Shown in pieces: positions 1-64,000 of a DNA stretch of 64,000 nt (its first letter is position 1; each line of letters opens with the position of its first letter). Where the stretch lies: assembly GCF_022565475.1 (NCBI RefSeq), contig NZ_JAIUMR010000002.1, forward strand, positions 186,001-250,000. The letters run 5' to 3'. Source of the DNA: Aliidiomarina sp. Its GTDB lineage: Bacteria; Pseudomonadota; Gammaproteobacteria; Enterobacterales; Alteromonadaceae. The position numbers were made by a program, and so were the translations under genes. Below the pieces are notes generated by a model. That model was given only the letters and a program-made list of their open reading frames with translations, had not been told where the DNA came from and made no database searches.

Positions 1-175
1 TTGTTTTGCATGTGTGGCCCTCTCAATAGTCCTTTATTGTCGGCACATCCTGTGCCCGTGCTCGGACGTTGTTCCTACGTTGCCATCGCTCCTGCTTGCG
101 AGCTCGGAACCTTCCCTAGAAGCGACTGTAATCAGATTAGCAGGTAGCTGCGACATCCTGTGTCGCATGCAAATT
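1..175. other. non-coding start of window with small hairpins
   Basis: I see no convincing gene here. The stretch holds short inverted repeats with TCC in the loop: GGCACA/TGTGCC around position 48, and TGCGACA/TGTCGCA around position 158. Neither is followed by a T-run, so they are not classical terminators. The second lies just past the stop of the minus-strand dehydrogenase and could still shape its 3' end. Confidence 0.4.
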
Positions 176-940
176 TTATCGCGTGATCCACTTGTTACTG
201 AGGCGCAACAGCCAGTCGGGTGAGATTTTGCTCGCGAAGGCCATGAGTTTGGTTTGTGTGCCCACCAGCCAATGCACTTTGTTGCCTTGGTAATGTGCCA
301 TCATCCACACAGTTTTTGCGACATCTTGTGGCGTAAGTCGCACACCTAATCGCCCGATACTGCCTGCATTCATATCGGTCACCATGTTGGTTTGGACGAA
401 AAGAGGCATGACATCCATGACTTGAATGCCCTTCGTTTCCCACTCGAGGCTGAGTGCTTCGGTTAGAGCACGAACGGCGAATTTGCTGGCGGAGTAGACG
501 GCAAGTGAAGGTTGTCCGTACAGAGCGCTGGCTGAGCTCATGTTGATCACGCGAGCGCCGGGTTTGAGGTAGGGCAAGGCTAGATAACACCCGGCAAGCA
601 CGCCGTTGACGTTGATGTTCAGTACGTTTTGTTGTGACGCCAGTGGTAGCGAGTCAACGGGCCCCGAGACAAGGACGCCGGCGTTGTTGAAGAGAACGTC
701 AATGCGCTGATTGTTCTTGCTTGCAAACTCGGCGAGTGCGCGTTGCCACGCATCATTGTCGGTGACGTCTAGATCACCGATGACGAGGTTACTGCCGTGT
801 GCGCTTGCCAGCTGTTGCAGCCCCTGTTGGTCAATATCATAGGCGCCGACCAACCACCCTTGGGCAAGGAAATGCTCGGCGGTGGCTTTACCAATACCGG
901 CAGCGGCACCACTGATGAAAATGCTTTTTTGCTCTGACAT
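176..940 (-). CDS. short-chain dehydrogenase/reductase (SDR)
   Basis: Classical SDR of about 254 residues, a cytosolic NAD(P)(H)-dependent oxidoreductase of unknown substrate. The N-terminal nucleotide motif GAAAGIGKA, the structural NNAG motif and the catalytic Y-S-A-S-K (YxxxK) are all present, with a Ser in the preceding NMSSAS stretch. I place the start at the ATG at 940 (MSEQKSIFISG), which matches the usual SDR N-terminus. An open frame reaches 1024, but those 28 extra residues do not look like SDR sequence. The ribosome site at 940 is weak. It lies 83 bp downstream of the acidic membrane protein on the same strand and may be co-transcribed with it. Family certain, substrate not predictable. 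Confidence 0.88.
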   Translation of the reverse strand: MSEQKSIFISGAAAGIGKATAEHFLAQGWLVGAYDIDQQGLQQLASAHGSNLVIGDLDVTDNDAWQRALAEFASKNNQRIDVLFNNAGVLVSGPVDSLPLASQQNVLNINVNGVLAGCYLALPYLKPGARVINMSSASALYGQPSLAVYSASKFAVRALTEALSLEWETKGIQVMDVMPLFVQTNMVTDMNAGSIGRLGVRLTPQDVAKTVWMMAHYQGNKVHWLVGTQTKLMAFASKISPDWLLRLSNKWITR

Positions 941-1023
941 GTTAGGACCAAGTGACTGATTTTCAGTCAATATAGCATTGTTATTGTCTAGTTTAACAAT
1001 CGGTGATGTGATGGAAGTGACCA

Positions 1024-1584
1024 CTACCAGTCGTCGAAGTCTGAATTAAAGGGGTCGTGAAGATCGTCTTGAAACAGGTCATCGTCGAGTCCTGTCGACA
1101 TGGAATCATCGAATGCCGAGTGATTGATGCTCGAATGCACGTCGTCATCGAAAAGAGAGCTTCCTGATAGCGACGTATCAAACGAATCATCATGGATGGA
1201 ACTAGAAAGATCGAAGCCGAAGGGGTTGCCGGCGATATCGATGCCGCCTTCCGACAGCATGGGTAATCCTGAGGCGGGGTTTATACTGGGTTCGATGTCT
1301 AATGATGTGACGGTAACGTCAGGGCTATCGTTGAGCGACGTTTCGCTCGCAAACATACGAGCCGTAGTACTCACCGGCAGGAAGTCTTCCTCGTCGGTAA
1401 TGAGTGCGATTGAATCGTCGGTTGAGTCCGACAAAGAGCTGGGCTCGAACGCAGTTATCTCGTCCTCGTTGAGTAGATGGCTTTCTTGCTCAGCCGGCCA
1501 TTGGTCTTGGGCCTCGCTGTCTCGGAAGAAGAACTTGATCGCGACGATCACAACAATCAACAACGGCCAGAACGCATATTCCAT
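1024..1584 (-). CDS. acidic Asp/Ser-rich membrane-anchored protein, unknown function
   Basis: A 186-residue protein I do not recognise. Residues 2-19 form one hydrophobic segment followed by KFFFRD, so the protein is probably anchored with the rest in the cytoplasm (inference). The remainder is strongly acidic and rich in Asp, Ser and Glu. The last 60 residues repeat loose motifs such as DDSFD, FDDDV, LDDDLFQDD and FDDW, and the sequence is low-complexity and probably disordered. A good ribosome site (AGGGAG) precedes the ATG at 1584. It lies directly upstream of the SDR gene. The composition could suit cation binding or a charged tether, but no domain supports a function. Confidence 0.7.
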   Translation of the reverse strand: MEYAFWPLLIVVIVAIKFFFRDSEAQDQWPAEQESHLLNEDEITAFEPSSLSDSTDDSIALITDEEDFLPVSTTARMFASETSLNDSPDVTVTSLDIEPSINPASGLPMLSEGGIDIAGNPFGFDLSSSIHDDSFDTSLSGSSLFDDDVHSSINHSAFDDSMSTGLDDDLFQDDLHDPFNSDFDDW

Positions 1585-1666
1585 GGTTTAACTCCCTTTT
1601 TGGCAATTCTTCGATTATAGCGGACTCTCCAGTTTAAGGTGGCGACACAAACTTGTGTGATTGAGC

Positions 1667-1703
1667 ATTCCGGCTCCGAGCCACAATTGTAACCTTCTGA
1701 TTT
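1667..1703 (+). repeat. dispersed palindromic repeat, one core (cluster 1)
   Basis: Core GGCTCCGAGCC at 1672-1682, preceded by ATTCC and followed by the common tail CACAATTGTAACCTTCTGAT. It sits between the 3' end of the DUF1275 gene and the start of the acidic membrane protein gene, both on the minus strand. Confidence 0.85.
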
Positions 1704-1714
1704 GCTTGCAGATG

Positions 1715-2395
1715 TCAGTCACTATGCGTTTGTTTATACCAACGGTACGACACGGCCAGTAGGGCGCAAATCATGACGGGGACGTACAAGGCGTTGAAGG
1801 TGAAGTAGCTGAACATGACGGCGCCAAAGCTGCCGCCGACAATGAAGCCGGTGACAATCAGGGCGAAGAGCAGGGCTTTGCGACTGTCGAAGGGTTCGCC
1901 GCGCAGTTTGGCGCCAATCATGATGCCGATGTCGGTGAATATGCCGGTGACGTGGGTGGTGCGAATAACTGCGCCGCTATAAGTGGTGACCATGGCGTTT
2001 TGTAGGCCGCAGGCGGCGGAGGCAAAGTAGTGGCCAATCGACGAATCTTGGTTCAAAAAGGCGATGGCGGCAAGAAGTAATGTTCCTTCGACGGCGAGTA
2101 GGCCACTGTAATTACGCCCCATTTTTAGGGCGCCACTGCGGAGGAAAAAGCCAGAAATGGCTGCACCGATGACAAAGGCGGCGACAATCCCGGCTAAGTG
2201 CGCGGTGAGCCAGAGGCTATTCGTGGCTAGCCCGGTGCCGATGAGGGTGGTAATGCCTGAGAGATGCGAAATCGATTGATGCTGGAAGCCGAGCAAGCCG
2301 ACGGCGTTGACGAAGCCTGCAACCAACGCAAGGATAAACGCGCCATATTCCACCCATTTCGGTAACCGAGAAACCACCGCAGTGTCCTTATGCAT
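1715..2395 (-). CDS. YoaK/DUF1275 family membrane protein
   Basis: Integral membrane protein of about 227 residues with roughly six hydrophobic segments, matching the YoaK/DUF1275 family of small inner-membrane proteins of unknown transport role. Recognisable stretches are GFVNAVGLLGF near the N-terminus, SHLSGITTLIGT, and the central GLQNAMVTTYSGAVIRTTHVTG, the most typical signature of the family. The open frame extends to a TTG at 2464, but those codons are only translated repeat sequence. I chose the ATG at 2395 (MHKDTAVV), with AGGT upstream; the ATG at 2413 is also possible. It is divergent from the TonB receptor gene. Confidence 0.85.
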   Translation of the reverse strand: MHKDTAVVSRLPKWVEYGAFILALVAGFVNAVGLLGFQHQSISHLSGITTLIGTGLATNSLWLTAHLAGIVAAFVIGAAISGFFLRSGALKMGRNYSGLLAVEGTLLLAAIAFLNQDSSIGHYFASAACGLQNAMVTTYSGAVIRTTHVTGIFTDIGIMIGAKLRGEPFDSRKALLFALIVTGFIVGGSFGAVMFSYFTFNALYVPVMICALLAVSYRWYKQTHSD

Positions 2396-2444
2396 CCGAC
2401 CTGCTACTAGCATAGCATTTTCGCCGGCGAGGTGGGTATGTGGT

Positions 2445-2482
2445 ATTCCGGCTCCGAGCCACAATTCTAACTCACCGCTTTA
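2445..2482 (+). repeat. dispersed palindromic repeat, one core (cluster 2)
   Basis: Core GGCTCCGAGCC at 2450-2460 with the left arm ATTCC and tail ACAATTCTAACTCACCGCTT. It lies in the divergent promoter region between the DUF1275 gene and the TonB receptor gene. Confidence 0.85.
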
Positions 2483-2507
2483 TATGGATATTTTGCCGAC
2501 GCCTATT

Positions 2508-2522
2508 TGTTATAGTGTAACA
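2508..2522 (+). promoter_or_regulatory. Zur-box-like palindrome upstream of the TonB receptor
   Basis: TGTTATAGTGTAACA is an inverted repeat TGTTA-N5-TAACA, with CTTC following. It fits the gammaproteobacterial Zur operator core TGTTATANTATAACA closely. It ends 78 bp before the start of a ZnuD-like receptor, so zinc-dependent repression is a natural reading. The assignment is by consensus only. Confidence 0.6.
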
Positions 2523-2600
2523 CTTCATGGTATCTTTCGGCTCGTTGTGTTGTCGTGATTCGACAACGGGGATGTGGCAGTAATAACGGCAGAATAGATC

Positions 2601-4676
2601 ATGGTGCAGCGTAATCAATGGGTGGTAAGTGGTGTCGCACTAGCAGTGGCGGCGGTGTTGGCGGTATCAGTGCAAGCGCAAGAAGCTGAGGTCGAACGGA
2701 CTGTTTCTGCGGCCGCGGATGAGGTGGAGCGTATTCAGGTTCGCGCTGCCGGCTTGCGTCGTGACGTTGTCGATATGGCGGGCCCGGTGTCGGTGTTAAG
2801 TGGCGACGAGCTGGTTCAGCGCGCGGAAGCGAGTATTGGTGAAACTCTGAAGTTTGAGCCGGGCGTGCATGGTAATTATTTTGGTCCAATTGCATCTAGT
2901 CCGGTGATTCGTGGTTTGGACGGTGCGCGCGTGCAGGTCGTCCACAACGGTATGGGGACTGGCGATGTGTCGCGTGAAGGTCCGGATCATGCCATTACTG
3001 CGGACGCAATTACTGCGCAGCAAATTGAAGTGCTACGCGGACCAGCGACGTTACTGTACGGCAGTGGCGCGATTGGTGGCGTTATTAATGTGGTCGACAA
3101 CCGCATTCCTCGTTCAGCGGTGACCTGGCCAGAAACTGTCGTGCAGGGTCGCTTTAATACGGCCGCAAGTGAGCGCTCACTCAGTTTTGCTCACGACAGT
3201 GGCAGTGAGAACATTGCGTTTCATGCGGACGGTTTTTACCGAAATGGCAACGATTATCGGGTGCCAACCTATACCAGCGACGACGGCTTTAGTTCACGTC
3301 GTCTCGACAATTCGTGGTCAGAACATCAGGTGTTAAATCTGGGTACTAGTTATGTTGCTGACTGGGGTTTTATTGGCTTGAGTTACGGCGCTATTCGCAG
3401 TGAGTATGGGCTACCTGAAGGGCCAGACGATCCGGCCGAAGCGGATGATGGCGAGTTGATTAAACTGAATCAGCAGCGTTTCGCATTAGCGGCGGAATAT
3501 CAACCACAACATGCGAACTGGGATGTATTGACAGCTGACGTCGCATTTACAGACTACGACCACGCTGAATACGATGATGGTGAACCGGAAACCGAATTCA
3601 CCAGTAAGGCGTGGGAAGTTCGTCTGTCGGGAACCTATGTGTTGCCACAAGGCTGGCGCGGCATTGTGGGCTATCATGGCGCGTTTCGTGATTACGAAGC
3701 GGTCGGCGAAGAGGCCTTTACGCCGAGCACGGATACCGACAGTCAGGCGCTGTTTTGGCTGCAAGAGCGTGCATTTGGGCGGTTGACGGCTGAGTTTGGT
3801 GCTCGAGTTGAGCGTCTCACTCAGAAGGCGCCGGAAGTTCGTGATAGTGCCGGTGTTCAAGCAATTCGTGACTCTTTTGACTTGTTCAGTTGGTCGGTCG
3901 GTGCGGTTTATCGCTGGCGCGAAGGGCATCAATTGACTTCGGCGTTTAGTCGCGCTGAGCGTGCGCTCGCAGCCAATGAGTTGTATGCCAATGGTATTCA
4001 TGTGGGAACGCGTTCTTATGAAATTGGCACGGCATATCGGGTGAATGGTGACGAGATTTTGGAGGACTCGAGTTTGTCCAAAGTCGAACGAGCGAACAAC
4101 CTCGATGTGGGTATGCGTGGTGATATTGCGTCGGTGTCCTATCAGGTTAATCTGTTCTATAACGAAATCGACAATTTCGCCTATTTACGGAACCTCGGCT
4201 ACGAAATTGAGGGGCTGACGGCGTACCAATATACGCAGCAGAAAGCCCGCTTGCACGGTGCTGAGGCAAGTTTGACCTGGCGTTTTCTTCCGAATCAGCA
4301 AGTGACGGTCATGGGTGACGTGGTTCGCGCGCGGTTGGTCGAAGGTGTTGCGGGCAACAGCAATCTGCCTCGCATTCCGCCACATCGTTTCGGGGCGGAA
4401 TATCGTTATACGGCGAATCAGTGGGTTGCAACTGCCGGTGTTAATCGTTATGCGGCACAAACACGAGCAGCCGCCAATGAGTCGCCAACTTCGGGTTACA
4501 CCTTGTTCGATGCGTCGGTGAACTACAACTTTGTTTGGAACGGCCACGATATGATGTGGTTTGCCAAGGCGCAGAATCTGACAAATGAGCTCGCTTTTGT
4601 ACACAGCTCGTTTATCAAAGATGACGCGCCGCTGGCTGGCCGCAATTTGAGTGTCGGCTTGCAGGCTCGATTCTGA
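2601..4676 (+). CDS. TonB-dependent outer-membrane receptor, ZnuD-like (zinc uptake candidate)
   Basis: A 691-residue outer-membrane receptor with an N-terminal signal peptide (residues 1-26, ending VQAQ). The plug domain spans roughly 45-165 and contains PVIRGLDGARVQVVHNG, DHAITADAITAQQIEVLRGPATLLYG and GAIGGVINVVDNRIP. The barrel ends in the aromatic residue of LQARF. The plug wording (DHA..., RGPATLLYG, NVVDNRIP) and the barrel stretch ANELYANGIHVGTRSYEIG resemble the ZnuD group of zinc receptors rather than siderophore receptors. The Zur-like palindrome upstream supports this. No large His-rich loop is visible, so the substrate stays an inference. It would need TonB-ExbBD energy, which is not encoded here. 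Confidence 0.85.
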   Translation: MVQRNQWVVSGVALAVAAVLAVSVQAQEAEVERTVSAAADEVERIQVRAAGLRRDVVDMAGPVSVLSGDELVQRAEASIGETLKFEPGVHGNYFGPIASSPVIRGLDGARVQVVHNGMGTGDVSREGPDHAITADAITAQQIEVLRGPATLLYGSGAIGGVINVVDNRIPRSAVTWPETVVQGRFNTAASERSLSFAHDSGSENIAFHADGFYRNGNDYRVPTYTSDDGFSSRRLDNSWSEHQVLNLGTSYVADWGFIGLSYGAIRSEYGLPEGPDDPAEADDGELIKLNQQRFALAAEYQPQHANWDVLTADVAFTDYDHAEYDDGEPETEFTSKAWEVRLSGTYVLPQGWRGIVGYHGAFRDYEAVGEEAFTPSTDTDSQALFWLQERAFGRLTAEFGARVERLTQKAPEVRDSAGVQAIRDSFDLFSWSVGAVYRWREGHQLTSAFSRAERALAANELYANGIHVGTRSYEIGTAYRVNGDEILEDSSLSKVERANNLDVGMRGDIASVSYQVNLFYNEIDNFAYLRNLGYEIEGLTAYQYTQQKARLHGAEASLTWRFLPNQQVTVMGDVVRARLVEGVAGNSNLPRIPPHRFGAEYRYTANQWVATAGVNRYAAQTRAAANESPTSGYTLFDASVNYNFVWNGHDMMWFAKAQNLTNELAFVHSSFIKDDAPLAGRNLSVGLQARF

Positions 4677-4687
4677 CCATGGGTTTT

Positions 4688-4757
4688 GGCTCCGAGCCGC
4701 AATAGCTCACCAGAGTGCTTTTCGGCTCCGAGCCACAATTCTAACCTGCTGATTTAA
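4688..4757 (+). repeat. dispersed palindromic repeat, two cores (cluster 3)
   Basis: Cores GGCTCCGAGCC at 4688-4698 and 4724-4734. The second carries the full tail CACAATTCTAACCTGCTGAT. The cluster fills the gap between the convergent TonB receptor and methyltransferase-like genes, where it could also act as a transcript end. Confidence 0.85.
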
Positions 4758-4785
4758 CGTGGGTTCCTAAATCTGTATCCGTTTT

Positions 4786-5571
4786 CTATCTTGCCGGCTC
4801 CGCAGCGATGACGTAGTCGTAGCCGGTGGGTAGGCCGTTGTGCTTGGCAATCAGTGCAAGGCCACGTTCGGTGAGTACATCGACTTGTTTTGTCATGGCG
4901 CTGGTAACGGCAGGGTCAATTCCACAGGCTTCGAACCGGGCAATGCGCTGGCGGCACATCTTCATTTGCGATTGCACAAAGCGCTCACCGAAGCGGATCG
5001 GAAAGCGCTTTCCAGAAACAATATTGAAGCCTGCTCGCTGCAAATGACGCGCTATCCAATCACTGGGATACTCGCGATACGGTCGTTCGCGTGCCATGAG
5101 TAAACAGCTGTCTCGAAACCGCCCAACATCCCCCACGTACAGTCCAACCTCGTCTTTTTCGACAACAGGGACATAGGGCTCAAGTCCAATGATGTACATA
5201 CGTCCCTTTACTAGAGGGCGCAGGCGCTCGAATACGAGGTCTTGCCAATAGGGTGCGAAGCCGTCGATGGCTCCGACCAAATAATCAACCAGCACCGTGT
5301 CAAACTGTTCGCCTTTCAAAAGCTCGGGGTCAACCCAATTGCCGACGACCAAGCGGTCATGGTCGCGCATTGTTCCGGGATAGCTTTCTTGTGACGACTT
5401 CGCCATCGCTTGTGATGCGGTAATCGCCGTCCAACGTTCGGTGTTCAAGGTGCTGATCCATTGCAGCGACTTCACCCCAGTCCCCGTGTCGAGGAAGCTT
5501 CCCCACGGCGTATCACCTTGAAGTTGTTCGACATACTTAAACAGACCCGAGATTTTGATTGGATTTTCCAT
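4786..5571 (-). CDS. SAM-dependent methyltransferase-like protein
   Basis: A 261-residue soluble protein with features of a class I methyltransferase fold. FLDTGTGVKSLQWI near residues 26-39 resembles the glycine-rich motif I. GEQFDTVLVDYLVGAID resembles motif IV, and RLRPLVKGRMYIIGLEPY the following strand. No family-specific signature lets me name the substrate. I start at the ATG at 5571 (MENPIKISG); the frame continues upstream to 5628, but the extra residues look non-coding and overlap a palindrome. The ribosome site is weak. It is convergent with the TonB receptor gene. Confidence 0.6.
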   Translation of the reverse strand: MENPIKISGLFKYVEQLQGDTPWGSFLDTGTGVKSLQWISTLNTERWTAITASQAMAKSSQESYPGTMRDHDRLVVGNWVDPELLKGEQFDTVLVDYLVGAIDGFAPYWQDLVFERLRPLVKGRMYIIGLEPYVPVVEKDEVGLYVGDVGRFRDSCLLMARERPYREYPSDWIARHLQRAGFNIVSGKRFPIRFGERFVQSQMKMCRQRIARFEACGIDPAVTSAMTKQVDVLTERGLALIAKHNGLPTGYDYVIAAEPAR

Positions 5572-5611
5572 AGTTGTAGGTACCGAAATATCTGAATGAA
5601 GAAATTTTCGG

Positions 5612-5623
5612 ATGTTATAACAT
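5612..5623. promoter_or_regulatory. short perfect palindrome upstream of methyltransferase-like gene
   Basis: ATGTTATAACAT is a perfect 12-bp palindrome about 40 bp upstream of the chosen start. It resembles Zur half-sites but lacks the usual 5-bp spacer, so the regulator is unknown. Confidence 0.3.
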
Positions 5624-5647
5624 ATCAATTATTCTGATGCGAGTTAC

Positions 5648-5703
5648 GGCTCGGAGCCGAAATGCCTTTTCGGCTCCGAGCCACAATTCTAACCCGCTGA
5701 TTC
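5648..5703 (+). repeat. dispersed palindromic repeat, two cores (cluster 4)
   Basis: Core GGCTCGGAGCC at 5648-5658 and GGCTCCGAGCC at 5672-5682, 24 bp apart, followed by the tail ACAATTCTAACCCGCTGATT. It lies between divergent genes. Confidence 0.85.
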
Positions 5704-5770
5704 GTATATGGTTGTGAAATCTCTTGTTGCGATTTATGGTTAGGGCACTGAGATTTAGAAGGATAAATAG

Positions 5771-6265
5771 ATGTTGCATAGCTACGATATTGGTCTGTCA
5801 TTACACTTTTTTATGGCCTTCATGATAGGGGGGCTTTGTTTTGTGCCGTTGTGGATTTCGCTGGGTGTGAAGCGAAAAATCGATATGAATGTCGCGATTA
5901 GCCTCGCGATTGGTTCGGTGGTTGCGGTGTGGTTGCTGTCCTATTCGGTATATGGAACGAACGAGGTGCGGCTTGAGGGTGACTCGCTTAGCGTACGTGC
6001 TGGGCTGCATCGGACGAACGTGGCGGTTAACGATATTATTGCTGTTCAGCATCTAAGTCGAGACGCGCTACATGCTTCAGAGTTTCGACCGGGTCGGCGT
6101 GTGGGTGGCACTGGTTTTGGGCAGTATCAAGCGGGCTGGTTTCGCTTGGAAAGCGGTCAGCGAGGCTTTGTTTTGTATGCTGAGCGCCCTCAGGAATTCA
6201 CCGTGATTGAAACCGTCGCCTACCCGATCGTTTTGGGTGGTCGGGTGAATGTTCCTGGACTGTAA
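5771..6265 (+). CDS. small membrane protein with PH-like C-terminal domain
   Basis: A 164-residue protein with two N-terminal hydrophobic segments (about residues 8-32 and 40-62), then a beta-rich domain from residue 64. The stretch [32 protein letters not shown] has the look of a bacterial pleckstrin-homology domain: a strand pair followed by a V..NDI..V motif. Such proteins sit in the inner membrane and are poorly characterised. AGAAGGAT is the ribosome site. The yedK-like gene follows after 17 bp, so the two are probably one transcript. The PH-like call is by pattern and could be wrong. Confidence 0.6.
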
Positions 6266-6282
6266 ATCAAGAGGTTCAAGCT

Positions 6283-6861
6283 ATGTGTGGACGATTGAAT
6301 GTGGTTGATGATCCCTTGTCGCGCTTGGTTTCTGAGCAACTAGGCTTGGACTTCCGGGTGACGACGAACCGTGATCTGCGACCGACGCAGGACGTGCAGG
6401 TGGTCTCGGCAGCAGGCGCTGGCATGCAGCAGCTCACCACACACTGGGGTATTCAGCCGAACTGGGCGAAACGTCTGTTGATTAATGCGCAGGCGGAGAC
6501 GGTTGCGAGTAAACCCACGTTTAAGCGTGCTTTTGCGGAGCATCGTTGTTTGGTGCCGTGCAGCGGTTGGTATGAATGGCAGGCGCAAGCTGGGCAGGCG
6601 CGCAAAACCAAGTATTTGTTTCACGAAGCGTCGGACTTGCCGCTGTATATGGCAGGTATCTTTTATCCTTCAGTTGAAGGCGCACAGCTTGTCACACTCA
6701 CCACTGCACCCACCGAGCAATGTGCGACCTACCACCACCGCATGCCTTTGTTGATCCGCCCTTCAGAAACGCAGTTTTGGCTGCACAGTCGCGCCGACGA
6801 GTTAGGGCCATTGCTTGTTGCACCAGCGGATATTGAATTGGCGGTGGAATCGGCGGGGTAA
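6283..6861 (+). CDS. yedK: SOS response-associated peptidase (YedK/HMCES family)
   Basis: A 192-residue SRAP-domain protein. Family members use the N-terminal Cys2, exposed after Met removal, to form a DNA-protein crosslink with abasic sites in single-stranded DNA. Visible key elements are MCGR at the start, INAQAET (the Asn/Glu active-site stretch, near residue 67), VPCSGWYEW (Glu near 95) and HHRMPLLI (catalytic His). Length is typical or slightly short for the bacterial family. It probably shares a transcript with the PH-like gene upstream. No LexA box is evident in the short intergenic gap. Confidence 0.92.
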   Translation: MCGRLNVVDDPLSRLVSEQLGLDFRVTTNRDLRPTQDVQVVSAAGAGMQQLTTHWGIQPNWAKRLLINAQAETVASKPTFKRAFAEHRCLVPCSGWYEWQAQAGQARKTKYLFHEASDLPLYMAGIFYPSVEGAQLVTLTTAPTEQCATYHHRMPLLIRPSETQFWLHSRADELGPLLVAPADIELAVESAG

Positions 6862-6947
6862 TCGCTGGTTTTGTTGGTGGCTCATGGTCTACAACGACTG
6901 GGATCTGTATTCTCTTTTTGGTGTGATTTCGGGAATAATTAAGATTG

Positions 6948-6961
6948 TTGTCAATTGACAA
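6948..6961. promoter_or_regulatory. perfect palindrome overlapping a putative -35 box
   Basis: TTGTCAATTGACAA is a perfect 14-bp inverted repeat. Its right half contains TTGACA, and 17 bp further on TATCGT could serve as a weak -10. It lies about 60 bp upstream of a gene encoding a putative HTH protein, suggesting autoregulation (inference). Confidence 0.45.
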
Positions 6962-7019
6962 TAGCAAGATGAAGGACTATCGTTGTATGACCAGTAAAAA
7001 GCATCCTGTTGGGGGCAAA

Positions 7020-7505
7020 ATGAAAATGTTTGAATTCAGTTTGCGATTTGATATTTCAGCGTGTCAGAAGAGTATCGATGCTATTGATGATCTTCTGTTC
7101 GAAGCTGGATGTGATGACGCGCTTGTACGGCATGGTCGTAAAGGTGAAATTCAAATCGATTATAATCGAGAGGCTGAATCAGCATTGATGGCATTCGAAC
7201 GGGCGAAATCAGAAGTTCTCTGCGCACTTCCTGGTGCTCGGTTTCTTGAAGCGAAACCAGATTATGTGAGTCCATCGGATATAGCGGCGAATTATCAAAT
7301 AAGTCGCCAGCGAGTTCTTAAGATCATGCAAACGAAGGGCATCAGCATTCATCCGATGACCAGCGTCGGCAACACTCAGATCTTTCGTCTGGCCAGTGTA
7401 ATGAACCAACTTGAAAAACTTGGGACACCGATTGTTGACGCTAGTTTGTACGAAGCAGCGCAGGCCGCGCAGAAGTTAAATGCCGAAACGCAACAACTCG
7501 GCTAG
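7020..7505 (+). CDS. putative helix-turn-helix DNA-binding protein
   Basis: About 161 residues. I do not recognise the family of the N-terminal half, which is alpha/beta-like (MKMFEFSLRFDIS...). Residues about 82-107, SPSDIAANYQISRQRVLKIM, read as a helix-turn-helix: S..DIA..Y.IS...V..IM. A short helical tail follows. The ATG at 7020 has the strong ribosome site GGGGGC about 5 bases upstream; in-frame starts further upstream (6945-6987) lack one and run into the palindrome. The protein could recognise that palindrome. It is convergent with the DUF6435 gene, with only 4 bp between stops. Confidence 0.6.
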   Translation: MKMFEFSLRFDISACQKSIDAIDDLLFEAGCDDALVRHGRKGEIQIDYNREAESALMAFERAKSEVLCALPGARFLEAKPDYVSPSDIAANYQISRQRVLKIMQTKGISIHPMTSVGNTQIFRLASVMNQLEKLGTPIVDASLYEAAQAAQKLNAETQQLG

Positions 7506-7509
7506 AGGC

Positions 7510-7689
7510 TTAGCCTTTCGTTTCACCTTCAATCCTTTGAATTTCCTGCCAAATCTTATCGGCTTCTGCCGAGATCTCTGAGCTTTTGCGAATATCGCCG
7601 TTGCGTGATGCGTACATAGCGTCAGCCTGTAGCTTTGCCAGTTGTTTACGAAGCTTTTTCGTCGGGTGAGATTTGAATAAGTTAAACAT
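7510..7689 (-). CDS. DUF6435 family small protein
   Basis: A 59-residue protein, MFNLFKSHPTKKLRKQLAKL..., matching the small DUF6435 family: an N-terminal M-F-x-L-F-K, a Lys-rich helix, then AMYASRNGDIRKSSEISAEAD and a C-terminal EIQRIE. Function unknown. The reading frame stays open to 7773 only because it runs through the dispersed repeat; the ATG at 7689 gives exactly the family N-terminus. Confidence 0.85.
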   Translation of the reverse strand: MFNLFKSHPTKKLRKQLAKLQADAMYASRNGDIRKSSEISAEADKIWQEIQRIEGETKG

Positions 7690-7753
7690 GGCGTATCCGT
7701 TAGTTGGGTTTGTAACGGATACGCCGTTGCAGCAAAAACAGTTCAGTGCAGGC

Positions 7754-7792
7754 ATTCCGGCTCCGAGCCGCAATTCTATCTTATTGATTTAA
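7754..7792 (+). repeat. dispersed palindromic repeat, one core (cluster 5)
   Basis: Core GGCTCCGAGCC at 7759-7769 with ATTCC on the left and tail GCAATTCTATCTTATTGATT on the right. It sits between the ompW-like gene's stop and the DUF6435 gene's promoter. Confidence 0.85.
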
Positions 7793-7795
7793 TGC

Positions 7796-8494
7796 TTAAA
7801 TCTTCCAGCGAAAACCGAGCATGGCGACGACTGGGTCGATGTCGACGTTGACGCTTTGCACGGTGTTGCCGTTCACTTTCACTTTACCGGTAGTGTCGAT
7901 GGCCATTTTGCTGACCATGAAGTGAATGCCCATGCGCTCAGTTAGTTGATAGTTAAAGCCAGCCTGCAATGCTAAGCCCCATGACTCGCTCAAACTCAGG
8001 GTGACGTCGTCGGCAGCCGTGGTGACGTTCAACGCAATTAATGCGCCTTCAAGATCAGTGCTAACTTTCTCACTAAAGAAGGTGGTGTAGTTCACGCCGA
8101 TGCCAACAAATGGCTGGAACGTGTGGTGTTGGGTGAAGTGGTACTGTGCCATCAGCGTTGGCGGCAAGTGTTTGGTTTTGCCAATATTCAAGCCGTCAAT
8201 CGCCGAACCTTTTACCTTCAAATCATGGCTGAATGGCGTGGCTGCGATTAATTGCAAACCGAAATTCTCGCTCATGCGATAGTCGAAGGTTAAACCCAAT
8301 TGAGTGTCATTACTCACACCGACGCGAGTTGAGTTACTGGGTAAACCGGCAACCGTCTCGATGACATTTAAGTTACTGCTGCTTTCGTCCGGCATAACAC
8401 CGATGGCTCCGATGTTGACAGAGAAGTCGGCCATAGCGGGTGCAGCTAAGAAAGAAGAAAGAGCGAGCGCGACAATTGATAATTTCGTTTTCAT
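7796..8494 (-). CDS. ompW: OmpW family outer-membrane protein
   Basis: A 232-residue protein with a signal peptide (about residues 1-22, ending AMA) and an eight-strand-barrel pattern ending in the aromatic/charged FRWKI. Typical OmpW features are FGLQLIAATPFSHDLKVKG, KHLPPTLMAQYHF (the family's LPP.L..QYHF signature), FQPFVGIGVNYTTFF and DPVVAMLGFRWKI. OmpW forms small channels for hydrophobic molecules in the outer membrane. A possible FNR/CRP-type half-palindrome lies upstream (8552-8565). GGAGA precedes the start. Confidence 0.93.
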   Translation of the reverse strand: MKTKLSIVALALSSFLAAPAMADFSVNIGAIGVMPDESSSNLNVIETVAGLPSNSTRVGVSNDTQLGLTFDYRMSENFGLQLIAATPFSHDLKVKGSAIDGLNIGKTKHLPPTLMAQYHFTQHHTFQPFVGIGVNYTTFFSEKVSTDLEGALIALNVTTAADDVTLSLSESWGLALQAGFNYQLTERMGIHFMVSKMAIDTTGKVKVNGNTVQSVNVDIDPVVAMLGFRWKI

Positions 8495-8551
8495 AGGGGG
8501 TATCTCCAGTTTGGTAATGGCACCATTATCGAGCGCTTACCGCTGGAGACT

Positions 8552-8565
8552 TTGCGGTAGATCAA
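8552..8565 (-). promoter_or_regulatory. possible FNR-type site upstream of ompW
   Basis: On the minus strand TTGATCTACCGCAA has a perfect TTGAT half-site and a partial second half (consensus TTGAT-N4-ATCAA). It lies about 58 bp upstream of the start codon. OmpW genes are often under FNR or ArcA control, but this match is only partial. Confidence 0.25.
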
Positions 8566-8628
8566 ATTACCCTATTCGTTATAGGAGCAATTCTGCAAAA
8601 CATTGAGCTAGAACAAGTTCTGGGTTCT

Positions 8629-8730
8629 GGCTCGGAGCCGCAACTCACCGCGTGCATGGTGTGGTTTTCGGCTCCGAGCCAGTACGGTAAACAATTCCGG
8701 CTCCGAGCCGGAATTGTAACTACATGATTT
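8629..8730 (+). repeat. dispersed palindromic repeat, three cores (cluster 6)
   Basis: Cores at 8629-8639 (GGCTCGGAGCC), 8670-8680 and 8699-8709 (GGCTCCGAGCC). The third expands into a perfect 25-bp palindrome (8692-8716) with AATTCCGG/CCGGAATT arms, and carries the tail TAACTACATGATTT. This is the richest cluster in the window. It lies between the OmpW promoter and the DUF4236 gene's stop. Confidence 0.9.
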
Positions 8731-8738
8731 ATCTCAGG

Positions 8739-10007
8739 TTACGAAATGTGTATCGGGCGAAAAATGCCGGTTTTTGTCATGTCGCGTTTTAGGTTGAACT
8801 GTTCGAGCGCACGAACGAGGTCGATGCTCTCGAGTTGCTCGAGGTTGAGTGTCGCCCATTGCTGGCGTGTGATCATCACTGACAATAGATACTCGTCGAC
8901 CTCGAACCCGGTCGCAGCGCTCACAGTTTGGGTATAAGCGGAAACTTCGAGCTCATCGATACTGGGTAATGTCACGAAGGCCACACCAGCGATGCGGAAA
9001 ACGACGCCATGGACGTGGCGTGCGTACTCCAGCCTTTGCTGCGTGGCGCTTTTCTCCCGGACGAGCAATCGGCGTTGGGCGTTATTGAATTCGGCGGATT
9101 TGCTCGGGAAGGTATCCGCAGTGGGCAAATCGACATCCAGTTTGAGTTGACCGTCCATGATCTCGAAGTCGACTTGAGTTTCTCTAGGCCAGTCGAGTTG
9201 GCTTAGCTCCTGCTCCAATACATTGCTCATAAAGTTAGGGTCGTTCCGCAAGTCTTCGGCAAAGGCCTCATGCAAGGCTTTCTGTTCTCCCTCGTGGAGT
9301 GACTTTTCGTTGCGCCAACTTGCTAATTTCACCGAATAGACTTCAGTGAGTTCTGCCCGCTGCTGCTCAATAACGCCATATTCTGCTTTCCAGCGAGTAT
9401 GCTGCGCTGCGTTGTTCTCACAGCGTCGTTTTTCAAGTGACGGCAAGAGGCGATGCCAGAACCGTTGCGGCGTCGCTGCGGGCTCCGACGGTAAATCGGG
9501 AAGAACGGGTGGTTTGGGTTCTGGCTGCGTATAATCCACCACCTCATATTCCGGCGGTGAAACGGACAAAGACGGTGTATCGTGGTGAATATTGACTAAT
9601 AAATCATGATCGTCATTAATCCGGTTGCGCTCTTGCTGCAAAAAGGCGAACACCTGCGCTTCATGGTGCTCCCAAATATGCCGTACCAACGCGTTGCTTG
9701 CTGCAGTGCCGTCTTCGTTGAACATCGACAACTTACCGCGTTCATCACATTCAAGAGTGATTTTTCCGGCACCTGTTAGCCTGTTGTTGGCAGCGCGAGA
9801 CGCTCGCCTTTGATGCGCTTTACTCTTGTCGAGGCGCGTGCGATAGGACATGCCAGTCCCTGGCGCACCAACGTTGCCGTATACGCCACGCCGACCTGCA
9901 GTAACACTCGCGCCACGAATCCCGGCAGAAACGCTAACGCCGGTTTTGCCAAAATTGAGTCGAACACCCGGAAAAATCCGAACCCGTCGTTGAAATCGAA
10001 AAGCCAT
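8739..10007 (-). CDS. DUF4236 domain protein
   Basis: A 422-residue protein. Residues 1-57, MAFRFQRRVRIFPGVRLNFGKTGVSVSAG..., are a clear DUF4236 domain, rich in basic residues and glycine and ending GTGMSYRTRL. The function of that domain is unknown. The rest (about 60-422) is mostly helical and charged with no signature I recognise; a Pro-rich linker lies near 165-185. AAGGAG precedes the ATG. The long C-terminal part is unusual for a family often seen as much shorter proteins. Dispersed repeats flank it on both sides. Confidence 0.82.
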   Translation of the reverse strand: MAFRFQRRVRIFPGVRLNFGKTGVSVSAGIRGASVTAGRRGVYGNVGAPGTGMSYRTRLDKSKAHQRRASRAANNRLTGAGKITLECDERGKLSMFNEDGTAASNALVRHIWEHHEAQVFAFLQQERNRINDDHDLLVNIHHDTPSLSVSPPEYEVVDYTQPEPKPPVLPDLPSEPAATPQRFWHRLLPSLEKRRCENNAAQHTRWKAEYGVIEQQRAELTEVYSVKLASWRNEKSLHEGEQKALHEAFAEDLRNDPNFMSNVLEQELSQLDWPRETQVDFEIMDGQLKLDVDLPTADTFPSKSAEFNNAQRRLLVREKSATQQRLEYARHVHGVVFRIAGVAFVTLPSIDELEVSAYTQTVSAATGFEVDEYLLSVMITRQQWATLNLEQLESIDLVRALEQFNLKRDMTKTGIFRPIHIS

Positions 10008-10028
10008 ACAGCGCTCCTTGTGCAGTGA

Positions 10029-10140
10029 ATTCCGGCTCCGAGCCGGAAAGGTAACTCATTGTTATTCGGTGATTTCCCGAAGTTGTACGTGATTGTCGTT
10101 GGAATTCGGGCTCCGAGCCGGAACGGTAACGCACTAATTA
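10029..10140 (+). repeat. dispersed palindromic repeat, two cores (cluster 7)
   Basis: Cores GGCTCCGAGCC at 10034-10044 and 10109-10119, 75 bp apart, the widest pair in the window. Both are followed by a GTAAC-type tail (GGAAAGGTAACTCATT and GGAACGGTAACGCACT). The cluster sits upstream of the DUF4236 gene. Confidence 0.85.
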
Positions 10141-10164
10141 TAGTGAAGTTTTCAATTTTGTACG

Positions 10165-11469
10165 TTAGGGCTTGCGGCGTTCGATGTAGCGCTGGAACAG
10201 CGGCAGGTAGCCGTGGTGTTCGCGCACGGTGATGTCAAAGTCCGCTTGAATCAGTCCAGCGCCGGGGTGGCGTGTAACCAGCCACTCCCAGGTGACTTGA
10301 CCGGGGTTAATTAAATGCACTGGATACCACTCGAGATCATCGTCGCTGAATGGTTCACCGCTATACTGGGCAACGATGTCAGCATCGACGCCAAGGCCTA
10401 AGGTATGCGGTAGCGACACGTCATGATGGCGGGCGCCAACGCCGTTTTGGTGCACGGCAAACGCGACATGATATATCGAGCCCGGTGTCAGGGTTTTGCT
10501 ATCGAGCGGATTTGGGCTCGCCAAGCTGCGTGTTAGCGTCACCCGCCATTCGCCATCGGCATAGCCACCAGAAGAGCGAATCGCGCCACGCGCTCCATCC
10601 GGCTCCTGTAATAAGCGAAACGGCAGCACGTCACCGTCTTGCCATTCGCGTGCTGCGTCAATGGGGACCGCGACCTCTTCACTTAAATAATACCAATCAT
10701 CCTGGTTATACCCTCGAGCGAGCAACGTGTCCCACGACAGCGCATGAAAACCCACTTGCTCGGCATCGAACATATAGGCCGGCCCTTCGTCTGCAGCGTT
10801 ATCGCGATACATACCGCGACCCTCTGAATTCAAGCGATAATGCAGTACATAGCCATTATCCGCATAGCCTAACGGATGCGAGCGGTGCGCCCGCCATTGC
10901 CATAAATCCAAAAATTCACCGCGCTCTTGCATGGCGGCAATATCACGCAAAGGTCGCACCGCATCCCACGCCGCCGGCTCGGTGTAGCGTGAAACCGTGC
11001 GCGACTGTGGAATGTATTTGCGCACATCGGTGCGGCCCATCTCGGTACCTAAAATTGGGTGCGCAGCAACGTCGTCGGCAGATACCGCCGAGTCCAATGT
11101 GCGCATGCCGGGATGCACCAGCATCCAACCGCCATAACGGCTAAAGCCTTCAACGGAGCCATCGTCGAGCATCATACTAATGCGGTCTTCGTACAGCCGA
11201 TTGTCGTCTGGCCCCGATGCGCCGGATCCCATCCGCACCCAACCGCCATCGCGGTAAAGCCAGTATTGGTGATACCAACTGGGCTCGGAAATGGCCATGC
11301 GGTAATGCAGTCGAAACACCTCGTCGTCATACTCCGCTGCGACATACAGTGTTTTGAGCTGGGTCTCGGGTGCTGGCTGTACGGCAGCGACTTCAGGGTC
11401 GCCGATCTCACGAGGTGAACAGGCGGACAGGATCAAAATAAGAAGAAAAACCAGCAGGGTACGTTGCAT
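10165..11469 (-). CDS. lipoprotein with ethylbenzene-dehydrogenase-related haem-binding domain
   Basis: A 434-residue protein starting with a lipoprotein signal (lipobox LSAC, Cys near 17), so probably anchored in the periplasm. The C-terminal half (about 200-390) resembles the EB_dh domain of DMSO-reductase-family gamma subunits, which bind haem b. Matching wording is DGDVLPFRLLQEPDGARGAIRSSG, DGEWRVTLTRSL and YHVAFAVHQNGVGARHHDVSLPHTLGLG. Free-standing EB_dh proteins are usually electron carriers linked to cytochromes. No molybdoenzyme or cytochrome is adjacent, so the partner is unknown. Trp and Tyr content is high. Confidence 0.72.
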   Translation of the reverse strand: MQRTLLVFLLILILSACSPREIGDPEVAAVQPAPETQLKTLYVAAEYDDEVFRLHYRMAISEPSWYHQYWLYRDGGWVRMGSGASGPDDNRLYEDRISMMLDDGSVEGFSRYGGWMLVHPGMRTLDSAVSADDVAAHPILGTEMGRTDVRKYIPQSRTVSRYTEPAAWDAVRPLRDIAAMQERGEFLDLWQWRAHRSHPLGYADNGYVLHYRLNSEGRGMYRDNAADEGPAYMFDAEQVGFHALSWDTLLARGYNQDDWYYLSEEVAVPIDAAREWQDGDVLPFRLLQEPDGARGAIRSSGGYADGEWRVTLTRSLASPNPLDSKTLTPGSIYHVAFAVHQNGVGARHHDVSLPHTLGLGVDADIVAQYSGEPFSDDDLEWYPVHLINPGQVTWEWLVTRHPGAGLIQADFDITVREHHGYLPLFQRYIERRKP

Positions 11470-11537
11470 AGCGACAGCCTTATCTTGTTGTTGTCACAGC
11501 AGCATAGCAAAAATCGTCGCGTAAACTCCAGTGGAGC

Positions 11538-14069
11538 TTATGTGGGCAGAACGAGTTCGTGCAACGGTGCGGGCTTGGCAAAATAAAAGCCTTGTAGTAA
11601 GTCGCAGTGTTGAGCACCGAGAAATTCAACTTGTTCGGCAGTTTCTACACCCTCTGCAACAATTTGCAGATGCAATAGGTGCGCCATGGTGATCAGGCCT
11701 TGCACAATAGCAACGTCGCCTTGGTTGTCGGGCAAGTTTTGAATAAAACTACGGTCCAATTTGATTTTATTCACCGGCAAACTGCGCAGATAGCTCAAGC
11801 TTGAATAGCCCGTGCCAAAGTCGTCAATAGCAACCTGAATACCCAGCGAACGCAATTCATCCATAATGGCGATGGTTCGATCAGCGCCAAGCAGGAGCAC
11901 GCTTTCGGTCACTTCCAACTCAAGCAATTGCGGTGGTAATTGGCTCGCTTTTAAGACCGACTTCACTTCGTCGACAAAGCCGGTGCGGCGAAACTGTAGC
12001 GGGGAAATGTTGACTGCAACTCGTAACGATTGCTGATGTTGCTGATTCCAAGTCGCGATATCGAAGCAGGCTTGGCGCAAAACCCAACTGCCGATGGTAA
12101 CGATTTGTCCGGTTTTTTCCGCTAACGCAATGAATAAGCCCGGCGGTACAATGCCCCGCTCTGGGTGCCGCCAACGAATCAGAGCCTCAACTTCAACCAC
12201 CTTGTTATCTTTTGACTGCAGTAATGGTTGGTAAAACAACGTGAATTGTTCTTGCTCAATCGCTTCCATGATTTCGCGTCGTAAGTTGGCATACTCGGTC
12301 GTCAACGAGTCGTCACTCTCATCTGACCAACACCAGGTGTTCCGACCTTGGCGTTTCGCCTCATTCATTGCTGAAATTGCATGTTGCAAGGCGTCAAGGG
12401 CGCTAGTTGCTTTTGGCTTGCGCTCACAGAGTCCAATGCTGGCGCTGACATGAAGACGGTGTTCGCTGACCGCAATCGGTTGGGCGAGAACATTCAGCAG
12501 TGTCTCGGCAACATCGACGGCCTCGGCTTTGTTGTCGACGTTTGGCATCAATACCGCGAACTCATCGGCAGCGACCCGCGCGACAATACCTTGTTCGCCG
12601 AAGATGGTTTTCATTCGATGTGAGACTTCAATTAATAGTTGGTCGCCAACTTCATGGCCAAGACTCTGATTTAGCGAACTAAAGTCATCTAAATCGATGT
12701 ACATGACGACGGCTAAACCGGTCGTTGGGACTCTATTATAGCGCCACAATTCCTCTTCAAACGCCTGACGATTATACAATCCGGTTAAGTGGTCATGGTT
12801 TCTTTGTGCAGCCAGCTGTGCTTCTTGTTGGCGTTGCTGAGTGACATCCTGCTGAATCCCGATGTAATGTGTGCAAAGGCCATTGTGATCAAAAACGGGA
12901 CTAATGATCAGGTGATTCCAAAATGGCGTTCCGTCTTTGCGATAGTTTAACAAGGTGACTTCAACTTCGCGTTGGCGGCGAATGCCCTCACGCAATGCGT
13001 GTACTGCCTCTGGAGTTGTATCGGCTCCCTGCAGCATGCGACAGTTTTGACCGATAATTTCGTCAGCAGCGTAACCTGTGATTTTCAAAAAGGCGGGGTT
13101 TGCATACACAATTGGCATGTTAGTTTTGCGGGCGTCGCTCATGACAACGCCATGCGGGCTCGACTCAATACCACGATTGAGCAATCGTAAACGCTCCACT
13201 AGTTCATGTTTTTCGGTGATGTCTTGGCCAATGCCAAACACCCCAACGAGCTCACCTTCGACATAAATCGGCAAATTCGTGATTTCAAGCCAGTAAACTT
13301 TGCCACTGGCATGGTAAACCGTTATTTCGTAATGCTGAGGCTTGCCTTCTTTGGCCAACGCGAAGGAGCGATCGGCTAGCTCGCGGAACGCTTCCGTGAC
13401 AAAGGCGTTGTAGTGCTGACCTTGGACTTGTTCTACGGAAAAACCCGTGATTGCGCTGCCGGCCGGATTAATGGTCGTTAAGTAGCCGTCTAGATCCATT
13501 TCAAAAACAGCGTCCGGGTGGTGATGAAAGAGAGACTCGTAGCGCTGATCGGTACCGATGCGCAGACGCCGCTCCTGATAATGTGCAAGCGCGAGTGCGA
13601 CCATGCTTGCAGCACGGCGAAGCACACTGATTTCGACTTTGGACGGGCTTCTCGGTTCGCGATAATAGGTGGCGAAGGTGCCATAGAGTTCGTTGTCGAC
13701 TGTCACAACGGGGATAGACCAGCATGCAGCGATGTTTTCTTCACGAGCCAGATCGTAATAGCCATCCCAGTTTGGGTCGTTAAAGATATTTTCAGTGATG
13801 ACGAGCTCACGGGAAAAGGCGGCGACTCCACAGCTACCCACCTTTGGACCAATCACCAGATCCTGTAATGTTTCATTGTAGTGAGTCGAAAATTGACTTG
13901 AGGGATGCATGCTCAAGGTTTGATGGGCGGCATCGAAGTGCATAATAGAAATCAGCGCCGCAGGAATCTGCTGCTCAACCCAATCAGTAATCGCTTCAAG
14001 TAGGACGTCCAGATCGGCATGTTCGCCGATGAGCTGAAGGACCCTTTCACTACTCATATTCATAAACAC
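11538..14069 (-). CDS. GAF-PAS-LOV-GGDEF-EAL c-di-GMP phosphodiesterase, probable blue-light sensor
   Basis: An 843-residue cytoplasmic protein with no membrane segments. Order: GAF (about 15-165), PAS (about 175-288), a LOV-type PAS (about 292-412), GGDEF (about 425-580) and EAL (about 597-840). The LOV domain carries GQNCRMLQGADT with Cys343, where flavin-adduct cysteines sit, plus LLNYRKDGTPFWN and YIGIQQDVT, which line the flavin pocket. The GGDEF signature is AADEF (500-504), so cyclase activity is probably lost. The EAL domain keeps EAL (628-630), DDFGTGYSS (749-757) and AEGVET, so c-di-GMP hydrolysis is likely. The start is a GTG at 14069 with AGGA six bases before. It is divergent from a second EAL protein. 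Confidence 0.93.
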   Translation of the reverse strand: MFMNMSSERVLQLIGEHADLDVLLEAITDWVEQQIPAALISIMHFDAAHQTLSMHPSSQFSTHYNETLQDLVIGPKVGSCGVAAFSRELVITENIFNDPNWDGYYDLAREENIAACWSIPVVTVDNELYGTFATYYREPRSPSKVEISVLRRAASMVALALAHYQERRLRIGTDQRYESLFHHHPDAVFEMDLDGYLTTINPAGSAITGFSVEQVQGQHYNAFVTEAFRELADRSFALAKEGKPQHYEITVYHASGKVYWLEITNLPIYVEGELVGVFGIGQDITEKHELVERLRLLNRGIESSPHGVVMSDARKTNMPIVYANPAFLKITGYAADEIIGQNCRMLQGADTTPEAVHALREGIRRQREVEVTLLNYRKDGTPFWNHLIISPVFDHNGLCTHYIGIQQDVTQQRQQEAQLAAQRNHDHLTGLYNRQAFEEELWRYNRVPTTGLAVVMYIDLDDFSSLNQSLGHEVGDQLLIEVSHRMKTIFGEQGIVARVAADEFAVLMPNVDNKAEAVDVAETLLNVLAQPIAVSEHRLHVSASIGLCERKPKATSALDALQHAISAMNEAKRQGRNTWCWSDESDDSLTTEYANLRREIMEAIEQEQFTLFYQPLLQSKDNKVVEVEALIRWRHPERGIVPPGLFIALAEKTGQIVTIGSWVLRQACFDIATWNQQHQQSLRVAVNISPLQFRRTGFVDEVKSVLKASQLPPQLLELEVTESVLLLGADRTIAIMDELRSLGIQVAIDDFGTGYSSLSYLRSLPVNKIKLDRSFIQNLPDNQGDVAIVQGLITMAHLLHLQIVAEGVETAEQVEFLGAQHCDLLQGFYFAKPAPLHELVLPT

Positions 14070-14296
14070 TTGATTTCCTGCGCAGCGATTCGACTACTAG
14101 GTATAGCCGAAAACTAAGAAAATACGAGCTTTTTCGTGCGTTCGGATAAAAAAATCATGGTCTCTGATCAACACCGTAAAATGTGTATTGCAGTTACTCA
14201 TAGTGATCCTTTTCTTTGGTTTGTCCATACTCCTCAAAGATAACAAGTCGACCGAACTTGTCGAATTCGATCCATCGGCCTACAGGAACGTACCGA

Positions 14297-16795
14297 TTGA
14301 CCTACTTACGCTTTGTCTCAGATCACCATGACCTCACCACTGCTTACGTTGGTGAACACCTTTTTAGTTTAGTTCTACTTTCAGTGGCGCTCGCCACTCT
14401 CGCCTCATACGTGAGTTTGTTGCATACCAAACTGATGCGTTCGGCGACGAGCCCTGCGCGTCGGCAGCTTTGGCATTTAAATGGTGCGGTAGCGATGGGC
14501 GCCGGCGTGTGGGCGATGCACTTTATTGGTATGGTCAGTTTCCGCATCGATGTCCCGGTACTTTATTCACCGGTGATCACCGCAGTTTCCGTATTGCCGG
14601 CCATTTTTGCCGCCTGGATTACCTTGTGGGTGCTACATAATGCGCAAGACCGTTGGTCAGCGATTGTGCTAGGCGGTGTCATGATGGGGGCTGGTATTGG
14701 CGTCATGCATTACACGGGCATGGCTGCTATTCGCACCCATGCTGAGATGCTTTATTTACCCGGAATGTTTGTACTTTCAGTTGTAGTGGCGGTGGTTTTG
14801 GCCATTGCTGCCTTGGGTGCTCGAAGAATCTTGCGCCCTTATATCGCGAAAGCCACGACGCGGATTGTTGTGAGTGCTGTCATCATGGGGTGTGCGATTT
14901 CGAGCATGCATTATACAGCGATGCACGCGACCGTCTTTCTTCCCGCTTCGGCAGGCGCGACATCTGTTGTCGCGGGTGCCGACAGTAATCTCATTGTCAT
15001 GACCACATTAATTGTTGCGGTCTTTATTGTTGTTTTAAGTACGGTGGTGGTTGTTTTGATGAACCGCCAACAACGTCTCTCCATGCAAGCTCAGTCTCGA
15101 GGCGCGCAAGTAAAAGCCTTAACCGAGCGCCTACAGTCAGTGGCTGAACGTATTCCTGGCATGGTCTATCAGTTGCATCGTGATCAATCTGGATTTATGT
15201 CCTTTCGCTATTTGAGTGATGCGGTTCAGGAGCTTTTCGATGTCTCAGTCAATGAAGCGATTGAAGATGCGCGTCGCGTTCTCAGTAAAGTCCCGACGCG
15301 AGAACGAGAACTTATTTTCGCCAGTTTAAAAGTAAGTGCGGAAAACTTAACTCCGTGGAACTATGAGTTTCCTGTGGAAAGGTCATCGGGACAAATCCGT
15401 TGGCTGTCCGCTACTTCGATACCTCAACGTGAGGACGATGGCGGCGTCAGCTGGAGTGGATTTATTAGTGACGTCACTGATAAGCGCAAAGCCGATGAAA
15501 CCATTAAGGAGCTAGCTTTTTCGGACACGCTCACGGGGCTACCAAACCGTCGCAGTTTGCTTGACGAACTGGCAACGCGTATCGAGAAATTAGAGCGCCG
15601 TAGTGCTCCACTTGTCGTCATGATTGTAAATTTGGATAACTTTAAACGTGTGAATGACGTGCATGGACAAAAGCAAGGTGATGCGGTGCTCCAAGAAGCG
15701 ACGAAACGGATGCAAGAGGTCTTATCTGAGCGTGCGTTTTTGGCTCGAGTGACGGCGGATGAGTTTGTTATTGTTACCGAATTTACCGATGCCGATCAGG
15801 CTCGCCTGGCTTGTGAGCAGAAATCCTCGGCATTGCTTCGGGCGTTGCGAGCACCTTTTAATTTGCCGAGTTTGCGTCATCAATTTACCGCTAGTATCGG
15901 CATCGTTATGACCGATAATAGTTGGTTGGGCGCGGAAGAATTGTTGCGTCGAGCTGATTTAGCGGCCAGTAATGTGAAAAGTGTGGGTGGCGACCATTTT
16001 GCTTATTATCACCCGAGTATTGAGAAGGAAATTAGCGCTCGGTTCGCCCTCGAAAACGATCTACGGGCTGCGGTGGACACGGACCAACTTGTCTTATTCT
16101 ATCAACTCCAAGCCGATGAACGCGGTCAATTCATTGGCGCCGAGGCGTTGTTGCGTTGGCACCATCCGTCTCGAGGCATCGTGTCGCCTGCGGAATTTAT
16201 TCCGTTGGCTGAGGAAAGTGGCCTGATTGTTCCGATTGGTGCGCAAGTGTTACGTCAAGCTTGCCAGCAACTGGCGCTTTGGCAAAAAAATGAAGCGACA
16301 CAACATTTACAAATGAGTGTGAACGTGAGTGCGAAGCAGTTCTACCAGTTGAACTTTGTTGACGTGGTCTTGAGTGAAGTGCAGGCCGCAGGTATCCGGC
16401 CGGAAGGGTTGAAGCTTGAGTTGACGGAAAGTCTGGTGTTAGAAGATATGGATTTAGTGCTATCGAGCATGCATCGACTGAAGCGGGAAGGTATCTGCTT
16501 CAGTATGGACGATTTTGGGACCGGCTATTCAGCACTGTCGTATCTGTCGCAGTTGCCGTTTGACGAGGTAAAAATCGACCAAGCCTTTATTCGCCGTGCA
16601 AGTATGGCCGAACATGAACGCGACTGGACGATTGTTGTGGCGATAATTCACATCGCCCAAGACCTCGGTATGGAAGTGATCGCCGAGGGCGTGGAAACCA
16701 AAGTGCAACAAGAGCGTCTCGCTGCCAGCGGTTGTTTGCGCTACCAAGGCTACTATTTTAGCCGGCCAATGCCGGTCGACGAGCTACCGCTTTAG
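14297..16795 (+). CDS. MHYT-PAS-GGDEF-EAL membrane c-di-GMP phosphodiesterase
   Basis: About 832 residues. The N-terminal 255 residues form a seven-helix MHYT sensor with the repeated motif at MHFIGM (about 74), MHYTGM (137) and MHYTAM (204); such domains are proposed to bind copper and sense a diatomic gas. A PAS-like region (283-395) follows, then GGDEF and EAL. The GGDEF signature reads TADEF (486-490) and is probably not a cyclase. EAL (616-618), NVS, ELTES, DDFGTGYS (738-745) and AEGVET are intact. I chose the TTG at 14297 because AGGAA lies 9 bases upstream and the membrane domain follows directly; the frame extends to a TTG at 14216 without a ribosome site. Its end overlaps the convergent chaC-like gene by 12 bp. 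Confidence 0.9.
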   Translation: MTYLRFVSDHHDLTTAYVGEHLFSLVLLSVALATLASYVSLLHTKLMRSATSPARRQLWHLNGAVAMGAGVWAMHFIGMVSFRIDVPVLYSPVITAVSVLPAIFAAWITLWVLHNAQDRWSAIVLGGVMMGAGIGVMHYTGMAAIRTHAEMLYLPGMFVLSVVVAVVLAIAALGARRILRPYIAKATTRIVVSAVIMGCAISSMHYTAMHATVFLPASAGATSVVAGADSNLIVMTTLIVAVFIVVLSTVVVVLMNRQQRLSMQAQSRGAQVKALTERLQSVAERIPGMVYQLHRDQSGFMSFRYLSDAVQELFDVSVNEAIEDARRVLSKVPTRERELIFASLKVSAENLTPWNYEFPVERSSGQIRWLSATSIPQREDDGGVSWSGFISDVTDKRKADETIKELAFSDTLTGLPNRRSLLDELATRIEKLERRSAPLVVMIVNLDNFKRVNDVHGQKQGDAVLQEATKRMQEVLSERAFLARVTADEFVIVTEFTDADQARLACEQKSSALLRALRAPFNLPSLRHQFTASIGIVMTDNSWLGAEELLRRADLAASNVKSVGGDHFAYYHPSIEKEISARFALENDLRAAVDTDQLVLFYQLQADERGQFIGAEALLRWHHPSRGIVSPAEFIPLAEESGLIVPIGAQVLRQACQQLALWQKNEATQHLQMSVNVSAKQFYQLNFVDVVLSEVQAAGIRPEGLKLELTESLVLEDMDLVLSSMHRLKREGICFSMDDFGTGYSALSYLSQLPFDEVKIDQAFIRRASMAEHERDWTIVVAIIHIAQDLGMEVIAEGVETKVQQERLAASGCLRYQGYYFSRPMPVDELPL

Positions 16796-17362
16796 GATGC
16801 GAAGTAACTCGGTTTCGATGGCAAAGACGTGCGGATCATCCGCATCGAGCTGACGGAGTGCTTCGGCTAAGTTAAGCAAATAGTCCGGATTCGGACCGCT
16901 CGGACCTTCCGACCGGGCGATATGTGCGGCGATGTCCGCCTCATTGGCGGCGCCAAGAAACGCTTCATTGTCGGGACCAGCGACATAGACCAAGCCTTCA
17001 ACCTGCTGATCCGCTTGATGATCGAGCCACTCAAATGTGGTGAAAAAACGCAAGTAACCGTTTTTTTCCCGATGATCGAGATGAGTAAATACATCCGGCG
17101 TGACTTCATAAGCCATACCTACACAGCTTGCCTGTGGCGCCTCAATTAGCGTCGCCACGCGACCGGGCTTCTCCGGCGTTCCACGATGATCATGCGATCC
17201 CTGCCAAAAGCGCCGCTGCCAACCATGAATACGCGCAGGCCGGCGCTGTAGATAGGGAAAATCAGCCTTGTAAATGAGCGACCCATAACCAAATAACCAC
17301 ACCGACTCAAGATGGTCGAGCGGTAACCGCTTCTGATTCTCTGCAATCGTGTTATGCGACAT
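16784..17362 (-). CDS. chaC: ChaC-like gamma-glutamylcyclotransferase
   Basis: A 192-residue cytosolic enzyme of the ChaC family, which cleaves glutathione (gamma-glutamyl peptides) to 5-oxoproline and Cys-Gly. Signatures are VWLFGYGSLIYKADFPY (substrate loop, near 21-37), RIHGWQRRFWQGSHDHRGTPEKPGRVATL, and DHREKNGY with the catalytic Glu (near 118). Length is typical. GAGG precedes the ATG. Tail-to-tail overlap with the MHYT gene is 12 bp. Confidence 0.9.
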   Translation of the reverse strand: MSHNTIAENQKRLPLDHLESVWLFGYGSLIYKADFPYLQRRPARIHGWQRRFWQGSHDHRGTPEKPGRVATLIEAPQASCVGMAYEVTPDVFTHLDHREKNGYLRFFTTFEWLDHQADQQVEGLVYVAGPDNEAFLGAANEADIAAHIARSEGPSGPNPDYLLNLAEALRQLDADDPHVFAIETELLRILKR

Positions 17363-17421
17363 ACAACCTCACCCGTGAACAACGCCCATACTATGCCACA
17401 CCGACTCCCGCAAAAGAATAT

Positions 17422-17480
17422 GGCTCGGAGCCGGAATGCGCATTCCGGCTCCGAGCCGTAATTCTATCTAGCTGATTATG
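17422..17480 (+). repeat. dispersed palindromic repeat, two cores (cluster 8)
   Basis: Cores GGCTCGGAGCC at 17422-17432 and GGCTCCGAGCC at 17447-17457, 25 bp apart. The intervening GGAATGCGCATTCC makes the pair itself a long inverted repeat. The tail GTAATTCTATCTAGCTGATT follows. It lies in the divergent gap before recC. Confidence 0.88.
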
Positions 17481-17514
17481 TGGGATTTTGCTGCGACACA
17501 AACTGTCGTTGCAG

Positions 17515-17531
17515 AATGTTACTATAACATT
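17515..17531. promoter_or_regulatory. perfect palindrome upstream of recC
   Basis: AATGTTACTATAACATT has perfect 7-bp arms around CTA. It lies about 83 bp upstream of recC and 153 bp upstream of the divergent chaC-like gene. It resembles metalloregulator sites, but the spacer (3 bp) differs from the Zur core seen at 2508. The regulator is unknown. Confidence 0.4.
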
Positions 17532-17613
17532 TAGCGTAAAACGAAGGTTGGCGCTAGAGTGGTTTTGCTGGTCGTGGTAAAACTAACGGTAGGTGAACTG
17601 ATAAGGACAACGC

Positions 17614-20600
17614 ATGCAGCAGGAACTTGTACCCGGCTTGGTCGTCGCACACAGTCATCGTCTCGAGGACTTAACCTCGGTAGCGGTGACTTTTATGGCG
17701 AATTATCCGCTGGCGCCGCTCGAGGAAGAGACCGTGCTGGTGCAAAGCAACGGTATTGCCCAGTGGCTGAAAATCAATTTGGCCGAAGCCAATGGTATTG
17801 CGGCCATGCTGAACGTAACCTTGCCTGCTCGCTTTGTTTGGAAAGCCTACCGAGCCGTGCTTGGCGATAGCATTCCAAAAGAGTCACCGTTTGACAAAGA
17901 CCGCTTAACTTGGCGGATTATGCGCATTTTGCCCAAGCTGGTCGCGGCAAATCAGGACGGTGTTTTTAGCTCATTGGCGAATTATCTTGGCGCCAGTGCG
18001 GCCCAGCCAAGTCAACAGGATGATCAACGCAAACTGTTTCAGCTAAGCCAGCGCATTGCCGACCTTTTCGACCAATACCAAAACTATCGTGCGGACTGGC
18101 TTGATCACTGGAGCGCTGGTCGCGACTTTCTCGATAACGACAGGCAGCCGGTTCCGGAGAAAGACCTTTGGCAACCGCAATTGTGGCGCGCGCTCGTCAC
18201 CGACATTGGACCGGAACATTTTTGGACCAACCGGGCTGAGCTGCATCGGCAGTTTACCCAGAAGGCGAAGGCACTCACCCAACGTCCCGCAAACATGCCT
18301 CCGCGGCTACTTATTTTTGGTATTTCCAGCTTGCCGCAGCAGACTCTCGAAGTGCTCGACGCCATAAAGGGCTTTACCCAAGTGGTCCTGTGTGTCCACA
18401 ACCCGTGTCAGCATTACTGGGCTAATATTGTCGACGGTAAAGAGGCGCTGAAACAGGTGCTCAAGCAGGCGCCACGCCGTCACGAATTAAAAGCCGACAT
18501 GGCTGAAGACATCGCCGATGATGAGCTGCATCATCATGCGCAGCCGTTACTGGCTGCCTGGGGCAAGCAAGGTCGTGACTATATTCATTTGCTTGACCTG
18601 TATGACGAAACCCTCGCCAAACAAGAAGCGTTCGAAAGCATCCGTTTTGAGCTCTTCGACGAAACTCCGGCGGAAAACTTACTGCAACAGTTACAAAATG
18701 ACGTGCTGAATTTACGTCCTTTGCATGAAACTCAAGAGCATTGGCCGCCGGTTGCAGCACACGATCGTTCGTTGCAGTTCCATAATTGCCACAGTATTCA
18801 GCGTGAAGTTGAAGTGTTGCATGACCAACTCCTGGCGGCTTTTGCCAATGACAAAGAGCTACGCCCGCGCGACATCATGGTCATGGTACCTGACGTGAAT
18901 GCCTATGCACCGCATGTGCAGGCAGTGTTCGGGCGGCTTGATCGACAAGACCCACGCCACATTCCTTTTACCATCGCAGACCAAGGCCAGCGTCATCAAC
19001 AGCCGCTCATGGTGGCATTGGAATTGCTATTAAGCCTGGAACAGTCGCGGGTGACCCAAGCGGATGTCTTTTCATTACTGAGCGTACCGGCGTTGCAGCA
19101 GCGCTTCGGTTTCAGCCAGCAAGAAATCATTGAAGTACAACGCTGGCTCGATGACGCCGGTGCACGTTGGGGGCTAGACGCACAACACCGTGCACAGTTT
19201 GGTATGCCAGAGCAAACTGCCACAAATAGTTGGTGGTTTGCGCTTGAGCGCATGGTGTTCGGCTATGCCATCGGCCGGCCTGCTAGTGAAGAACAAGCGC
19301 GTTGGCACGATATCGAACCGTACCATGAAGTCGCTGGCCTCAGCGCCGATGCGGTCGGTAAGCTCGCTAGCCTCATTGAAGCATTAAACCAATGGTGGCA
19401 TCTCACTCAGCAGCGTCACGCCATGGTCGCATGGGCACAGCACGCTGGGCACTTGCTAGCACGCTTCTTTGCTGCCACCGATGATGACGAACAAGTGTTG
19501 TTGACACAATTGCAGCAAGTGCTCGAGAGCTTGCAAGAGGTTGTCAGCGAGAGCGGCCTAACGGCAGATTTAGAGCTGAGTATTTTCAAAGAAAGCTGGA
19601 TGTCGCAAGTAGACCAACCGAATTTGAATCAACGCTTTTTGGCTGGCGCGGTGAACTTCGCCACACTGATGCCAATGCGGGCGATACCATTTCGCCACAT
19701 CTATGTCCTCGGCATGAATGACGACGCCTATCCGCGGCGGCAACCTAGCTCTGACTTTGATTTAATGGTCGAGCGCTATCGGCCTGGTGATCGGGCGCGT
19801 CGTGATGACGACCGCTACTTGTTCCTCGAGGCCTTACTATCGGCGCGTGATTGTTTTTCCATGAGTTGGGTAGGTCACAGTGCGCAAGATAATAGTGAAT
19901 GGCCGCCGTCGGTGCTGATTGCCCAATTGCGCGAACATATTCAACAAGGGTGGCGACTAGAAAGAGCCTCGGGCGAAAGTAAGGACTTACTTGCTAACCT
20001 CACCTGCGAGCATAAACTGCAAGCGTTTAACCCGTTATATTTGCAATACAGCACCCCACAGCCGCCGTATTTTACCTACATGCATGAATGGCTTGCGGCG
20101 CATACCGACAGCGCTGATCAGCAGCTCGACGTGCCGCCATGGCAAGCCGATGCCCAAGAACAACGTGTGCTAAACGTGCGTGATCTGGTGAAGTTCTTGC
20201 GCGAGCCTGCGCAGCCGTTTTTTAACTACCGGCTCGACACCTATTTTGTCAGTGATGAAAACCAAACCAATGACAGCGAAGCGTTTTCCTTAGACGGTAT
20301 CAGTGCATGGCAAATCAAAGAAGAGCTGCTGGCTGGCAGTTTAACTTGGCTGCAACACATTCATGCGCACACGCCCGAGCAACTTGCCGAACTGGAAGAC
20401 TTGGAATCGCTGCAAACAACCTTGCAACCGCAATTGGCGCGCATGCAGCGTGAAGGCCGGCTTGGCGTCGAACCGATGACAACGGTTTTAGCGAACCGTT
20501 TATTTGATAAAGTCACACCGCAGTTGCAACATGCAGCAGCTTTATTGCAAGCCTATCCAATAGCGGTTCCGGACCGCGAACTTGACTATGTTTGGGGCGA

Positions 20601-21270
20601 GTTTGTGCTGCGAGATGTGGCACAGCAGCTGTATCAGAACGAACTCGGCGAACAATTACAGTTGTTGGTGTCGAGCAGCAGGCTGAGCGAAAAACATGAG
20701 TTTTTGCCGTACGTGAAACACCTCCTGCTTAGCCTTGTGAGCGGTAACCGTGTGACCACGGTGGCCCTATTTGCGCCCGATCAATATGGCAATGTGAAGA
20801 CATTGGAATTGCCACCATTAAATCGCGACCAGTCCGTCAACGTGATCACGGAGCTGCTGAGCGAGCTTCGTCGTCAGCTCAGCTCACCATGCGGTACAGT
20901 TGGCGAACTGGCGCTGAGCTGGTTGGAAACCTATACCCAAGCCATTTCCGGCAGCAAGCCGAACGCAAAAGGCAAACAAAACACTGCTCCAGTGAGCGCC
21001 GAGGAAGCCATAGACATCGCCAATGAGAAAGTGCTTGAGACTATCGACAGCTCATCGGCAGGTGATTTAAGTGCTTGGCGCTACGCCGGTCGCATTGAAA
21101 GTGATGCGGCAACCATGTTGGCTAGCGATAGCTTTTGGCAGTTACTCGAACGTGTTTACGGGCCATTTGTGCGGTTAAAACACGGGCAGCCTATTGAGTT
21201 TGCCCTTCCAGAATCGGATTTCGCCGAGCAAGCAGATAGCAAAACAGATAGCAAAGGAGATGCTTCATGA
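17614..21270 (+). CDS. recC: exodeoxyribonuclease V subunit gamma (RecC)
   Basis: A 1218-residue protein, the Chi-recognising scaffold subunit of RecBCD, which resects double-strand breaks for RecA loading. The N-terminus VAHSHRLEDLTSVAVTFM and VLVQSNGIAQWLKINLAEANGIAAMLN matches the RecC pattern, and YVLGMNDDAYPRRQPSSDFDLM is the conserved inactive-helicase motif. The length is somewhat above the E. coli protein (about 1120). AAGGA precedes the ATG. The stop overlaps the recB start in ATGA, indicating translational coupling. Confidence 0.96.
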   Translation: MQQELVPGLVVAHSHRLEDLTSVAVTFMANYPLAPLEEETVLVQSNGIAQWLKINLAEANGIAAMLNVTLPARFVWKAYRAVLGDSIPKESPFDKDRLTWRIMRILPKLVAANQDGVFSSLANYLGASAAQPSQQDDQRKLFQLSQRIADLFDQYQNYRADWLDHWSAGRDFLDNDRQPVPEKDLWQPQLWRALVTDIGPEHFWTNRAELHRQFTQKAKALTQRPANMPPRLLIFGISSLPQQTLEVLDAIKGFTQVVLCVHNPCQHYWANIVDGKEALKQVLKQAPRRHELKADMAEDIADDELHHHAQPLLAAWGKQGRDYIHLLDLYDETLAKQEAFESIRFELFDETPAENLLQQLQNDVLNLRPLHETQEHWPPVAAHDRSLQFHNCHSIQREVEVLHDQLLAAFANDKELRPRDIMVMVPDVNAYAPHVQAVFGRLDRQDPRHIPFTIADQGQRHQQPLMVALELLLSLEQSRVTQADVFSLLSVPALQQRFGFSQQEIIEVQRWLDDAGARWGLDAQHRAQFGMPEQTATNSWWFALERMVFGYAIGRPASEEQARWHDIEPYHEVAGLSADAVGKLASLIEALNQWWHLTQQRHAMVAWAQHAGHLLARFFAATDDDEQVLLTQLQQVLESLQEVVSESGLTADLELSIFKESWMSQVDQPNLNQRFLAGAVNFATLMPMRAIPFRHIYVLGMNDDAYPRRQPSSDFDLMVERYRPGDRARRDDDRYLFLEALLSARDCFSMSWVGHSAQDNSEWPPSVLIAQLREHIQQGWRLERASGESKDLLANLTCEHKLQAFNPLYLQYSTPQPPYFTYMHEWLAAHTDSADQQLDVPPWQADAQEQRVLNVRDLVKFLREPAQPFFNYRLDTYFVSDENQTNDSEAFSLDGISAWQIKEELLAGSLTWLQHIHAHTPEQLAELEDLESLQTTLQPQLARMQREGRLGVEPMTTVLANRLFDKVTPQLQHAAALLQAYPIAVPDRELDYVWGEFVLRDVAQQLYQNELGEQLQLLVSSSRLSEKHEFLPYVKHLLLSLVSGNRVTTVALFAPDQYGNVKTLELPPLNRDQSVNVITELLSELRRQLSSPCGTVGELALSWLETYTQAISGSKPNAKGKQNTAPVSAEEAIDIANEKVLETIDSSSAGDLSAWRYAGRIESDAATMLASDSFWQLLERVYGPFVRLKHGQPIEFALPESDFAEQADSKTDSKGDAS

Positions 21271-24200
21271 GCCATATTCTTGATCCCTTGACGTTTCCAT
21301 TGCATGGCAGCCGTTTAATTGAGGCCAGTGCAGGTACCGGCAAAACCTACACCATCGCCGCTTTGTTTGTACGTTTGGTACTTAAACATGGCCAAACTGG
21401 CGAGCAAGGCCAGCCTGCGACAGCGTTTGAGCGCGCGTTGCAACCGAAACAAATTTTGGTCATGACCTTTACCCGAGCCGCAACCGCCGAGCTCGCCGAC
21501 CGTATTCGCGCTCGACTCAGTGAAGCAGCGACTTATTTTCGCCACACTGACCACGACAGCAGCGATAAGTTTTTACTCGAGCTCAAACAAGACTGCCTTG
21601 CAACCGCAGGCGCTGGTGCGTTATCCACGTATGCGCGGCAGCTCGAACTTGCAGCTCAATCCATGGACGAAGCCTCGGTAAGCACCATTCATGGTTGGTG
21701 TCAGAAAATGCTCACCGAGCATGCATTTGCCAGCGGCAGTTTATTTGACCAAGACGTCGAAACGGACGAAGAAGAATTGCAGCTTGCGGCAGCAGAGGAC
21801 TATTTCCGGCATTTTGTTTATGGCCTTGCCCCTGAACTTGCGGAACAAGTTTTAGCTATTTTGGATACGCCAGAGCGCCTACTGCGCAAAGTGGGCCGGC
21901 AACTCATCGATAGTCAGCAAGGCTCGAGCACGGCAAATTTCCCGTCACTGGTCGACACTTATCGTCAGGCCGAAAGTGAAAATTTAGCGGCGGTCACTGA
22001 CTATCGAGACAAATATCGAACCATTGCAGCCCGTGTCTATGAAGCGATTATGGCCCTGCCAGATAGCGGCAATAAAGGCCGCAAAAACGCAGCGCAAGCT
22101 CTGCATGCTTGGGTTACTGGCGAGGTAGCGCAACTGTCTCTTGGCAGTGATTTAAAATACCTAAAACCGGCAGATATCGAGAAGAAATTAGCCGGGGCAG
22201 CGCCAGATGGTCTCGCTATTCTGAGTGAATTGCCCGCTGACTACGCAGCATTAAAAGGCTTAAGTGCTAAATTTGAGTCCATGGTGCTCTTGCATGCTCG
22301 CGACTATTTGCATGGCCGCATTAATGAGCTGAAATTGCGAGCTGCCGTAATGGGGCATAACGACATGCTCACCCGTTTACGCGACGCTTTGCGTGGGCCA
22401 AACGGTGCCGATTTAGCAGCGACTATTCGGCAACAATATCCCATTGCCTTGGTCGATGAGTTCCAAGACACCGACCCCATTCAGTACGAGATTTTCGACC
22501 GTATCTACGGTATTGCCGACAATGACGTTAGCACAGGGATCTTTTTAATCGGCGACCCAAAGCAGGCGATTTACAGCTTTCGAAATGCCGATATTTTTAC
22601 CTACTTGCAAGCCCGTGAAGCAACTGCGGGGCGTCATTACACGTTAGCAACTAACTTCCGCTCTTCTCACAACATGGTTGCAGCAATCAATGACTTATTT
22701 GCCCGTAGCGAGAACAATAGCGAGCGCGGTGCCTTTTTATACCCAGACATTCCGTTTCAGCCAGTTGCGGCCAATGGCCAAAAGCTCGAATTTCGTGGCT
22801 TAGACGGGGAACCGGCAGCAGCATTGCAATGGCAAATTGGCAGCGAGCCAGTAAAAACCAAAGGCGACTATCAGCGCCCAGCTGCAAATTATCATGCCAA
22901 TCTAATTGCTCAATTATTAAACAGTGAGCGCGCAGGTTTTTATCAGCAAGACGGTCAGCGTACAGCGGTGCAACCAAGCGACATCGCTGTGTTAGTGGGC
23001 AATGCTAGCGAAGCACGGCTAATTCGTCGTGAATTGTCACTTCGCGGTATTCGCAGCGTGTATTTGTCGGAAAGTGACTCTGTGTATGCACAGGCGGTCG
23101 CTAAAGACCTGCTGTTGATTATTCAAGCTTGTGCGCAGCCGCGTGACCCGCAACGCGTTCGCGCCGCCATTGCCTGTCGGTTGCTGCAGTTACCACTGGC
23201 CGAATTGGTGTTATTGCAAGAAGACGAGCAGCGTTGGGAAGCGATGGTGGATCGTTTCGATGGCTATCATCAGCTCTGGGAAAAGCGCGGTGTGCTGGCA
23301 CTGTTGCATCGCATTTTGCACGAGTTTGCAGTACCGAAATACCTACTCGCCAATCAACGCGATGGAGAACGACAGCTAGCCGATGTGCTGCACATAGCCG
23401 AGCTATTACAGCAAGCGAGCGCAGCGCTCGACGGCATGGCCAGTCTCGAGGATTACTTTGCTGAGCAAGTTCATGAGTTTAGCTATAGCGGAGGCTTTGG
23501 CAGCAGCGGCAAACGCACCAATGCTGAGTCGCTGCAACTGCGCCTCGAAAGCGACCAAGCACTGGTGAAGGTGGTCACTTACCATAAATCTAAAGGGTTA
23601 CAGTATCCTTTGGTGTTCATGCCTTTTGCGGCCTACACCACGACTGAACAGCACCGAATTCGTTTCCCGAAGAGCTATCATGACGAGCAACGCCAGCGCC
23701 AGGTGGCGTGGGACAAATCAAACGCCGACGCCGTGCAGCGCATTAGTGATGAGATACTCGCCGAAGATCTGCGCAAAATGTACGTGGCACTCACCCGTGC
23801 TGAATTCGCGACCTTCGTAACCTTACAAGCGGTTGGCGACCCGAATGTCAATCCGCTGTTTTACCTCTTATATGGCGCCGGTGACAAACGCAAAGTGGCG
23901 GATTACACTGCGGTCTTTACGGATGCCGAAGCAGCTTGGAAACAGGTGCATACAGCGATTCAGTCAATGCCTTATGAAACTCGAATCAGCTATTCCGCGC
24001 CGGTACCAAGCGCACAAAACTTGCAGGCGGCGAAGTTACCGCAGGATCATCGCCTCGAGCGTTGGTGGCTCGCAAGTTACAGTGCCTTGCAGGCAGGCGT
24101 GGAAATGCATGCACCGCAAACCACATTAGAAATGAACGTGCTAGAAGAAACGCGTGCAGCTGACGTGGCGCAAGGCGACGAAACAGAAACTACCGCAATG

Positions 24201-25019
24201 CCTGAGCAGCGCCCTGAGTTCGCCGATCATATTCATATACTACCGAAAGGCGCAGGCCCGGGAACCTTTTTGCACAATATACTCGAAGATGTCGCAGAAC
24301 GTGGCTTTGCTGAGGTTGCCCACGACGAACAAGCTCGCATGGAGTTAATTCAGCGGCGTTGTCGTAGTGATTTTTGGCAGCCTTATGCGCAACAACTGCA
24401 GGAATGGCTGGGCGTGTACTTGCAGAGTGACTTCCCGCTGAGTGCCGAAGGGTCATGCGTGCGGCTTGCGGACTTAACCGTTTACAAAGCCGAGCCGGAG
24501 TTTTGGTTCCCGGCCCATGGGGTTGACGTGTTACAACTAGACCAACTCGTCGCAAGCCAGATTCAACCACAGTTTGCACGGCCGAAACTCGAGAAGAACA
24601 TCCTCAACGGCATGCTGAAAGGCTTTATTGACTTAGTTTTCGAGTATCAAGGCAAGTATTACGTGGCCGATTACAAGTCAAATTGGCTCGGCGAAGACGA
24701 CAGTGCTTATCATTTTGCCGCCCTGCGGGAGAAAATTCTGGCCAGTCGTTACGACATGCAATACGTCATTTACACCTATGCATTGCACAAGCTGTTGCAA
24801 GTGCGCTTGGGGGCTAACTACCGTTATGAAGAGCATGTCGGCGGGGTGGTGTATTTGTTCTTGCGTGGTCATCGCGCTGACAGCCGCGGTGCGTTCTATG
24901 ACCAAGTGCCTTTCGCGTTAATTGAGCAACTTGACGAATTATTTATGGGTTCATCCGAACCCGTTGCATTCAATTCGGGCTCAGTCCACTCAAACGAACA
25001 GGAAGTTGCCCATGACTAA
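21267..25019 (+). CDS. recB: exodeoxyribonuclease V subunit beta (RecB)
   Basis: A 1250-residue UvrD-type 3'-5' helicase plus nuclease. Walker A is ASAGTGKTYTIA (near 20-31). Other helicase motifs are VMTFTRAATAELADRIR, VDEFQDTDPIQYEIF (motif II), GDPKQAIYSFRNADIF (motif III), TYHKSKGLQYPLVF and MYVALTRAEF. The C-terminal nuclease has MLKGFIDLVFEYQGKYYVADYKSNWLG with the catalytic Asp-Asp-Lys set, and the YxxQxxxY-like YDMQYVIYTYALHKLL. Slightly longer than E. coli RecB (1180). The strong ribosome site AAGGAG lies inside the end of recC. The end overlaps recD by 8 bp. Confidence 0.97.
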   Translation: MSHILDPLTFPLHGSRLIEASAGTGKTYTIAALFVRLVLKHGQTGEQGQPATAFERALQPKQILVMTFTRAATAELADRIRARLSEAATYFRHTDHDSSDKFLLELKQDCLATAGAGALSTYARQLELAAQSMDEASVSTIHGWCQKMLTEHAFASGSLFDQDVETDEEELQLAAAEDYFRHFVYGLAPELAEQVLAILDTPERLLRKVGRQLIDSQQGSSTANFPSLVDTYRQAESENLAAVTDYRDKYRTIAARVYEAIMALPDSGNKGRKNAAQALHAWVTGEVAQLSLGSDLKYLKPADIEKKLAGAAPDGLAILSELPADYAALKGLSAKFESMVLLHARDYLHGRINELKLRAAVMGHNDMLTRLRDALRGPNGADLAATIRQQYPIALVDEFQDTDPIQYEIFDRIYGIADNDVSTGIFLIGDPKQAIYSFRNADIFTYLQAREATAGRHYTLATNFRSSHNMVAAINDLFARSENNSERGAFLYPDIPFQPVAANGQKLEFRGLDGEPAAALQWQIGSEPVKTKGDYQRPAANYHANLIAQLLNSERAGFYQQDGQRTAVQPSDIAVLVGNASEARLIRRELSLRGIRSVYLSESDSVYAQAVAKDLLLIIQACAQPRDPQRVRAAIACRLLQLPLAELVLLQEDEQRWEAMVDRFDGYHQLWEKRGVLALLHRILHEFAVPKYLLANQRDGERQLADVLHIAELLQQASAALDGMASLEDYFAEQVHEFSYSGGFGSSGKRTNAESLQLRLESDQALVKVVTYHKSKGLQYPLVFMPFAAYTTTEQHRIRFPKSYHDEQRQRQVAWDKSNADAVQRISDEILAEDLRKMYVALTRAEFATFVTLQAVGDPNVNPLFYLLYGAGDKRKVADYTAVFTDAEAAWKQVHTAIQSMPYETRISYSAPVPSAQNLQAAKLPQDHRLERWWLASYSALQAGVEMHAPQTTLEMNVLEETRAADVAQGDETETTAMPEQRPEFADHIHILPKGAGPGTFLHNILEDVAERGFAEVAHDEQARMELIQRRCRSDFWQPYAQQLQEWLGVYLQSDFPLSAEGSCVRLADLTVYKAEPEFWFPAHGVDVLQLDQLVASQIQPQFARPKLEKNILNGMLKGFIDLVFEYQGKYYVADYKSNWLGEDDSAYHFAALREKILASRYDMQYVIYTYALHKLLQVRLGANYRYEEHVGGVVYLFLRGHRADSRGAFYDQVPFALIEQLDELFMGSSEPVAFNSGSVHSNEQEVAHD

Positions 25020-27024
25020 ACTGGAGATTTCATTGGCAGAGGTATTAGCTGCGTGGCAAGAACAAGGCTGGCTCCGCCCGCTCGACCGCAGCTTGGCCAT
25101 GATGTTACTGCGCCAAGGTGCGAGTGATTTTGAAGCCTTGATGGCCGCCTTGGTTTCGCACCAAATCGGGCGCGGGCACACCTGTTTGTCATTGGCCGAG
25201 CTAGCCACCGACCCACAGCGTACGCTCGACATTCCTCCAGCACAGTGGGACGCCCGAAATGCTTATTTAATGCACAGCTCAACTGTAATGGAAAACTTAT
25301 TAAAACCAACCGAGTTGTTATGTCAGGTACTTGGTGAAAATGACCTTAAACTGTTATCAACGCGTTGGCTCGAGCAAGCTCGCCAGGGGCAAACCTGTGC
25401 TTGGCAACCTGAACAAAAAACCACAGGGCTGCACCCACTGGTGTATGACGAACACACGCAGCTGCTCTTTTTACGCCGCTATTGGTCGTACGAACAACGC
25501 ATTAATCATTGGCTCTATGAGCGTATGCAGCGGTCAGCCGATCAAGTCGATGCAGCAACGATAAAGGCAATCGTCGAGCGACTGATTCCCGATGTGACTG
25601 AGCACCCAAGTTGGCAGCGGATAGCCTGTGCGAATGCCGCACAACAAAGTTTTAGTGTGATTACCGGTGGACCAGGAACTGGCAAAACTTATACCGTGCT
25701 GCGTGTTTTGGCGACTTTGTCTGAATTGCACCGTGTCACCGCACCGGAACGAACCCTGCGGATTGCGCTTGCAGCGCCAACCGGAAAAGCTGCAGCGCGC
25801 ATGCAAGAATCAATAAGTCAGTCGTTGCAAGACACCCAATCTGACGAATTTAATCAGCTGCAAACAATCTTGCCGGCAAAAGCATCGACCTTACATCGCT
25901 TGCTCGGCTCGCAGCGCAATAGCCGCTATTTCCGTCATCATCGAGGTATGCCGCTACCTTACGATGTGGTGGTCATTGACGAAGCGTCGATGATCGACAC
26001 CGAAATGTTCGATGCGTTGTTAGATGCCTTAGCCCCGAGTACACGCTTAATTCTCCTTGGTGACAAAGACCAGCTTGCGCCAGTTGAAGCGGGGTCGATA
26101 CTCGCCGCGCTCTGCGAGGGTGCCGAGCAGGGTGGTTACAGCGCTGCCCACTGGCAATGGTTACAAGCGGCCAGTGGCGAACCGCTGCCAGCAGAAACAC
26201 AAACGGCGGGCTCGCAGACACGCTTAGATCATGTCGTGATGTTGCGTAAATCCATGCGCTTTAGCGGCGCGATTGCGGATTTAGCAATGGCCGTTAATGC
26301 CTGTGATGTGGAGGCTGCGAATGCCGTGTTAGCGGCTCATGCGGCCATGCCGTCTGCTCCCGTGCACGTGGTGGAAACTCGGCAGCCACAGAATGCAGCG
26401 GTTGCAGCAAACTGGCTCTCGCCGCAACTGCTGAGTGGCTACGACAACTTTATAAAAGTGTGTGGCGAAACTCCGTCACCAGAGGAAACCGATACGTGGG
26501 CGTTGCGCGTGCTGTCGGCGTACGGTGAGTTCCAATTTCTCACTGCTTTGCGGGCGGGACCCTATGGCCAAAAAGCCGTAAACACAGCGGTGGCACGACA
26601 CTTTGGCCAAACGCCAGAGCACTGGTATCACGGCCGACCGGTCATGGTGACGGCCAATGATTACAGTTTGAATTTAAATAATGGCGATATTGGTATCGCT
26701 TTAACCCATCCCGAAAGCGGCCTATTAAAAGTCGTATTTCCCGGGCAAGAGCCCGGCACGGTGCGATGGGTATTACCAAGCCGTTTGTCGCAAGTGGAGA
26801 CCACCTATGCCATGACCGTGCATAAATCGCAGGGCTCTGAATTTGCTCATGCGGTACTGATACTGCCGGACCGTAGCGCGCCTGTGCTGACCAAAGAGCT
26901 AATTTACACCGGCATCACTCGCGCCAAACAACAATTGACGTTAGTGATACCCAATGAGCGCGTCTGGAACCAAGCGATCACCCAGCGAATTGAAAGGTTA
27001 GGCGGGTTGTTTACTGCGGTATAG
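25012..27024 (+). CDS. recD: exodeoxyribonuclease V subunit alpha (RecD)
   Basis: A 670-residue SF1B 5'-3' helicase of RecBCD. Walker A is GGPGTGKTYTVLRVLA (near 216-231), motif II is VVIDEASMIDTEMFDALL, GDKDQLAPVEAGSIL follows, and MTVHKSQGSEFAHAVLILP with YTGITRAKQQL closes the helicase core. The ATG at 25012, with GGAAG upstream inside recB, gives the family N-terminus (MTKLEISLAEVLAAWQEQGWLRPLDR); an earlier in-frame start would lie deep within recB. The 3' end overlaps the convergent cyclase gene by 27 bp. Confidence 0.96.
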   Translation: MTKLEISLAEVLAAWQEQGWLRPLDRSLAMMLLRQGASDFEALMAALVSHQIGRGHTCLSLAELATDPQRTLDIPPAQWDARNAYLMHSSTVMENLLKPTELLCQVLGENDLKLLSTRWLEQARQGQTCAWQPEQKTTGLHPLVYDEHTQLLFLRRYWSYEQRINHWLYERMQRSADQVDAATIKAIVERLIPDVTEHPSWQRIACANAAQQSFSVITGGPGTGKTYTVLRVLATLSELHRVTAPERTLRIALAAPTGKAAARMQESISQSLQDTQSDEFNQLQTILPAKASTLHRLLGSQRNSRYFRHHRGMPLPYDVVVIDEASMIDTEMFDALLDALAPSTRLILLGDKDQLAPVEAGSILAALCEGAEQGGYSAAHWQWLQAASGEPLPAETQTAGSQTRLDHVVMLRKSMRFSGAIADLAMAVNACDVEAANAVLAAHAAMPSAPVHVVETRQPQNAAVAANWLSPQLLSGYDNFIKVCGETPSPEETDTWALRVLSAYGEFQFLTALRAGPYGQKAVNTAVARHFGQTPEHWYHGRPVMVTANDYSLNLNNGDIGIALTHPESGLLKVVFPGQEPGTVRWVLPSRLSQVETTYAMTVHKSQGSEFAHAVLILPDRSAPVLTKELIYTGITRAKQQLTLVIPNERVWNQAITQRIERLGGLFTAV

Positions 27025-28668
27025 CGCTTGATCGGCAGTTCGGTAAAGGGTTGCGTAATTAGCGTCACTTGCAGATCGAGTATGCGCATATCCAATTGCT
27101 GCGTCGATTGTGAGTTCCAAGCCCCGATGGTTGACCGGCGCAGTAAACGATTCATTTAGTCGTTGTGAGAGTATAGCGATTGCGGCTTTTGCGTCCTCAT
27201 CGTGAATGAGAATGGCGTATTCGTCGCCGCCCAAACGACTGATATGGTCATGGTCGCGCACCGCTTGTTTAATTCTCTGAGCGACCGTTTGTAGCAAAAT
27301 GTCACCCACATCGTGACCATGTGTATCGTTCACAGCTTTAAATTTATTTAAATCTAATAAAATCAAACCGATTTCGCCATGGTTCTTAGCCCTGATGTGC
27401 TGAAAAGCTGCGTCTAAACCGCGTCGATTCAGCACCCCGGTTAACGGATCTTGCTGTGAAGCACTGACGGCAAGCTGATGTTTTTGCTGCAAGGTTTGAA
27501 TTCGATGTGCGAGAGCAAGTGAAAAGATTATACATTCGAAAGCGACCGCGGCCGGAAAGATATATGTGTTTACATCATGGGGGTCAATGATACCTAACGT
27601 GCGCGCCACCATAATCAGCGCCGCTAAGAAAACAACACCATGACCAATTAAAAAATACAGCGCGGTTCGGTTCCCTTGCATGACGCGAGTGACTGCCACC
27701 ATAACTAGAATGATAATTCCAATGAGGGCAAATGGTGCGAAGAGTTTGGTCGACAGCCATTCAATGCGGAGTTGGTGACTCACCCAAGTTAAAAAACATA
27801 TTGCTGCTAACGCGCTAACCAGTAGGTGAAGGCGCGGTGTATGTTTTTTGGTATGGAGCAGGTTCTGCGAGAACAAGGCAACCGCAAAGCCCCAGAGTGC
27901 ACCTGTACTTGTTCGATCAGCCCAGCGTGGCTGAACGCCTTCATGGAATAAATACTGAACGCCAAAACTCGTGCCATCGAGTAACAAAAATAGAACTGCA
28001 CTGGTGCTAAATACGTACCAGGCGTACATAGGTTCACGTAGATTGACAAGTAGTACAAAATTATAAAGTAGTAAGCCAATGACGATGCCGAAAATGATCC
28101 CGAAGCCTAAATGCTCGGTCAAATTATTATGCTCAAGATGTTCGACGGTAGTGAGCTGTAATGGGAAAACACTACCGACAGGATCGGTGTATTGCAGATA
28201 AATTACAGTGGGTTGTGTGTCGCTTAAATCGAGGCGAATATTTGGATGACGATAGTTGATGTCGCGTCCTTCTCGGTAAGAACTTTGCTTGCCAGAGCGG
28301 ACTATACGAAGGTCGTCGGATGTTTGCACAAATATGTTCAAGTGGCGCTGGGAAATGGCGCGCGAAACTAAAACCCATTCTCCCGGCGCGGAGTCCTGCG
28401 CAAGCAGTTCGATGCGTAGCCACGTCGATTGTGTCGTTCCAGCAACGGCCGCAACACCCAACGCCGGCCGAAACGCGCCATTCTCATAAGCTGCAAGAAT
28501 GTCCGCAAACGCCATATTCGGGTCGGCATCCGTCAGTATCCATGCATGATCATTCAGGGGTTGCTCAACATTGTTGCTTACCCAATAGGGTGATTGCTGC
28601 GCATTCGCAGAGCCACTGCTGAGTGTGAGAAATAGCAGAAATCCGAGCAAACAAAGCCGAAATATCAT
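26998..28668 (-). CDS. 7TMR-DISM diguanylate cyclase
   Basis: About 556 residues. A signal peptide (ending SANAQQ) leads to a periplasmic 7TMR-DISM extracellular sensor domain (about 35-170, with WLRIELLAQDSAPGEWVLVS and VIYLQYTDP), then seven membrane helices (about 185-390) and a GGDEF domain. GGDEY (near 480) is intact and preceded by RDHD five residues upstream, a feedback I-site, so active c-di-GMP synthesis is likely. The start is ambiguous: the ATG at 28668 has AAAGGA 11 bases upstream; 28680 and 28692, both overlapping pnuC, are alternatives. It is the last gene of a tightly packed minus-strand group. Confidence 0.88.
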   Translation of the reverse strand: MIFRLCLLGFLLFLTLSSGSANAQQSPYWVSNNVEQPLNDHAWILTDADPNMAFADILAAYENGAFRPALGVAAVAGTTQSTWLRIELLAQDSAPGEWVLVSRAISQRHLNIFVQTSDDLRIVRSGKQSSYREGRDINYRHPNIRLDLSDTQPTVIYLQYTDPVGSVFPLQLTTVEHLEHNNLTEHLGFGIIFGIVIGLLLYNFVLLVNLREPMYAWYVFSTSAVLFLLLDGTSFGVQYLFHEGVQPRWADRTSTGALWGFAVALFSQNLLHTKKHTPRLHLLVSALAAICFLTWVSHQLRIEWLSTKLFAPFALIGIIILVMVAVTRVMQGNRTALYFLIGHGVVFLAALIMVARTLGIIDPHDVNTYIFPAAVAFECIIFSLALAHRIQTLQQKHQLAVSASQQDPLTGVLNRRGLDAAFQHIRAKNHGEIGLILLDLNKFKAVNDTHGHDVGDILLQTVAQRIKQAVRDHDHISRLGGDEYAILIHDEDAKAAIAILSQRLNESFTAPVNHRGLELTIDAAIGYAHTRSASDANYATLYRTADQALYRSKQPA

Positions 28669-28672
28669 CTGG

Positions 28673-29422
28673 TTATGCATCCTTTGCTTCATCACATGTT
28701 TGTGATTGCCACCATCCATACAAGGCTAAAAAGGCATTCACTTGATACACCATGGTTTGAATCGCGAATATCACATTGTTATTGGCGAGGTTCACCGCAA
28801 GCCAAACGAAGTTAACAATAATCCACAGTAGCCAACTCATCGAATAGCGCAAGATCATGGTGGTTTGCGCGGTCACCCCGAGTACAAATGCAAGCACATT
28901 AATTTGATACCAGGAGATATCGAGGCCGAGCAGGGAAAGTGCCGTATCGGTGTCAGCGCCAATAAAACTGTACTGCTGCAACTGCGCGTTTAACCACGGA
29001 AAAATTGCCAAGCCAATGGCGATAAATACCCCGGTGATCAGCCATACGGAAAGACCTGCTTGGCGCGGTTGCATATCACCATTGGCGTCTTGGTTGCGTC
29101 GCCAGTCGAATAAAGCGTACAGGTGGGTGAGAAAATAAAACAGCGGCGCAAGCATAAGGCCGGTGGCACCGCTGCGCCCTTGCACCATACTTTCACCTAA
29201 GTTCGCGACCATGCCGAGGCCGTTGCCAGCTTTGTTTTTGCGAAACGCGAGGGCAAGCACACAGACTAAGCCAATGATGGCAACCATGAGCATGATAACG
29301 TCAAAAGTGCTGCGTTCGGTACTCAGCCAAAAACCAGCACTGAGCGCAATGACACCACAACTAAACCAGATCACCGCCCAAGGGCGCGCCCATTCGTTAA
29401 GTAACTTGTCGAGCAGCTGCAT
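28673..29422 (-). CDS. pnuC: PnuC-like nicotinamide riboside/mononucleotide transporter
   Basis: A 249-residue inner-membrane protein with about seven helices. Family traits are LSLLGLDISWYQINVLAFVLGVTAQTTM, SWLLWIIVNFVWLAVNLANNN (the W..WI..N pattern) and YQVNAFLALYGWWQS. PnuC channels take up NAD precursors by facilitated diffusion. AAGGA lies seven bases before the ATG. It starts 26 bp after the semialdehyde dehydrogenase gene, so NAD precursor import may be coupled to an NAD(P)-using enzyme. The N-terminal part is longer and less conserved than in E. coli-type PnuC. The exact substrate is uncertain. Confidence 0.8.
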   Translation of the reverse strand: MQLLDKLLNEWARPWAVIWFSCGVIALSAGFWLSTERSTFDVIMLMVAIIGLVCVLALAFRKNKAGNGLGMVANLGESMVQGRSGATGLMLAPLFYFLTHLYALFDWRRNQDANGDMQPRQAGLSVWLITGVFIAIGLAIFPWLNAQLQQYSFIGADTDTALSLLGLDISWYQINVLAFVLGVTAQTTMILRYSMSWLLWIIVNFVWLAVNLANNNVIFAIQTMVYQVNAFLALYGWWQSQTCDEAKDA

Positions 29423-29448
29423 GTTCAGTCCTTTTTGCCATGGCGTGG

Positions 29449-30906
29449 CTACACGTCGATACAGACATACTTAAGTTCGGTGTATTCATCCAAACCTTGA
29501 TGGCCGCCTTCACGGCCCATACCGGACGCTTTGACCCCACCAAACGGTGCGGTGGCATTGGAAATCAGGCCGGTATTGACGCCAACCATGCCCGCTTCAA
29601 TGCCTTCGGCGACTCGGCGAATACGGCCAGCGTCACGCGCATAAAAATAAGCAGCGAGACCAAACTCTGAAGCATTGGCATATCCCAGTGCTTCTTCTTC
29701 GCTGTCAAAAGGAATCAGTGGCACGACCGGGCCGAACGTTTCTTCTTTGGTGCAAAGCATGTCGGGCGTGCCGTTGCTTAAAACAGTCGGTTGGAACCAT
29801 GTGCCGCCAAGCTCATGGCGAGCACCACCGTAAACCACTTCAGCGCCATGCTGTTTGGCGTCAGCGATGTGTTTCTCTACTTTTTCAACGGCCTTTTCTG
29901 AAATCAGCGGACCAGTGGTGACACCGTCGTCAAAGCCGTTACCAACGTTCAGAGCTCGCACTTTTTCGAGTAGTTTTTGGGTGAATGCATCGGCAATTGA
30001 GCGCTGGACATAGACGCGGTTGGCGCAGACACAGGTTTGCCCTGCGTTGCGGAACTTACTGTCGATTAAACCTTGCGCCGCTTTGTCGAGATCAGCGTCG
30101 TCAAAGACAATAAACGGGGCATTACCGCCAAGCTCAAGGGAAATACGTTTCAGGCTGGGCGCAGACGCGGCCATCAGCGTCGCGCCAACGGCCGTCGAGC
30201 CGGTAAAGCTGATTTTGCGCACCAGCTCGCTACTGGTAAAGGCTTCGCCAATGGTTTTGGCATCGCCCGTAACCACACTAAATACCCCAGCCGGAACGCC
30301 CGCTTCTTGCGCTAATGCAGCGAGTGCCAAGGCAGTTAAGGGTGTTTCCGATGCGGGTTTAACCACAATCGTGCAGCCTACCGCTAATGCGGGTGCAACT
30401 TTTCGGGTAATCATCGCCGCTGGAAAATTCCACGGGGTAATCGCTGCACAGACGCCCACGGGTTCGCGGGTGACAATAATGCGTTGGCTTGCGGTTAAGC
30501 CAGGAATTGTCTCGCCATAACTACGCCGTGCTTCTTCAGCGAACCACTCAATGTAGCTGGCGGCATAGGCAATCTCGCCCTTGGCTTCAGCGACCGGCTT
30601 ACCTTGCTCGAGCGTCATCAGCTCACCTAAGGCTTGCTGATGTTCCATTACGAGCGCATGCCAGCGTTTCAGTACTTGCGCACGCTCGGCCGCAGTTTTT
30701 TGCCGCCACACTGGCAGAGCGGTGGCTGCTGCCTGAATAGCACGTTCGGTTTCAGTCGCACCACAATTGGGCACGTGGGCGATAACTTTTTGTGTGGCTG
30801 GGTTGGTGACAGCAATTGTTTTCCCGCTGTCTGCGGATCGCCATTCGCCGTTAATCAAGCACTGCTCATAAATGAATTTGCGCAGGTCCGGTCGAATGTC
30901 GCTCAT
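29449..30906 (-). CDS. gabD: succinate-semialdehyde dehydrogenase (NAD(P)+)
   Basis: A 485-residue aldehyde dehydrogenase close to GabD, which oxidises succinate semialdehyde to succinate in GABA breakdown. Visible elements: PWNFPAAMITRKVAPALAVG, VVKPASETP, FTGSTAVG (NAD-binding), LELGGNAPFIVFDDADLD with the general-base Glu, and FRNAGQTCVCANRVYVQ with the catalytic Cys. The C-terminus FGGVKASGMGREGGHQGLDEYTELKYVC is typical of GabD. GGAGG precedes the ATG. No GABA transaminase gene is nearby, so another aldehyde is possible. Confidence 0.9.
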   Translation of the reverse strand: MSDIRPDLRKFIYEQCLINGEWRSADSGKTIAVTNPATQKVIAHVPNCGATETERAIQAAATALPVWRQKTAAERAQVLKRWHALVMEHQQALGELMTLEQGKPVAEAKGEIAYAASYIEWFAEEARRSYGETIPGLTASQRIIVTREPVGVCAAITPWNFPAAMITRKVAPALAVGCTIVVKPASETPLTALALAALAQEAGVPAGVFSVVTGDAKTIGEAFTSSELVRKISFTGSTAVGATLMAASAPSLKRISLELGGNAPFIVFDDADLDKAAQGLIDSKFRNAGQTCVCANRVYVQRSIADAFTQKLLEKVRALNVGNGFDDGVTTGPLISEKAVEKVEKHIADAKQHGAEVVYGGARHELGGTWFQPTVLSNGTPDMLCTKEETFGPVVPLIPFDSEEEALGYANASEFGLAAYFYARDAGRIRRVAEGIEAGMVGVNTGLISNATAPFGGVKASGMGREGGHQGLDEYTELKYVCIDV

Positions 30907-30921
30907 GCTGGCACCTCCTCG

Positions 30922-31482
30922 TTAGTCTTTTGGTTTTTGTTCTTTTGAAAAATTGAGTCCTGTCATACTTTCTAACACGCCATCGCGCTTAATTAAACCG
31001 TGATGCAGTGCCGCGCCGATGTGCACCAATACAAGGAGAATGAGTCCCCAAGCAATCAGCGCATGCATTTCCCGAAGAAAACCATACAGCTCCATGCTAA
31101 TCGGTGTGATATTCGGCAAGGTAAACCAACCAAACACCGATACCGGACGACCTGCCGCGCTTTGCATGAGGTAACCCGATAACGGCATCGCGAACATCGC
31201 CGCATATAAAAAGAAATGCGACAACTGTGCGATGCGTTGTTGCCAATGCGGCACCGAGGCAGGTAAGTCCGGCTGCTGCTGACTTAAGCGCAGTGCTAGC
31301 CGGATAATCGCCAGTAGTAGCGCCATAACCCCAAACGACTTATGTAGCGACAGCAGGGTGAGATGCCATGGCTCTAGGCTCTGCACCATGGCTAAACCAG
31401 CCAGTAACAACGAAATCAGTAGCAGTGCCATGGCCCAGTGAATGATTCGAGCAGCAAGGCTATACGTAGTAATAGTCGACAT
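30922..31482 (-). CDS. cytochrome b561 family protein
   Basis: A 186-residue four-helix inner-membrane dihaem cytochrome b (prokaryotic b561 / Ni-Fe hydrogenase b-like fold). Haem-ligand histidines are visible in ARIIHWAMALLL (near 15), LSLHKSFGVMALL (near 48), QLSHFFLYAAMFAMPLSGYLM, and LVHIGAALHHGLIKRDG near the end. These proteins pass electrons between quinol and periplasmic partners. It begins 5 bp after the catalase-like peroxidase gene, which is probably its partner. GGAGT is the ribosome site. Confidence 0.88.
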   Translation of the reverse strand: MSTITTYSLAARIIHWAMALLLISLLLAGLAMVQSLEPWHLTLLSLHKSFGVMALLLAIIRLALRLSQQQPDLPASVPHWQQRIAQLSHFFLYAAMFAMPLSGYLMQSAAGRPVSVFGWFTLPNITPISMELYGFLREMHALIAWGLILLVLVHIGAALHHGLIKRDGVLESMTGLNFSKEQKPKD

Positions 31483-31487
31483 TAGCG

Positions 31488-32528
31488 TTACTCCATTCCT
31501 TGCTGGTAAAAGTGCTCACGTGCGCGGCGGCGGTATGATTCAGCATACACCGACGAGCGTGCCTGTAAGATTTGGTCATTGGTGGCAGCCATGCCCGGCG
31601 GTAATACGAGCGGGTCAAAATTAATGCCGTTACATAAGCCTTCGGACTGATCAGTTGCGCTGTGAATGACGATTTGCCCAGCAACGATTTGTTGGCGGTC
31701 AGCTGGCCAACGTACGGTTGGGTCATTTTCATCATCTGCATCGGTAGCTAAGGTAAAGACCAAGTCATACACCACAGGTGCAACATCTAAGCGCGCCATA
31801 AACTCGTTTTGCAGCGCGTTCGGGTCATCGCGATCACCTTCAAAGCCGCGGCCGTGTGACTCAGCTTGCGGCACAGCTGCCCAACGTACCGCTTGACGCT
31901 GACGGCCATTAACAAGGTAAAAAGCGTTGATGCTGTTGTAGGTTTCAGTCGCATAGCTCTCCGTTGCCGTGTACGACGCTTGCCACTCTCGCGCCGCTTG
32001 CGTCTCTGGGTGTGCTGCTAAAAAGGCAGCAACACGCTCAGGATTCGGCCGACCGGTTTCTGGATCCGGTCGAAAGGCATTCATTTGCTCGAAAAATGCT
32101 TGGCCGGTACGGACGGGCATCACAGGCGGTGTGTTCATCGCTGTTTGCCAGCGAAGATTGGCTTTGTCGCCGATACTTAACGCCAGGCTGCGCACGCCTG
32201 ATGCTAAGTCAGGTGCGGTCGGGTTGCCGCCACCGATCGAAATACGACCAACAAAGGGTGTCGCGCCCGGTTGGAAAATCGTTGCGCTGGAATAAGCGCT
32301 TAGTTCACCATTGGCAACGAACTCACCGGCCAAACAAAAGCCTTTGGCATGCGCACGACGAAAGCCAAGATGAGGGTTACCGCCTTCTTGAAAATCGACA
32401 AATTGTTGGGCGGTGACGCGGCCTTGGCCGAGGCCATTGGCAACGCCATAAAACAAAAGTGCTAGCCCACCGACTGCCACAGCGATAATGCCGTAACGCA
32501 GTGCGAGGGAAGAAGATTGCTGTGCCAT
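31488..32528 (-). CDS. catalase-family peroxidase (SrpA-like)
   Basis: A 346-residue protein with one N-terminal membrane or signal segment (about 10-30), so probably periplasmic and possibly anchored. The remainder is a reduced catalase fold as in SrpA-type peroxidases. RRAHAKGFCLAGEF (about 58-71) carries the distal His; RSSVYAESYRRRAREH near the C-terminus matches the proximal R-x-x-x-Y haem ligand. At about 340 residues it is much shorter than true catalases, as expected for the group. I start at the ATG at 32528 with AGGA upstream; the frame continues to 32606. It leads a five-gene minus-strand group with cytochrome b561, which could deliver electrons for peroxide reduction (inference). 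Confidence 0.85.
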   Translation of the reverse strand: MAQQSSSLALRYGIIAVAVGGLALLFYGVANGLGQGRVTAQQFVDFQEGGNPHLGFRRAHAKGFCLAGEFVANGELSAYSSATIFQPGATPFVGRISIGGGNPTAPDLASGVRSLALSIGDKANLRWQTAMNTPPVMPVRTGQAFFEQMNAFRPDPETGRPNPERVAAFLAAHPETQAAREWQASYTATESYATETYNSINAFYLVNGRQRQAVRWAAVPQAESHGRGFEGDRDDPNALQNEFMARLDVAPVVYDLVFTLATDADDENDPTVRWPADRQQIVAGQIVIHSATDQSEGLCNGINFDPLVLPPGMAATNDQILQARSSVYAESYRRRAREHFYQQGME

Positions 32529-32589
32529 GTGGATGTCCTGTTTGGTCGTATCTGAGTTAATGTTGACTAACTGAAGCACTACAAGGTTT

Positions 32590-32606
32590 GTGACCGAATC
32601 GATCAC
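32590..32606. promoter_or_regulatory. inverted repeat upstream of the peroxidase gene
   Basis: GTGACCGAATCGATCAC is a 17-bp inverted repeat with one mismatch pair. It lies about 62 bp upstream of the catalase-like gene and could be an operator; no known consensus fits well. Confidence 0.3.
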
Positions 32607-32736
32607 TTCACTGGATTATTCATTCGTAACAAAGTTTTACAATGTATAGTTTGTGAACAATTTGTAATTGACTAAGCTTAAACCTGATTCTTATCGATTG
32701 AAACTGATTCAACCAAAATTCACTAAGGATAGCGTC

Positions 32737-33648
32737 ATGACCATTCGTATTTTAGGCTTTCTAATTGTCGCTTTTGCCTTCACCGCTGCGGCGTTCAATT
32801 CGAGCGCCCATGGGCAAACGCTCGACGAGCTCTGCACTAGCGAGCAATGCCATGATCTCGTCAAAGGCTTTGAGCGCTATGCACAGCATGGCAACACCCA
32901 CTCGATGGTGTTCCTTGCGTTGGCCTATGCCAATGGCGAAGTTGTTGAGCAAGACCATCGCAAAGCCAGCATGTGGATCCGCGAGTCCGTGCGATTGCGC
33001 TCGCCTCTCGGCGCTTATGTGAAAGCGCAGTGGCGTCGTCAGGGTTTTGTTTTTGAGCAAGATGAAGAACGTGCGGAATGGTTGATTGACCGAGCTATTG
33101 CAGGTGGTTTTTCTGTCGCGATGTACGATCGCGCCGTGCGCTTCTTGCACGACCCAGAGCGCATGCAAGAAGGGGCTGACTTACTTGAGGAAGCGGCAGA
33201 TTTAGGCTTGCCCGATGCGCGTTATTTATTCGCGTTGTTGCTTGAACATGGTGAAGTGTATGAACAAGATCTCGTGATTGCCGGTTTGCTCTATCGCGAG
33301 CTTGCCGTTGAAGGCTTCCGTGACTCGCGCCAACGTTTAGAAGCGGTGATTACTCAGGTCGAGCGTTCATCAGCGGAAGACGTGCAGGCGGTTGTTGCGC
33401 AACTCCGTGCCTATGACGACATGGAAGTAATTACTGTGTACGGCCGATACGGCAGCTTTGATGATCACCTTGCGGCAATTAATGCCAGTGTCCGCGACCG
33501 TTTCTACCAAAAGCCAACCGGAACTCGCATGCGCCGTGCGCGCCCTTGTGAAGACACTGTTGGTTGCCGAGTGCTCTTCAATCGCGACTGGGGAGACGTT
33601 GCCGTTACTACTCTAGCAGGTGCCTTAGGTCTCCCAAACGGAATGTGA
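32737..33648 (+). CDS. Sel1-repeat secreted protein
   Basis: A 303-residue protein with a signal peptide (about residues 1-28, ending AHGQ). SEL1-type helical repeats lie between about 45 and 215: SMVFLALAYANGEVVEQDHRKASMW, EGADLLEEAADLGLPDARYLFALLLEHGEVYEQD and ALLYRELA-like units. Such repeats scaffold protein-protein contacts in the periplasm. The C-terminal 80 residues, with the paired cysteines CEDTVGC, are not repeat-like. AAGGA before the ATG at 32737 decides the start over an upstream open frame. Function unknown. Confidence 0.8.
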   Translation: MTIRILGFLIVAFAFTAAAFNSSAHGQTLDELCTSEQCHDLVKGFERYAQHGNTHSMVFLALAYANGEVVEQDHRKASMWIRESVRLRSPLGAYVKAQWRRQGFVFEQDEERAEWLIDRAIAGGFSVAMYDRAVRFLHDPERMQEGADLLEEAADLGLPDARYLFALLLEHGEVYEQDLVIAGLLYRELAVEGFRDSRQRLEAVITQVERSSAEDVQAVVAQLRAYDDMEVITVYGRYGSFDDHLAAINASVRDRFYQKPTGTRMRRARPCEDTVGCRVLFNRDWGDVAVTTLAGALGLPNGM

Positions 33649-33678
33649 CCTGAACCCTATATGGACGCTAACTCACAC

Positions 33679-33731
33679 TTTTATGCGCATAAAAATGTAA
33701 AAATTAACACTTTTATGCGCATAAAAGTGTT
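33679..33731. repeat. pair of TTTTATGCGCATAAAA palindromes between convergent genes
   Basis: The 16-bp perfect palindrome TTTTATGCGCATAAAA occurs at 33679-33694 and again at 33711-33726. The second is extended by AACAC/GTGTT arms to a perfect 26-bp inverted repeat (33706-33731), the first by ACAC with one mismatch. Centres are 32 bp apart, close to three helical turns. The site lies between two convergent stops, so a bidirectional terminator is possible, though the stems are AT-rich. Confidence 0.7.
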
Positions 33732-33786
33732 CTAAGAGAGTTCAGCGCCTTAATTCACTGACGTGGACACAACGGATAGCGCTCAC

Positions 33787-34479
33787 CTAATCGAGAATGA
33801 GCGAGCCATCAGTATAATCGAAGATAATGCGCATTTGATTCACGCCATCAATGCTCACCGTTCTGGCAATGATTCCGGCAAAACCACGGCCTTCGCGGAA
33901 GAATACGTCGTTCATAAACAGCTCGATGCCGTCTCTGTCGTGGTATCCCACTTTTGCGAAACAAACGCGATTGTTGCAGGTGAAATCTTCTAGATAGACG
34001 TCGTTTCGATGCAACTGCTCAGAGTCTCGAAATATTTCTTGGTATTTTGCTTCCACTTCATACGATTCTGAATTTCTGTCAATTTGGCGTGCATATTCGA
34101 ATAGATTATCGAAATCCCGGCTGAGCATGTAATGTTCTGCAGTCGCACTGCTCAATCCTTGTGGGGGAGATAATTTTGCAAACTCAGCTTCGATCAGATC
34201 GCTTGTACTTGCTTGCGTTGTGCTGTCGGCAGATAAGTTTGTTGAGGTCGCCTCTGGGCTTTGATCGCTGTCAGTGACTGAACTCTCCGAATTGCCCGCA
34301 AACGCACCGGCGTGTTCGTCTGAAATGTCAGCACTCTTGTTCTGCGCTTGTGTACTTGCATGTTGTGATGTCGAATCGCCGTTGATGCGTGCAGCTTGCT
34401 CTGAGTTGACAAAAACAAAATAAACGAGCGCTGCCGCAATGACAATGATTCCAATGATCAAGAGCTTCCCTGATTTCAT
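33787..34479 (-). CDS. membrane-anchored protein, unknown function
   Basis: A 230-residue protein I do not recognise. Residues 5-24 form one membrane segment. A Ser/Thr/Asp/Gln-rich, probably disordered linker runs from about 30 to 100. A compact C-terminal domain (about 105-230) contains two cysteines (FTCNNRVCFAKVGYHDRDG) that may form a disulfide, and ends in beta-rich MRIIFDYTDGSLILD. The layout suggests a periplasmic domain on a tether. AAGGA lies five bases before the ATG. Confidence 0.7.
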   Translation of the reverse strand: MKSGKLLIIGIIVIAAALVYFVFVNSEQAARINGDSTSQHASTQAQNKSADISDEHAGAFAGNSESSVTDSDQSPEATSTNLSADSTTQASTSDLIEAEFAKLSPPQGLSSATAEHYMLSRDFDNLFEYARQIDRNSESYEVEAKYQEIFRDSEQLHRNDVYLEDFTCNNRVCFAKVGYHDRDGIELFMNDVFFREGRGFAGIIARTVSIDGVNQMRIIFDYTDGSLILD

Positions 34480-34621
34480 AATAGTCCTTAAGTTTTAATA
34501 AAATAGACCGCAAGCACAATTGCTCAGTCTTTTCGAGACTACTTGATAAGTGACGTCGAATCAAGGACCTTGTGTACCTCAGTGTTTTGATTGGCAGACT
34601 AGCTGATATTCCTGTGCGATC

Positions 34622-34630
34622 TGATACAAT
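34622..34630 (+). promoter_or_regulatory. putative extended -10 promoter for the ubiG transcript
   Basis: TGATACAAT fits the extended -10 form TGnTAnAAT. No good -35 is visible, which extended -10 promoters tolerate. It lies about 40 bp upstream of the small leader frame and 120 bp upstream of ubiG. Confidence 0.35.
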
Positions 34631-34671
34631 ACTGAACACCTTAGTACAGTAATGAGTTTTCAGGAGTGGTT

Positions 34672-34737
34672 ATGGCAGTACTCTCTGTTTTAGATCCAGT
34701 CTTGGGCAGTGTGCGTAGTTGTAAGCTCCTGCTGTGA
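34672..34737 (+). CDS. possible 21-residue leader peptide upstream of ubiG
   Basis: The ATG at 34672 is preceded by CAGGAG with about 6-base spacing, a better ribosome site than that of many genes here. It opens a 21-codon frame (MAVLSVLDPVLGSVRSCKLLL) ending in TGA at 34737, 13 bp before the ubiG start. It may be a translated leader that couples to or modulates ubiG. No runs of one regulatory amino acid are present; Leu and Val dominate. It could also be chance. Confidence 0.4.
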   Translation: MAVLSVLDPVLGSVRSCKLLL

Positions 34738-34750
34738 ATAGGAAATGGCC

Positions 34751-35497
34751 ATGCTCGATAAGTCAGAAAAGTCCGAGTTACAGACGCAAGAGCTGCGTAA
34801 ATTTGATGCGATGGCGAACGAATGGTGGGACCCCGCCGGTAAATTTAAGCACGTTCTCGCCTTCAATGCCGCCCGTTTGGCAGTCATTCGCGACATGCTG
34901 GTGCAGCACTTTCAACTCGATCCTGCGCGCGCCGAGCCGTTGCATGGTTTACGCATCCTCGATGTTGGTTGCGGCGGTGGCTTGCTGAGTGAGCCGCTCG
35001 CGCAACTCGGTGCGACGGTGACAGCAATTGATGGCAGTGCCGTCAGTATTCAGATGGCCAAAGCGCATGCGAAGCAGTCTGGGGTTCAGGTTGATTACCG
35101 CCATAATTTAGTCGAGGAGTTGTTAGCCCAGGGCATGAAGCCATTCGATGTGGTGCTTAATACGGAAGTGATTGAGCATGTGCAGGATCAGCAAGGGCTC
35201 ATTGATACCTGTTGCCAACTGTGCAAGGACGACGGCTTATTTGTTATGGCTACGTTAAATCGCACCTGGAAGTCCTGGCTGTTTGGCATTATTGGCGCCG
35301 AATATGTGTTGCGCTTGTTACCTCGAGGCACCCACGATTGGCGTTTCTTTGTCACACCTGCAGAGTTCGCGGCCATGCTTAAACTCCACGGTTTCCGTGC
35401 CTTGGAGCCGGTCGGCCTGACCTTTAACCCGTTCACCAAGCGCTGGCGCACCTCGTCCGATACCCGCGTAAATTACCTCTTGGCTGCCGTTAAATGA
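34751..35497 (+). CDS. ubiG: ubiquinone biosynthesis O-methyltransferase UbiG
   Basis: A 248-residue SAM-dependent enzyme that catalyses both O-methylation steps of ubiquinone synthesis. Motif I is ILDVGCGGGLLSEPLAQLGATVTAIDGS (near 71-98); PFDVVLNTEVIEHVQD and FVMATLNRTWKSWLFGIIGAEYVLRLLPRGTHDW are characteristic of UbiG. I choose the ATG at 34751 because AGGAA sits six bases before it; the ATG at 34745 is nearly on top of that site. Its end overlaps the convergent membrane protein gene by 8 bp. Confidence 0.95.
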   Translation: MLDKSEKSELQTQELRKFDAMANEWWDPAGKFKHVLAFNAARLAVIRDMLVQHFQLDPARAEPLHGLRILDVGCGGGLLSEPLAQLGATVTAIDGSAVSIQMAKAHAKQSGVQVDYRHNLVEELLAQGMKPFDVVLNTEVIEHVQDQQGLIDTCCQLCKDDGLFVMATLNRTWKSWLFGIIGAEYVLRLLPRGTHDWRFFVTPAEFAAMLKLHGFRALEPVGLTFNPFTKRWRTSSDTRVNYLLAAVK

Positions 35498-36062
35498 TCT
35501 CGGCGCGTGCGCTTTCTTTTAAGAAATAAACAGCGAGTGTAATAAAGGCGGCGGTGATGAGTACTAGCGTAAGCCAGTCGAAAAACAGTGCCGTTGCAAT
35601 CGCTAGGGTAAAACACAAGCCACTCACGCGAAGCCATCGACTGGTTTTATTGAGTGCAAGATAGATACCCAGAATAAGCGCGAGGATAATGGCAACGATC
35701 AGGCTGACAAGCCAAATTGAGCTCGGAACCAGGTTATTTCGTGCTGCCACTGAAATCACTCCGGCAATGAGATTGATGCTATACACACCCATCAGCCCGA
35801 GGAGCAACAAGCGACTTGCGGTGCTATTGATTTGGCTGCGTAAGCTTTGGTGTAGCGTGGCCAGCACGATCATTTGAACAATGAACAGCGTTACAGCGAA
35901 AGCGAATTGTCCGGTCGCTAATGTTCGCTGCTCATACCAGGAGAGCGGATTGGGATTGTTCGCCAACGACTGGAGTAGATAGATCCATAAGGCTGCCGAA
36001 ATAATTGCCATGACAGCTGCGGTTGTGCGCTGCCATCTTGCTATATGGTTGCTGAGTTGCAT
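35490..36062 (-). CDS. small multi-spanning membrane protein (operon member 4)
   Basis: A 190-residue protein with about five hydrophobic helices and no domain I recognise. It ends LKESARAEII, matching in style the C-termini of the two related proteins upstream (ESRVDLI, ENEVEVI): a final helix, a short acidic/basic stretch and a terminal Ile. It begins 11 bp after the previous gene, with GAGG as ribosome site. Most likely a paralogue in a four-gene operon; function unknown. Confidence 0.7.
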   Translation of the reverse strand: MQLSNHIARWQRTTAAVMAIISAALWIYLLQSLANNPNPLSWYEQRTLATGQFAFAVTLFIVQMIVLATLHQSLRSQINSTASRLLLLGLMGVYSINLIAGVISVAARNNLVPSSIWLVSLIVAIILALILGIYLALNKTSRWLRVSGLCFTLAIATALFFDWLTLVLITAAFITLAVYFLKESARAEII

Positions 36063-36073
36063 CGTAGAACCTC

Positions 36074-36676
36074 TTAAATTAAGTCGACACGGGATTCAGC
36101 TTGCCAACTATGAAACGCCAGACTGACGAGTGCGAGTGAGACCAATACTGGAGCGACGGGGAGTAACATACCGAGACTAAGAAACGGCGCGATAACAGCA
36201 ATAAACAACATTAAACCCGCCAGTTTGACTGGGGACGCGATGCGCTTTTCGAGGGCTTGTAGGCTTAAGCCAAGTAACGAGGCCGAAATAAGCCCAGTGA
36301 CTGAAACAGCAAGCATAATGAAGCTTACGGGATGATACGCATCAAACGTTGGCGGGCTGGTGGCAAAAACTTCCACGGTGCGAACCGCAGTAAACAGCAA
36401 GCAACTTAGGCTGAGTATTGCCGTGAGTGTGATTGCTGCAAAACGCGTGACTTGATGCTGAACGTGTTGGCCAAGCGATTTGCGGCAGCTGACTAGCAAT
36501 GCGATGGCGAGGAGCATGATCACTAGCGTGAATGCATCACCCCAGCGAAATACATCGGTAGCTGGCGGGAAGAATTTGCGCTCCATAAACAGGCCAAACT
36601 CGGAGAACCAATACAGCGGAACTAAGACCGCCATGGTTAAGGCAAGTGCGGCGGTCTTTCGAGACGTGCTGAGCAT
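36074..36676 (-). CDS. small multi-spanning membrane protein (operon member 3)
   Basis: A 201-residue protein with about five membrane helices. The N-terminal ALALTMAVLVPLYWFSEF resembles the start of the first operon protein (AVVLAILFPIYWLSPH), and the C-terminus AFHSWQAESRVDLI mirrors its LNFYRGENEVEVI. I choose the ATG at 36676 because AAGGA lies seven bases upstream; the ATG at 36682 is almost on top of that site. It starts 10 bp after the HTH gene. Function unknown. Confidence 0.72.
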   Translation of the reverse strand: MLSTSRKTAALALTMAVLVPLYWFSEFGLFMERKFFPPATDVFRWGDAFTLVIMLLAIALLVSCRKSLGQHVQHQVTRFAAITLTAILSLSCLLFTAVRTVEVFATSPPTFDAYHPVSFIMLAVSVTGLISASLLGLSLQALEKRIASPVKLAGLMLFIAVIAPFLSLGMLLPVAPVLVSLALVSLAFHSWQAESRVDLI

Positions 36677-36686
36677 ATTCATATCC

Positions 36687-36899
36687 TTATTCTTGATCCG
36701 GCTCGTGCGCAAGAATGTCGCCGGGTTGACAGTTGAGTGCCGTGCAAATGGCATCGAGTGTGCTGAATCGAATGGCTTTGACTTTGCCGGTTTTGAGCAG
36801 CGAGAGGTTGGTCATCGAAACCCCCACGCGCTCCGACAACTCCGTCAGTGACATCTTGTTCTTGGCCAATTCGACATCGAGATTGATTCGAATACTCAT
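36687..36899 (-). CDS. Cro/CI-type HTH regulator (YozG-like)
   Basis: A 70-residue protein that is almost entirely one HTH domain. MSLTELSERVGVSMTNLSLLKTGKVKAIRFSTLDAICTALNCQPGDIL follows the XRE/HTH_26 pattern with recognition helix around MTNLSLLKTG. Such short regulators are often encoded beside small membrane proteins of unknown function, as here. AAGGTG precedes the ATG. It may control its own operon, for example through the palindrome at 37604. Confidence 0.9.
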   Translation of the reverse strand: MSIRINLDVELAKNKMSLTELSERVGVSMTNLSLLKTGKVKAIRFSTLDAICTALNCQPGDILAHEPDQE

Positions 36900-36921
36900 G
36901 GTTTACACCTTGTCGACTGCT

Positions 36922-37527
36922 TCAGATGACTTCAACTTCGTTCTCACCACGGTAAAAATTCAAGGCCAGTAATAGCATCAGTATCGGAAATAAGAAGATA
37001 TTGATGATGCCCAGAATCACCGTGAACTGGAACACACAGGCGATCAGTAAGCCAGTGGCAAAGACCTTCATGATGCCGTTTAGCTGACGAAAGCGCATGA
37101 GTAGGGTAATGGCGAAAATGAAGGCACTGACTGCGTAAAGAAACAGCATGATTAAGGCGTAGATACCAACACCGAGCACTAAAGTTTCCGGATCGTGAGC
37201 GAAAAGGCCGAGTGCATAGCCGACATCAACAAAGACCGTGGCATGAAATAGCGCCACGAATACCATCATCAAAATCAGCAGAAATGAGGGCGTTGTGCTC
37301 TCGAGTTGGTGGCTAAACTGTTTCAGCAGAAATGCATACACTGTGATTTCCAAAACACCGAGCAACACAAATAAGCCGTCCCAGAAATCCAATACTTGAA
37401 TATCCTGCGTCATGATTTGAGTAAACGAATCGCCACTCCACCAGTGAGGTGATAACCAGTAAATGGGAAATAAAATCGCAAGTACCACCGCTGCCGCTGA
37501 GGCATATTTATACGATTGCGTGTTCAT
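36922..37527 (-). CDS. small multi-spanning membrane protein (operon member 1)
   Basis: A 201-residue protein with about five membrane helices, the first gene of the operon. I use the ATG at 37527, which has AAGGA six bases upstream; the ATG two codons earlier overlaps that site. The C-terminus FYRGENEVEVI and the N-terminal FPIYWLSPHW link it to the third gene. No known domain. Confidence 0.72.
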   Translation of the reverse strand: MNTQSYKYASAAAVVLAILFPIYWLSPHWWSGDSFTQIMTQDIQVLDFWDGLFVLLGVLEITVYAFLLKQFSHQLESTTPSFLLILMMVFVALFHATVFVDVGYALGLFAHDPETLVLGVGIYALIMLFLYAVSAFIFAITLLMRFRQLNGIMKVFATGLLIACVFQFTVILGIINIFLFPILMLLLALNFYRGENEVEVI

Positions 37528-37603
37528 GGTCATTCCTTAGTGAACGTTGAAAACATGAACACCTTACGATCGAAGTTTATGTGGATCAATAATTATTTTA
37601 TGA

Positions 37604-37627
37604 TTAACGTAAATTAATTTATGTTAA
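37604..37627. promoter_or_regulatory. 24-bp near-perfect AT-rich palindrome upstream of membrane-protein/HTH operon
   Basis: TTAACGTAAAT followed by TA and ATTTATGTTAA forms an inverted repeat with a single mismatched pair. It lies about 77 bp upstream of the first operon gene. It is a candidate operator for the HTH protein or another regulator. Confidence 0.45.
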
Positions 37628-37670
37628 CTAAACCAGTAAAAATGAGAAACCCTGCTAAATCATAACGTTA

Positions 37671-37730
37671 TAATTCCGGCTCGGAGCCCGACTGCAAAAC
37701 CCTTTTGGCTCGGAGCCGGAATTCATTTCC
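37671..37730. repeat. dispersed palindromic repeat, two cores (cluster 9)
   Basis: Cores GGCTCGGAGCC at 37678-37688 and 37707-37717, 29 bp apart. The second is followed by GGAATTCATTTCC, a tail shared only with cluster 11, and overlaps the 3' end of the DODA-like gene. Confidence 0.85.
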
Positions 37731-38523
37731 ACAAGTGGCAGCTGCCTCTTTTGTTGAGCGCGGTGAAAGACCAGCTGCGTTGTAAAGGGGTATCTCCGGC
37801 GGCACCGACACAGGCATGTAACGGCAGTAAATGCTCTTCGCGGGGGTGGCAGAAGCGAGCGTGCGGCGCTTCTTCCCAATTGATGAGCTGATGCTGGCGC
37901 GCTGCGTTATCCGGCTCAGCTAGTGTAGTTAGAATCCAGTCTTCAAAGGCTTGGTTCTTGGCATTGTCGTTCGCATTGTCGGGGCCGAAGAATGTCTGCA
38001 TGTTGTGGAAGGAGTAGCCGGAACCAATGATCAGAATGTTTTCAGCGGCCAAACCTTGCAGTGCCTCCCCGATCTTTAAGTGACGTTCCGCACTCAGCCC
38101 TTTCTGTAACGAAATCTGTAAGGTCGGAATATCGGCGTCAGGATGCAACAGTAAGCCAGGAATAAATACGCCATGGTCGAGTCCGCGACTATCATCGAGC
38201 ACGGCTTCAATGCCGACGGCCTCGAGGCGCTGCTGCAGATCTGCGGCTAACTTTGGTGCACCGGGCACGGGGTATTTCAATGAATAGGATTCTGGTGGGA
38301 AGTTGTAATAATCGTAAAACAATTCTGGTGTGGCCGCGCTGGTAATGGCTACTGGCTCGCGCTCCCAATGTGCGCTGACGTACACTATGGCATCTGGTTT
38401 GGCAAAATGCGCATGCAGGTAATCCCGAATCTCGGCAAAGGCGCGAAGCATGTCGCTATGACTTGGGTGGTTAAGAATCGGCAGTGGTCCACCGCCTTGA
38501 GAAACAAATAGAATCGGTTGCAT
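37723..38523 (-). CDS. DODA/YgiD-type extradiol dioxygenase-like protein, His-to-Gln at a metal site
   Basis: A 266-residue protein of the LigB superfamily (4,5-DOPA dioxygenase / YgiD type), cytosolic non-haem metal enzymes opening catechol rings. Family motifs: SAHWEREP (metal His near 52), LDHGVFIPGLLLHPDADIP (His near 117), GSGYSFHNM, and PREEHLLPLHACVGAAG (second-shell and ligand His). The first motif, normally S-H-G-G-G-P or similar, reads SQGGGPLP, with Gln9 where the metal-binding His usually sits. Activity may be lost or altered. GGAGG lies eight bases before the ATG. Confidence 0.82.
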   Translation of the reverse strand: MQPILFVSQGGGPLPILNHPSHSDMLRAFAEIRDYLHAHFAKPDAIVYVSAHWEREPVAITSAATPELFYDYYNFPPESYSLKYPVPGAPKLAADLQQRLEAVGIEAVLDDSRGLDHGVFIPGLLLHPDADIPTLQISLQKGLSAERHLKIGEALQGLAAENILIIGSGYSFHNMQTFFGPDNANDNAKNQAFEDWILTTLAEPDNAARQHQLINWEEAPHARFCHPREEHLLPLHACVGAAGDTPLQRSWSFTALNKRGSCHLWK

Positions 38524-38704
38524 AAGTTCGCCCTCCTACAAGGTGTACCTATTAGACGCTTCTTTCATTTCTTATTCATTCGTATTTGTAGAATAAAAAA
38601 TGCTACTTTGTTCAATATATATAAATAAAATTACTGTTTATAGTGAACGCGCAGCTTCCTTGGCTACATCCGTTTTTTAACCTTGTAACTGTGCTTAATG
38701 CGGC

Positions 38705-38726
38705 AGCATGTCATCGCCGACATGCT
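38705..38726 (+). promoter_or_regulatory. hairpin upstream of the frd operon
   Basis: AGCATGTC-ATCGCC-GACATGCT gives a perfect 8-bp stem with a 6-base loop, ending 62 bp before frdA. No T-run follows directly. It may be a leader structure in the transcript or a DNA operator. Confidence 0.4.
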
Positions 38727-38788
38727 TAAGTTCCATGCCATTCAGTGCTATAACTGATTGAAAGTTCAATAAACAGGGATTCTAATGC

Positions 38789-40564
38789 ATGCAGCAATTT
38801 GATGTGCTGGTGGTCGGAGGCGGTGGTGCGGGATTACGTGCAGCCATCGCTGCCGCTGAAACTGCGCCCGAGGGTCGTATAGCGTTACTGTCGAAAGTCT
38901 ACCCGATGCGCTCGCACACGGTGGCGGCAGAAGGTGGTGCCGCAGCAGTCACTCGCGCGGATGACTCCTTTGCAGCTCACTTTGCCGACACGGTTGCCGG
39001 TGGCGATTGGCTTGCGGAACAAGGTGTCGTGGACTACTTCGTTAAACATGCTTACCAAGAGTTGGTGCAAATGGAGCATTGGGGCTGTCCTTGGTCGCGG
39101 CAAACGAATGGCGACGTGCAAGTGCGTCGCTTCGGCGGCATGAAAACCGAACGCACCTGGTTTGCTGCCGATAAGACTGGCTTTCACATGCTGCATACCC
39201 TGTTTCAAACCTCGCTCAAGTATCCGAATATCCAACGCTTCGATGAGTTTTTTGTGGTTGATTTGCTGGTCAACGATGGCGAAATCAATGGCGTGTTGGC
39301 GTTGGAAATTAGTACCGGTGAATTGCATGCGATTCAGGCCAAAACCGTGATTATGGCCACCGGTGGCGCCGGACGAGTTTTTCGCTTCAATACTAATGGC
39401 GGCATTGTTACCGGCGACGGTATGGCGATGGCTTACCGGCACGGGGTGGCGCTCCGAGACATGGAATTTGTGCAATACCACCCGACCGGCTTGCCCGGCA
39501 GTGGGATTTTGATTACCGAAGCGAGTCGCGGCGAAGGTGGTGTCTTGGTGAATAAGGACGGCTACCGTTACTTGCAAGACTATGGACTCGGACCGGAAAC
39601 GCCGCTCGGCAAGCCAGAAAATAAATACATGGAATTGGGGCCTCGTGACAAGCTTTCGCAGGCGTTTTGGCAAGAGCAGAAAAAAGGACGTACCGGTAAT
39701 TACAATGGCTCCGACGTGGTTTACTTAGACTTGCGACATCTTGGTAAAGATTACCTGTATGAGCGCTTGCCGTTTATTTGTGATCTCGCGAAATCGTACG
39801 TCAACATTGACCCAGTAACACAACTCATTCCAATCCGCCCAGCAGTGCATTACACCATGGGTGGCATCGAAACGGACGCATTAACGGAAACTGCGATAAG
39901 CGGCCTGTATGCGGTCGGCGAGTGTGCCTCGGTTGGACTGCATGGGGCTAATCGTTTGGGTTCGAACTCATTGACTGAATTGCTCGTATTTGGCCGTCTT
40001 GCCGGTGAACATGCGATGCGTAAGGCACAATCCACGGATCGCCAAACAGACATGGGCAAAAACCAAGAAGCCTTGCGGCAGTGGCAGCAAAAATTACAAA
40101 CTTTGATGGCGTCAAAAGCGAATGGTGTGACGTGGGTGCAACTTAAACGCGAGCTGGTCCAAGCCATGGAAGACGGTTGTGGGATTTACCGCACAGAGTC
40201 CGGCTTACAAGCGAGTTTGGCGAAGGTACGGCAGTTAAAACAGCAGTATCAGCAGGTACAAGTGGGTGATACCAGTCGTGCCTACAACACCGACTTACTG
40301 CAATGTCTCGAACTCGAATTTTGTCTGGATGTAGCCGAGGCGATCGTCTTGGCGTCGCTCGAAAGACGCGAATCACGTGGCGCGCATCAGCGTTTAGACG
40401 AGGGCATGACGGACCGCAATGATCAGGACTTCTTGCGCCACAGCCAAGTGTTTTTCCAATCACAAGCGGACGCTACCTTGACTTGGCAGGCGGTCGACAC
40501 GAGCCTTTCGACGCCCGGTGAGCGCGCGTATGGTGCGCAAGGTCAGCAGTCGGAGGCGCGTTAA
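38789..40564 (+). CDS. frdA: fumarate reductase flavoprotein subunit FrdA
   Basis: A 591-residue FAD-linked subunit that reduces fumarate to succinate in anaerobic respiration. FAD-binding start [20 protein letters not shown]; the flavin-histidine motif is [14 protein letters not shown] (His44); the active-site stretch is [21 protein letters not shown] with [10 protein letters not shown] and the [25 protein letters not shown] signature. Together with E. coli-like FrdC and FrdD downstream, fumarate reductase rather than succinate dehydrogenase is the better call. AGGGA lies nine bases before the ATG. First gene of a five-gene operon. Confidence 0.95.
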
Positions 40565-40565
40565 C

Positions 40566-41297
40566 ATGCACAAAGACATTCAAATAAAGCGCTATTTACC
40601 GGAGGAACACGCCGAACCGTTTTGGCAAACCTTTCACGTTCCTTATGACGACACGACTTCAATCCTCGACGCCCTGAATTACATTAAAGAAGAGCTCGAC
40701 CCGACCGTGAGTTTCCGCTGGAGTTGTCGGATGGCGATTTGTGGCTCCTGTGGCTACATGGTCAATGGCATTCCGAAACTGGGCTGTAAAGACTTTGTCC
40801 GCAATTATCCGTCGGCCCTGCATATCGAGCCGCTGGCGCATTTCACCGTTGAACGTGACTTAATGGTCGCGATGGATGAGTTCTTGCAGCACTTGGAAGC
40901 GGTGAAACCCTATTTAATTGCTGAGCAGCCGGAGCCGACTGAGCCGCACAAGCCACACCGACAAACACCGGCGCAGCTGGCGAAGTATAAACAGTTCGCG
41001 AACTGTATAAATTGCGGCTTGTGTTATGCCGCATGTCCGCAGTTCGGTTTGAATCCAGAATTTGTTGGCCCCGGCGCTATTGCTCTTGCGCACCGCTACA
41101 ACCTAGACAGTCGTGATCACGGCAAAGTCGAGCGCATGCCAGTTTTAAATACGCACAATGGCGTTTGGAGCTGTACCTTTGTTGGCTTTTGTTCAGATGT
41201 GTGTCCCAAAGGCGTTGACCCCGCTGCTGCAGTCAACCAAGGCAAGGTCGAGTCGGCAAAAAGCATGCTCATTCAAATGTTTCGGGGAGGCGCTTGA
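40566..41297 (+). CDS. frdB: fumarate reductase iron-sulfur subunit FrdB
   Basis: A 243-residue electron-transfer subunit with three clusters. The 2Fe-2S site is [16 protein letters not shown] with a further Cys at LGCKDF. The C-terminal ferredoxin part has [15 protein letters not shown] and [17 protein letters not shown], supplying the 4Fe-4S and 3Fe-4S ligands. The start at 40566 lies 1 base after the frdA stop. GGAGG near its end serves frdC. Confidence 0.96.
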
Positions 41298-41299
41298 GG

Positions 41300-41680
41300 A
41301 TGGCTTATAAACCGAACTTACAACGTACGTGGTGGTTGCAGCACCGATTTTTCCGCGCCTACATGCTGCGCGAAGCGACAGTTTTACCGCTGGTGTTTTT
41401 ACTCTGTTCGCTGCTGGCTGGCGCTTATAGTTTGGCATCGACAGAAGCCTTCATAGCCTGGCAAGAGTTTATGGCGAAACCGTGGGTCATTGTCATTCAC
41501 GCGCTGGCTTTGCTGGCGAGTTTGTATCATGCCTTGACCTTTTTTCAGCTCTTCCCGCGCGTCATGCCCATTCGTCTTGGTGACAAATCAGTGCCTGCAG
41601 CCGTCATGATTGCAGCACAGTGGGCGGGAACAGTCACTGTTATTGCCTTATTCCTCTGGTTGTTCGGAGGTGGTTTATGA
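41300..41680 (+). CDS. frdC: fumarate reductase membrane subunit FrdC
   Basis: A 126-residue inner-membrane anchor with three helices. TWWLQHRFFRAYMLREATVLPLVF and MAKPWVIVIHALALLASLYHALTFFQLFP match FrdC of E. coli in pattern and length (131). It helps bind the quinol that donates electrons. GGAGG lies nine bases before the ATG at 41300. The stop overlaps the frdD start (ATGA). Confidence 0.93.
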   Translation: MAYKPNLQRTWWLQHRFFRAYMLREATVLPLVFLLCSLLAGAYSLASTEAFIAWQEFMAKPWVIVIHALALLASLYHALTFFQLFPRVMPIRLGDKSVPAAVMIAAQWAGTVTVIALFLWLFGGGL

Positions 41681-42027
41681 AGCGTTGGCGAGGACTGCAT
41701 TTAGAACCTGTCTGGTGGGGGCTATTCAGTGCCGGCGGTGTCTGTTTTGCGGTATTCATACCGGCTGTTGCCCTCGTGTTCACCGTACTCGCGCCGCTCG
41801 GTGTTGTTGAACTCAATGACCAGCAGTTACAGGCTTGGTATGGCAGTTGGTGGGGACTTATGTTTACTGGCGCAGTGATTTGCTTACCTGCGTTCCATGC
41901 CGCGCATCGGATCCGTCACGGCTTGCATGACTTAAAAGTCGGCGGCGGTTTTTGGTCGGTCTTGATTTGTTATGGTTTAGCCGCGATAGTCAGTGTTTTC
42001 GCACTGTGGATATGGTTTAACGCATGA
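41677..42027 (+). CDS. frdD: fumarate reductase membrane subunit FrdD
   Basis: A 116-residue second anchor with three helices. EPVWWGLFSAGGVCFAVFIPAV, FHAAHRIRHGLHDLKV and the C-terminal YGLAAIVSVFALW match FrdD. The start at 41677 overlaps frdC by four bases; the stop overlaps the glycosylase start (ATGA), giving coupling along the operon. Confidence 0.93.
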   Translation: MKRWRGLHLEPVWWGLFSAGGVCFAVFIPAVALVFTVLAPLGVVELNDQQLQAWYGSWWGLMFTGAVICLPAFHAAHRIRHGLHDLKVGGGFWSVLICYGLAAIVSVFALWIWFNA

Positions 42028-42695
42028 AATTCCAACCTTTTTACCAACGGGCAATTGAACGTAAAGGCAGTGAAGCAGCGGTACTTGCGCGGTTACCGCA
42101 GCTGGCGACCGCTGCACAATTACAGGCACTTGGTGACGACCGCTATTTGTCGGCGATGACGAAGTGCGTGTTTCGTGCGGGTTTTGTCTGGCGCATTATC
42201 GAAAATAAGTGGCCGGGTTTTGAAGAAGCCTTTAGTGGCTTTGTGCCTTTGTACTGGCAACAGGTGCCGCCAGAGCGGCTTGAGGCGCTCGGCAACGACG
42301 AACGGATTGTCCGCAATATGCAGAAAATCACCACGGTACCGCACAACGCGTTCATGATCGTTGAGGCCGCGGAACAGTACGGTAGCTTTGGTCATTTTCT
42401 TGCCCAGTGGCCGTCCAACGATCAAGTTGGCCTGTTGCTCTGGCTGAAGAAAAATGGTGCGCGGTTAGGTGGCGCGAGTGCCCAGTATTTCTTGCGAATG
42501 GTCGGCTGGGACGGCTTTATCCTCTCCACCGATGTGGTAACCGCGTTGCAGAATCATCATTTAATTGATGCCTCGCCAACGACACAAAAAGGCCTCAAAC
42601 AGGTGCAGGACGTGTTTAATCGTTGGCATGAAGAAACCGGGTTACCCTACGCGCATTTGTCGCGGATTTTGTCCTATACCCTGGATGCGCGGTAA
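42024..42695 (+). CDS. DNA-3-methyladenine glycosylase I-like protein
   Basis: A 223-residue helical protein of the Tag/adenine-glycosylase-like superfamily, which removes alkylated adenines from DNA. MTKCVFRAGFVWRIIENKWPGFEEAFSGF and RNMQKITTVPHNAFMIVEAAEQYGSF resemble the Tag fold, and GGASAQYFLRMVGWDGFILSTDVV the HhH region. The zinc-binding Cys/His set of E. coli Tag is not obvious, so it belongs to a divergent branch. It is translationally coupled to frdD, an unexpected operon partner. Confidence 0.75.
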   Translation: MKFQPFYQRAIERKGSEAAVLARLPQLATAAQLQALGDDRYLSAMTKCVFRAGFVWRIIENKWPGFEEAFSGFVPLYWQQVPPERLEALGNDERIVRNMQKITTVPHNAFMIVEAAEQYGSFGHFLAQWPSNDQVGLLLWLKKNGARLGGASAQYFLRMVGWDGFILSTDVVTALQNHHLIDASPTTQKGLKQVQDVFNRWHEETGLPYAHLSRILSYTLDAR

Positions 42696-43631
42696 TTACC
42701 GCGCTAGAAAACTTGCGGTAATCGGCACATAGAGCAACACATTCAGTGGGAAGGTGATGCCCAAGGCTGCGAGCATGGCTTTACCAATATCAGCGTTTGG
42801 CATGGCGGCGCGGATTGCTGCTGGCGCGGCAATGTACGACGCGCTGGCGGTGAGCGCTCCAAGCACCAGCACTGAGCCGGACGGTAAGTCCAAATACCAA
42901 CCCAACAATAAGCCAGGCCAGAATAGAACGAGCGGCGTCACGGCTGCAAAGACGATCAAACGCCACAGCTGCCAGGGAATAGGACGACAAATCCGTGCCG
43001 TGGTTAAGCCCATTTCTAATAAAAATAGCGCGAGCAACGCGGTAAACCCATTGAGGACTAACCCTTCAATGGACGCCAGCCCCTCAGGACCATATAACCA
43101 TCCAATCACGACTCCGCCCATGAGCAGAATGACACCGCGGCTGGTTAACGCTTCGTGCCATATTGCACCCATGCCTTTTGGAGCGCCGGAGTCACCGGAA
43201 CGCCAATGGTAAAACGCGAGCATGAGAATAATGGCGGGCAACTCAAGAATCACTAAATATAGCGTTGTCTCTGGTGCCAATGGCAGTTGATAACTTTCCG
43301 CCAATGCCCAAGCCACCGCAAAGGTACCGGCACTGACTGAGCCATAATGGGCAGCGATACTGATCGCGTCAACGCGCGAGAGCTTCACTAAACGCCGGAG
43401 CAGCGGTAGTAAAATCGGCGGAATCAGAAAGCCCAAGGCCATGATCAATAATAAATGCGTGACGACAACGGACGAGCCGTTACTGTGCAGTGCTAGTCCG
43501 CCTTTAATACCGATGCTGAGCATCAGCAAGATGGTGAGGATATCGTAGACTTGACCGGGTACTTTGAGGTCGGATTTAACGAGCCCAGCAATCAGGCCGA
43601 GCGCAAAAAAGGCAACAACGATATCTGGCAC
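42696..43631 (-). CDS. SbtA-like sodium-dependent bicarbonate transporter family protein
   Basis: A 311-residue membrane protein with about ten helices of the SbtA (DUF897) family. Typical: GLIAGLVKSDLKVPGQVYDILTILLMLSIGIKGG, DAISIAAHYGSVSAGTFAVAW, GLTTARICRPIPWQLW, and ALTASASYIAAPAAIRAAMPNA near the end, which includes the family's SASYIA.PAA motif. Cyanobacterial SbtA imports bicarbonate with sodium; the substrate here is not proven. I choose the GTG at 43631 with GAGGG six bases upstream rather than the TTG at 43637. Its stop abuts the stop of the convergent glycosylase. Confidence 0.87.
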   Translation of the reverse strand: MPDIVVAFFALGLIAGLVKSDLKVPGQVYDILTILLMLSIGIKGGLALHSNGSSVVVTHLLLIMALGFLIPPILLPLLRRLVKLSRVDAISIAAHYGSVSAGTFAVAWALAESYQLPLAPETTLYLVILELPAIILMLAFYHWRSGDSGAPKGMGAIWHEALTSRGVILLMGGVVIGWLYGPEGLASIEGLVLNGFTALLALFLLEMGLTTARICRPIPWQLWRLIVFAAVTPLVLFWPGLLLGWYLDLPSGSVLVLGALTASASYIAAPAAIRAAMPNADIGKAMLAALGITFPLNVLLYVPITASFLAR

Positions 43632-43704
43632 AGGCAACCCTCAACGATAAGCGTGGAGGCAAAAGTTTAACATCAATAAAATTATCTGCGCACCTGTTTT
43701 TGAA

Positions 43705-43727
43705 CGGTGTGTGCAGTGGTCACACCG
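43705..43727. promoter_or_regulatory. inverted repeat upstream of the keto acid decarboxylase
   Basis: CGGTGTG and CACACCG form a perfect 7-bp inverted repeat with a 9-base spacer. It lies between the divergent SbtA-like and decarboxylase genes and could be an operator or a hairpin. Confidence 0.3.
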
Positions 43728-43844
43728 CCGACCAGTCGTGCTGAAATACCACCTTTGCGCCGGATTTGCGCGGCGGCAAGTTGACGTGAATCAACACTTT
43801 TCGCTGAAAAACTGCGCACACTGCAGCACAAAGAGGAGATTCCT

Positions 43845-45446
43845 ATGTTATTGGTCGACGCGTTAATCAATGAATGTAAGCAGTTTGGGGTGAAAGAGTT
43901 TTTTGGTATTCCCGGTGACTTTGTCTTGCCACTGTTTCAAGCCTTGCAGCAGCGCAATGCTTTGCCGCTGTATTATTTAAGCCATGAACCTTCGGCGGTG
44001 TTTGCGGCGGACGCTGCAGCGCGCATTAGTAATAATCCGAGTGTCGTAATTCTTACCTACGGTGCGGGTGCGTTAAATGCGGTCAATGCTGTTGCTCAGG
44101 CGTATGTGGAGCATGTGCCCTTGGTGGTCATTGGCGGATTTCCCAGCAAGCAAGAAATTGAGCGCGGCCTCGCTATTCACCACCAAGCGCGAACGATCGA
44201 CTCTCAGCGTGATGTGTTTCGCGAAGTCACAACACTACAAGTGCGCTTAGACAACCCCAAAACCGCGGCTGAGCAATTGCGATTAGCGTTTCGGACGGCG
44301 AAAGAGAAAAGCCTACCCGTGTTTATTGAAATACCCCGTGACGCGACCAACGCTATCGTTCACGCTATGCCTCCCTACCAGCCTCGAGCAGTGGAGCATG
44401 ACGCTGTGGTTGCTGAAGCGGCGAAGCTAGTTGAGCGCCTACGAGTCGCGAAGCGGCCGGTGATTTTGGCCGATGTCGATGTGCGGCGCTTTCATGCGGT
44501 GGAAGCACTGGAAGTCTTTGCAGCACAGTTTAACTTGCCGATATTGAATACTTTTATGGGGCGGGCGAGTATTGACCAAAACCATCCCTGTTATGCTGGG
44601 ACGTTTTTAGATCGAACTGACACCGAAGCGGCTGAGTTGATACGCGCAGCTGACTTAGTACTGCAAGTTGGCGTGATCAAAACCGACAGTAACTTTGCCG
44701 CGCATGCGGACTTGTTTCCCAAAGAGAAAGTGGTGGAGTTGCAACATGGCGGTCCACAGCTGCCGCTGGCAGCCGTACTGGAGGAGCTAAGCATACAACT
44801 AGCGTCTGCTTTGTTGGCGCCATATGAAGTACGTTTATTGCAGGCACAATCAACGGACGAGGCTGCAGCATTAAGCTTAACCGCGACTTCAGTGGTGCAA
44901 GAGCTTGACCGGGTATTAAGTGACGGCCAGCAACTGGTTCCCTTTGTTTCTGACGTGGGTGATTGCTTGTTTGCGTCGTTACATGCGAAACCGTCGCTGC
45001 TGCTTGCGCCGGCATTTTATGCGTCAATGGGCTATGCGGTACCTGCTGCGCTTGGTGTGCAAGCAGTGACTGGCCTGCGGCCTGTGGTTTTGGTGGGCGA
45101 TGGTGCGTTTCTGATGACAGGTTTAGAGCTCGGCCACTGTCGGCGTTATGGTTTTGCGCCCGTAGTCGTGCTGTTTAATAACAAGCGCTGGGACATGATC
45201 AATGCGTTTGCACCGGATTTGAACTGTACCGAGCTGAACGACTGGGACTATGTGGCTTTGGCTAAAGGTATGGGCGGAGCAGCCTATCGCGTGACGTCGC
45301 TGGACCAGTTTGCCCCGGCGTTGGAGCTAGCCTTGCAAGATGAATCGCGATTTAGCTTGATCGAAGTGATGCTCGACGCAAGCGGGCGTACTGCACGATT
45401 AAACAATTTTGCCCAAGGTTTTTTGCAAGCGGGAGCGTCGTGTTAA
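43845..45446 (+). CDS. thiamine-diphosphate 2-keto acid decarboxylase (IpdC/PDC family)
   Basis: A 533-residue ThDP enzyme of the pyruvate/indolepyruvate/phenylpyruvate decarboxylase family. FGIPGDFVLPLF starts the PYR domain; the cofactor-activating Glu is in LSHEPSAVFAADAAAR (near 48); AIHHQART carries the catalytic His pair. The PP domain has VLVGDGAFLMTGLELGHCRRYG...VVLFNN, the GDG-NN metal/diphosphate motif. It would make an aldehyde from an aromatic or branched keto acid; the exact substrate cannot be read from the sequence. AGAGGAG precedes the ATG. Confidence 0.88.
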   Translation: MLLVDALINECKQFGVKEFFGIPGDFVLPLFQALQQRNALPLYYLSHEPSAVFAADAAARISNNPSVVILTYGAGALNAVNAVAQAYVEHVPLVVIGGFPSKQEIERGLAIHHQARTIDSQRDVFREVTTLQVRLDNPKTAAEQLRLAFRTAKEKSLPVFIEIPRDATNAIVHAMPPYQPRAVEHDAVVAEAAKLVERLRVAKRPVILADVDVRRFHAVEALEVFAAQFNLPILNTFMGRASIDQNHPCYAGTFLDRTDTEAAELIRAADLVLQVGVIKTDSNFAAHADLFPKEKVVELQHGGPQLPLAAVLEELSIQLASALLAPYEVRLLQAQSTDEAAALSLTATSVVQELDRVLSDGQQLVPFVSDVGDCLFASLHAKPSLLLAPAFYASMGYAVPAALGVQAVTGLRPVVLVGDGAFLMTGLELGHCRRYGFAPVVVLFNNKRWDMINAFAPDLNCTELNDWDYVALAKGMGGAAYRVTSLDQFAPALELALQDESRFSLIEVMLDASGRTARLNNFAQGFLQAGASC

Positions 45447-45513
45447 ATAACTGGTGTTTTTTCGGAATGGGTAGTAAAGATAATACATTACGTATTCTTT
45501 GGTGCTCTCATCC

Positions 45514-46560
45514 ATGCAGTTTCAACCGATTGTCAGGCCGAATGTAGATCCGAAGCGTCATCAACGCACGCTACTGCGTATTGTGTTAGTGGTGATGTTT
45601 GTGTTTTCTGTCTTGATTGGTAGTCTGAATGTTTTTCTGTTTCAGGCTTACCAAGTCGGCACTTATAATTTCATCAGTGCTGCTGCAAGTGTGATTATTT
45701 GGTTTTACTATCAAGCCACGCGTAACTTAAAGTTCGCATCTTGGTTATTAACGTTCGCTGTTATCTTTAATTTAAGTGCATTCATTGTTTCAGCAAAAGG
45801 GGCTGCCTATTCAATTATTTGGGTGACGGTCCTTCCGCCACTTGCATTCTTTTTACTGGGGCGCCGAGCCGGCTCTTGGGTCACTGGAATTGCATTTGTA
45901 GCAACGATCGCTTTTCTTATAATTAATTTGCCCGACTTACCGGTTCTCGCCTTTACAACCGGAACCATCCTCAATATTACAGAAGTGTTGATTATTCTTT
46001 GGCTGATCTTTCGATTTTATGAGGGGTCGCGGCAGTCTGCCTATCAAGAGTTAGAGCGACTTTCGGTGGTTGATAAACTGACGGGATTATATAATCGCGC
46101 AAAGTTAGATGACCTTCTCGAAGCAAACATTCACTTAAGCTCGCGCACCTCACTACCTTTGGTGGTGATGCTCTTGGACATTGATCATTTTAAGCGGATA
46201 AATGACCAGTATGGACACGTTGAAGGTGATGCGGTCTTGCAACAAGTTGCGGTGACATTGAGTAAGCGCGTTCGGTCGACGGACGTTCTTGGGCGTTGGG
46301 GTGGCGAAGAATTTCTTCTGATCTGCCCGGCAACGCGTTTATCTGAGGGACTGCAGCTAGCAGACATGTTACGGCAACATGTCGCGGACGATATAAAACG
46401 GGCGACAGACCCGCTCACTTTAAGTATCGGTGTGACCGAAGTATGTCGTCAGATACAGCCTAACGATGTGATTCGTCAGGCCGATTCTGCGTTATATAAG
46501 GCCAAAAATAGTGGGCGCAATCGCGTTGTTCATTTTACAGAAGAACGTCCAGTTACTTAG
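45514..46560 (+). CDS. membrane diguanylate cyclase (GGEEF)
   Basis: A 348-residue protein. Six membrane helices (about 22-165) form an unnamed sensor region, followed by GGDEF (about 185-345). GGEEF at 263-267 is intact, and RSTD five residues earlier (254-257) is an inhibitory I-site, so c-di-GMP synthesis with product feedback is likely. [15 protein letters not shown] and the C-terminal [13 protein letters not shown] are typical. The ribosome site is weak; I use the ATG at 45514 rather than a TTG at 45499. The stop overlaps the convergent yaiI-like gene by four bases. Confidence 0.92.
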
Positions 46561-47006
46561 TGGGCTTGTAAAATCCGATCAAGATGGTTGGCAAATCGCT
46601 GTCGATCGGCTTGATTTAGGGGCGGTGGCCCGCCGCTTTGAATGCCACTTGAACGCATGGTGTCCATAAAGTCGCGAATATTCAAACGTTCACCGATATT
46701 TTCTTTGCTAAATAACTCACCACGCGGGCTCAGGGCTTGTGCGCCTTTTTCGATCACTTCTGCTGCGAGTGGAATATCACTGGTAATGACTAAGTCATTT
46801 GGTTGTGCTAGGCGAACAATTTCGTTATCGGCGACATCAAAACCAGCACTGACTTGAATGCTGGTAATCAGACCGCCAGGTGGTGTTTTTATGCGTTGAT
46901 TAGCCACCATGGTTAGGGGAATTTGTTTACGCTGCGCAGCACGAAAAAGAATATCGCGAATAACCACAGGGCATGCGTCGGCGTCGACCCAGATGGTGAT
47001 GCTCAT
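46557..47006 (-). CDS. yaiI: YaiI/YqxD family protein (UPF0178, PIN-like)
   Basis: A 149-residue protein of the YaiI/YqxD (DUF188) family. [22 protein letters not shown] opens with the conserved Asp-x-Asp and Cys; [29 protein letters not shown] and [13 protein letters not shown] follow. The family has been grouped with PIN-like nucleases because of its Asp pattern, but its function is unproven. It overlaps the HEPN gene upstream by four bases (ATGA), so the two are translationally coupled. Confidence 0.92.
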
Positions 47007-47668
47007 GAACTTTGCTCGCGAAAGTAGATAGCAGGTGCCCACAGGTCATGCGCATTTTTCATCATGAGCTTAATCATGATCGGGATAATTTGGCCGAGGA
47101 TTTCTGTCGCATTTTTCAATTGCTTGCGATTTAGGCTGCTGCCATAGGTCGCACCGCCATGAATAAGTTGATTACGAAGTGTGTACATGCGGTCGAGTAA
47201 AATACTCAGTGAGACGGTGATTTCTTGCTGCGCAAGTGCTTGGTTTGCGCGCTGCTTGGCCTTTTCAAAGGGCTCCTTCCACGCTTCTGGGTCTGTGCGT
47301 CCGTTGATGGAGTCCCAATACGGTTGATAGACAAACTCATTATTCATAAAGCTGCGAATGGCGGCTGGATAGTGTGTCCAAATCACATTATAGAGTTCGC
47401 GATCTTGGTCATAGGTGACTAAGCGATTGATAAATTGTTGAAACGTATCGCGTGCGCCCGATCGTATTTCATTGGCGTAGTCGTTCGCATAAGCGGCATT
47501 GAAGGCGATCCACAGGGCGATAAACTCACCGTCGAGATCTTTGTTTTCACGCTCCTTTTCGGCCTTTTGCAGCCAGCTTAGTGCACGATGAACCCGTAGA
47601 TTAATGCCCTGAGCCCAGTTGTCTCGATAGCCCCGTTGATAGGCTTTTAACTGCTTAAAATTTTGCAT
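47003..47668 (-). CDS. HEPN domain protein
   Basis: A 221-residue helical protein. The C-terminal half has [25 protein letters not shown], where RNQLIH fits the HEPN R-x4-H motif, and [13 protein letters not shown] near residue 52 is typical of Apea-like HEPN proteins. Many HEPN proteins are metal-independent RNases or sit in toxin-antitoxin and defence systems, while others only bind. GGAGG lies five bases before the ATG. It is coupled to the PIN-like yaiI gene downstream. Substrate and role unknown. Confidence 0.78.
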
Positions 47669-47705
47669 GCTGCCTCCATGCCAAGTTGCTTTCCGACACT
47701 ATAGC

Positions 47706-47775
47706 AGAATTCTGGCTCGGAGCCGCAATAGCCATTCCGGCTCCGAGCCAGAATTCTATGTGCATGATATTGTAG
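47706..47775 (+). repeat. dispersed palindromic repeat, two cores (cluster 10)
   Basis: Cores GGCTCGGAGCC at 47714-47724 and GGCTCCGAGCC at 47739-47749, 25 bp apart. AGAATTC flanks both outer sides, so the whole unit is an inverted repeat. The tail TATGTGCATGATATTG follows. It lies between divergent genes. Confidence 0.88.
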
Positions 47776-47838
47776 ATGTAATTTTGCGGTGGCATTTGTT
47801 TTTTGGCGGTGGTAGGTTTTGTCAGAAAAGGAGGAATT

Positions 47839-48153
47839 GTGCGCAAGATAATTTTGACGGCATTGTCCTGTGCGTTATTGGCTGTCTTTTTTGGTTGGCT
47901 GGTAACTGCACAAGCAAACGCGAGTTCGTCCAACGACAGTGCATCGCTGTTGATTGCGTTGGTTTCGATTCCGCTCGTGTTGGCGTCGGCGGTGTTTTCT
48001 GTTGGCGCAGGATGGGTATTGCGCACATCGGAACGTCGTCATGAGCACAAAATCAACTCGCCTATGTGGTTGTTGGCCTATGTGTTAAATGTGCTCCTGG
48101 CCGTGGGTTACATCCTTGGGTTGCTATATATCATTATTCTGATTGTTCGCTAG
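47839..48153 (+). CDS. small membrane protein, unknown function
   Basis: A 104-residue protein with an N-terminal hydrophobic segment (about 3-24, possibly a signal peptide ending ANA), a second helix (about 33-55) and a third at the end (about 76-103). A basic stretch, RTSERRHEHK, separates helices two and three. I start at the GTG at 47839, which has AAGGAGG four bases upstream; the frame runs further up without a ribosome site. Its end overlaps the convergent hydrolase gene by 20 bp. No domain recognised. Confidence 0.65.
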   Translation: MRKIILTALSCALLAVFFGWLVTAQANASSSNDSASLLIALVSIPLVLASAVFSVGAGWVLRTSERRHEHKINSPMWLLAYVLNVLLAVGYILGLLYIIILIVR

Positions 48154-48991
48154 CGCGCTGCCGTTGGGCTTCTAATCGGGCTAAATAGGACTCAATGTCA
48201 CTATATGCGGAGCTCCAGAAACGTAGCGGACTGGCGAGGCTAGCGACCATATCGACATGGCGAATTCGTGGGTAAAAGTGTGTTTCCACGGCGACACCGA
48301 GCTCTTGCAAGCGTTCGGCATAGCGTTCGCTGTGCGCGGGCTTTGCTACTGTATCGGCTTGTCCATGAAGGAGTAGGGTCGGTGGATGTGAAGCGCTTGC
48401 CAGCTCGATGGGGTTCGCTTCGTTACCTTCAACACGGCTAAACTTCTCGCCCACGCGCTCATGTTCAAGCGGCAAGTCATAAGGGCCGGAAAGACCGATG
48501 AGTGCAATGATTTGTTCTTGCAGATTGCCAAGATAACGATTATCCGTTGCGAGCATTGCGGCACTGTGGGCACCTGCCGAATGACCAACCAAAATCAAGT
48601 CAACAGCGCTGTCGTAACGTGATGAAAAGGTCGTCATGGCAACCGCAACATCGTCAATAAAGTCCGGAAACTCAACCTCGGGAAACACCCGGTAATCGGG
48701 GATTAGTGTGGTGTAACCCAAGCGAGTAAACGCTTGGCCAATGAATTCAAAGTCTTTTTTATCACCTTCTTCCCACGCGCCACCGTAAACAAATACAACC
48801 ACGGCGCTATGTTGCTTGTCTGTCGGATGGTAGATGTCGAAACGTTGTCGCGAGCTTTCTCCATAGGCCACATCGCGCTCAAGTGTGTATGCCCCACTTG
48901 GCGTCACAGCATTCAGTACGCGAGTAGGCTGGCATCCCGTCATGACGACAAGAGCACCGAGAAGTAAAGCAACAAGATAAAAATTCATCAT
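48134..48991 (-). CDS. alpha/beta-hydrolase lipoprotein (esterase-like)
   Basis: A 285-residue protein. The lipobox VVMTGC near residue 19 marks a lipoprotein, so it acts at the envelope. The alpha/beta-hydrolase core has VVVFVYGGAWEEGDKKDF (an HGG-like oxyanion motif with Tyr for His), LILVGHSAGAHSAAML with nucleophile Ser in GHSAG, LLLHGQADTVAKPAHSER with the Asp, and YPRIRHVDM with the catalytic His. It resembles carboxylesterases of the hormone-sensitive-lipase/kynurenine-formamidase side. The start at 48991 is one codon ahead of another ATG; GGA lies upstream. Confidence 0.87.
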   Translation of the reverse strand: MMNFYLVALLLGALVVMTGCQPTRVLNAVTPSGAYTLERDVAYGESSRQRFDIYHPTDKQHSAVVVFVYGGAWEEGDKKDFEFIGQAFTRLGYTTLIPDYRVFPEVEFPDFIDDVAVAMTTFSSRYDSAVDLILVGHSAGAHSAAMLATDNRYLGNLQEQIIALIGLSGPYDLPLEHERVGEKFSRVEGNEANPIELASASHPPTLLLHGQADTVAKPAHSERYAERLQELGVAVETHFYPRIRHVDMVASLASPLRFWSSAYSDIESYLARLEAQRQRASEQSE

Positions 48992-49143
48992 TTTCCGTTT
49001 TATAGTTTCATTATTTCTTTTACTCGTTTTCACCATAAATAGTTTATTTCTGTTTTAAATTCCGTTTTTCGTCTGGAAAACGATGGATACTCAGCGTAAA
49101 TTGAACACAAATAATGTGATTTTGTGCCAGTTTGGAGGCATGC

Positions 49144-49521
49144 ATGAATATTTCTCGGTTGCTGGTCATCGTGCTGTTTATGAGTGTCTTATCCGGTTGT
49201 GTGATTCAGTATAATTCAGGCCGATACTATACAATCTCGACGATTGTTGGTGGTTCTGGAGAAATCACGCCCCGTTCTGCAACGGTCGCTGAAGGCGAAC
49301 GCCTGACCATGACACTCAGACCAAATTCAGGCTGGACGATCGGGAATATTAGTGGCTGTGATGGCCAACTTGATCAACTGACTTATCGCACTGGGCGAAT
49401 TCGAGCGGATTGCACAGTGCGCGTTGAGTTCGTTGAAATCGTCGGTGTAGCCTATGAAGCGCGCAGTTGGACCGAATCAAATGGTCATACGGTGACAATA
49501 ATACAGCCTGTTAGTTACTGA
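49144..49521 (+). CDS. small lipoprotein with beta-rich repeat-like domain
   Basis: A 125-residue lipoprotein: signal sequence to the lipobox SVLSGC (Cys near 19), then a compact domain TISTIVGGSGEITPRSATVAEGERLTMTLRPNSGWTIGNISGCDG. That wording is typical of the bacterial beta-strand repeat unit found in many surface proteins (G.G.I.P....V..G......A..G......). Two cysteines could pair. GGAGG lies five bases before the ATG at 49144. Its end overlaps the convergent pseudouridine synthase gene by 11 bp. Confidence 0.75.
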   Translation: MNISRLLVIVLFMSVLSGCVIQYNSGRYYTISTIVGGSGEITPRSATVAEGERLTMTLRPNSGWTIGNISGCDGQLDQLTYRTGRIRADCTVRVEFVEIVGVAYEARSWTESNGHTVTIIQPVSY

Positions 49522-50197
49522 CTTTTGACTTTACTTGAGGCCAAGGTTGTTGCCATGGCTGCTGCAGCCCGTCGATTAATCGCCAGTCATAATCGATGAA
49601 ACCTTGGTCGCTTGCTGGTAACGCGATGAAACTGAATGACTCATTATGCCAGTGAAAGCGCAAAGCCATGGCATGCAGCATCAAGCGTGGTGCAGCGTCG
49701 CCACCGTAACGACTATCCCCCCAAATGGGTGCACTTAAACTCTTTAATGCAACGCGCAGCTGATGGGTTTTACCTGACAGCGGTCGCAGTAAATACACGC
49801 GAAAGCCCAGTCCTGTGCCATAGCTGAAAAACTGCGTGGTGGCTGGGTTGTGCATGGTTTTACACAACATCCAGCTACCATTGCGACTTTTGGTCATGTC
49901 ACCCTGAATGAGCCCCTGTTTCTTTTTCGGTTTATTACCGCCGATGGCCAGGTAGTACTTGTCAATCGCATGAGCCTCAAATAGCCGACCGAAATCGCGA
50001 GCTGCGGACTTATTCCGAGCAACGATCAACAGCCCACTGGTTTCCTTGTCGAGCCGATGCACCGGAAACAGCGATTCACCGATTTGGCGTTCCAGCAACA
50101 CGATGACTCCCGCTGTATCACCCTCCGAATGCATCCCGAGCCCCGATGGCTTATTGACCACATAGAAGTCCGGATGACTTTTCAGAATCTCAATCAT
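49511..50197 (-). CDS. RluA-family pseudouridine synthase
   Basis: A 228-residue RNA pseudouridine synthase of the RluA/RsuA superfamily, without an S4 domain. FYVVNKPSGLGMHS opens the catalytic domain, and FPVHRLDKETSGLLIVA carries the catalytic Asp in HRLDxxTSG. LRPLSGKTHQLRVALKSLSAPIWGDSRYGG completes the family pattern. Length and motif style fit the small RluA-like group (TIGR01621). The target RNA is unknown. The ribosome site is weak. Confidence 0.9.
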   Translation of the reverse strand: MIEILKSHPDFYVVNKPSGLGMHSEGDTAGVIVLLERQIGESLFPVHRLDKETSGLLIVARNKSAARDFGRLFEAHAIDKYYLAIGGNKPKKKQGLIQGDMTKSRNGSWMLCKTMHNPATTQFFSYGTGLGFRVYLLRPLSGKTHQLRVALKSLSAPIWGDSRYGGDAAPRLMLHAMALRFHWHNESFSFIALPASDQGFIDYDWRLIDGLQQPWQQPWPQVKSKVSN

Positions 50198-50211
50198 ATC
50201 AATAAGCTACC

Positions 50212-50262
50212 TTTCCGGCTCGGAGCCGCAATTCATTTCCTATCTGGCTCGGAGCCGGAATG
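50212..50262. repeat. dispersed palindromic repeat, two cores (cluster 11)
   Basis: Cores GGCTCGGAGCC at 50217-50227 and 50246-50256, 29 bp apart. Between them GCAATTCATTTCC matches the tail of cluster 9. It lies between two minus-strand genes. Confidence 0.85.
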
Positions 50263-50277
50263 TTTGTCGTTGTTAAT

Positions 50278-51639
50278 TTAACGCACTAAGTGCCACTGGG
50301 TTTGGCGGCCGGCGAGGTAAATGACCCGTTCACCGTTGAAGTACGCGCTTTGTTCCAGCTTGACTTGGACGAGTTGGTTATCCCACTCCGGCACGGCTTG
50401 CTTGATGTAACCTTCGATGGCATAACCGGTATTGGCATAAAGCGGCCAGTCACCTTGAATCGGGGTTGGACCTTGGTTGTCCCACATGCCGATGGTGGGA
50501 CCCGGTGCGTGGCCGAAGAACCCAAGTGGGTGGGTGTAGGTGCTACTCAAAATACCCTCCGCGCGCGCTTTTTCCTGAGTCGCAGCAAGAATTTCGTTGC
50601 CGGTTCTACCGGTCACAAACTCACCCGTGAGAATGTCCTGCCAACGATTACCAGTGGCTAATGCAGATTTGAACGACTCTGGGATATCGTCTTCGTCAGC
50701 ACGCAACACATACGCCATTTCCTGCGTGTCGGTGCACAATTTGAAATAGCAAATGCCAACATCCGTATGCAGCACGTCGCCGCGCTGAATTACGCCACTT
50801 TCACCGCAGAACGGCGTGTCTTCTTCACAGGTAATACCTGGGCGCTGGTAGGTCACATATGGCATAAACCAAATTGGCAATTCGAGTTCACTGAAACGCT
50901 CGCGAATGTACCAAGCGACGTCGTCTGTAGTAGTGACACCTGGGGTAATTACGCGAGAACTAAAGGCTTCGCTAATCACGCCGCGGGCAATTCCAACCAC
51001 GTGCGGATACACCTCGAGTTCTTGCTCGGTGCGCTGTTCGATCCAACGCACGACGAGATTTTCGGCTGAAACTAACCGGCTTTCGAACTCGCTGGGTAAG
51101 ACTTCGAGCAAGCGCGCATGCATACCTTGCGTTAGACCGTCGGCCACTGACCAGTCGCGAGAAACGTTAATACCAATGCGCTGCGGATTCTTCGCCACAA
51201 TTAGCTCGCCTAGCGCTTGCCACTGTTCATCGAGGCTGCCGCCTTGCCAAGCTGCGTCATATGGACCGCCAAGTGGATAGGTATTTACAGTTTCGCGAGT
51301 AACCGAGCCGTCCGCTTGGCGATGAAACACCAGCATGGTGGTGCGGCGGGCGGCAAATGTCGGTTGTGGGACTAAAGTAAAGTACACCGGATCTTCCGCT
51401 TTTTCGCGATTAATCACTAACCACATGTCGAGATCTTGCTCAGCCATGAGGGCTGGTAGCAGGTTGTCGAGGCGGTCGGTCAGCATGCTGTTTTCAGGTC
51501 CAATGCGTTCGCGGTGCGGCACGATGGAAAAGTCGGTGGCATTCTCGATGACGCGGCCTTGGTCGAATTCTGTCGCCTGTACAGCGGTGAGTGCCGGCAG
51601 TGCAAGCCCGGCTAATATTGCTAAAGTGAGTCGCTTCAT
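50278..51639 (-). CDS. secreted M24 family Xaa-Pro peptidase
   Basis: A 453-residue protein with a signal peptide (about 1-22, ending VQA) and a creatinase-type N-terminal domain, followed by the M24 'pita-bread' catalytic domain. The metal ligands look complete: HTDVGI (Asp), CTDTQEMAYV (Asp), HPLGFFGHAPGP (His), YAIEGYIKQAVPEW (Glu) and VKLEQSAYF (Glu). It would cleave X-Pro bonds or dipeptides in the periplasm. I start at the ATG at 51639; the frame runs upstream to 51732 into non-signal sequence. Confidence 0.9.
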   Translation of the reverse strand: MKRLTLAILAGLALPALTAVQATEFDQGRVIENATDFSIVPHRERIGPENSMLTDRLDNLLPALMAEQDLDMWLVINREKAEDPVYFTLVPQPTFAARRTTMLVFHRQADGSVTRETVNTYPLGGPYDAAWQGGSLDEQWQALGELIVAKNPQRIGINVSRDWSVADGLTQGMHARLLEVLPSEFESRLVSAENLVVRWIEQRTEQELEVYPHVVGIARGVISEAFSSRVITPGVTTTDDVAWYIRERFSELELPIWFMPYVTYQRPGITCEEDTPFCGESGVIQRGDVLHTDVGICYFKLCTDTQEMAYVLRADEDDIPESFKSALATGNRWQDILTGEFVTGRTGNEILAATQEKARAEGILSSTYTHPLGFFGHAPGPTIGMWDNQGPTPIQGDWPLYANTGYAIEGYIKQAVPEWDNQLVQVKLEQSAYFNGERVIYLAGRQTQWHLVR

Positions 51640-51771
51640 AATTATTGTCGTGACGCCTTCGCGCCCGTCCTTTGTTTTTGTCCGAATTAACGGAATTATC
51701 CTACCGCAATTCGGCGCGGAAGGGGAATGCATGATATTCTGCAGAAAGGAAACGGGAGCAATGAGACGAAC

Positions 51772-52188
51772 ATGGCAATTTTAATTTCCCAACGGGTGGA
51801 AATTCCAGAGCAAGAAATTGAGTGGCAATTTATTCGCTCCAGCGGGGCTGGTGGTCAGAATGTAAATAAAGTTGCTACCGCAGCGCAACTGATCTTTGAC
51901 ATTCAAGCGTCGTCACTGCCTGACTTTTATAAGGAACGTTTGCTGAAACTCAGTGATCATCGAATTACTGCAAGTGGCAAAATTATTATTAAGTGCCAAG
52001 AAACGCGCAGTCAGTTGCAGAACCGTGAGTTGGCACTGGAGCAGTTTATTGCTTTGGTGCGTAGCGTCAATAAAGTCGTGAAAAAACGTATCGCGACAAG
52101 GCCCACCCGGGCGGCAAAAGAGCGACGTTTGCAGAGCAAAAAGCAACACAGCGCCAAGAAAGCGCTGCGTAAGAGTAAAGACTTTTAA
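51772..52188 (+). CDS. arfB: alternative ribosome-rescue factor ArfB
   Basis: A 138-residue peptidyl-tRNA hydrolase that frees stalled ribosomes. The release-factor-like GGQ motif is in FIRSSGAGGQNVNKVATAAQL (near 27-29). The C-terminal basic tail RPTRAAKERRLQSKKQHSAKKALRKSKDF enters the empty mRNA channel in known ArfB. Length matches E. coli YaeJ (140). The start at 51772 fits the family N-terminus (MAILISQRVEIPEQEIEW). It is convergent with the SnoaL-like gene, 11 bp apart. Confidence 0.94.
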   Translation: MAILISQRVEIPEQEIEWQFIRSSGAGGQNVNKVATAAQLIFDIQASSLPDFYKERLLKLSDHRITASGKIIIKCQETRSQLQNRELALEQFIALVRSVNKVVKKRIATRPTRAAKERRLQSKKQHSAKKALRKSKDF

Positions 52189-52199
52189 GCGAGCTTGAG

Positions 52200-52643
52200 T
52201 CAGTCCGCAGCGGTAGTGGCGTTCCAGTTCACCGCTTGCCAGCGCTCTTCACGAAACACCAATACGCCGGTATTGAAGTGCCGGCCGATCACGTCACCGT
52301 CGGTATTCTTGCTAATCAGCGTGAAATTAATCACCACGGTTTCACCATAGTTTTTCAATTCAACGTCTTCGGCACTAAACCAAGTTGTCACTGCATCTTC
52401 GGCGATGGGCGTACTGCCCTGCATGCCCGCCATGAGTTCGGCGCGACCAAAGCGAGTGCCTCGCGAACTTGTATAGGTCAGGTCGTCAGCCCAAAATGAG
52501 CCATGAATTTCGGCATCATTGATGGAAGCACCATATAGAAAATGATCGACGGCGGCTTTCGCAGCGGCCGTATCGGGCGCTTGAGCAATGGCTGACGTTG
52601 ACATGGTGGCGATAACAAAAAATATTCCAATGACCTTGCGCAT
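52200..52643 (-). CDS. secreted SnoaL-like/DUF4440 protein
   Basis: A 147-residue protein with a signal peptide (about 1-20, ending AIAQ) and an NTF2-like cone fold. AVDHFLYGASINDAEIHGSFWADDLTYTSSRGTRFGRAELMAG and TLISKNTDGDVIGRHFNTGVLVFREERWQAVNWNATT follow the DUF4440/SnoaL-like pattern. Enzymatic role unknown; many members only bind small molecules. Divergent from the 42-residue frame at 52756. Confidence 0.8.
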   Translation of the reverse strand: MRKVIGIFFVIATMSTSAIAQAPDTAAAKAAVDHFLYGASINDAEIHGSFWADDLTYTSSRGTRFGRAELMAGMQGSTPIAEDAVTTWFSAEDVELKNYGETVVINFTLISKNTDGDVIGRHFNTGVLVFREERWQAVNWNATTAAD

Positions 52644-52755
52644 AGACTAAACCCTATTGGTGAACGAGAAAGACTCATAGTAGTCATGCTGACGTCGAAT
52701 TTGCAATTCTGCGCAGCTGTCCTAGGCTTACCCCGACGACAACAAGGAGGAAACA

Positions 52756-52884
52756 ATGGATAACAAATCGCAGATTCAAGCGGTCTATCTGGCGTTTGCG
52801 CATGTTTGGACATTAGCGGACGGTAAACTTAAACGCTTTCAGCAATTTGTCGACACTCATCTGCATAACCAAGTGTTACCCTAG
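52756..52884 (+). CDS. 42-residue small protein
   Basis: An intergenic frame with a very strong ribosome site: AAGGAGG at 52744-52750, six bases from the ATG. It encodes 42 residues starting MDNKSQIQAVYLAFAHVWTL, mostly helical and amphipathic, ending HNQVLP. No membrane segment and no family I recognise. Its last 9 bases overlap the end of the convergent nuclease gene, the same tail-to-tail pattern seen elsewhere here. The ribosome site makes translation likely. Confidence 0.6.
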   Translation: MDNKSQIQAVYLAFAHVWTLADGKLKRFQQFVDTHLHNQVLP

Positions 52885-55134
52885 CTGCTCAGCCGCTTGA
52901 GCTTGGGTTAATAACAATAACTCGGCAGCGGCTCGAGCGTCATCAAGTGCGCGGTGATGGTTGGTAAGCTGAATGTCGAAGGACTTACATAACGCACCTA
53001 ACGAGTAGGAGTCGCAGCCGGGGAAATAGTGCCTCATGCGCTGCACCGTACAGATTTTCGGTAAGCGAAACACGTGACCTAAACGCTCATATTCGCTGCG
53101 GAAAAAGCTGTAATCAAAATTAACGTTGTGGGCGACGAAAATCGCGTCAGCAAAAAAGCGCTCTAAATCAGGCATCACCTCATGAAACCTTGGCGCATTC
53201 GCAACCATGTCATTATTAATGCCGGTAAGCTCGGTGATAAATCGCGGAATATGCCGCTCTGGGTTAATCAGCGACTGCCATTCCTCGATAATCGCACCCT
53301 TACAGACCTTCACTAAGCCAATTTCGATAATGCGATGATAACCTTGGGCGCCGCCGGTCGTTTCAACGTCAACGACAATATAGGGTTGCTCAGGGTCGAC
53401 TTGCCATTGCACGGTTTGCACGACAACATTGAAACCGGCTTGTTGTAAACGGCGCATACTCATCAGCTGGTTGCGTCGCAAACTGTCCCCGGGTGCTTTG
53501 ATCTCTTCAAACCGCAGCTGACCCTTGTCGATAACCAGTAAGTCAGGATAACCATCGTTGCGCTGCAAGAAATCTTGGCTCATGTCCATGAGAACCTGCG
53601 CCAAGTCGTCCACGGGTGTGTATTGCAGCAGGTGGGAGAAAATTTCGAGCAAAGCGCTGTGCCAACGAAATACGCCATTGGCGGTTCCATAAAACTGAGC
53701 GGCGATCGCCATAAGATGTCGCAACCACTTTCCCGGCGTATCCAACTCTGCGAATAAAGCGCGGATTTCAGTTTCATTGTCGCGCCAGAAACTTTGTTCG
53801 CGCAACGCCAAGGGTAAGCGGTCAAACTCATTACAAAAGCCATTCCCTTCACGAAATAGAATAGGCCAGTACGTCATGCCAAATAATGCGCGCCATAAGC
53901 GGTTTTCAGTTCTCCATACGAGTGCACCACGCCGCTGATAATGCTGCTGGATGCCTTTCTCTACTTGGTCTTTGTGCGCTTCATCGAGAATAACCGGTGT
54001 GTCACAACTGCGAAGAATGTCGGTCAGGATACTGGTACGTTTTTTCTCAAATTTTCGTTGGAGGAAATCCAAGGCGAAATAAAGTAAGTGCTCACTTTCA
54101 GGGTTTTCGACTATCTCGTTGAGCTTCTCTTCGACTATCGCGGTATTACCCGCTTGATAGAGTAAGCGTAAATACTTTTCAATAGCACGTGGATCGGGCG
54201 AACGTTGCAATAACTGAAGTGCTAAATCGCCTTCTGTTTCGTTCAATGCAAACTTTCCGAGCTGGTACAGCAAGGCACCATACTCTTGTTCCGCCAAATA
54301 ACCGGTCGGCCGTTGCAGGGTCAAGCAATGTTCAGCAAAGGCGAGCCGCTGCGCTGTGCTACTATTTTTAAACGCGGCTAGCTCGGACGCCCAAAACCAC
54401 GCGTCTTTGCCATCCGTCAATTGTTGAAAGCGAGCTTGGAGGTTCGAAAAATCATCATCATTGCCCTTCAGCAACGCTTGGCGCGTATTCATGACGCCTA
54501 AGTCCCGCATGGAAAACTGGTTCAACGTACCGCGCACATGACCGAAGTAGAGGTAGCGAAAATAATGGAAGGTTCGATGCTCCGCGACATAGAGCCACGA
54601 CGCTAGACTCGGCGCTGATGACCATGACGCCAGAGCGGCAGAATTGCCCGCTAGGTCTTGAGCGGGCTCTGCGAATGAGGTACTTGCTAACACGGGCTCA
54701 AAAGCTTGCAACCAAGCCGCTTTGGTCGCTGATTTATTCGGTTGCTGCGGTAGCTCAAGTTCCGCGGCTAGCTGTTGTAACTGCGGCTTAGTGAGTTGGT
54801 TTAAAAAGAGTGCTTTTAGCGGCGTCTGCAAACTCGTCGGTTCGGGGCGTTGTAAGACTTGTGCCATAGGTAAGGCAAAACCAACCCGTTCAAGCTCGAT
54901 GAGTGCCGCGGAAATATCACTGATTTCTGAATAATTCAGGGTGTCCAAAGCGACACATGGCCACTTGCGGTTCAGCATACGCACTAACAAACACAAGCCG
55001 TCTTCGGACAGCGCGTGAATTTTCTTTACGATCGCGTTATCGTGCGGATCGAGTAGGTGCGCACAAACCTCTTCAACGTAGCGAAGAAATTCGAGAAAAT
55101 GATCACGATAATATTTTTCGGGAAGCGTCTTCAT
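52876..55134 (-). CDS. FAN1-like VRR-NUC nuclease fused to a DnaQ-type 3'-5' exonuclease
   Basis: A 752-residue protein combining two nucleases. Residues 1-500 resemble FAN1-like proteins: an N-terminal helical region, then TPR-like helices (about 270-370). The VRR-NUC domain follows: GYPDLLVIDKG...RFEEIKAPGDSL with Asp531, Glu544 and Lys546 as the PD-ExK set. From about 585 a DEDDh exonuclease begins: VVDVETTGG (Asp589, Glu591), AHNVNFDYSFF (Asp674) and HHRALDDARAA (His727, Asp732), complete for proofreading-type activity. FAN1 nucleases resolve flaps and interstrand crosslinks; the fused exonuclease could trim products. The ribosome site is weak. Confidence 0.88.
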   Translation of the reverse strand: MKTLPEKYYRDHFLEFLRYVEEVCAHLLDPHDNAIVKKIHALSEDGLCLLVRMLNRKWPCVALDTLNYSEISDISAALIELERVGFALPMAQVLQRPEPTSLQTPLKALFLNQLTKPQLQQLAAELELPQQPNKSATKAAWLQAFEPVLASTSFAEPAQDLAGNSAALASWSSAPSLASWLYVAEHRTFHYFRYLYFGHVRGTLNQFSMRDLGVMNTRQALLKGNDDDFSNLQARFQQLTDGKDAWFWASELAAFKNSSTAQRLAFAEHCLTLQRPTGYLAEQEYGALLYQLGKFALNETEGDLALQLLQRSPDPRAIEKYLRLLYQAGNTAIVEEKLNEIVENPESEHLLYFALDFLQRKFEKKRTSILTDILRSCDTPVILDEAHKDQVEKGIQQHYQRRGALVWRTENRLWRALFGMTYWPILFREGNGFCNEFDRLPLALREQSFWRDNETEIRALFAELDTPGKWLRHLMAIAAQFYGTANGVFRWHSALLEIFSHLLQYTPVDDLAQVLMDMSQDFLQRNDGYPDLLVIDKGQLRFEEIKAPGDSLRRNQLMSMRRLQQAGFNVVVQTVQWQVDPEQPYIVVDVETTGGAQGYHRIIEIGLVKVCKGAIIEEWQSLINPERHIPRFITELTGINNDMVANAPRFHEVMPDLERFFADAIFVAHNVNFDYSFFRSEYERLGHVFRLPKICTVQRMRHYFPGCDSYSLGALCKSFDIQLTNHHRALDDARAAAELLLLTQAQAAEQLG

Positions 55135-55244
55135 AGCGAACCAGTCGATTTCGATTTCTTTATACTGTTCTTTTATACAGTATTTGGCAAATAATTTTTA
55201 ACGAAAATTGTAAGAAAATCGATCGACAGCCACAGGAATTAAGC

Positions 55245-55463
55245 ATGATACAATTAAAAGCTGGGATTTATCGGCACTACAAAGGCAATGAATATCAGGT
55301 CATCGATATTGCGCGGCACTCGGAAACCGAAGAGTTATTGGTCGTGTACCGACCTTTGTATGGTGAGCGGGCACTTTGGGTGCGCCCGCTCGATATGTTT
55401 GCCGAAGAAGTCGAAGTGAATGGTGAACTACAACCGCGTTTTAGCTTCCTCCGCGACTCGTGA
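55245..55463 (+). CDS. DUF1653 family protein
   Basis: A 72-residue protein that is one DUF1653 domain: AGIYRHYKGNEYQVIDIARHSETEELLVVYRPLYGERALWVRPLDMFAEEV. The fold is SH3-like and the function unknown. AGGA lies about eight bases before the ATG. Its end overlaps the convergent MFS gene by 23 bp. Confidence 0.93.
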   Translation: MIQLKAGIYRHYKGNEYQVIDIARHSETEELLVVYRPLYGERALWVRPLDMFAEEVEVNGELQPRFSFLRDS

Positions 55464-56787
55464 TGGTTTCCAAACCATGCGCATTCGGGCCAGTTTCGCT
55501 GCGCCATAGTTTATAGGCGAAGACCAAACCAAAGGCGGCTAAACCGGTATAAAACCACATACTCGGTGCATAGCCGGCGATATTCTCTGGCCCTGCACTG
55601 TTGATGTCATTTAAACGACCGACGATAAAAGGCACTACCGCCCAACCGAGTTGCTGACACATGGTCATGAGTGCAAACGCGGAGCCTAGACGGCGCGCGT
55701 CGACGATGTAAGCGACGGAGGGCCACATGACCGCAGGTATCAAGGAAAAGACTGCGCCGAGCATGAAAATCACCACGAACAAGGTCAGCGGCACCATAGC
55801 GCTGCCGATGAAGGGGATGACCAGCGGCACATCGGGGCCGGCAGGTAAGTAGGTTACCGCTAAAAACAGGGGTAACATCACCAGTGCGCCGACAGCCATA
55901 AACAATGAGCGCCGCCCCACGCGATCAACCCAAAAGCCAAATAACGGCGTGAGAATGATCGCGGCAACAGGCAATAAGCTGCTGAGCAAACCAGCCGCTT
56001 CGCGTGTGATGCCGTGCGCTTGTTGAAAGTAATCAATTGCAAACGTGCGGAATGGGAAAACGACTGCGTAAAACACCACGCAAAGCGCGACGATATACCA
56101 ATAAGAAGCGGAAAATTTATAAAGTGACTTAAGTTCGATTTTCTCCGCAGCTTGGCTACTACCTATCTGATAGCGGCCTTCCGCACGCTTTTCCATCATC
56201 CAGTACAGCAAGGCAGCGGAGACGGAAATACCCGCCACTGCGGTTGCTAACCAGAGGGGATCTTGCCAATTCATATACAGCGGGCTTGCGAACGACGTTG
56301 ACCAATCTGCCGACGCTGAGCCGAGGCGTGAAATGGATAAGTTAATCCCAAAGGCGAAGCTGAGCTCCTTGCCTTTAAACCACTTCGCCAACACGGTTGT
56401 CGCCGCAACAATGAGCGGCTCGGCACCGATCCCTAATAAGAAACGTCCAGCAAAAATCATTTCGTAATGTGGCGTCGCCGCGGTCAGGAAGGCAGCGAAA
56501 AGACAAATCAGCGCAAAAACGGTGATGGCCTTTTTGGTGCCGAAGCGATCGATGATGTAACCGCCTATAAGCAGGACACACAGCGCCGCGACGTTATATG
56601 CGGTGGAGAGCAAGCCAATTTGTTGGTAACTGAAGCCCAAATCGGTGCGCATCAGATCGATGACCGGCCACATCGAGTCATAGACATAATAGTTACCGAA
56701 CATGGCGAGACTGACAAACAGCAAAACAGCCCAGCGATAAAACGGTGTGGGTTCCGGTAGTGCTTGAAAATCCTGAGATTGCGACAT
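55441..56787 (-). CDS. MFS transporter
   Basis: A 448-residue major facilitator protein with 12 predicted helices in the inner membrane. GGYIIDRFGTKKAITVFA is the loop 2-3 signature, and GFWVDRVGRRSLFMAVGAL is its repeat in the second half. The layout resembles the MFSD1-like branch, but the substrate cannot be read. I start at the ATG at 56787 (MSQSQDF); the frame runs to 56853 without transporter features. Convergent overlap with the DUF1653 gene is 23 bp. Confidence 0.88.
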   Translation of the reverse strand: MSQSQDFQALPEPTPFYRWAVLLFVSLAMFGNYYVYDSMWPVIDLMRTDLGFSYQQIGLLSTAYNVAALCVLLIGGYIIDRFGTKKAITVFALICLFAAFLTAATPHYEMIFAGRFLLGIGAEPLIVAATTVLAKWFKGKELSFAFGINLSISRLGSASADWSTSFASPLYMNWQDPLWLATAVAGISVSAALLYWMMEKRAEGRYQIGSSQAAEKIELKSLYKFSASYWYIVALCVVFYAVVFPFRTFAIDYFQQAHGITREAAGLLSSLLPVAAIILTPLFGFWVDRVGRRSLFMAVGALVMLPLFLAVTYLPAGPDVPLVIPFIGSAMVPLTLFVVIFMLGAVFSLIPAVMWPSVAYIVDARRLGSAFALMTMCQQLGWAVVPFIVGRLNDINSAGPENIAGYAPSMWFYTGLAAFGLVFAYKLWRSETGPNAHGLETITSRGGS

Positions 56788-56910
56788 GAATAGACTCTTT
56801 CTTGTTATTGTTATTCCGCCCTGTGAACGACTGCGCTGACTACCAGCAATCATTCACCGCATCAGCAAAACATTATGCCCGACCCCGCAAAGAGATGGAA
56901 TGTTAAATGA

Positions 56911-56975
56911 CATTCCGGCTCCGAGCCGAATGCAAAAACAATTCCGGCTCCGAGCCGGTAAGGTAACTCTTTAAG
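56911..56975 (+). repeat. dispersed palindromic repeat, two cores (cluster 12)
   Basis: Cores GGCTCCGAGCC at 56917-56927 and 56946-56956, 29 bp apart, each preceded by ATTCC. The second is followed by the GGTAAGGTAACTCTTTAAG tail. It lies between divergent genes. Confidence 0.85.
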
Positions 56976-57045
56976 TTTGTGACAGTTTTGTGAAAGCTTA
57001 CGTTTGCGGTAAACTGTAAAGATTGGGCTTTGATGAGGTGTAGCG

Positions 57046-59052
57046 ATGAAAAAGGTGGTTTGGTTAGGCGCGGTTGTCGCACTATTAATGGGGTGTAGTG
57101 AGCGTCCTGACCCAAGTGTGGTCCCGGAGCCGTTCGAGCTGATCATTGCCCATATTAACGACACCCACTCTGCTTTTGATCCGGTGCCCGCAAGCTTTCG
57201 GGCCAACGAACTCACGGTTTATAATGAGTTTGGCGGCCATCCACGCTTACTTGAACAGGCCAACGCATACCGTGCTATCGCGACGGAAGAGAATACCGCC
57301 CTATTATTTTTACACGGTGGTGACGCATGGCAGGGCTCCGCTTATTTTAAGATCAACGAAGGGCGTATGAATGCGGATATTCTGAGTCGTATGAATATCG
57401 ACGCCATGGCCTTGGGAAATCATGAGTTTGACCTAACGAATGCGCATCTCAATGAGTTTCTTAACCGCATTAACTTCCCGTTGCTCGCAGCCAATATTGA
57501 TACCAGCCGGGATCCGGATTTAAAAGACCAAGAAAACCTTCGCCCCTTCACGCTTTTTGCTTTCGATGGTTATCACAAGCAACGCGTAGACGATTTTACT
57601 GAGCTCCAGCATGTCCCTGAACATTATCAAATTGTCGGGGTTTTTGGCCTCGCCTTAGATGATATGCCGAATATTTCTCCTCATGTTGGTGAGGTTGAGT
57701 TTTTCGATGTGGTGACCAGTGCACAGGCTATGGTTGATGAGTTTCATGCGCATGGTGTGTACAACATTGTGGCAGTCACGCACTTAGGTCATTCGGTTGA
57801 CGTCGCGATTGCTGAGCAAGTGAACGGCATCGACGTGATTGTCGGCGGCCATTCGCATACATTGCTCGGCGACTTTACGGATTTAGGCCTAGGTCATGCG
57901 GGTGATTATGCGCAATGGATACAGAACCCCAACGGTATCGACGCGACCTGCATCGTTCAAGCCGGTGAATACGCCCAAGCGATGGGTAAGGTCCGCGTGC
58001 ACTTCGCCAGCGATGGACGCTTGACCAATTGTGCGGGACAAAATGTGTTGCTGAGTAATGACGACTTCTATCAAAGTTCGTCTCGTCACGCGGACTCTCG
58101 TATGACCGAATCGCAAAGCCAGCGTGTTCTCGATTTTATTCATGGCCATCCAGCTATTCAGGTGACACATGAACACGCGGATCTGCGCGCACATATTGAT
58201 GCGGTGTATAAACCGGCCGTTGAACAGGCCTATGGCCAAGTGGTTGGGATGCTGCCTGACACCCTCGTGCATGTGCGTCGTCCGGGTGACAGCGACAGTG
58301 ATCAACATGGCTCGCAAGTTGCGCCGCTCATTGCACTGGCGCAATTTGAATGGGCAAATAGCCCAGCCGTGCAGGACGTGACGGGCATCCACGTCGACTT
58401 TTCGTTGTTAGGTGCGGGTGGTATTCGACAAAATCTGGCGGAAGGTGAATTGCGCGAAGGTGATATTACTCTCGAGCTTTTACCTTTCTCTAATTTCCTG
58501 TCGATCTTGCCACTCACTGGAGCGGAAGTGAAAGCGTTATTGGAAGAAACGATTATTGCAACACTCCCCCCAGGTTCTCATGCGGGTAAATTCCCCTATG
58601 GCGGTAACTTGCGATTTACCTTTGAGGAAACCGAACGTCATCGCGATGGTGAGATTACCCAACTCGAAGTAAATCGAGGCACATGGCAGGAGCCAGATTG
58701 GCAGCCGTTGGATTTAGACGCGCGTTATCAAGTACTCATGAATAGTTATAGCGCAACTGGCAATGATGGTTGGACAACGGTGTTTCGCAGTCAGCAGCAA
58801 CGCAGTGAACGTCTCGACCTTGCATACATGAACGGACAACTGACAACGTATCCGGTTGCTCGCCTCAGTCAGCAAGACAACCGCCTTGTTATTCACTACG
58901 CTGACGAGGCGCTACAATGTGACCTCGCGACTGTGCAATGCAATACCGACGCTCTTGCTGTCGTTGAGTTTCTTCGCGATACATACATGCCTGCGCGTGG
59001 CGCCATTCTGCCTATACCTTATCCGGTAGTGACTTTAAAAAGATTGGAATAA
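57046..59052 (+). CDS. UshA-like 5'-nucleotidase/phosphoesterase lipoprotein
   Basis: A 668-residue protein with lipobox LMGC (Cys near 17), so it is attached at the envelope facing the periplasm. The metallophosphoesterase domain (about 30-340) has HINDTHSAFDP, GGDAWQGS, LGNHEFD and VGGHSHTLLGDF, the two-metal site. The C-terminal nucleotidase domain (about 395-600) has SLLGAGGIRQNLAEGELREGDITLELLPFSN and NSYSATGNDGW. It would release phosphate and nucleosides from extracellular nucleotides. GAGGTG precedes the ATG. Four C-terminal cysteines may pair. Confidence 0.9.
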   Translation: MKKVVWLGAVVALLMGCSERPDPSVVPEPFELIIAHINDTHSAFDPVPASFRANELTVYNEFGGHPRLLEQANAYRAIATEENTALLFLHGGDAWQGSAYFKINEGRMNADILSRMNIDAMALGNHEFDLTNAHLNEFLNRINFPLLAANIDTSRDPDLKDQENLRPFTLFAFDGYHKQRVDDFTELQHVPEHYQIVGVFGLALDDMPNISPHVGEVEFFDVVTSAQAMVDEFHAHGVYNIVAVTHLGHSVDVAIAEQVNGIDVIVGGHSHTLLGDFTDLGLGHAGDYAQWIQNPNGIDATCIVQAGEYAQAMGKVRVHFASDGRLTNCAGQNVLLSNDDFYQSSSRHADSRMTESQSQRVLDFIHGHPAIQVTHEHADLRAHIDAVYKPAVEQAYGQVVGMLPDTLVHVRRPGDSDSDQHGSQVAPLIALAQFEWANSPAVQDVTGIHVDFSLLGAGGIRQNLAEGELREGDITLELLPFSNFLSILPLTGAEVKALLEETIIATLPPGSHAGKFPYGGNLRFTFEETERHRDGEITQLEVNRGTWQEPDWQPLDLDARYQVLMNSYSATGNDGWTTVFRSQQQRSERLDLAYMNGQLTTYPVARLSQQDNRLVIHYADEALQCDLATVQCNTDALAVVEFLRDTYMPARGAILPIPYPVVTLKRLE

Positions 59053-59108
59053 ATCCGAACCGCCGCCGTTTATTCTGTAGACGAGGACGATGACAGAAGG
59101 GCCAACAG

Positions 59109-59618
59109 GTGACAACGAACACGCATCCCTACTTGCAGTGGTACAACGGCGGATTAGCCCTAGCTCGGAGCATCTTGCGCTGTAATCAAGCTGCGCAAGA
59201 TATATTGCAAACCGCGTTTACGAAAACGCTCACCGGTAGCCGCTTACCCACGGATGAAGCCGCTCAGCGGGTGTGGTTTTTTAAAGTCATTCGCAATGCG
59301 TGTATTGATAGTTTGCGCTTTCAACAACGCTTTCAAGCGGAAGAAAGTGCAGAACTCTTTGCCACGACCATTGATGAAATCGACCCGATTGAGCAATCCG
59401 AACGCCAACAATGGGTGCGTCAAGCGCTGTTGCAATTGACCTCGGAGCAACGAGAAATTCTCGTTCTGCGCGACGTCAATGAACTTAGCTATGCAGATAT
59501 CGCCCAAGTCTTGCAGCTGAATAGTGGTACGGTCATGTCCCGCTTACACAGGGCTCGATTAGCCATGCGCGAGCAACTGCTCAATCTCGACCGTCAGTCC
59601 TCATTAGTTCAACGTTAA
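59109..59618 (+). CDS. ECF-type RNA polymerase sigma factor
   Basis: A 169-residue sigma factor. Region 2 (about 15-80) includes ALARSILRCNQAAQDILQTAFTKTL and RVWFFKVIRNACIDSLRFQQR; region 4 (about 100-155) has LTSEQREILVLRDVNELSYADIAQVLQLNSGTVMSRLHRARLAMREQL. The start is a GTG at 59109 with AAGG nine bases upstream. The anti-sigma gene follows after 13 bp. Its promoter targets are not predictable here. Confidence 0.93.
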   Translation: MTTNTHPYLQWYNGGLALARSILRCNQAAQDILQTAFTKTLTGSRLPTDEAAQRVWFFKVIRNACIDSLRFQQRFQAEESAELFATTIDEIDPIEQSERQQWVRQALLQLTSEQREILVLRDVNELSYADIAQVLQLNSGTVMSRLHRARLAMREQLLNLDRQSSLVQR

Positions 59619-59631
59619 CGCGGAGGTTACT

Positions 59632-60093
59632 ATGAATTCGAATCAATCCCCTTGCCTAGATGTACAGGAAAAACTGTCCGCATACCTTGATGACGAGTTG
59701 ACGCAACAAGAGCAACAGCGTATTTATTTGCATCTACAAAATTGCCCGAATTGCAAAGCATTAGCGGATGATCTTCTGCAAATGCGTGGTGATTTGAAGT
59801 CAGCTGTATTGACCTCGGTCGACACAGAACATTTACCCAGGGTATTGGCTGACCGTCCAGCGCGGCGACTCGCGTTTGTGGGTTGGGCATTAGTGATTGC
59901 GGCCGTACTGTTATTGGGCGGTATTGTCAGCTGGCAATTTATCCGTGAAGTTTTTAGTGAGTCGGGGGTTGGCCGCTGGCTCGGTATCGGTGTGATTGCT
60001 TTTTACGGTGGTTTATTTTTACTTTTCCTCAGTGTTCTACGACAACGATTGATTGCCCGTAAAACCGATAAATATAAGAAGGTACAACTATGA
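59632..60093 (+). CDS. membrane anti-sigma factor with zinc-finger N-terminus
   Basis: A 153-residue protein. The N-terminal zf-HC2 region has a Cys, then LSAYLDDELTQQEQQRIYLHLQNCPNCKAL, the His-x3-Cys-x2-Cys zinc pattern that binds ECF factors. Two membrane helices follow (about 83-105 and 122-142). Signals reaching the membrane could release the sigma factor. The stop overlaps the ybjQ-like start (ATGA). Confidence 0.9.
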   Translation: MNSNQSPCLDVQEKLSAYLDDELTQQEQQRIYLHLQNCPNCKALADDLLQMRGDLKSAVLTSVDTEHLPRVLADRPARRLAFVGWALVIAAVLLLGGIVSWQFIREVFSESGVGRWLGIGVIAFYGGLFLLFLSVLRQRLIARKTDKYKKVQL

Positions 60094-60419
60094 AACCCAT
60101 GCCCGTTGTGACAACAGAAACGATTGCTGGTGAAGAGATTGTCGCTAGTTTAGGACTGGTGCGCGGTAATACCATACGCGCCCGCCATTTAGGCCGCGAT
60201 GTGTTGGCAGGTCTGCGCAACCTTGTCGGTGGAGAACTACACGACTACACCAAGCTCATGGCTGAGTCTCGCGAACAATCGATTGACCGCATGATTGACG
60301 AAGCGCGATCGCTTGGCGCCGACGCGATTGTCGGTGTCCGCTTTTCGACATCGGTCGTCGCCCAAAGCGCTGCAGAAATCTTGGTATTTGGTACTGCAGT
60401 AAAACTTGCACCTAAGTAA
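60090..60419 (+). CDS. ybjQ: YbjQ family protein (UPF0145)
   Basis: A 109-residue protein: PVVTTETIAGEEIVASLGLVRGNTIRARHLGRDVLAGLRNLVGGELHDYTKLMAESREQSIDRMIDEARSLGADAIVGVRFSTS. This is the full YbjQ/UPF0145 pattern. The fold forms oligomers of unknown function, and some homologues bind metal or peptides. It is coupled by ATGA to the anti-sigma gene, suggesting it belongs to the stress response governed by the sigma factor (inference). Confidence 0.93.
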   Translation: MKPMPVVTTETIAGEEIVASLGLVRGNTIRARHLGRDVLAGLRNLVGGELHDYTKLMAESREQSIDRMIDEARSLGADAIVGVRFSTSVVAQSAAEILVFGTAVKLAPK

Positions 60420-60475
60420 ACAAAGTGCGACAAATAAGGTGTTGGTGAAAACACCTTATTTGAAGGACTTAGGTC

Positions 60476-60955
60476 ATGTTGGAAAAAAATCGGATTGAAG
60501 TGAAGTGGGGCATCGTGTTCACGTTGGCGATGTTAGTTTGGATGTTGCTCGAGCGTTTTTCGGGGTTACATTCGACACATATCGCTTATCATCCATTACT
60601 CACAAACTTATTTGCGATCGTCGCGATTGCGATTTACGTGTTTGCTTTGCGAGAAAAGCGCGAGCAGCATTTCGCAGGTAAAATGAATTGGACGCAAGGC
60701 TTTTTCACTGGCTTGTATTTAACCATGGTGATTGCCATTTTGAGCCCTTTCGCTCAGGTCTTGATTCACTTTGTCATCACGCCAGAATTCTTCACGAACG
60801 CGGCGACCCATGCCGTGGAGGCCGGGGCGATGAGTGTTGAAGAGGCTGTCGCCTATTTCAACTTCCGCTCGTATGTGGTGCAGGCCTTTATTGGTGCAAT
60901 TCTACTCGGTATTGTGACCAGTGCGGTGGTTGCAACCTTTGTCCGCCGTGCCTAA
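60476..60955 (+). CDS. DUF4199 membrane protein
   Basis: A 159-residue protein with four membrane helices: EVKWGIVFTLAMLVWMLLE at the start, LFAIVAIAIYVFALREKRE, KMNWTQGFFTGLYLTMVIAILSPFAQ in the middle, and a C-terminal helix. The pattern matches DUF4199. Function unknown. AGGAC precedes the ATG. It may be the last gene of the ECF group, 56 bp after ybjQ, and ends just before a strong hairpin. Confidence 0.85.
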   Translation: MLEKNRIEVKWGIVFTLAMLVWMLLERFSGLHSTHIAYHPLLTNLFAIVAIAIYVFALREKREQHFAGKMNWTQGFFTGLYLTMVIAILSPFAQVLIHFVITPEFFTNAATHAVEAGAMSVEEAVAYFNFRSYVVQAFIGAILLGIVTSAVVATFVRRA

Positions 60956-60960
60956 CTAAA

Positions 60961-61010
60961 CAGGGGCTCAACGCTTCCGGCGTTTTTCAAGTTAGTTGAG
61001 CCCCTGCTTT
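60961..61010. terminator. bidirectional hairpin terminator between convergent genes
   Basis: CAGGGGCTCAAC (60961-60972) pairs perfectly with GTTGAGCCCCTG (60995-61006), a 12-bp GC-rich stem followed by CTTTC. It lies exactly between the stops of the DUF4199 and DUF4198 genes. The loop of 22 bases is long and contains GCTTCCGGCG. Confidence 0.75.
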
Positions 61011-61019
61011 CACCCAGAA

Positions 61020-61844
61020 TTAAAACGGTAACACCTCAAATGTGGCGGTATAGCTACCAACTCGCTGTGTAGCTGGCGCTTTCGCACGGTCATCACGATA
61101 GCTCGCATTGAGCCAGTAAAGTCCGGCTTGTGGCCAGGTGATGGTAAAATGACCTTGATCATCAGTTGCGAGCTCAATCTCTTCTTGGTTGTCGCGAAAG
61201 CGAGTATGCGCGCGAATGATAACAATCTCGGCACCAACCGCGGGTTCACCGTCAATCAGCAGCTGAAACTCGGCCATTTCACCCGCGAATAGATCATTGG
61301 GGTGGGTGATGGGGTGTAACTCTAACCCAACACCACTCGGTGTAAGTGCTTGCAAACTTGGTGCACCAGCAGTGACAAAGGTTTCGATACGCCGCGAAGA
61401 CTCGCTGATGGTGAGCTCTTGAGCGTTAGCTGGGAGTGCCGCTTGTAAGCCTGCTACTGTTGCTTGTTGCCCTCGAGGAGGATACATCCCGCGTTGGCCG
61501 TCGGCATCGACCCAGCGTGCAGTCAGCGCATGCGAGGCAGTATAGATCCTGTAGGTACCTGCGTCACTTAATTGCAAGTCAGCTTGGCCACGTAACTCAC
61601 CTAGCGCGTGGTTGACGAGCGTGTAATTCGAACCAGTCGGCCCAATGACCTGAAAATTCTCGATGCTCATTGGCCGATAGTCGAAGTGAAATATCTCGTT
61701 GGATACGGCAGCGTCAAACGTCACCCAGCTGTCCTCAGTCGCTAGCACAGTGCTGGACGGCACCAACCAAGCACGATGCGCCTCTGCGCTTGGAATTGTG
61801 GCAAGTAGTGCCAAAGGCAGCGCGGCAAGCAGTAATTTTTTCAT
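61020..61844 (-). CDS. DUF4198 periplasmic protein of an iron-type locus
   Basis: A 274-residue protein with a signal peptide (about 1-22, SAEAHRAWLVPS). AHRAWLVPSSTVLATEDSWVTFDAAVSNEIFHFDYRPM and TITWPQAGLYWLNASYRD match the DUF4198 family of metal-uptake-associated periplasmic proteins. AAGGAG lies six bases before the ATG at 61844. It overlaps the stop of the DUF2271 gene by one base, so the pair is coupled. Confidence 0.85.
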   Translation of the reverse strand: MKKLLLAALPLALLATIPSAEAHRAWLVPSSTVLATEDSWVTFDAAVSNEIFHFDYRPMSIENFQVIGPTGSNYTLVNHALGELRGQADLQLSDAGTYRIYTASHALTARWVDADGQRGMYPPRGQQATVAGLQAALPANAQELTISESSRRIETFVTAGAPSLQALTPSGVGLELHPITHPNDLFAGEMAEFQLLIDGEPAVGAEIVIIRAHTRFRDNQEEIELATDDQGHFTITWPQAGLYWLNASYRDDRAKAPATQRVGSYTATFEVLPF

Positions 61845-62395
61845 CAAAAATCTCCTTCGTTCTGGATCGTGAGTTGGACTTTGCCCAGCTCGTGTTGACC
61901 TTGTTGGCTATAGGTGTTTGTCGATAGTGGGAAGGTCACAGGGAAACTCAGCATTTCGCGGCCGCCGACTTCGCGAACCGCCTCCACGTGAATGAAATAT
62001 TGTCCCGGTGGTAACTGTGCAAACACAGTTCCATCGCCGGCCATTTGTGTAAATGAAACCTGATGCACACCGGGTGCTCGAGTCGCGCCGCTAACGCCAT
62101 CCACCGGTAGGTCCAATGTACGCCCTGACCGCCGCCACCATTGCCGCAAATCTTTTAGCCAGGTTTCACCTTCTTGATTAGCCATGCTGATGTCATACCA
62201 AACATTGAGATTCGCAACGGCCTGATGACGCTCATCGGCGAGCCAAATGGCAACATAAGGTCGATGATATTCGGCAACTGCGAGACGCGGTATTTCAATA
62301 TCAAGCGTCATGCTGGGTATAGCCTCGGCACTAGCGCTTAAACTCAGTGTACCCACGAAAGCCGCTAAACACGCTTGGTGTGTCAGCCTCACCAT
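61844..62395 (-). CDS. DUF2271 periplasmic protein
   Basis: A 183-residue protein with a signal peptide (about 1-24). TLDIEIPRLAVAEYHRPYVAIWLADERHQAVANLNVWYDIS and DGTVFAQLPPGQYFIHVEAVREVGGRE follow the DUF2271 pattern. In other bacteria DUF2271 and DUF4198 genes often sit beside TonB receptors and PepSY proteins in Fur-controlled loci. GAGGAG precedes the ATG. It is divergent from a TonB receptor with two Fur-like boxes between. Confidence 0.87.
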   Translation of the reverse strand: MVRLTHQACLAAFVGTLSLSASAEAIPSMTLDIEIPRLAVAEYHRPYVAIWLADERHQAVANLNVWYDISMANQEGETWLKDLRQWWRRSGRTLDLPVDGVSGATRAPGVHQVSFTQMAGDGTVFAQLPPGQYFIHVEAVREVGGREMLSFPVTFPLSTNTYSQQGQHELGKVQLTIQNEGDF

Positions 62396-62425
62396 GTGAT
62401 GTTACTCCTCTTTTCTAAATATAAA

Positions 62426-62440
62426 TGAGAATTATTCTCA
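62426..62440. promoter_or_regulatory. Fur box 1
   Basis: TGAGAATTATTCTCA is a perfect 7-1-7 inverted repeat close to the Fur core TGATAATnATTATCA. It lies 31 bp upstream of the DUF2271 gene and can serve that promoter. Confidence 0.8.
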
Positions 62441-62460
62441 AAATCTCTAGACAATATAAA

Positions 62461-62475
62461 TGAGAATCAATATCA
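62461..62475. promoter_or_regulatory. Fur box 2
   Basis: TGAGAATCAATATCA, within the longer palindrome AATGAGAATC...TATCATT, fits the 7-1-7 Fur pattern with a few differences. It lies 38 bp upstream of the TonB receptor start. With box 1, it suggests iron repression in both directions. Confidence 0.75.
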
Positions 62476-62512
62476 TTTGCAACGAGTTTTTAATTCACTT
62501 TGGGGAAAGAGA

Positions 62513-64000
62513 ATGAAATCAGGTCACTTCACGCTGGTAGCAAGCGCGATTCTTAGCGCATTAAGCGCCAGCGCCGCAGCAAATACCGAAACTTTAGAAA
62601 CAGCGCCACAAAGTCAGCAGTTAGAACATGGTGCGGTAATGGAACGCATTGTCGTCACCGCCAGCGGTTTTCAGCGGAACTTGGTCGATGCGCCGGCAAG
62701 CGTCACCATCGTTACACGAGACGATCTGCAGCGTCGACCGTATGCCGGAATCGCTGATGCACTGCGGGATATTGAAGGCATCGATGTCGGCTCTGGGCAG
62801 GATAAAAACGGCAACATAAGTATCACCATGCGTGGTTTACCGGCTAATTACACCTTGATTCTTATCGACGGAAGACGGCAGAGCGATATTGGCGATATTG
62901 GCCCGAACAATTTTGGTAATAGTCAGTTTATGTACATGCCACCACTCGAAGCAATTGAACGTATTGAAGTCGTGCGCGGCCCAATGTCGACCCTGTATGG
63001 TGCCGACGCAATTGGCGGTGTTATCAATATTATCACGCGTAACAATCTCGACAGTTGGCACGGCAGTGTAACGCTTGGAGCGACGCTTCAGGAAGACCGG
63101 CAGTACGGTAACGACGATAAAACCGACCTGTATGTGACTGGCCCACTGACCGATAACCTCACACTTGCGCTCTATGGTTCCTTATTTACGCGGGGCACGA
63201 CCGAACCTTCTTATCAAACGTCATTACCACTGCCGGATGGTACGTTATGGGAAGATTCAGGGAGCTTCGGTGACCGTAAAATTGTCGCCGCAAAAAACTG
63301 GAATGGCGGAGCGCGTCTTAACTGGCTCGTTAATGAAGGACATACCTTTGCGCTCGGCTATGACAGTGCCAAGCAGCGCTATGATAATCGCCTCGGTCAA
63401 GTTGGTACGCTCGATCAACCGGAAAGTCTATGGCGGGCGAGTAACGGGCAAGTACAGCCGCGCGTCGGCTATTCCGAGCATCAACGTGTTGAACGTGAAC
63501 AGTGGGTGTTGTCGCATCGGCTCGAGCTAGCCGCGGGTACATGGAGTTCTGATCTGACTCAAAGCCGCAGTGCTAATTTGGGGCGTTCATTGCCGCTGAC
63601 TGTGAGTGAACGGCAAGCGTTACAGACGATTTGGGATCGCGAAGTGGAACAACAGAACAGCACCCGGCCAGCCCTTACTGACCCTATTCGAGCAGAGCTC
63701 GATGCACTGTTTTTACCGCGACAGATGCGTGTCCTGGAGATTGACAACCTCATCATTGATACCCGTTTTGAGTCGATGATCGGTGACCATGCGTTTATTC
63801 TTGGTGGCCAGTGGTTTGATGCCGAAATGGAAGATGGTGTGTTTGGCATGTACGGCGATGACTATGCGACGGGAACGACACAAAATCACCGGCAATGGGC
63901 CTTATTTGCCGAGGACAACTGGGACCTAACACCGCAGTTAATTCTGACTTATGGTGCGCGTTTCGATGACCACTCGGTTTTTGGTTCGCAGTGGAGTCCG
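62513..64000 (+). CDS. TonB-dependent siderophore receptor, partial (cut by window end)
   Basis: The ATG at 62513, after GGGGAAAGAG, opens a frame that stays open to the window edge (about 496 residues seen). Signal peptide about 1-23. The plug has RIVVTASGFQRNLVDAPASVTIVTRDDLQ, SITMRGLPANYTLILIDGRRQ, and IERIEVVRGPMSTLYGADAIGGVINIITR. Barrel strands follow. The style is that of FepA/CirA-type catecholate receptors, and the Fur boxes support iron uptake. The C-terminal part lies outside the window. Confidence 0.92.
   Translation, partial: MKSGHFTLVASAILSALSASAAANTETLETAPQSQQLEHGAVMERIVVTASGFQRNLVDAPASVTIVTRDDLQRRPYAGIADALRDIEGIDVGSGQDKNGNISITMRGLPANYTLILIDGRRQSDIGDIGPNNFGNSQFMYMPPLEAIERIEVVRGPMSTLYGADAIGGVINIITRNNLDSWHGSVTLGATLQEDRQYGNDDKTDLYVTGPLTDNLTLALYGSLFTRGTTEPSYQTSLPLPDGTLWEDSGSFGDRKIVAAKNWNGGARLNWLVNEGHTFALGYDSAKQRYDNRLGQVGTLDQPESLWRASNGQVQPRVGYSEHQRVEREQWVLSHRLELAAGTWSSDLTQSRSANLGRSLPLTVSERQALQTIWDREVEQQNSTRPALTDPIRAELDALFLPRQMRVLEIDNLIIDTRFESMIGDHAFILGGQWFDAEMEDGVFGMYGDDYATGTTQNHRQWALFAEDNWDLTPQLILTYGARFDDHSVFGSQWSP

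Follow-up and report, generated by a model that had tools for sequence, protein, structure and literature searches.

Gene and domain organization

The window analysed here is a 64,000-nucleotide stretch of the genome of Aliidiomarina sp. (contig NZ_JAIUMR010000002.1, positions 186,001 to 250,000), and on its minus strand lies a gene for a protein with three sensor domains followed by GGDEF and EAL domains. Coordinates are those of the window and residues are counted from the GTG start.

11538..14069, minus strand: whole gene, 843 aa, GAF-PAS-LOV-GGDEF-EAL, with a GTG start at 14069
13587..14018, minus strand: GAF domain, aa 18-161 (Pfam PF13185, GAF_2, 68.1 bits)
13188..13547, minus strand: ordinary PAS domain, aa 175-294, without the LOV motif (PAS S-box model, 81.7 bits)
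about 12837..13184, minus strand: LOV domain core, aa 296-411 (LOV models, PDB matches, pocket residues)
13041..13043, minus strand: codon of Cys343, the cysteine expected to form the flavin adduct
12786..12848, minus strand: LOV-to-GGDEF linker, 21 residues, D408 to L428
12339..12800, minus strand: degenerate GGDEF domain, aa 424-577 (Pfam, 129 bits)
12558..12572, minus strand: AADEF in place of GGDEF, with GEQG at the position of the preceding RxxD inhibitory site
11571..12278, minus strand: EAL phosphodiesterase domain, aa 598-833, catalytic motifs intact (Pfam, 257.5 bits)

An earlier note on this DNA, made from the letters alone, had placed a GAF domain and another PAS domain ahead of the LOV domain, and both were matched (by Pfam and by the PAS S-box model over residues 175-294). 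Its list of GAF, PAS, LOV and EAL domains holds, but it left out the GGDEF domain that separates LOV from EAL. The GAF domain had no PDB match by sequence at E values up to 0.001.

An AGGA sequence is seen by eye six bases upstream of the GTG codon, and in-frame ATG codons follow 2 and 4 codons downstream. The nearer of these aligns with the sole methionine near the N-terminus of a 68%-identical relative, so the residue numbering may shift by 2 to 4. Scans of positions 11300-14500 gave one promoter-like site (mean of 2.6 in shuffled sequences) and five terminator-like sites (mean 3.4, sd 1.8), neither clearly above the shuffles.

Identification of the LOV domain

The earlier note had proposed scoring the third sensor domain against LOV and ordinary PAS profiles, and the LOV models came out ahead. 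The isolated domain (aa 292-419) scored 156.2 bits (E 9e-46) with the NCBIfam model for blue-light-activated histidine kinases and 153.2 bits (E 8e-45) with that for the YtvA family, against only 69.2 bits with the PAS S-box model. Both LOV models have curated cut-offs (450/250) meant for whole-protein equivalogs, which need other domains, and the isolated domain falls below them. The first PAS domain, used as a comparison, scored 81.7 bits with the S-box model and matched none of the NCBIfam LOV models.

The motif GQNCRMLQ begins at residue 340 on the minus strand, with the codon of Cys343 exactly where it had been reported. The two further motifs named earlier, NYRKDGTPFWN (aa 375-385, nucleotides 12915-12947, minus strand) and IGIQQDVT (aa 403-410, nucleotides 12840-12863, minus strand), are likewise present, but both lie outside the interval 13030-13200 given for the domain, which covers only its first half. 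All flavin-pocket positions are filled (N342, C343, R344, Q347, R360, N375, N385 and Q406); the contact positions, with their R, Q, R, N, N, Q spacing, are presumed from phototropin and YtvA.

Comparison with known structures gave a similar picture. The LOV domain matched 162 PDB sequences at E values up to 0.001, and among the 60 best listed 34 are named LOV, blue light, phototropin, aureochrome or EL222 (hand count); the rest of those 60 go by unspecific names (histidine kinase, sensory box protein and the like). The best match was 9vf7 (125.9 bits), and third came 8c05 (111.5 bits), whose title describes a LOV-activated diguanylate cyclase. For the first PAS domain only 10 PDB matches were obtained; a sensory-box/GGDEF protein led them with 42.7 bits, and some LOV kinases appeared lower down. 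In an AlphaFold2 model the LOV domain is predicted to fold like a PAS domain, and Cys343 opens a short helix.

The cysteine could in principle have arisen by chance in an ordinary PAS domain, and Pfam does call the domain PAS_9, none of its five matches being to a separate LOV family. This reading was rejected, and we give it a negligible probability: the best two LOV models score more than 80 bits above the S-box model, and the whole pocket is present. As judged from the sequence, the presence of a LOV domain is confirmed and far from chance, and the protein almost certainly senses blue light.

The GGDEF and EAL domains

Behind the LOV domain an intact EAL domain had been claimed, and its signature and metal and catalytic residues were all found. 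E628, L630, N687, E719, E722, D749, D750, K770, E806 and Q826 do not vary in any of the 15 relatives aligned. The EAL signature of one relative, L015, reads EVL, and L041, a different ORF that is not a GGDEF-EAL protein, was left out of the motif count.

The GGDEF domain is degenerate. In the window protein and in two relatives, L005 and L010, AADEF replaces GGDEF and RxxD is absent, and the Acinetobacter terrestris protein (L018) has SGDEF, also without RxxD. Both motifs are kept in six relatives of the genus (L002, L006, L007, L014, L015 and L016). Without the second glycine, cyclase activity is expected to be lost; the RxxD inhibitory site is common and not required for catalysis. Neither the GG(D/E)EF motif of active diguanylate cyclases nor RxxD was found in the window protein. 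The degenerate domain fits a phosphodiesterase role, and from the joint loss of both motifs in the three proteins this branch looks like one of dedicated phosphodiesterases. A bifunctional enzyme, in which the GGDEF domain retains c-di-GMP synthesis and light tips the balance between the two activities, would be in line with the 129-bit Pfam match and with the six relatives that keep both motifs, but the AADEF sequence and the lost RxxD in the window protein, L005 and L010 make it highly improbable.

The 21-residue linker between LOV and GGDEF is common to all 16 proteins examined, including the LOV-less L010 and L019, which lacks the cysteine, and hence reflects a shared register, not a feature peculiar to LOV proteins. 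Short-linker LOV-diguanylate cyclases, whose linker definition we adopted (PMC10396304, excerpts), have a linker of equal length. According to the same excerpts, truncated LOV-GGDEF constructs of LOV-GGDEF-EAL proteins gave no light-regulated synthesis, and the EAL domain of such proteins is suggested as a part that may be light-regulated.

The full-length AlphaFold2 model, built on a 15-row alignment in which only three rows (the window protein, L017 and L018) have a cysteine-bearing LOV domain, has mostly well-predicted domains (mean pLDDT 87.3); given a pTM of 0.38, their arrangement was not interpreted. Its best fold matches are DosP and the PAS-GGDEF-EAL region of PA0861, with 8c05 at rank 32.

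Distribution and conservation of the LOV domain

In the genus, the LOV domain matched 18 places in 11 of 17 genomes (E 1e-18 or better); the pocket alignment took in those matches that span about 85 profile positions or more. Of the 18 places, 14 are strong matches (E 1e-30 or better; the window's own domain is one), with the cysteine retained in 13. The exception, in genome G007 (L012/L106), has a methionine encoded by ATG. This domain also has isoleucine for the conserved glutamine and is otherwise LOV-like in its pocket. The other four of the 18 places have proline at the cysteine position and are not LOV by the cysteine criterion. Across the family more widely, 12 of 59 genomes sampled gave a LOV match (E 1e-22), at 14 places, with the cysteine kept in 11.

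The conserved glutamine is absent from five of the 14 strong genus domains (L105, L106, L107, L108 and L110, with S, I, A, S and T, respectively). A Mesorhizobium loti LOV-GGDEF-EAL protein without this glutamine bears on these five: blue light lowered the activity of its LOV-GGDEF fragment relative to the dark (PMC9098866, excerpts).

With the whole protein as query (E 1e-120), matches were obtained in 11 of the 38 relatives searched, every one a member of the genus. The closest named relatives come from Aliidiomarina haloalkalitolerans (68% identity) and A. terrestris (48%), both nearly full length, among the 80 of 117 relatives that the genome-contig scan kept. Nearly full-length relatives also occur in 21 of 99 genomes of the genus Acinetobacter, at 24 places (E 1e-150). 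The eight of these that were examined (L139 and L141-L147) all keep the cysteine; the pocket arginine at R360 is kept in only one of the eight, and R344 and N375 are absent in two. In review excerpts, light sensing in Acinetobacter is described for BLUF proteins.

Domain identity was used alone, dS being saturated or not computable for dN/dS on LOV. Against the A. terrestris protein, identity is 56.7% for LOV, 56.6% for EAL, 44.1% for GAF, 41.7% for GGDEF with its linker and 38.3% for PAS, and LOV is better kept than PAS (Fisher p 0.007), GGDEF (0.017) and GAF (0.04), all uncorrected. Against A. haloalkalitolerans the EAL domain leads (76.9%), followed by PAS (72.5%) and LOV (71.1%), so that LOV does not stand out. 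The better conservation of LOV and EAL against the Acinetobacter protein is as expected if light input and hydrolytic output were the core function.

A relative without the LOV domain

One relative in the genus, L010 (L122; G002:C3), has GAF, PAS, GGDEF (AADEF) and intact EAL domains and no LOV domain. The gap in its alignment is exactly one PAS unit, with reading frame and linker length kept. Its neighbourhood differs from that of the window gene: when 11 window proteins were compared with the 18 kb around it, nine found no counterpart and one hit the gene itself; the remaining one, the MHYT protein, matched only the GGDEF-EAL gene adjoining L010, at 35%.

In midpoint-rooted trees of the GGDEF-EAL region, L010 adjoins a group formed by the window protein, the A. 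haloalkalitolerans protein and the Acinetobacter proteins. Support for this group without L010 is 96/85 in a 45-row tree and 87/85 in an Acinetobacter tree, and the LOV-bearing L008/L009 fall outside (85/47 and 81/79, respectively). The 45-row tree holds the best 45 of 60 sequences, after L001 and L017 were left out as copies along with rows below 250 bits or 380 residues; the Acinetobacter tree includes L140, a different, non-LOV Acinetobacter protein that drew the root. Another protein without LOV, L003 from the window's own genome, is placed only weakly within the wider group in the 45-row tree. Loss of LOV in L010 is the simpler reading, and a gain of LOV may be the alternative.

The existence of L010 implies that the scaffold can do without LOV, and in some species the main input may come from GAF or PAS. 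One could therefore suppose that the LOV domain of the window protein is photochemically competent but uncoupled, with GAF or PAS governing the output, much as L010 retains GAF, PAS, AADEF and an intact EAL domain without it. The position of LOV directly beside the effector, one 21-residue linker away, and its place among the two best-kept domains relative to the Acinetobacter protein argue against such uncoupling, which we consider very unlikely. Since it lacks LOV only, L010 offers a natural comparison for what LOV adds to an enzyme of the same kind.

Comparison with known systems

The closest functional parallel is SL2 of Synechococcus elongatus, a blue-light-dependent LOV-GGDEF-EAL phosphodiesterase studied in vitro (Cao et al. 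2010, as described in excerpts of PMC8846402 and cited in PMC10396304). Both proteins carry LOV and then GGDEF and EAL in one chain, with blue-light control of c-di-GMP hydrolysis predicted for the window protein; unlike SL2 as described there, the latter has GAF and ordinary PAS domains before LOV and a host without sign of phototrophy. With the LOV-activated diguanylate cyclases, or LadC proteins (MsLadC, PDB 8c05; PMC10396304, excerpts), it shares a LOV domain joined to GGDEF through a short linker of 21 residues, whereas its GGDEF domain is degenerate, an EAL domain follows, and the predicted output is hydrolysis instead of synthesis.

The best NCBIfam match of the whole protein was the DibA phosphodiesterase model NF045675 (498.4 bits), which aligned with the PAS-GGDEF-EAL region over residues 251-839; the score does not reach the cut-off of 980 bits, so the window protein is not an equivalog. 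DosP, an oxygen-sensing c-di-GMP phosphodiesterase named PdeO in the excerpts of PMC8846402, likewise combines PAS sensors with GGDEF and EAL, but its heme PAS senses oxygen, whereas the PAS domain beside GGDEF in the window protein is LOV.

RmcA of Pseudomonas aeruginosa (PA0575) is a further multi-PAS GGDEF-EAL phosphodiesterase whose last PAS domain is LOV-like; in the excerpted text of PMC8846402 this domain is tied to light, with an effect on biofilms, and to phenazine and redox effects. By analogy, the flavin-binding LOV domain of the window protein might serve mainly as a redox or redox/light sensor, with light secondary, and GAF and PAS inputs coexist with it in the same chain. The LOV-like domain of RmcA is, however, described there as lacking the cysteine. 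Thirteen of the 14 strong domains in the genus and all eight Acinetobacter-genus relatives examined retain it, which a purely redox role would not demand. We regard a mainly redox role as unlikely.

About 18% of 1390 bacterial LOV proteins carry GGDEF or GGDEF plus EAL (PMC4844311, excerpts), and with SL2 the arrangement was already known, so that the finding is ordinary in kind. No paper with both Aliidiomarina and blue light came up in our literature search, and the window protein is not described in the titles and abstract openings that it listed; published LOV surveys may well list relatives. New in detail are the relatives in Aliidiomarina and Acinetobacter, the LOV-less relative, and the relative of a red-light cyclase in the same genome (below).

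Proposed mechanism

Taking these data together, we propose, with a probability of roughly 0.78, that the gene encodes a soluble, probably dimeric, blue-light-regulated c-di-GMP phosphodiesterase, and that light is probably used to control c-di-GMP breakdown. The domain order, the pocket residues, the intact EAL motifs and the degenerate GGDEF domain were shown directly in the translation; solubility and dimerisation we infer. In the dark the LOV domain would bind flavin, and blue light would lead to an adduct between Cys343 and the flavin. The change would then pass via a predicted post-LOV helix and the linker to the degenerate GGDEF domain, which could act as a relay or as a GTP-binding regulator and alter EAL activity. 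By analogy with SL2, light would most likely raise c-di-GMP hydrolysis, while the GAF and first PAS domains would feed in further signals. The expected output would be less biofilm and more motility in the light. If this proposal is right, the window protein is a well-supported blue-light phosphodiesterase that carries two additional sensors and comes from relatives of the Idiomarina source of IsPadC, the red-light diguanylate cyclase.

The protein matches 49 places in the 2.7-Mb genome, and 47 of them cover GGDEF and/or EAL, namely the window gene itself and 46 others that could mask its effect at the level of the cell. This c-di-GMP repertoire is large for a genome of its size.

Other light-related genes and genomic context

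The earlier note had taken the host to be probably non-phototrophic, which is supported: the window's genome, 95.6% complete, gave no match to rhodopsin, BLUF or photosynthetic reaction-centre proteins. Within the genus, rhodopsin was found in one of 17 genomes (G006). The divergent neighbour of the LOV gene encodes an MHYT-PAS-GGDEF-EAL protein and is kept beside it in A. haloalkalitolerans.

In the window's genome (G000) a second GAF-LOV-GGDEF-EAL gene (L120, L121) appears to be split over two contig ends. One (C9:116-721) carries GAF and the start of LOV and the other (C7:129-1679) the rest of LOV with GGDEF and EAL, so the gene seems to have been cut by the assembly. The same genome encodes a phytochrome-GGDEF protein (L119, G000:C3:220400-223800), with a heme oxygenase ORF beside it. 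Most of the length of this protein matches PDB 5llw/5llx (794.7 bits), which we take to be IsPadC, listed as a red-light-activated cyclase from Idiomarina sp. A28L (PMC8846402, excerpts).

An apparently non-phototrophic cell might thus read the colour of light, with the LOV-EAL protein and the second LOV-GGDEF-EAL protein lowering c-di-GMP in blue light and the IsPadC relative raising it in red. We hold this idea to be possible but doubtful. The two predicted light-controlled enzymes in one genome make colour-opposed control of c-di-GMP testable in an apparent non-phototroph.

A red/blue partnership was also sought in the co-occurrence of the two kinds of gene across the genus. Strong LOV domains occur in 11 of 17 genomes and phytochrome (PHY) domains in six; the four genomes with both (G000, G001, G004 and G011; hand count) compare with about 3.9 expected, so that an association was not seen and this line of support was rejected.

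A separate observation concerns the DNA to one side of the LOV gene. From 17600 to about 38650 (recC, recB, recD and the genes that follow) the window is mostly 93-95% identical to A. haloalkalitolerans, whereas the flanks are mostly at 69-83%, with one piece on the left (5666-6287) at 92.6%. The left edge is sharp, falling between 17364 and 17600, and it looks as if about 21 kb had been exchanged recently between the two species. The LOV gene is some 3.5 kb away from this stretch, and two genes within the stretch (26998-28719 and 33787-34479) are unmatched or diverged.
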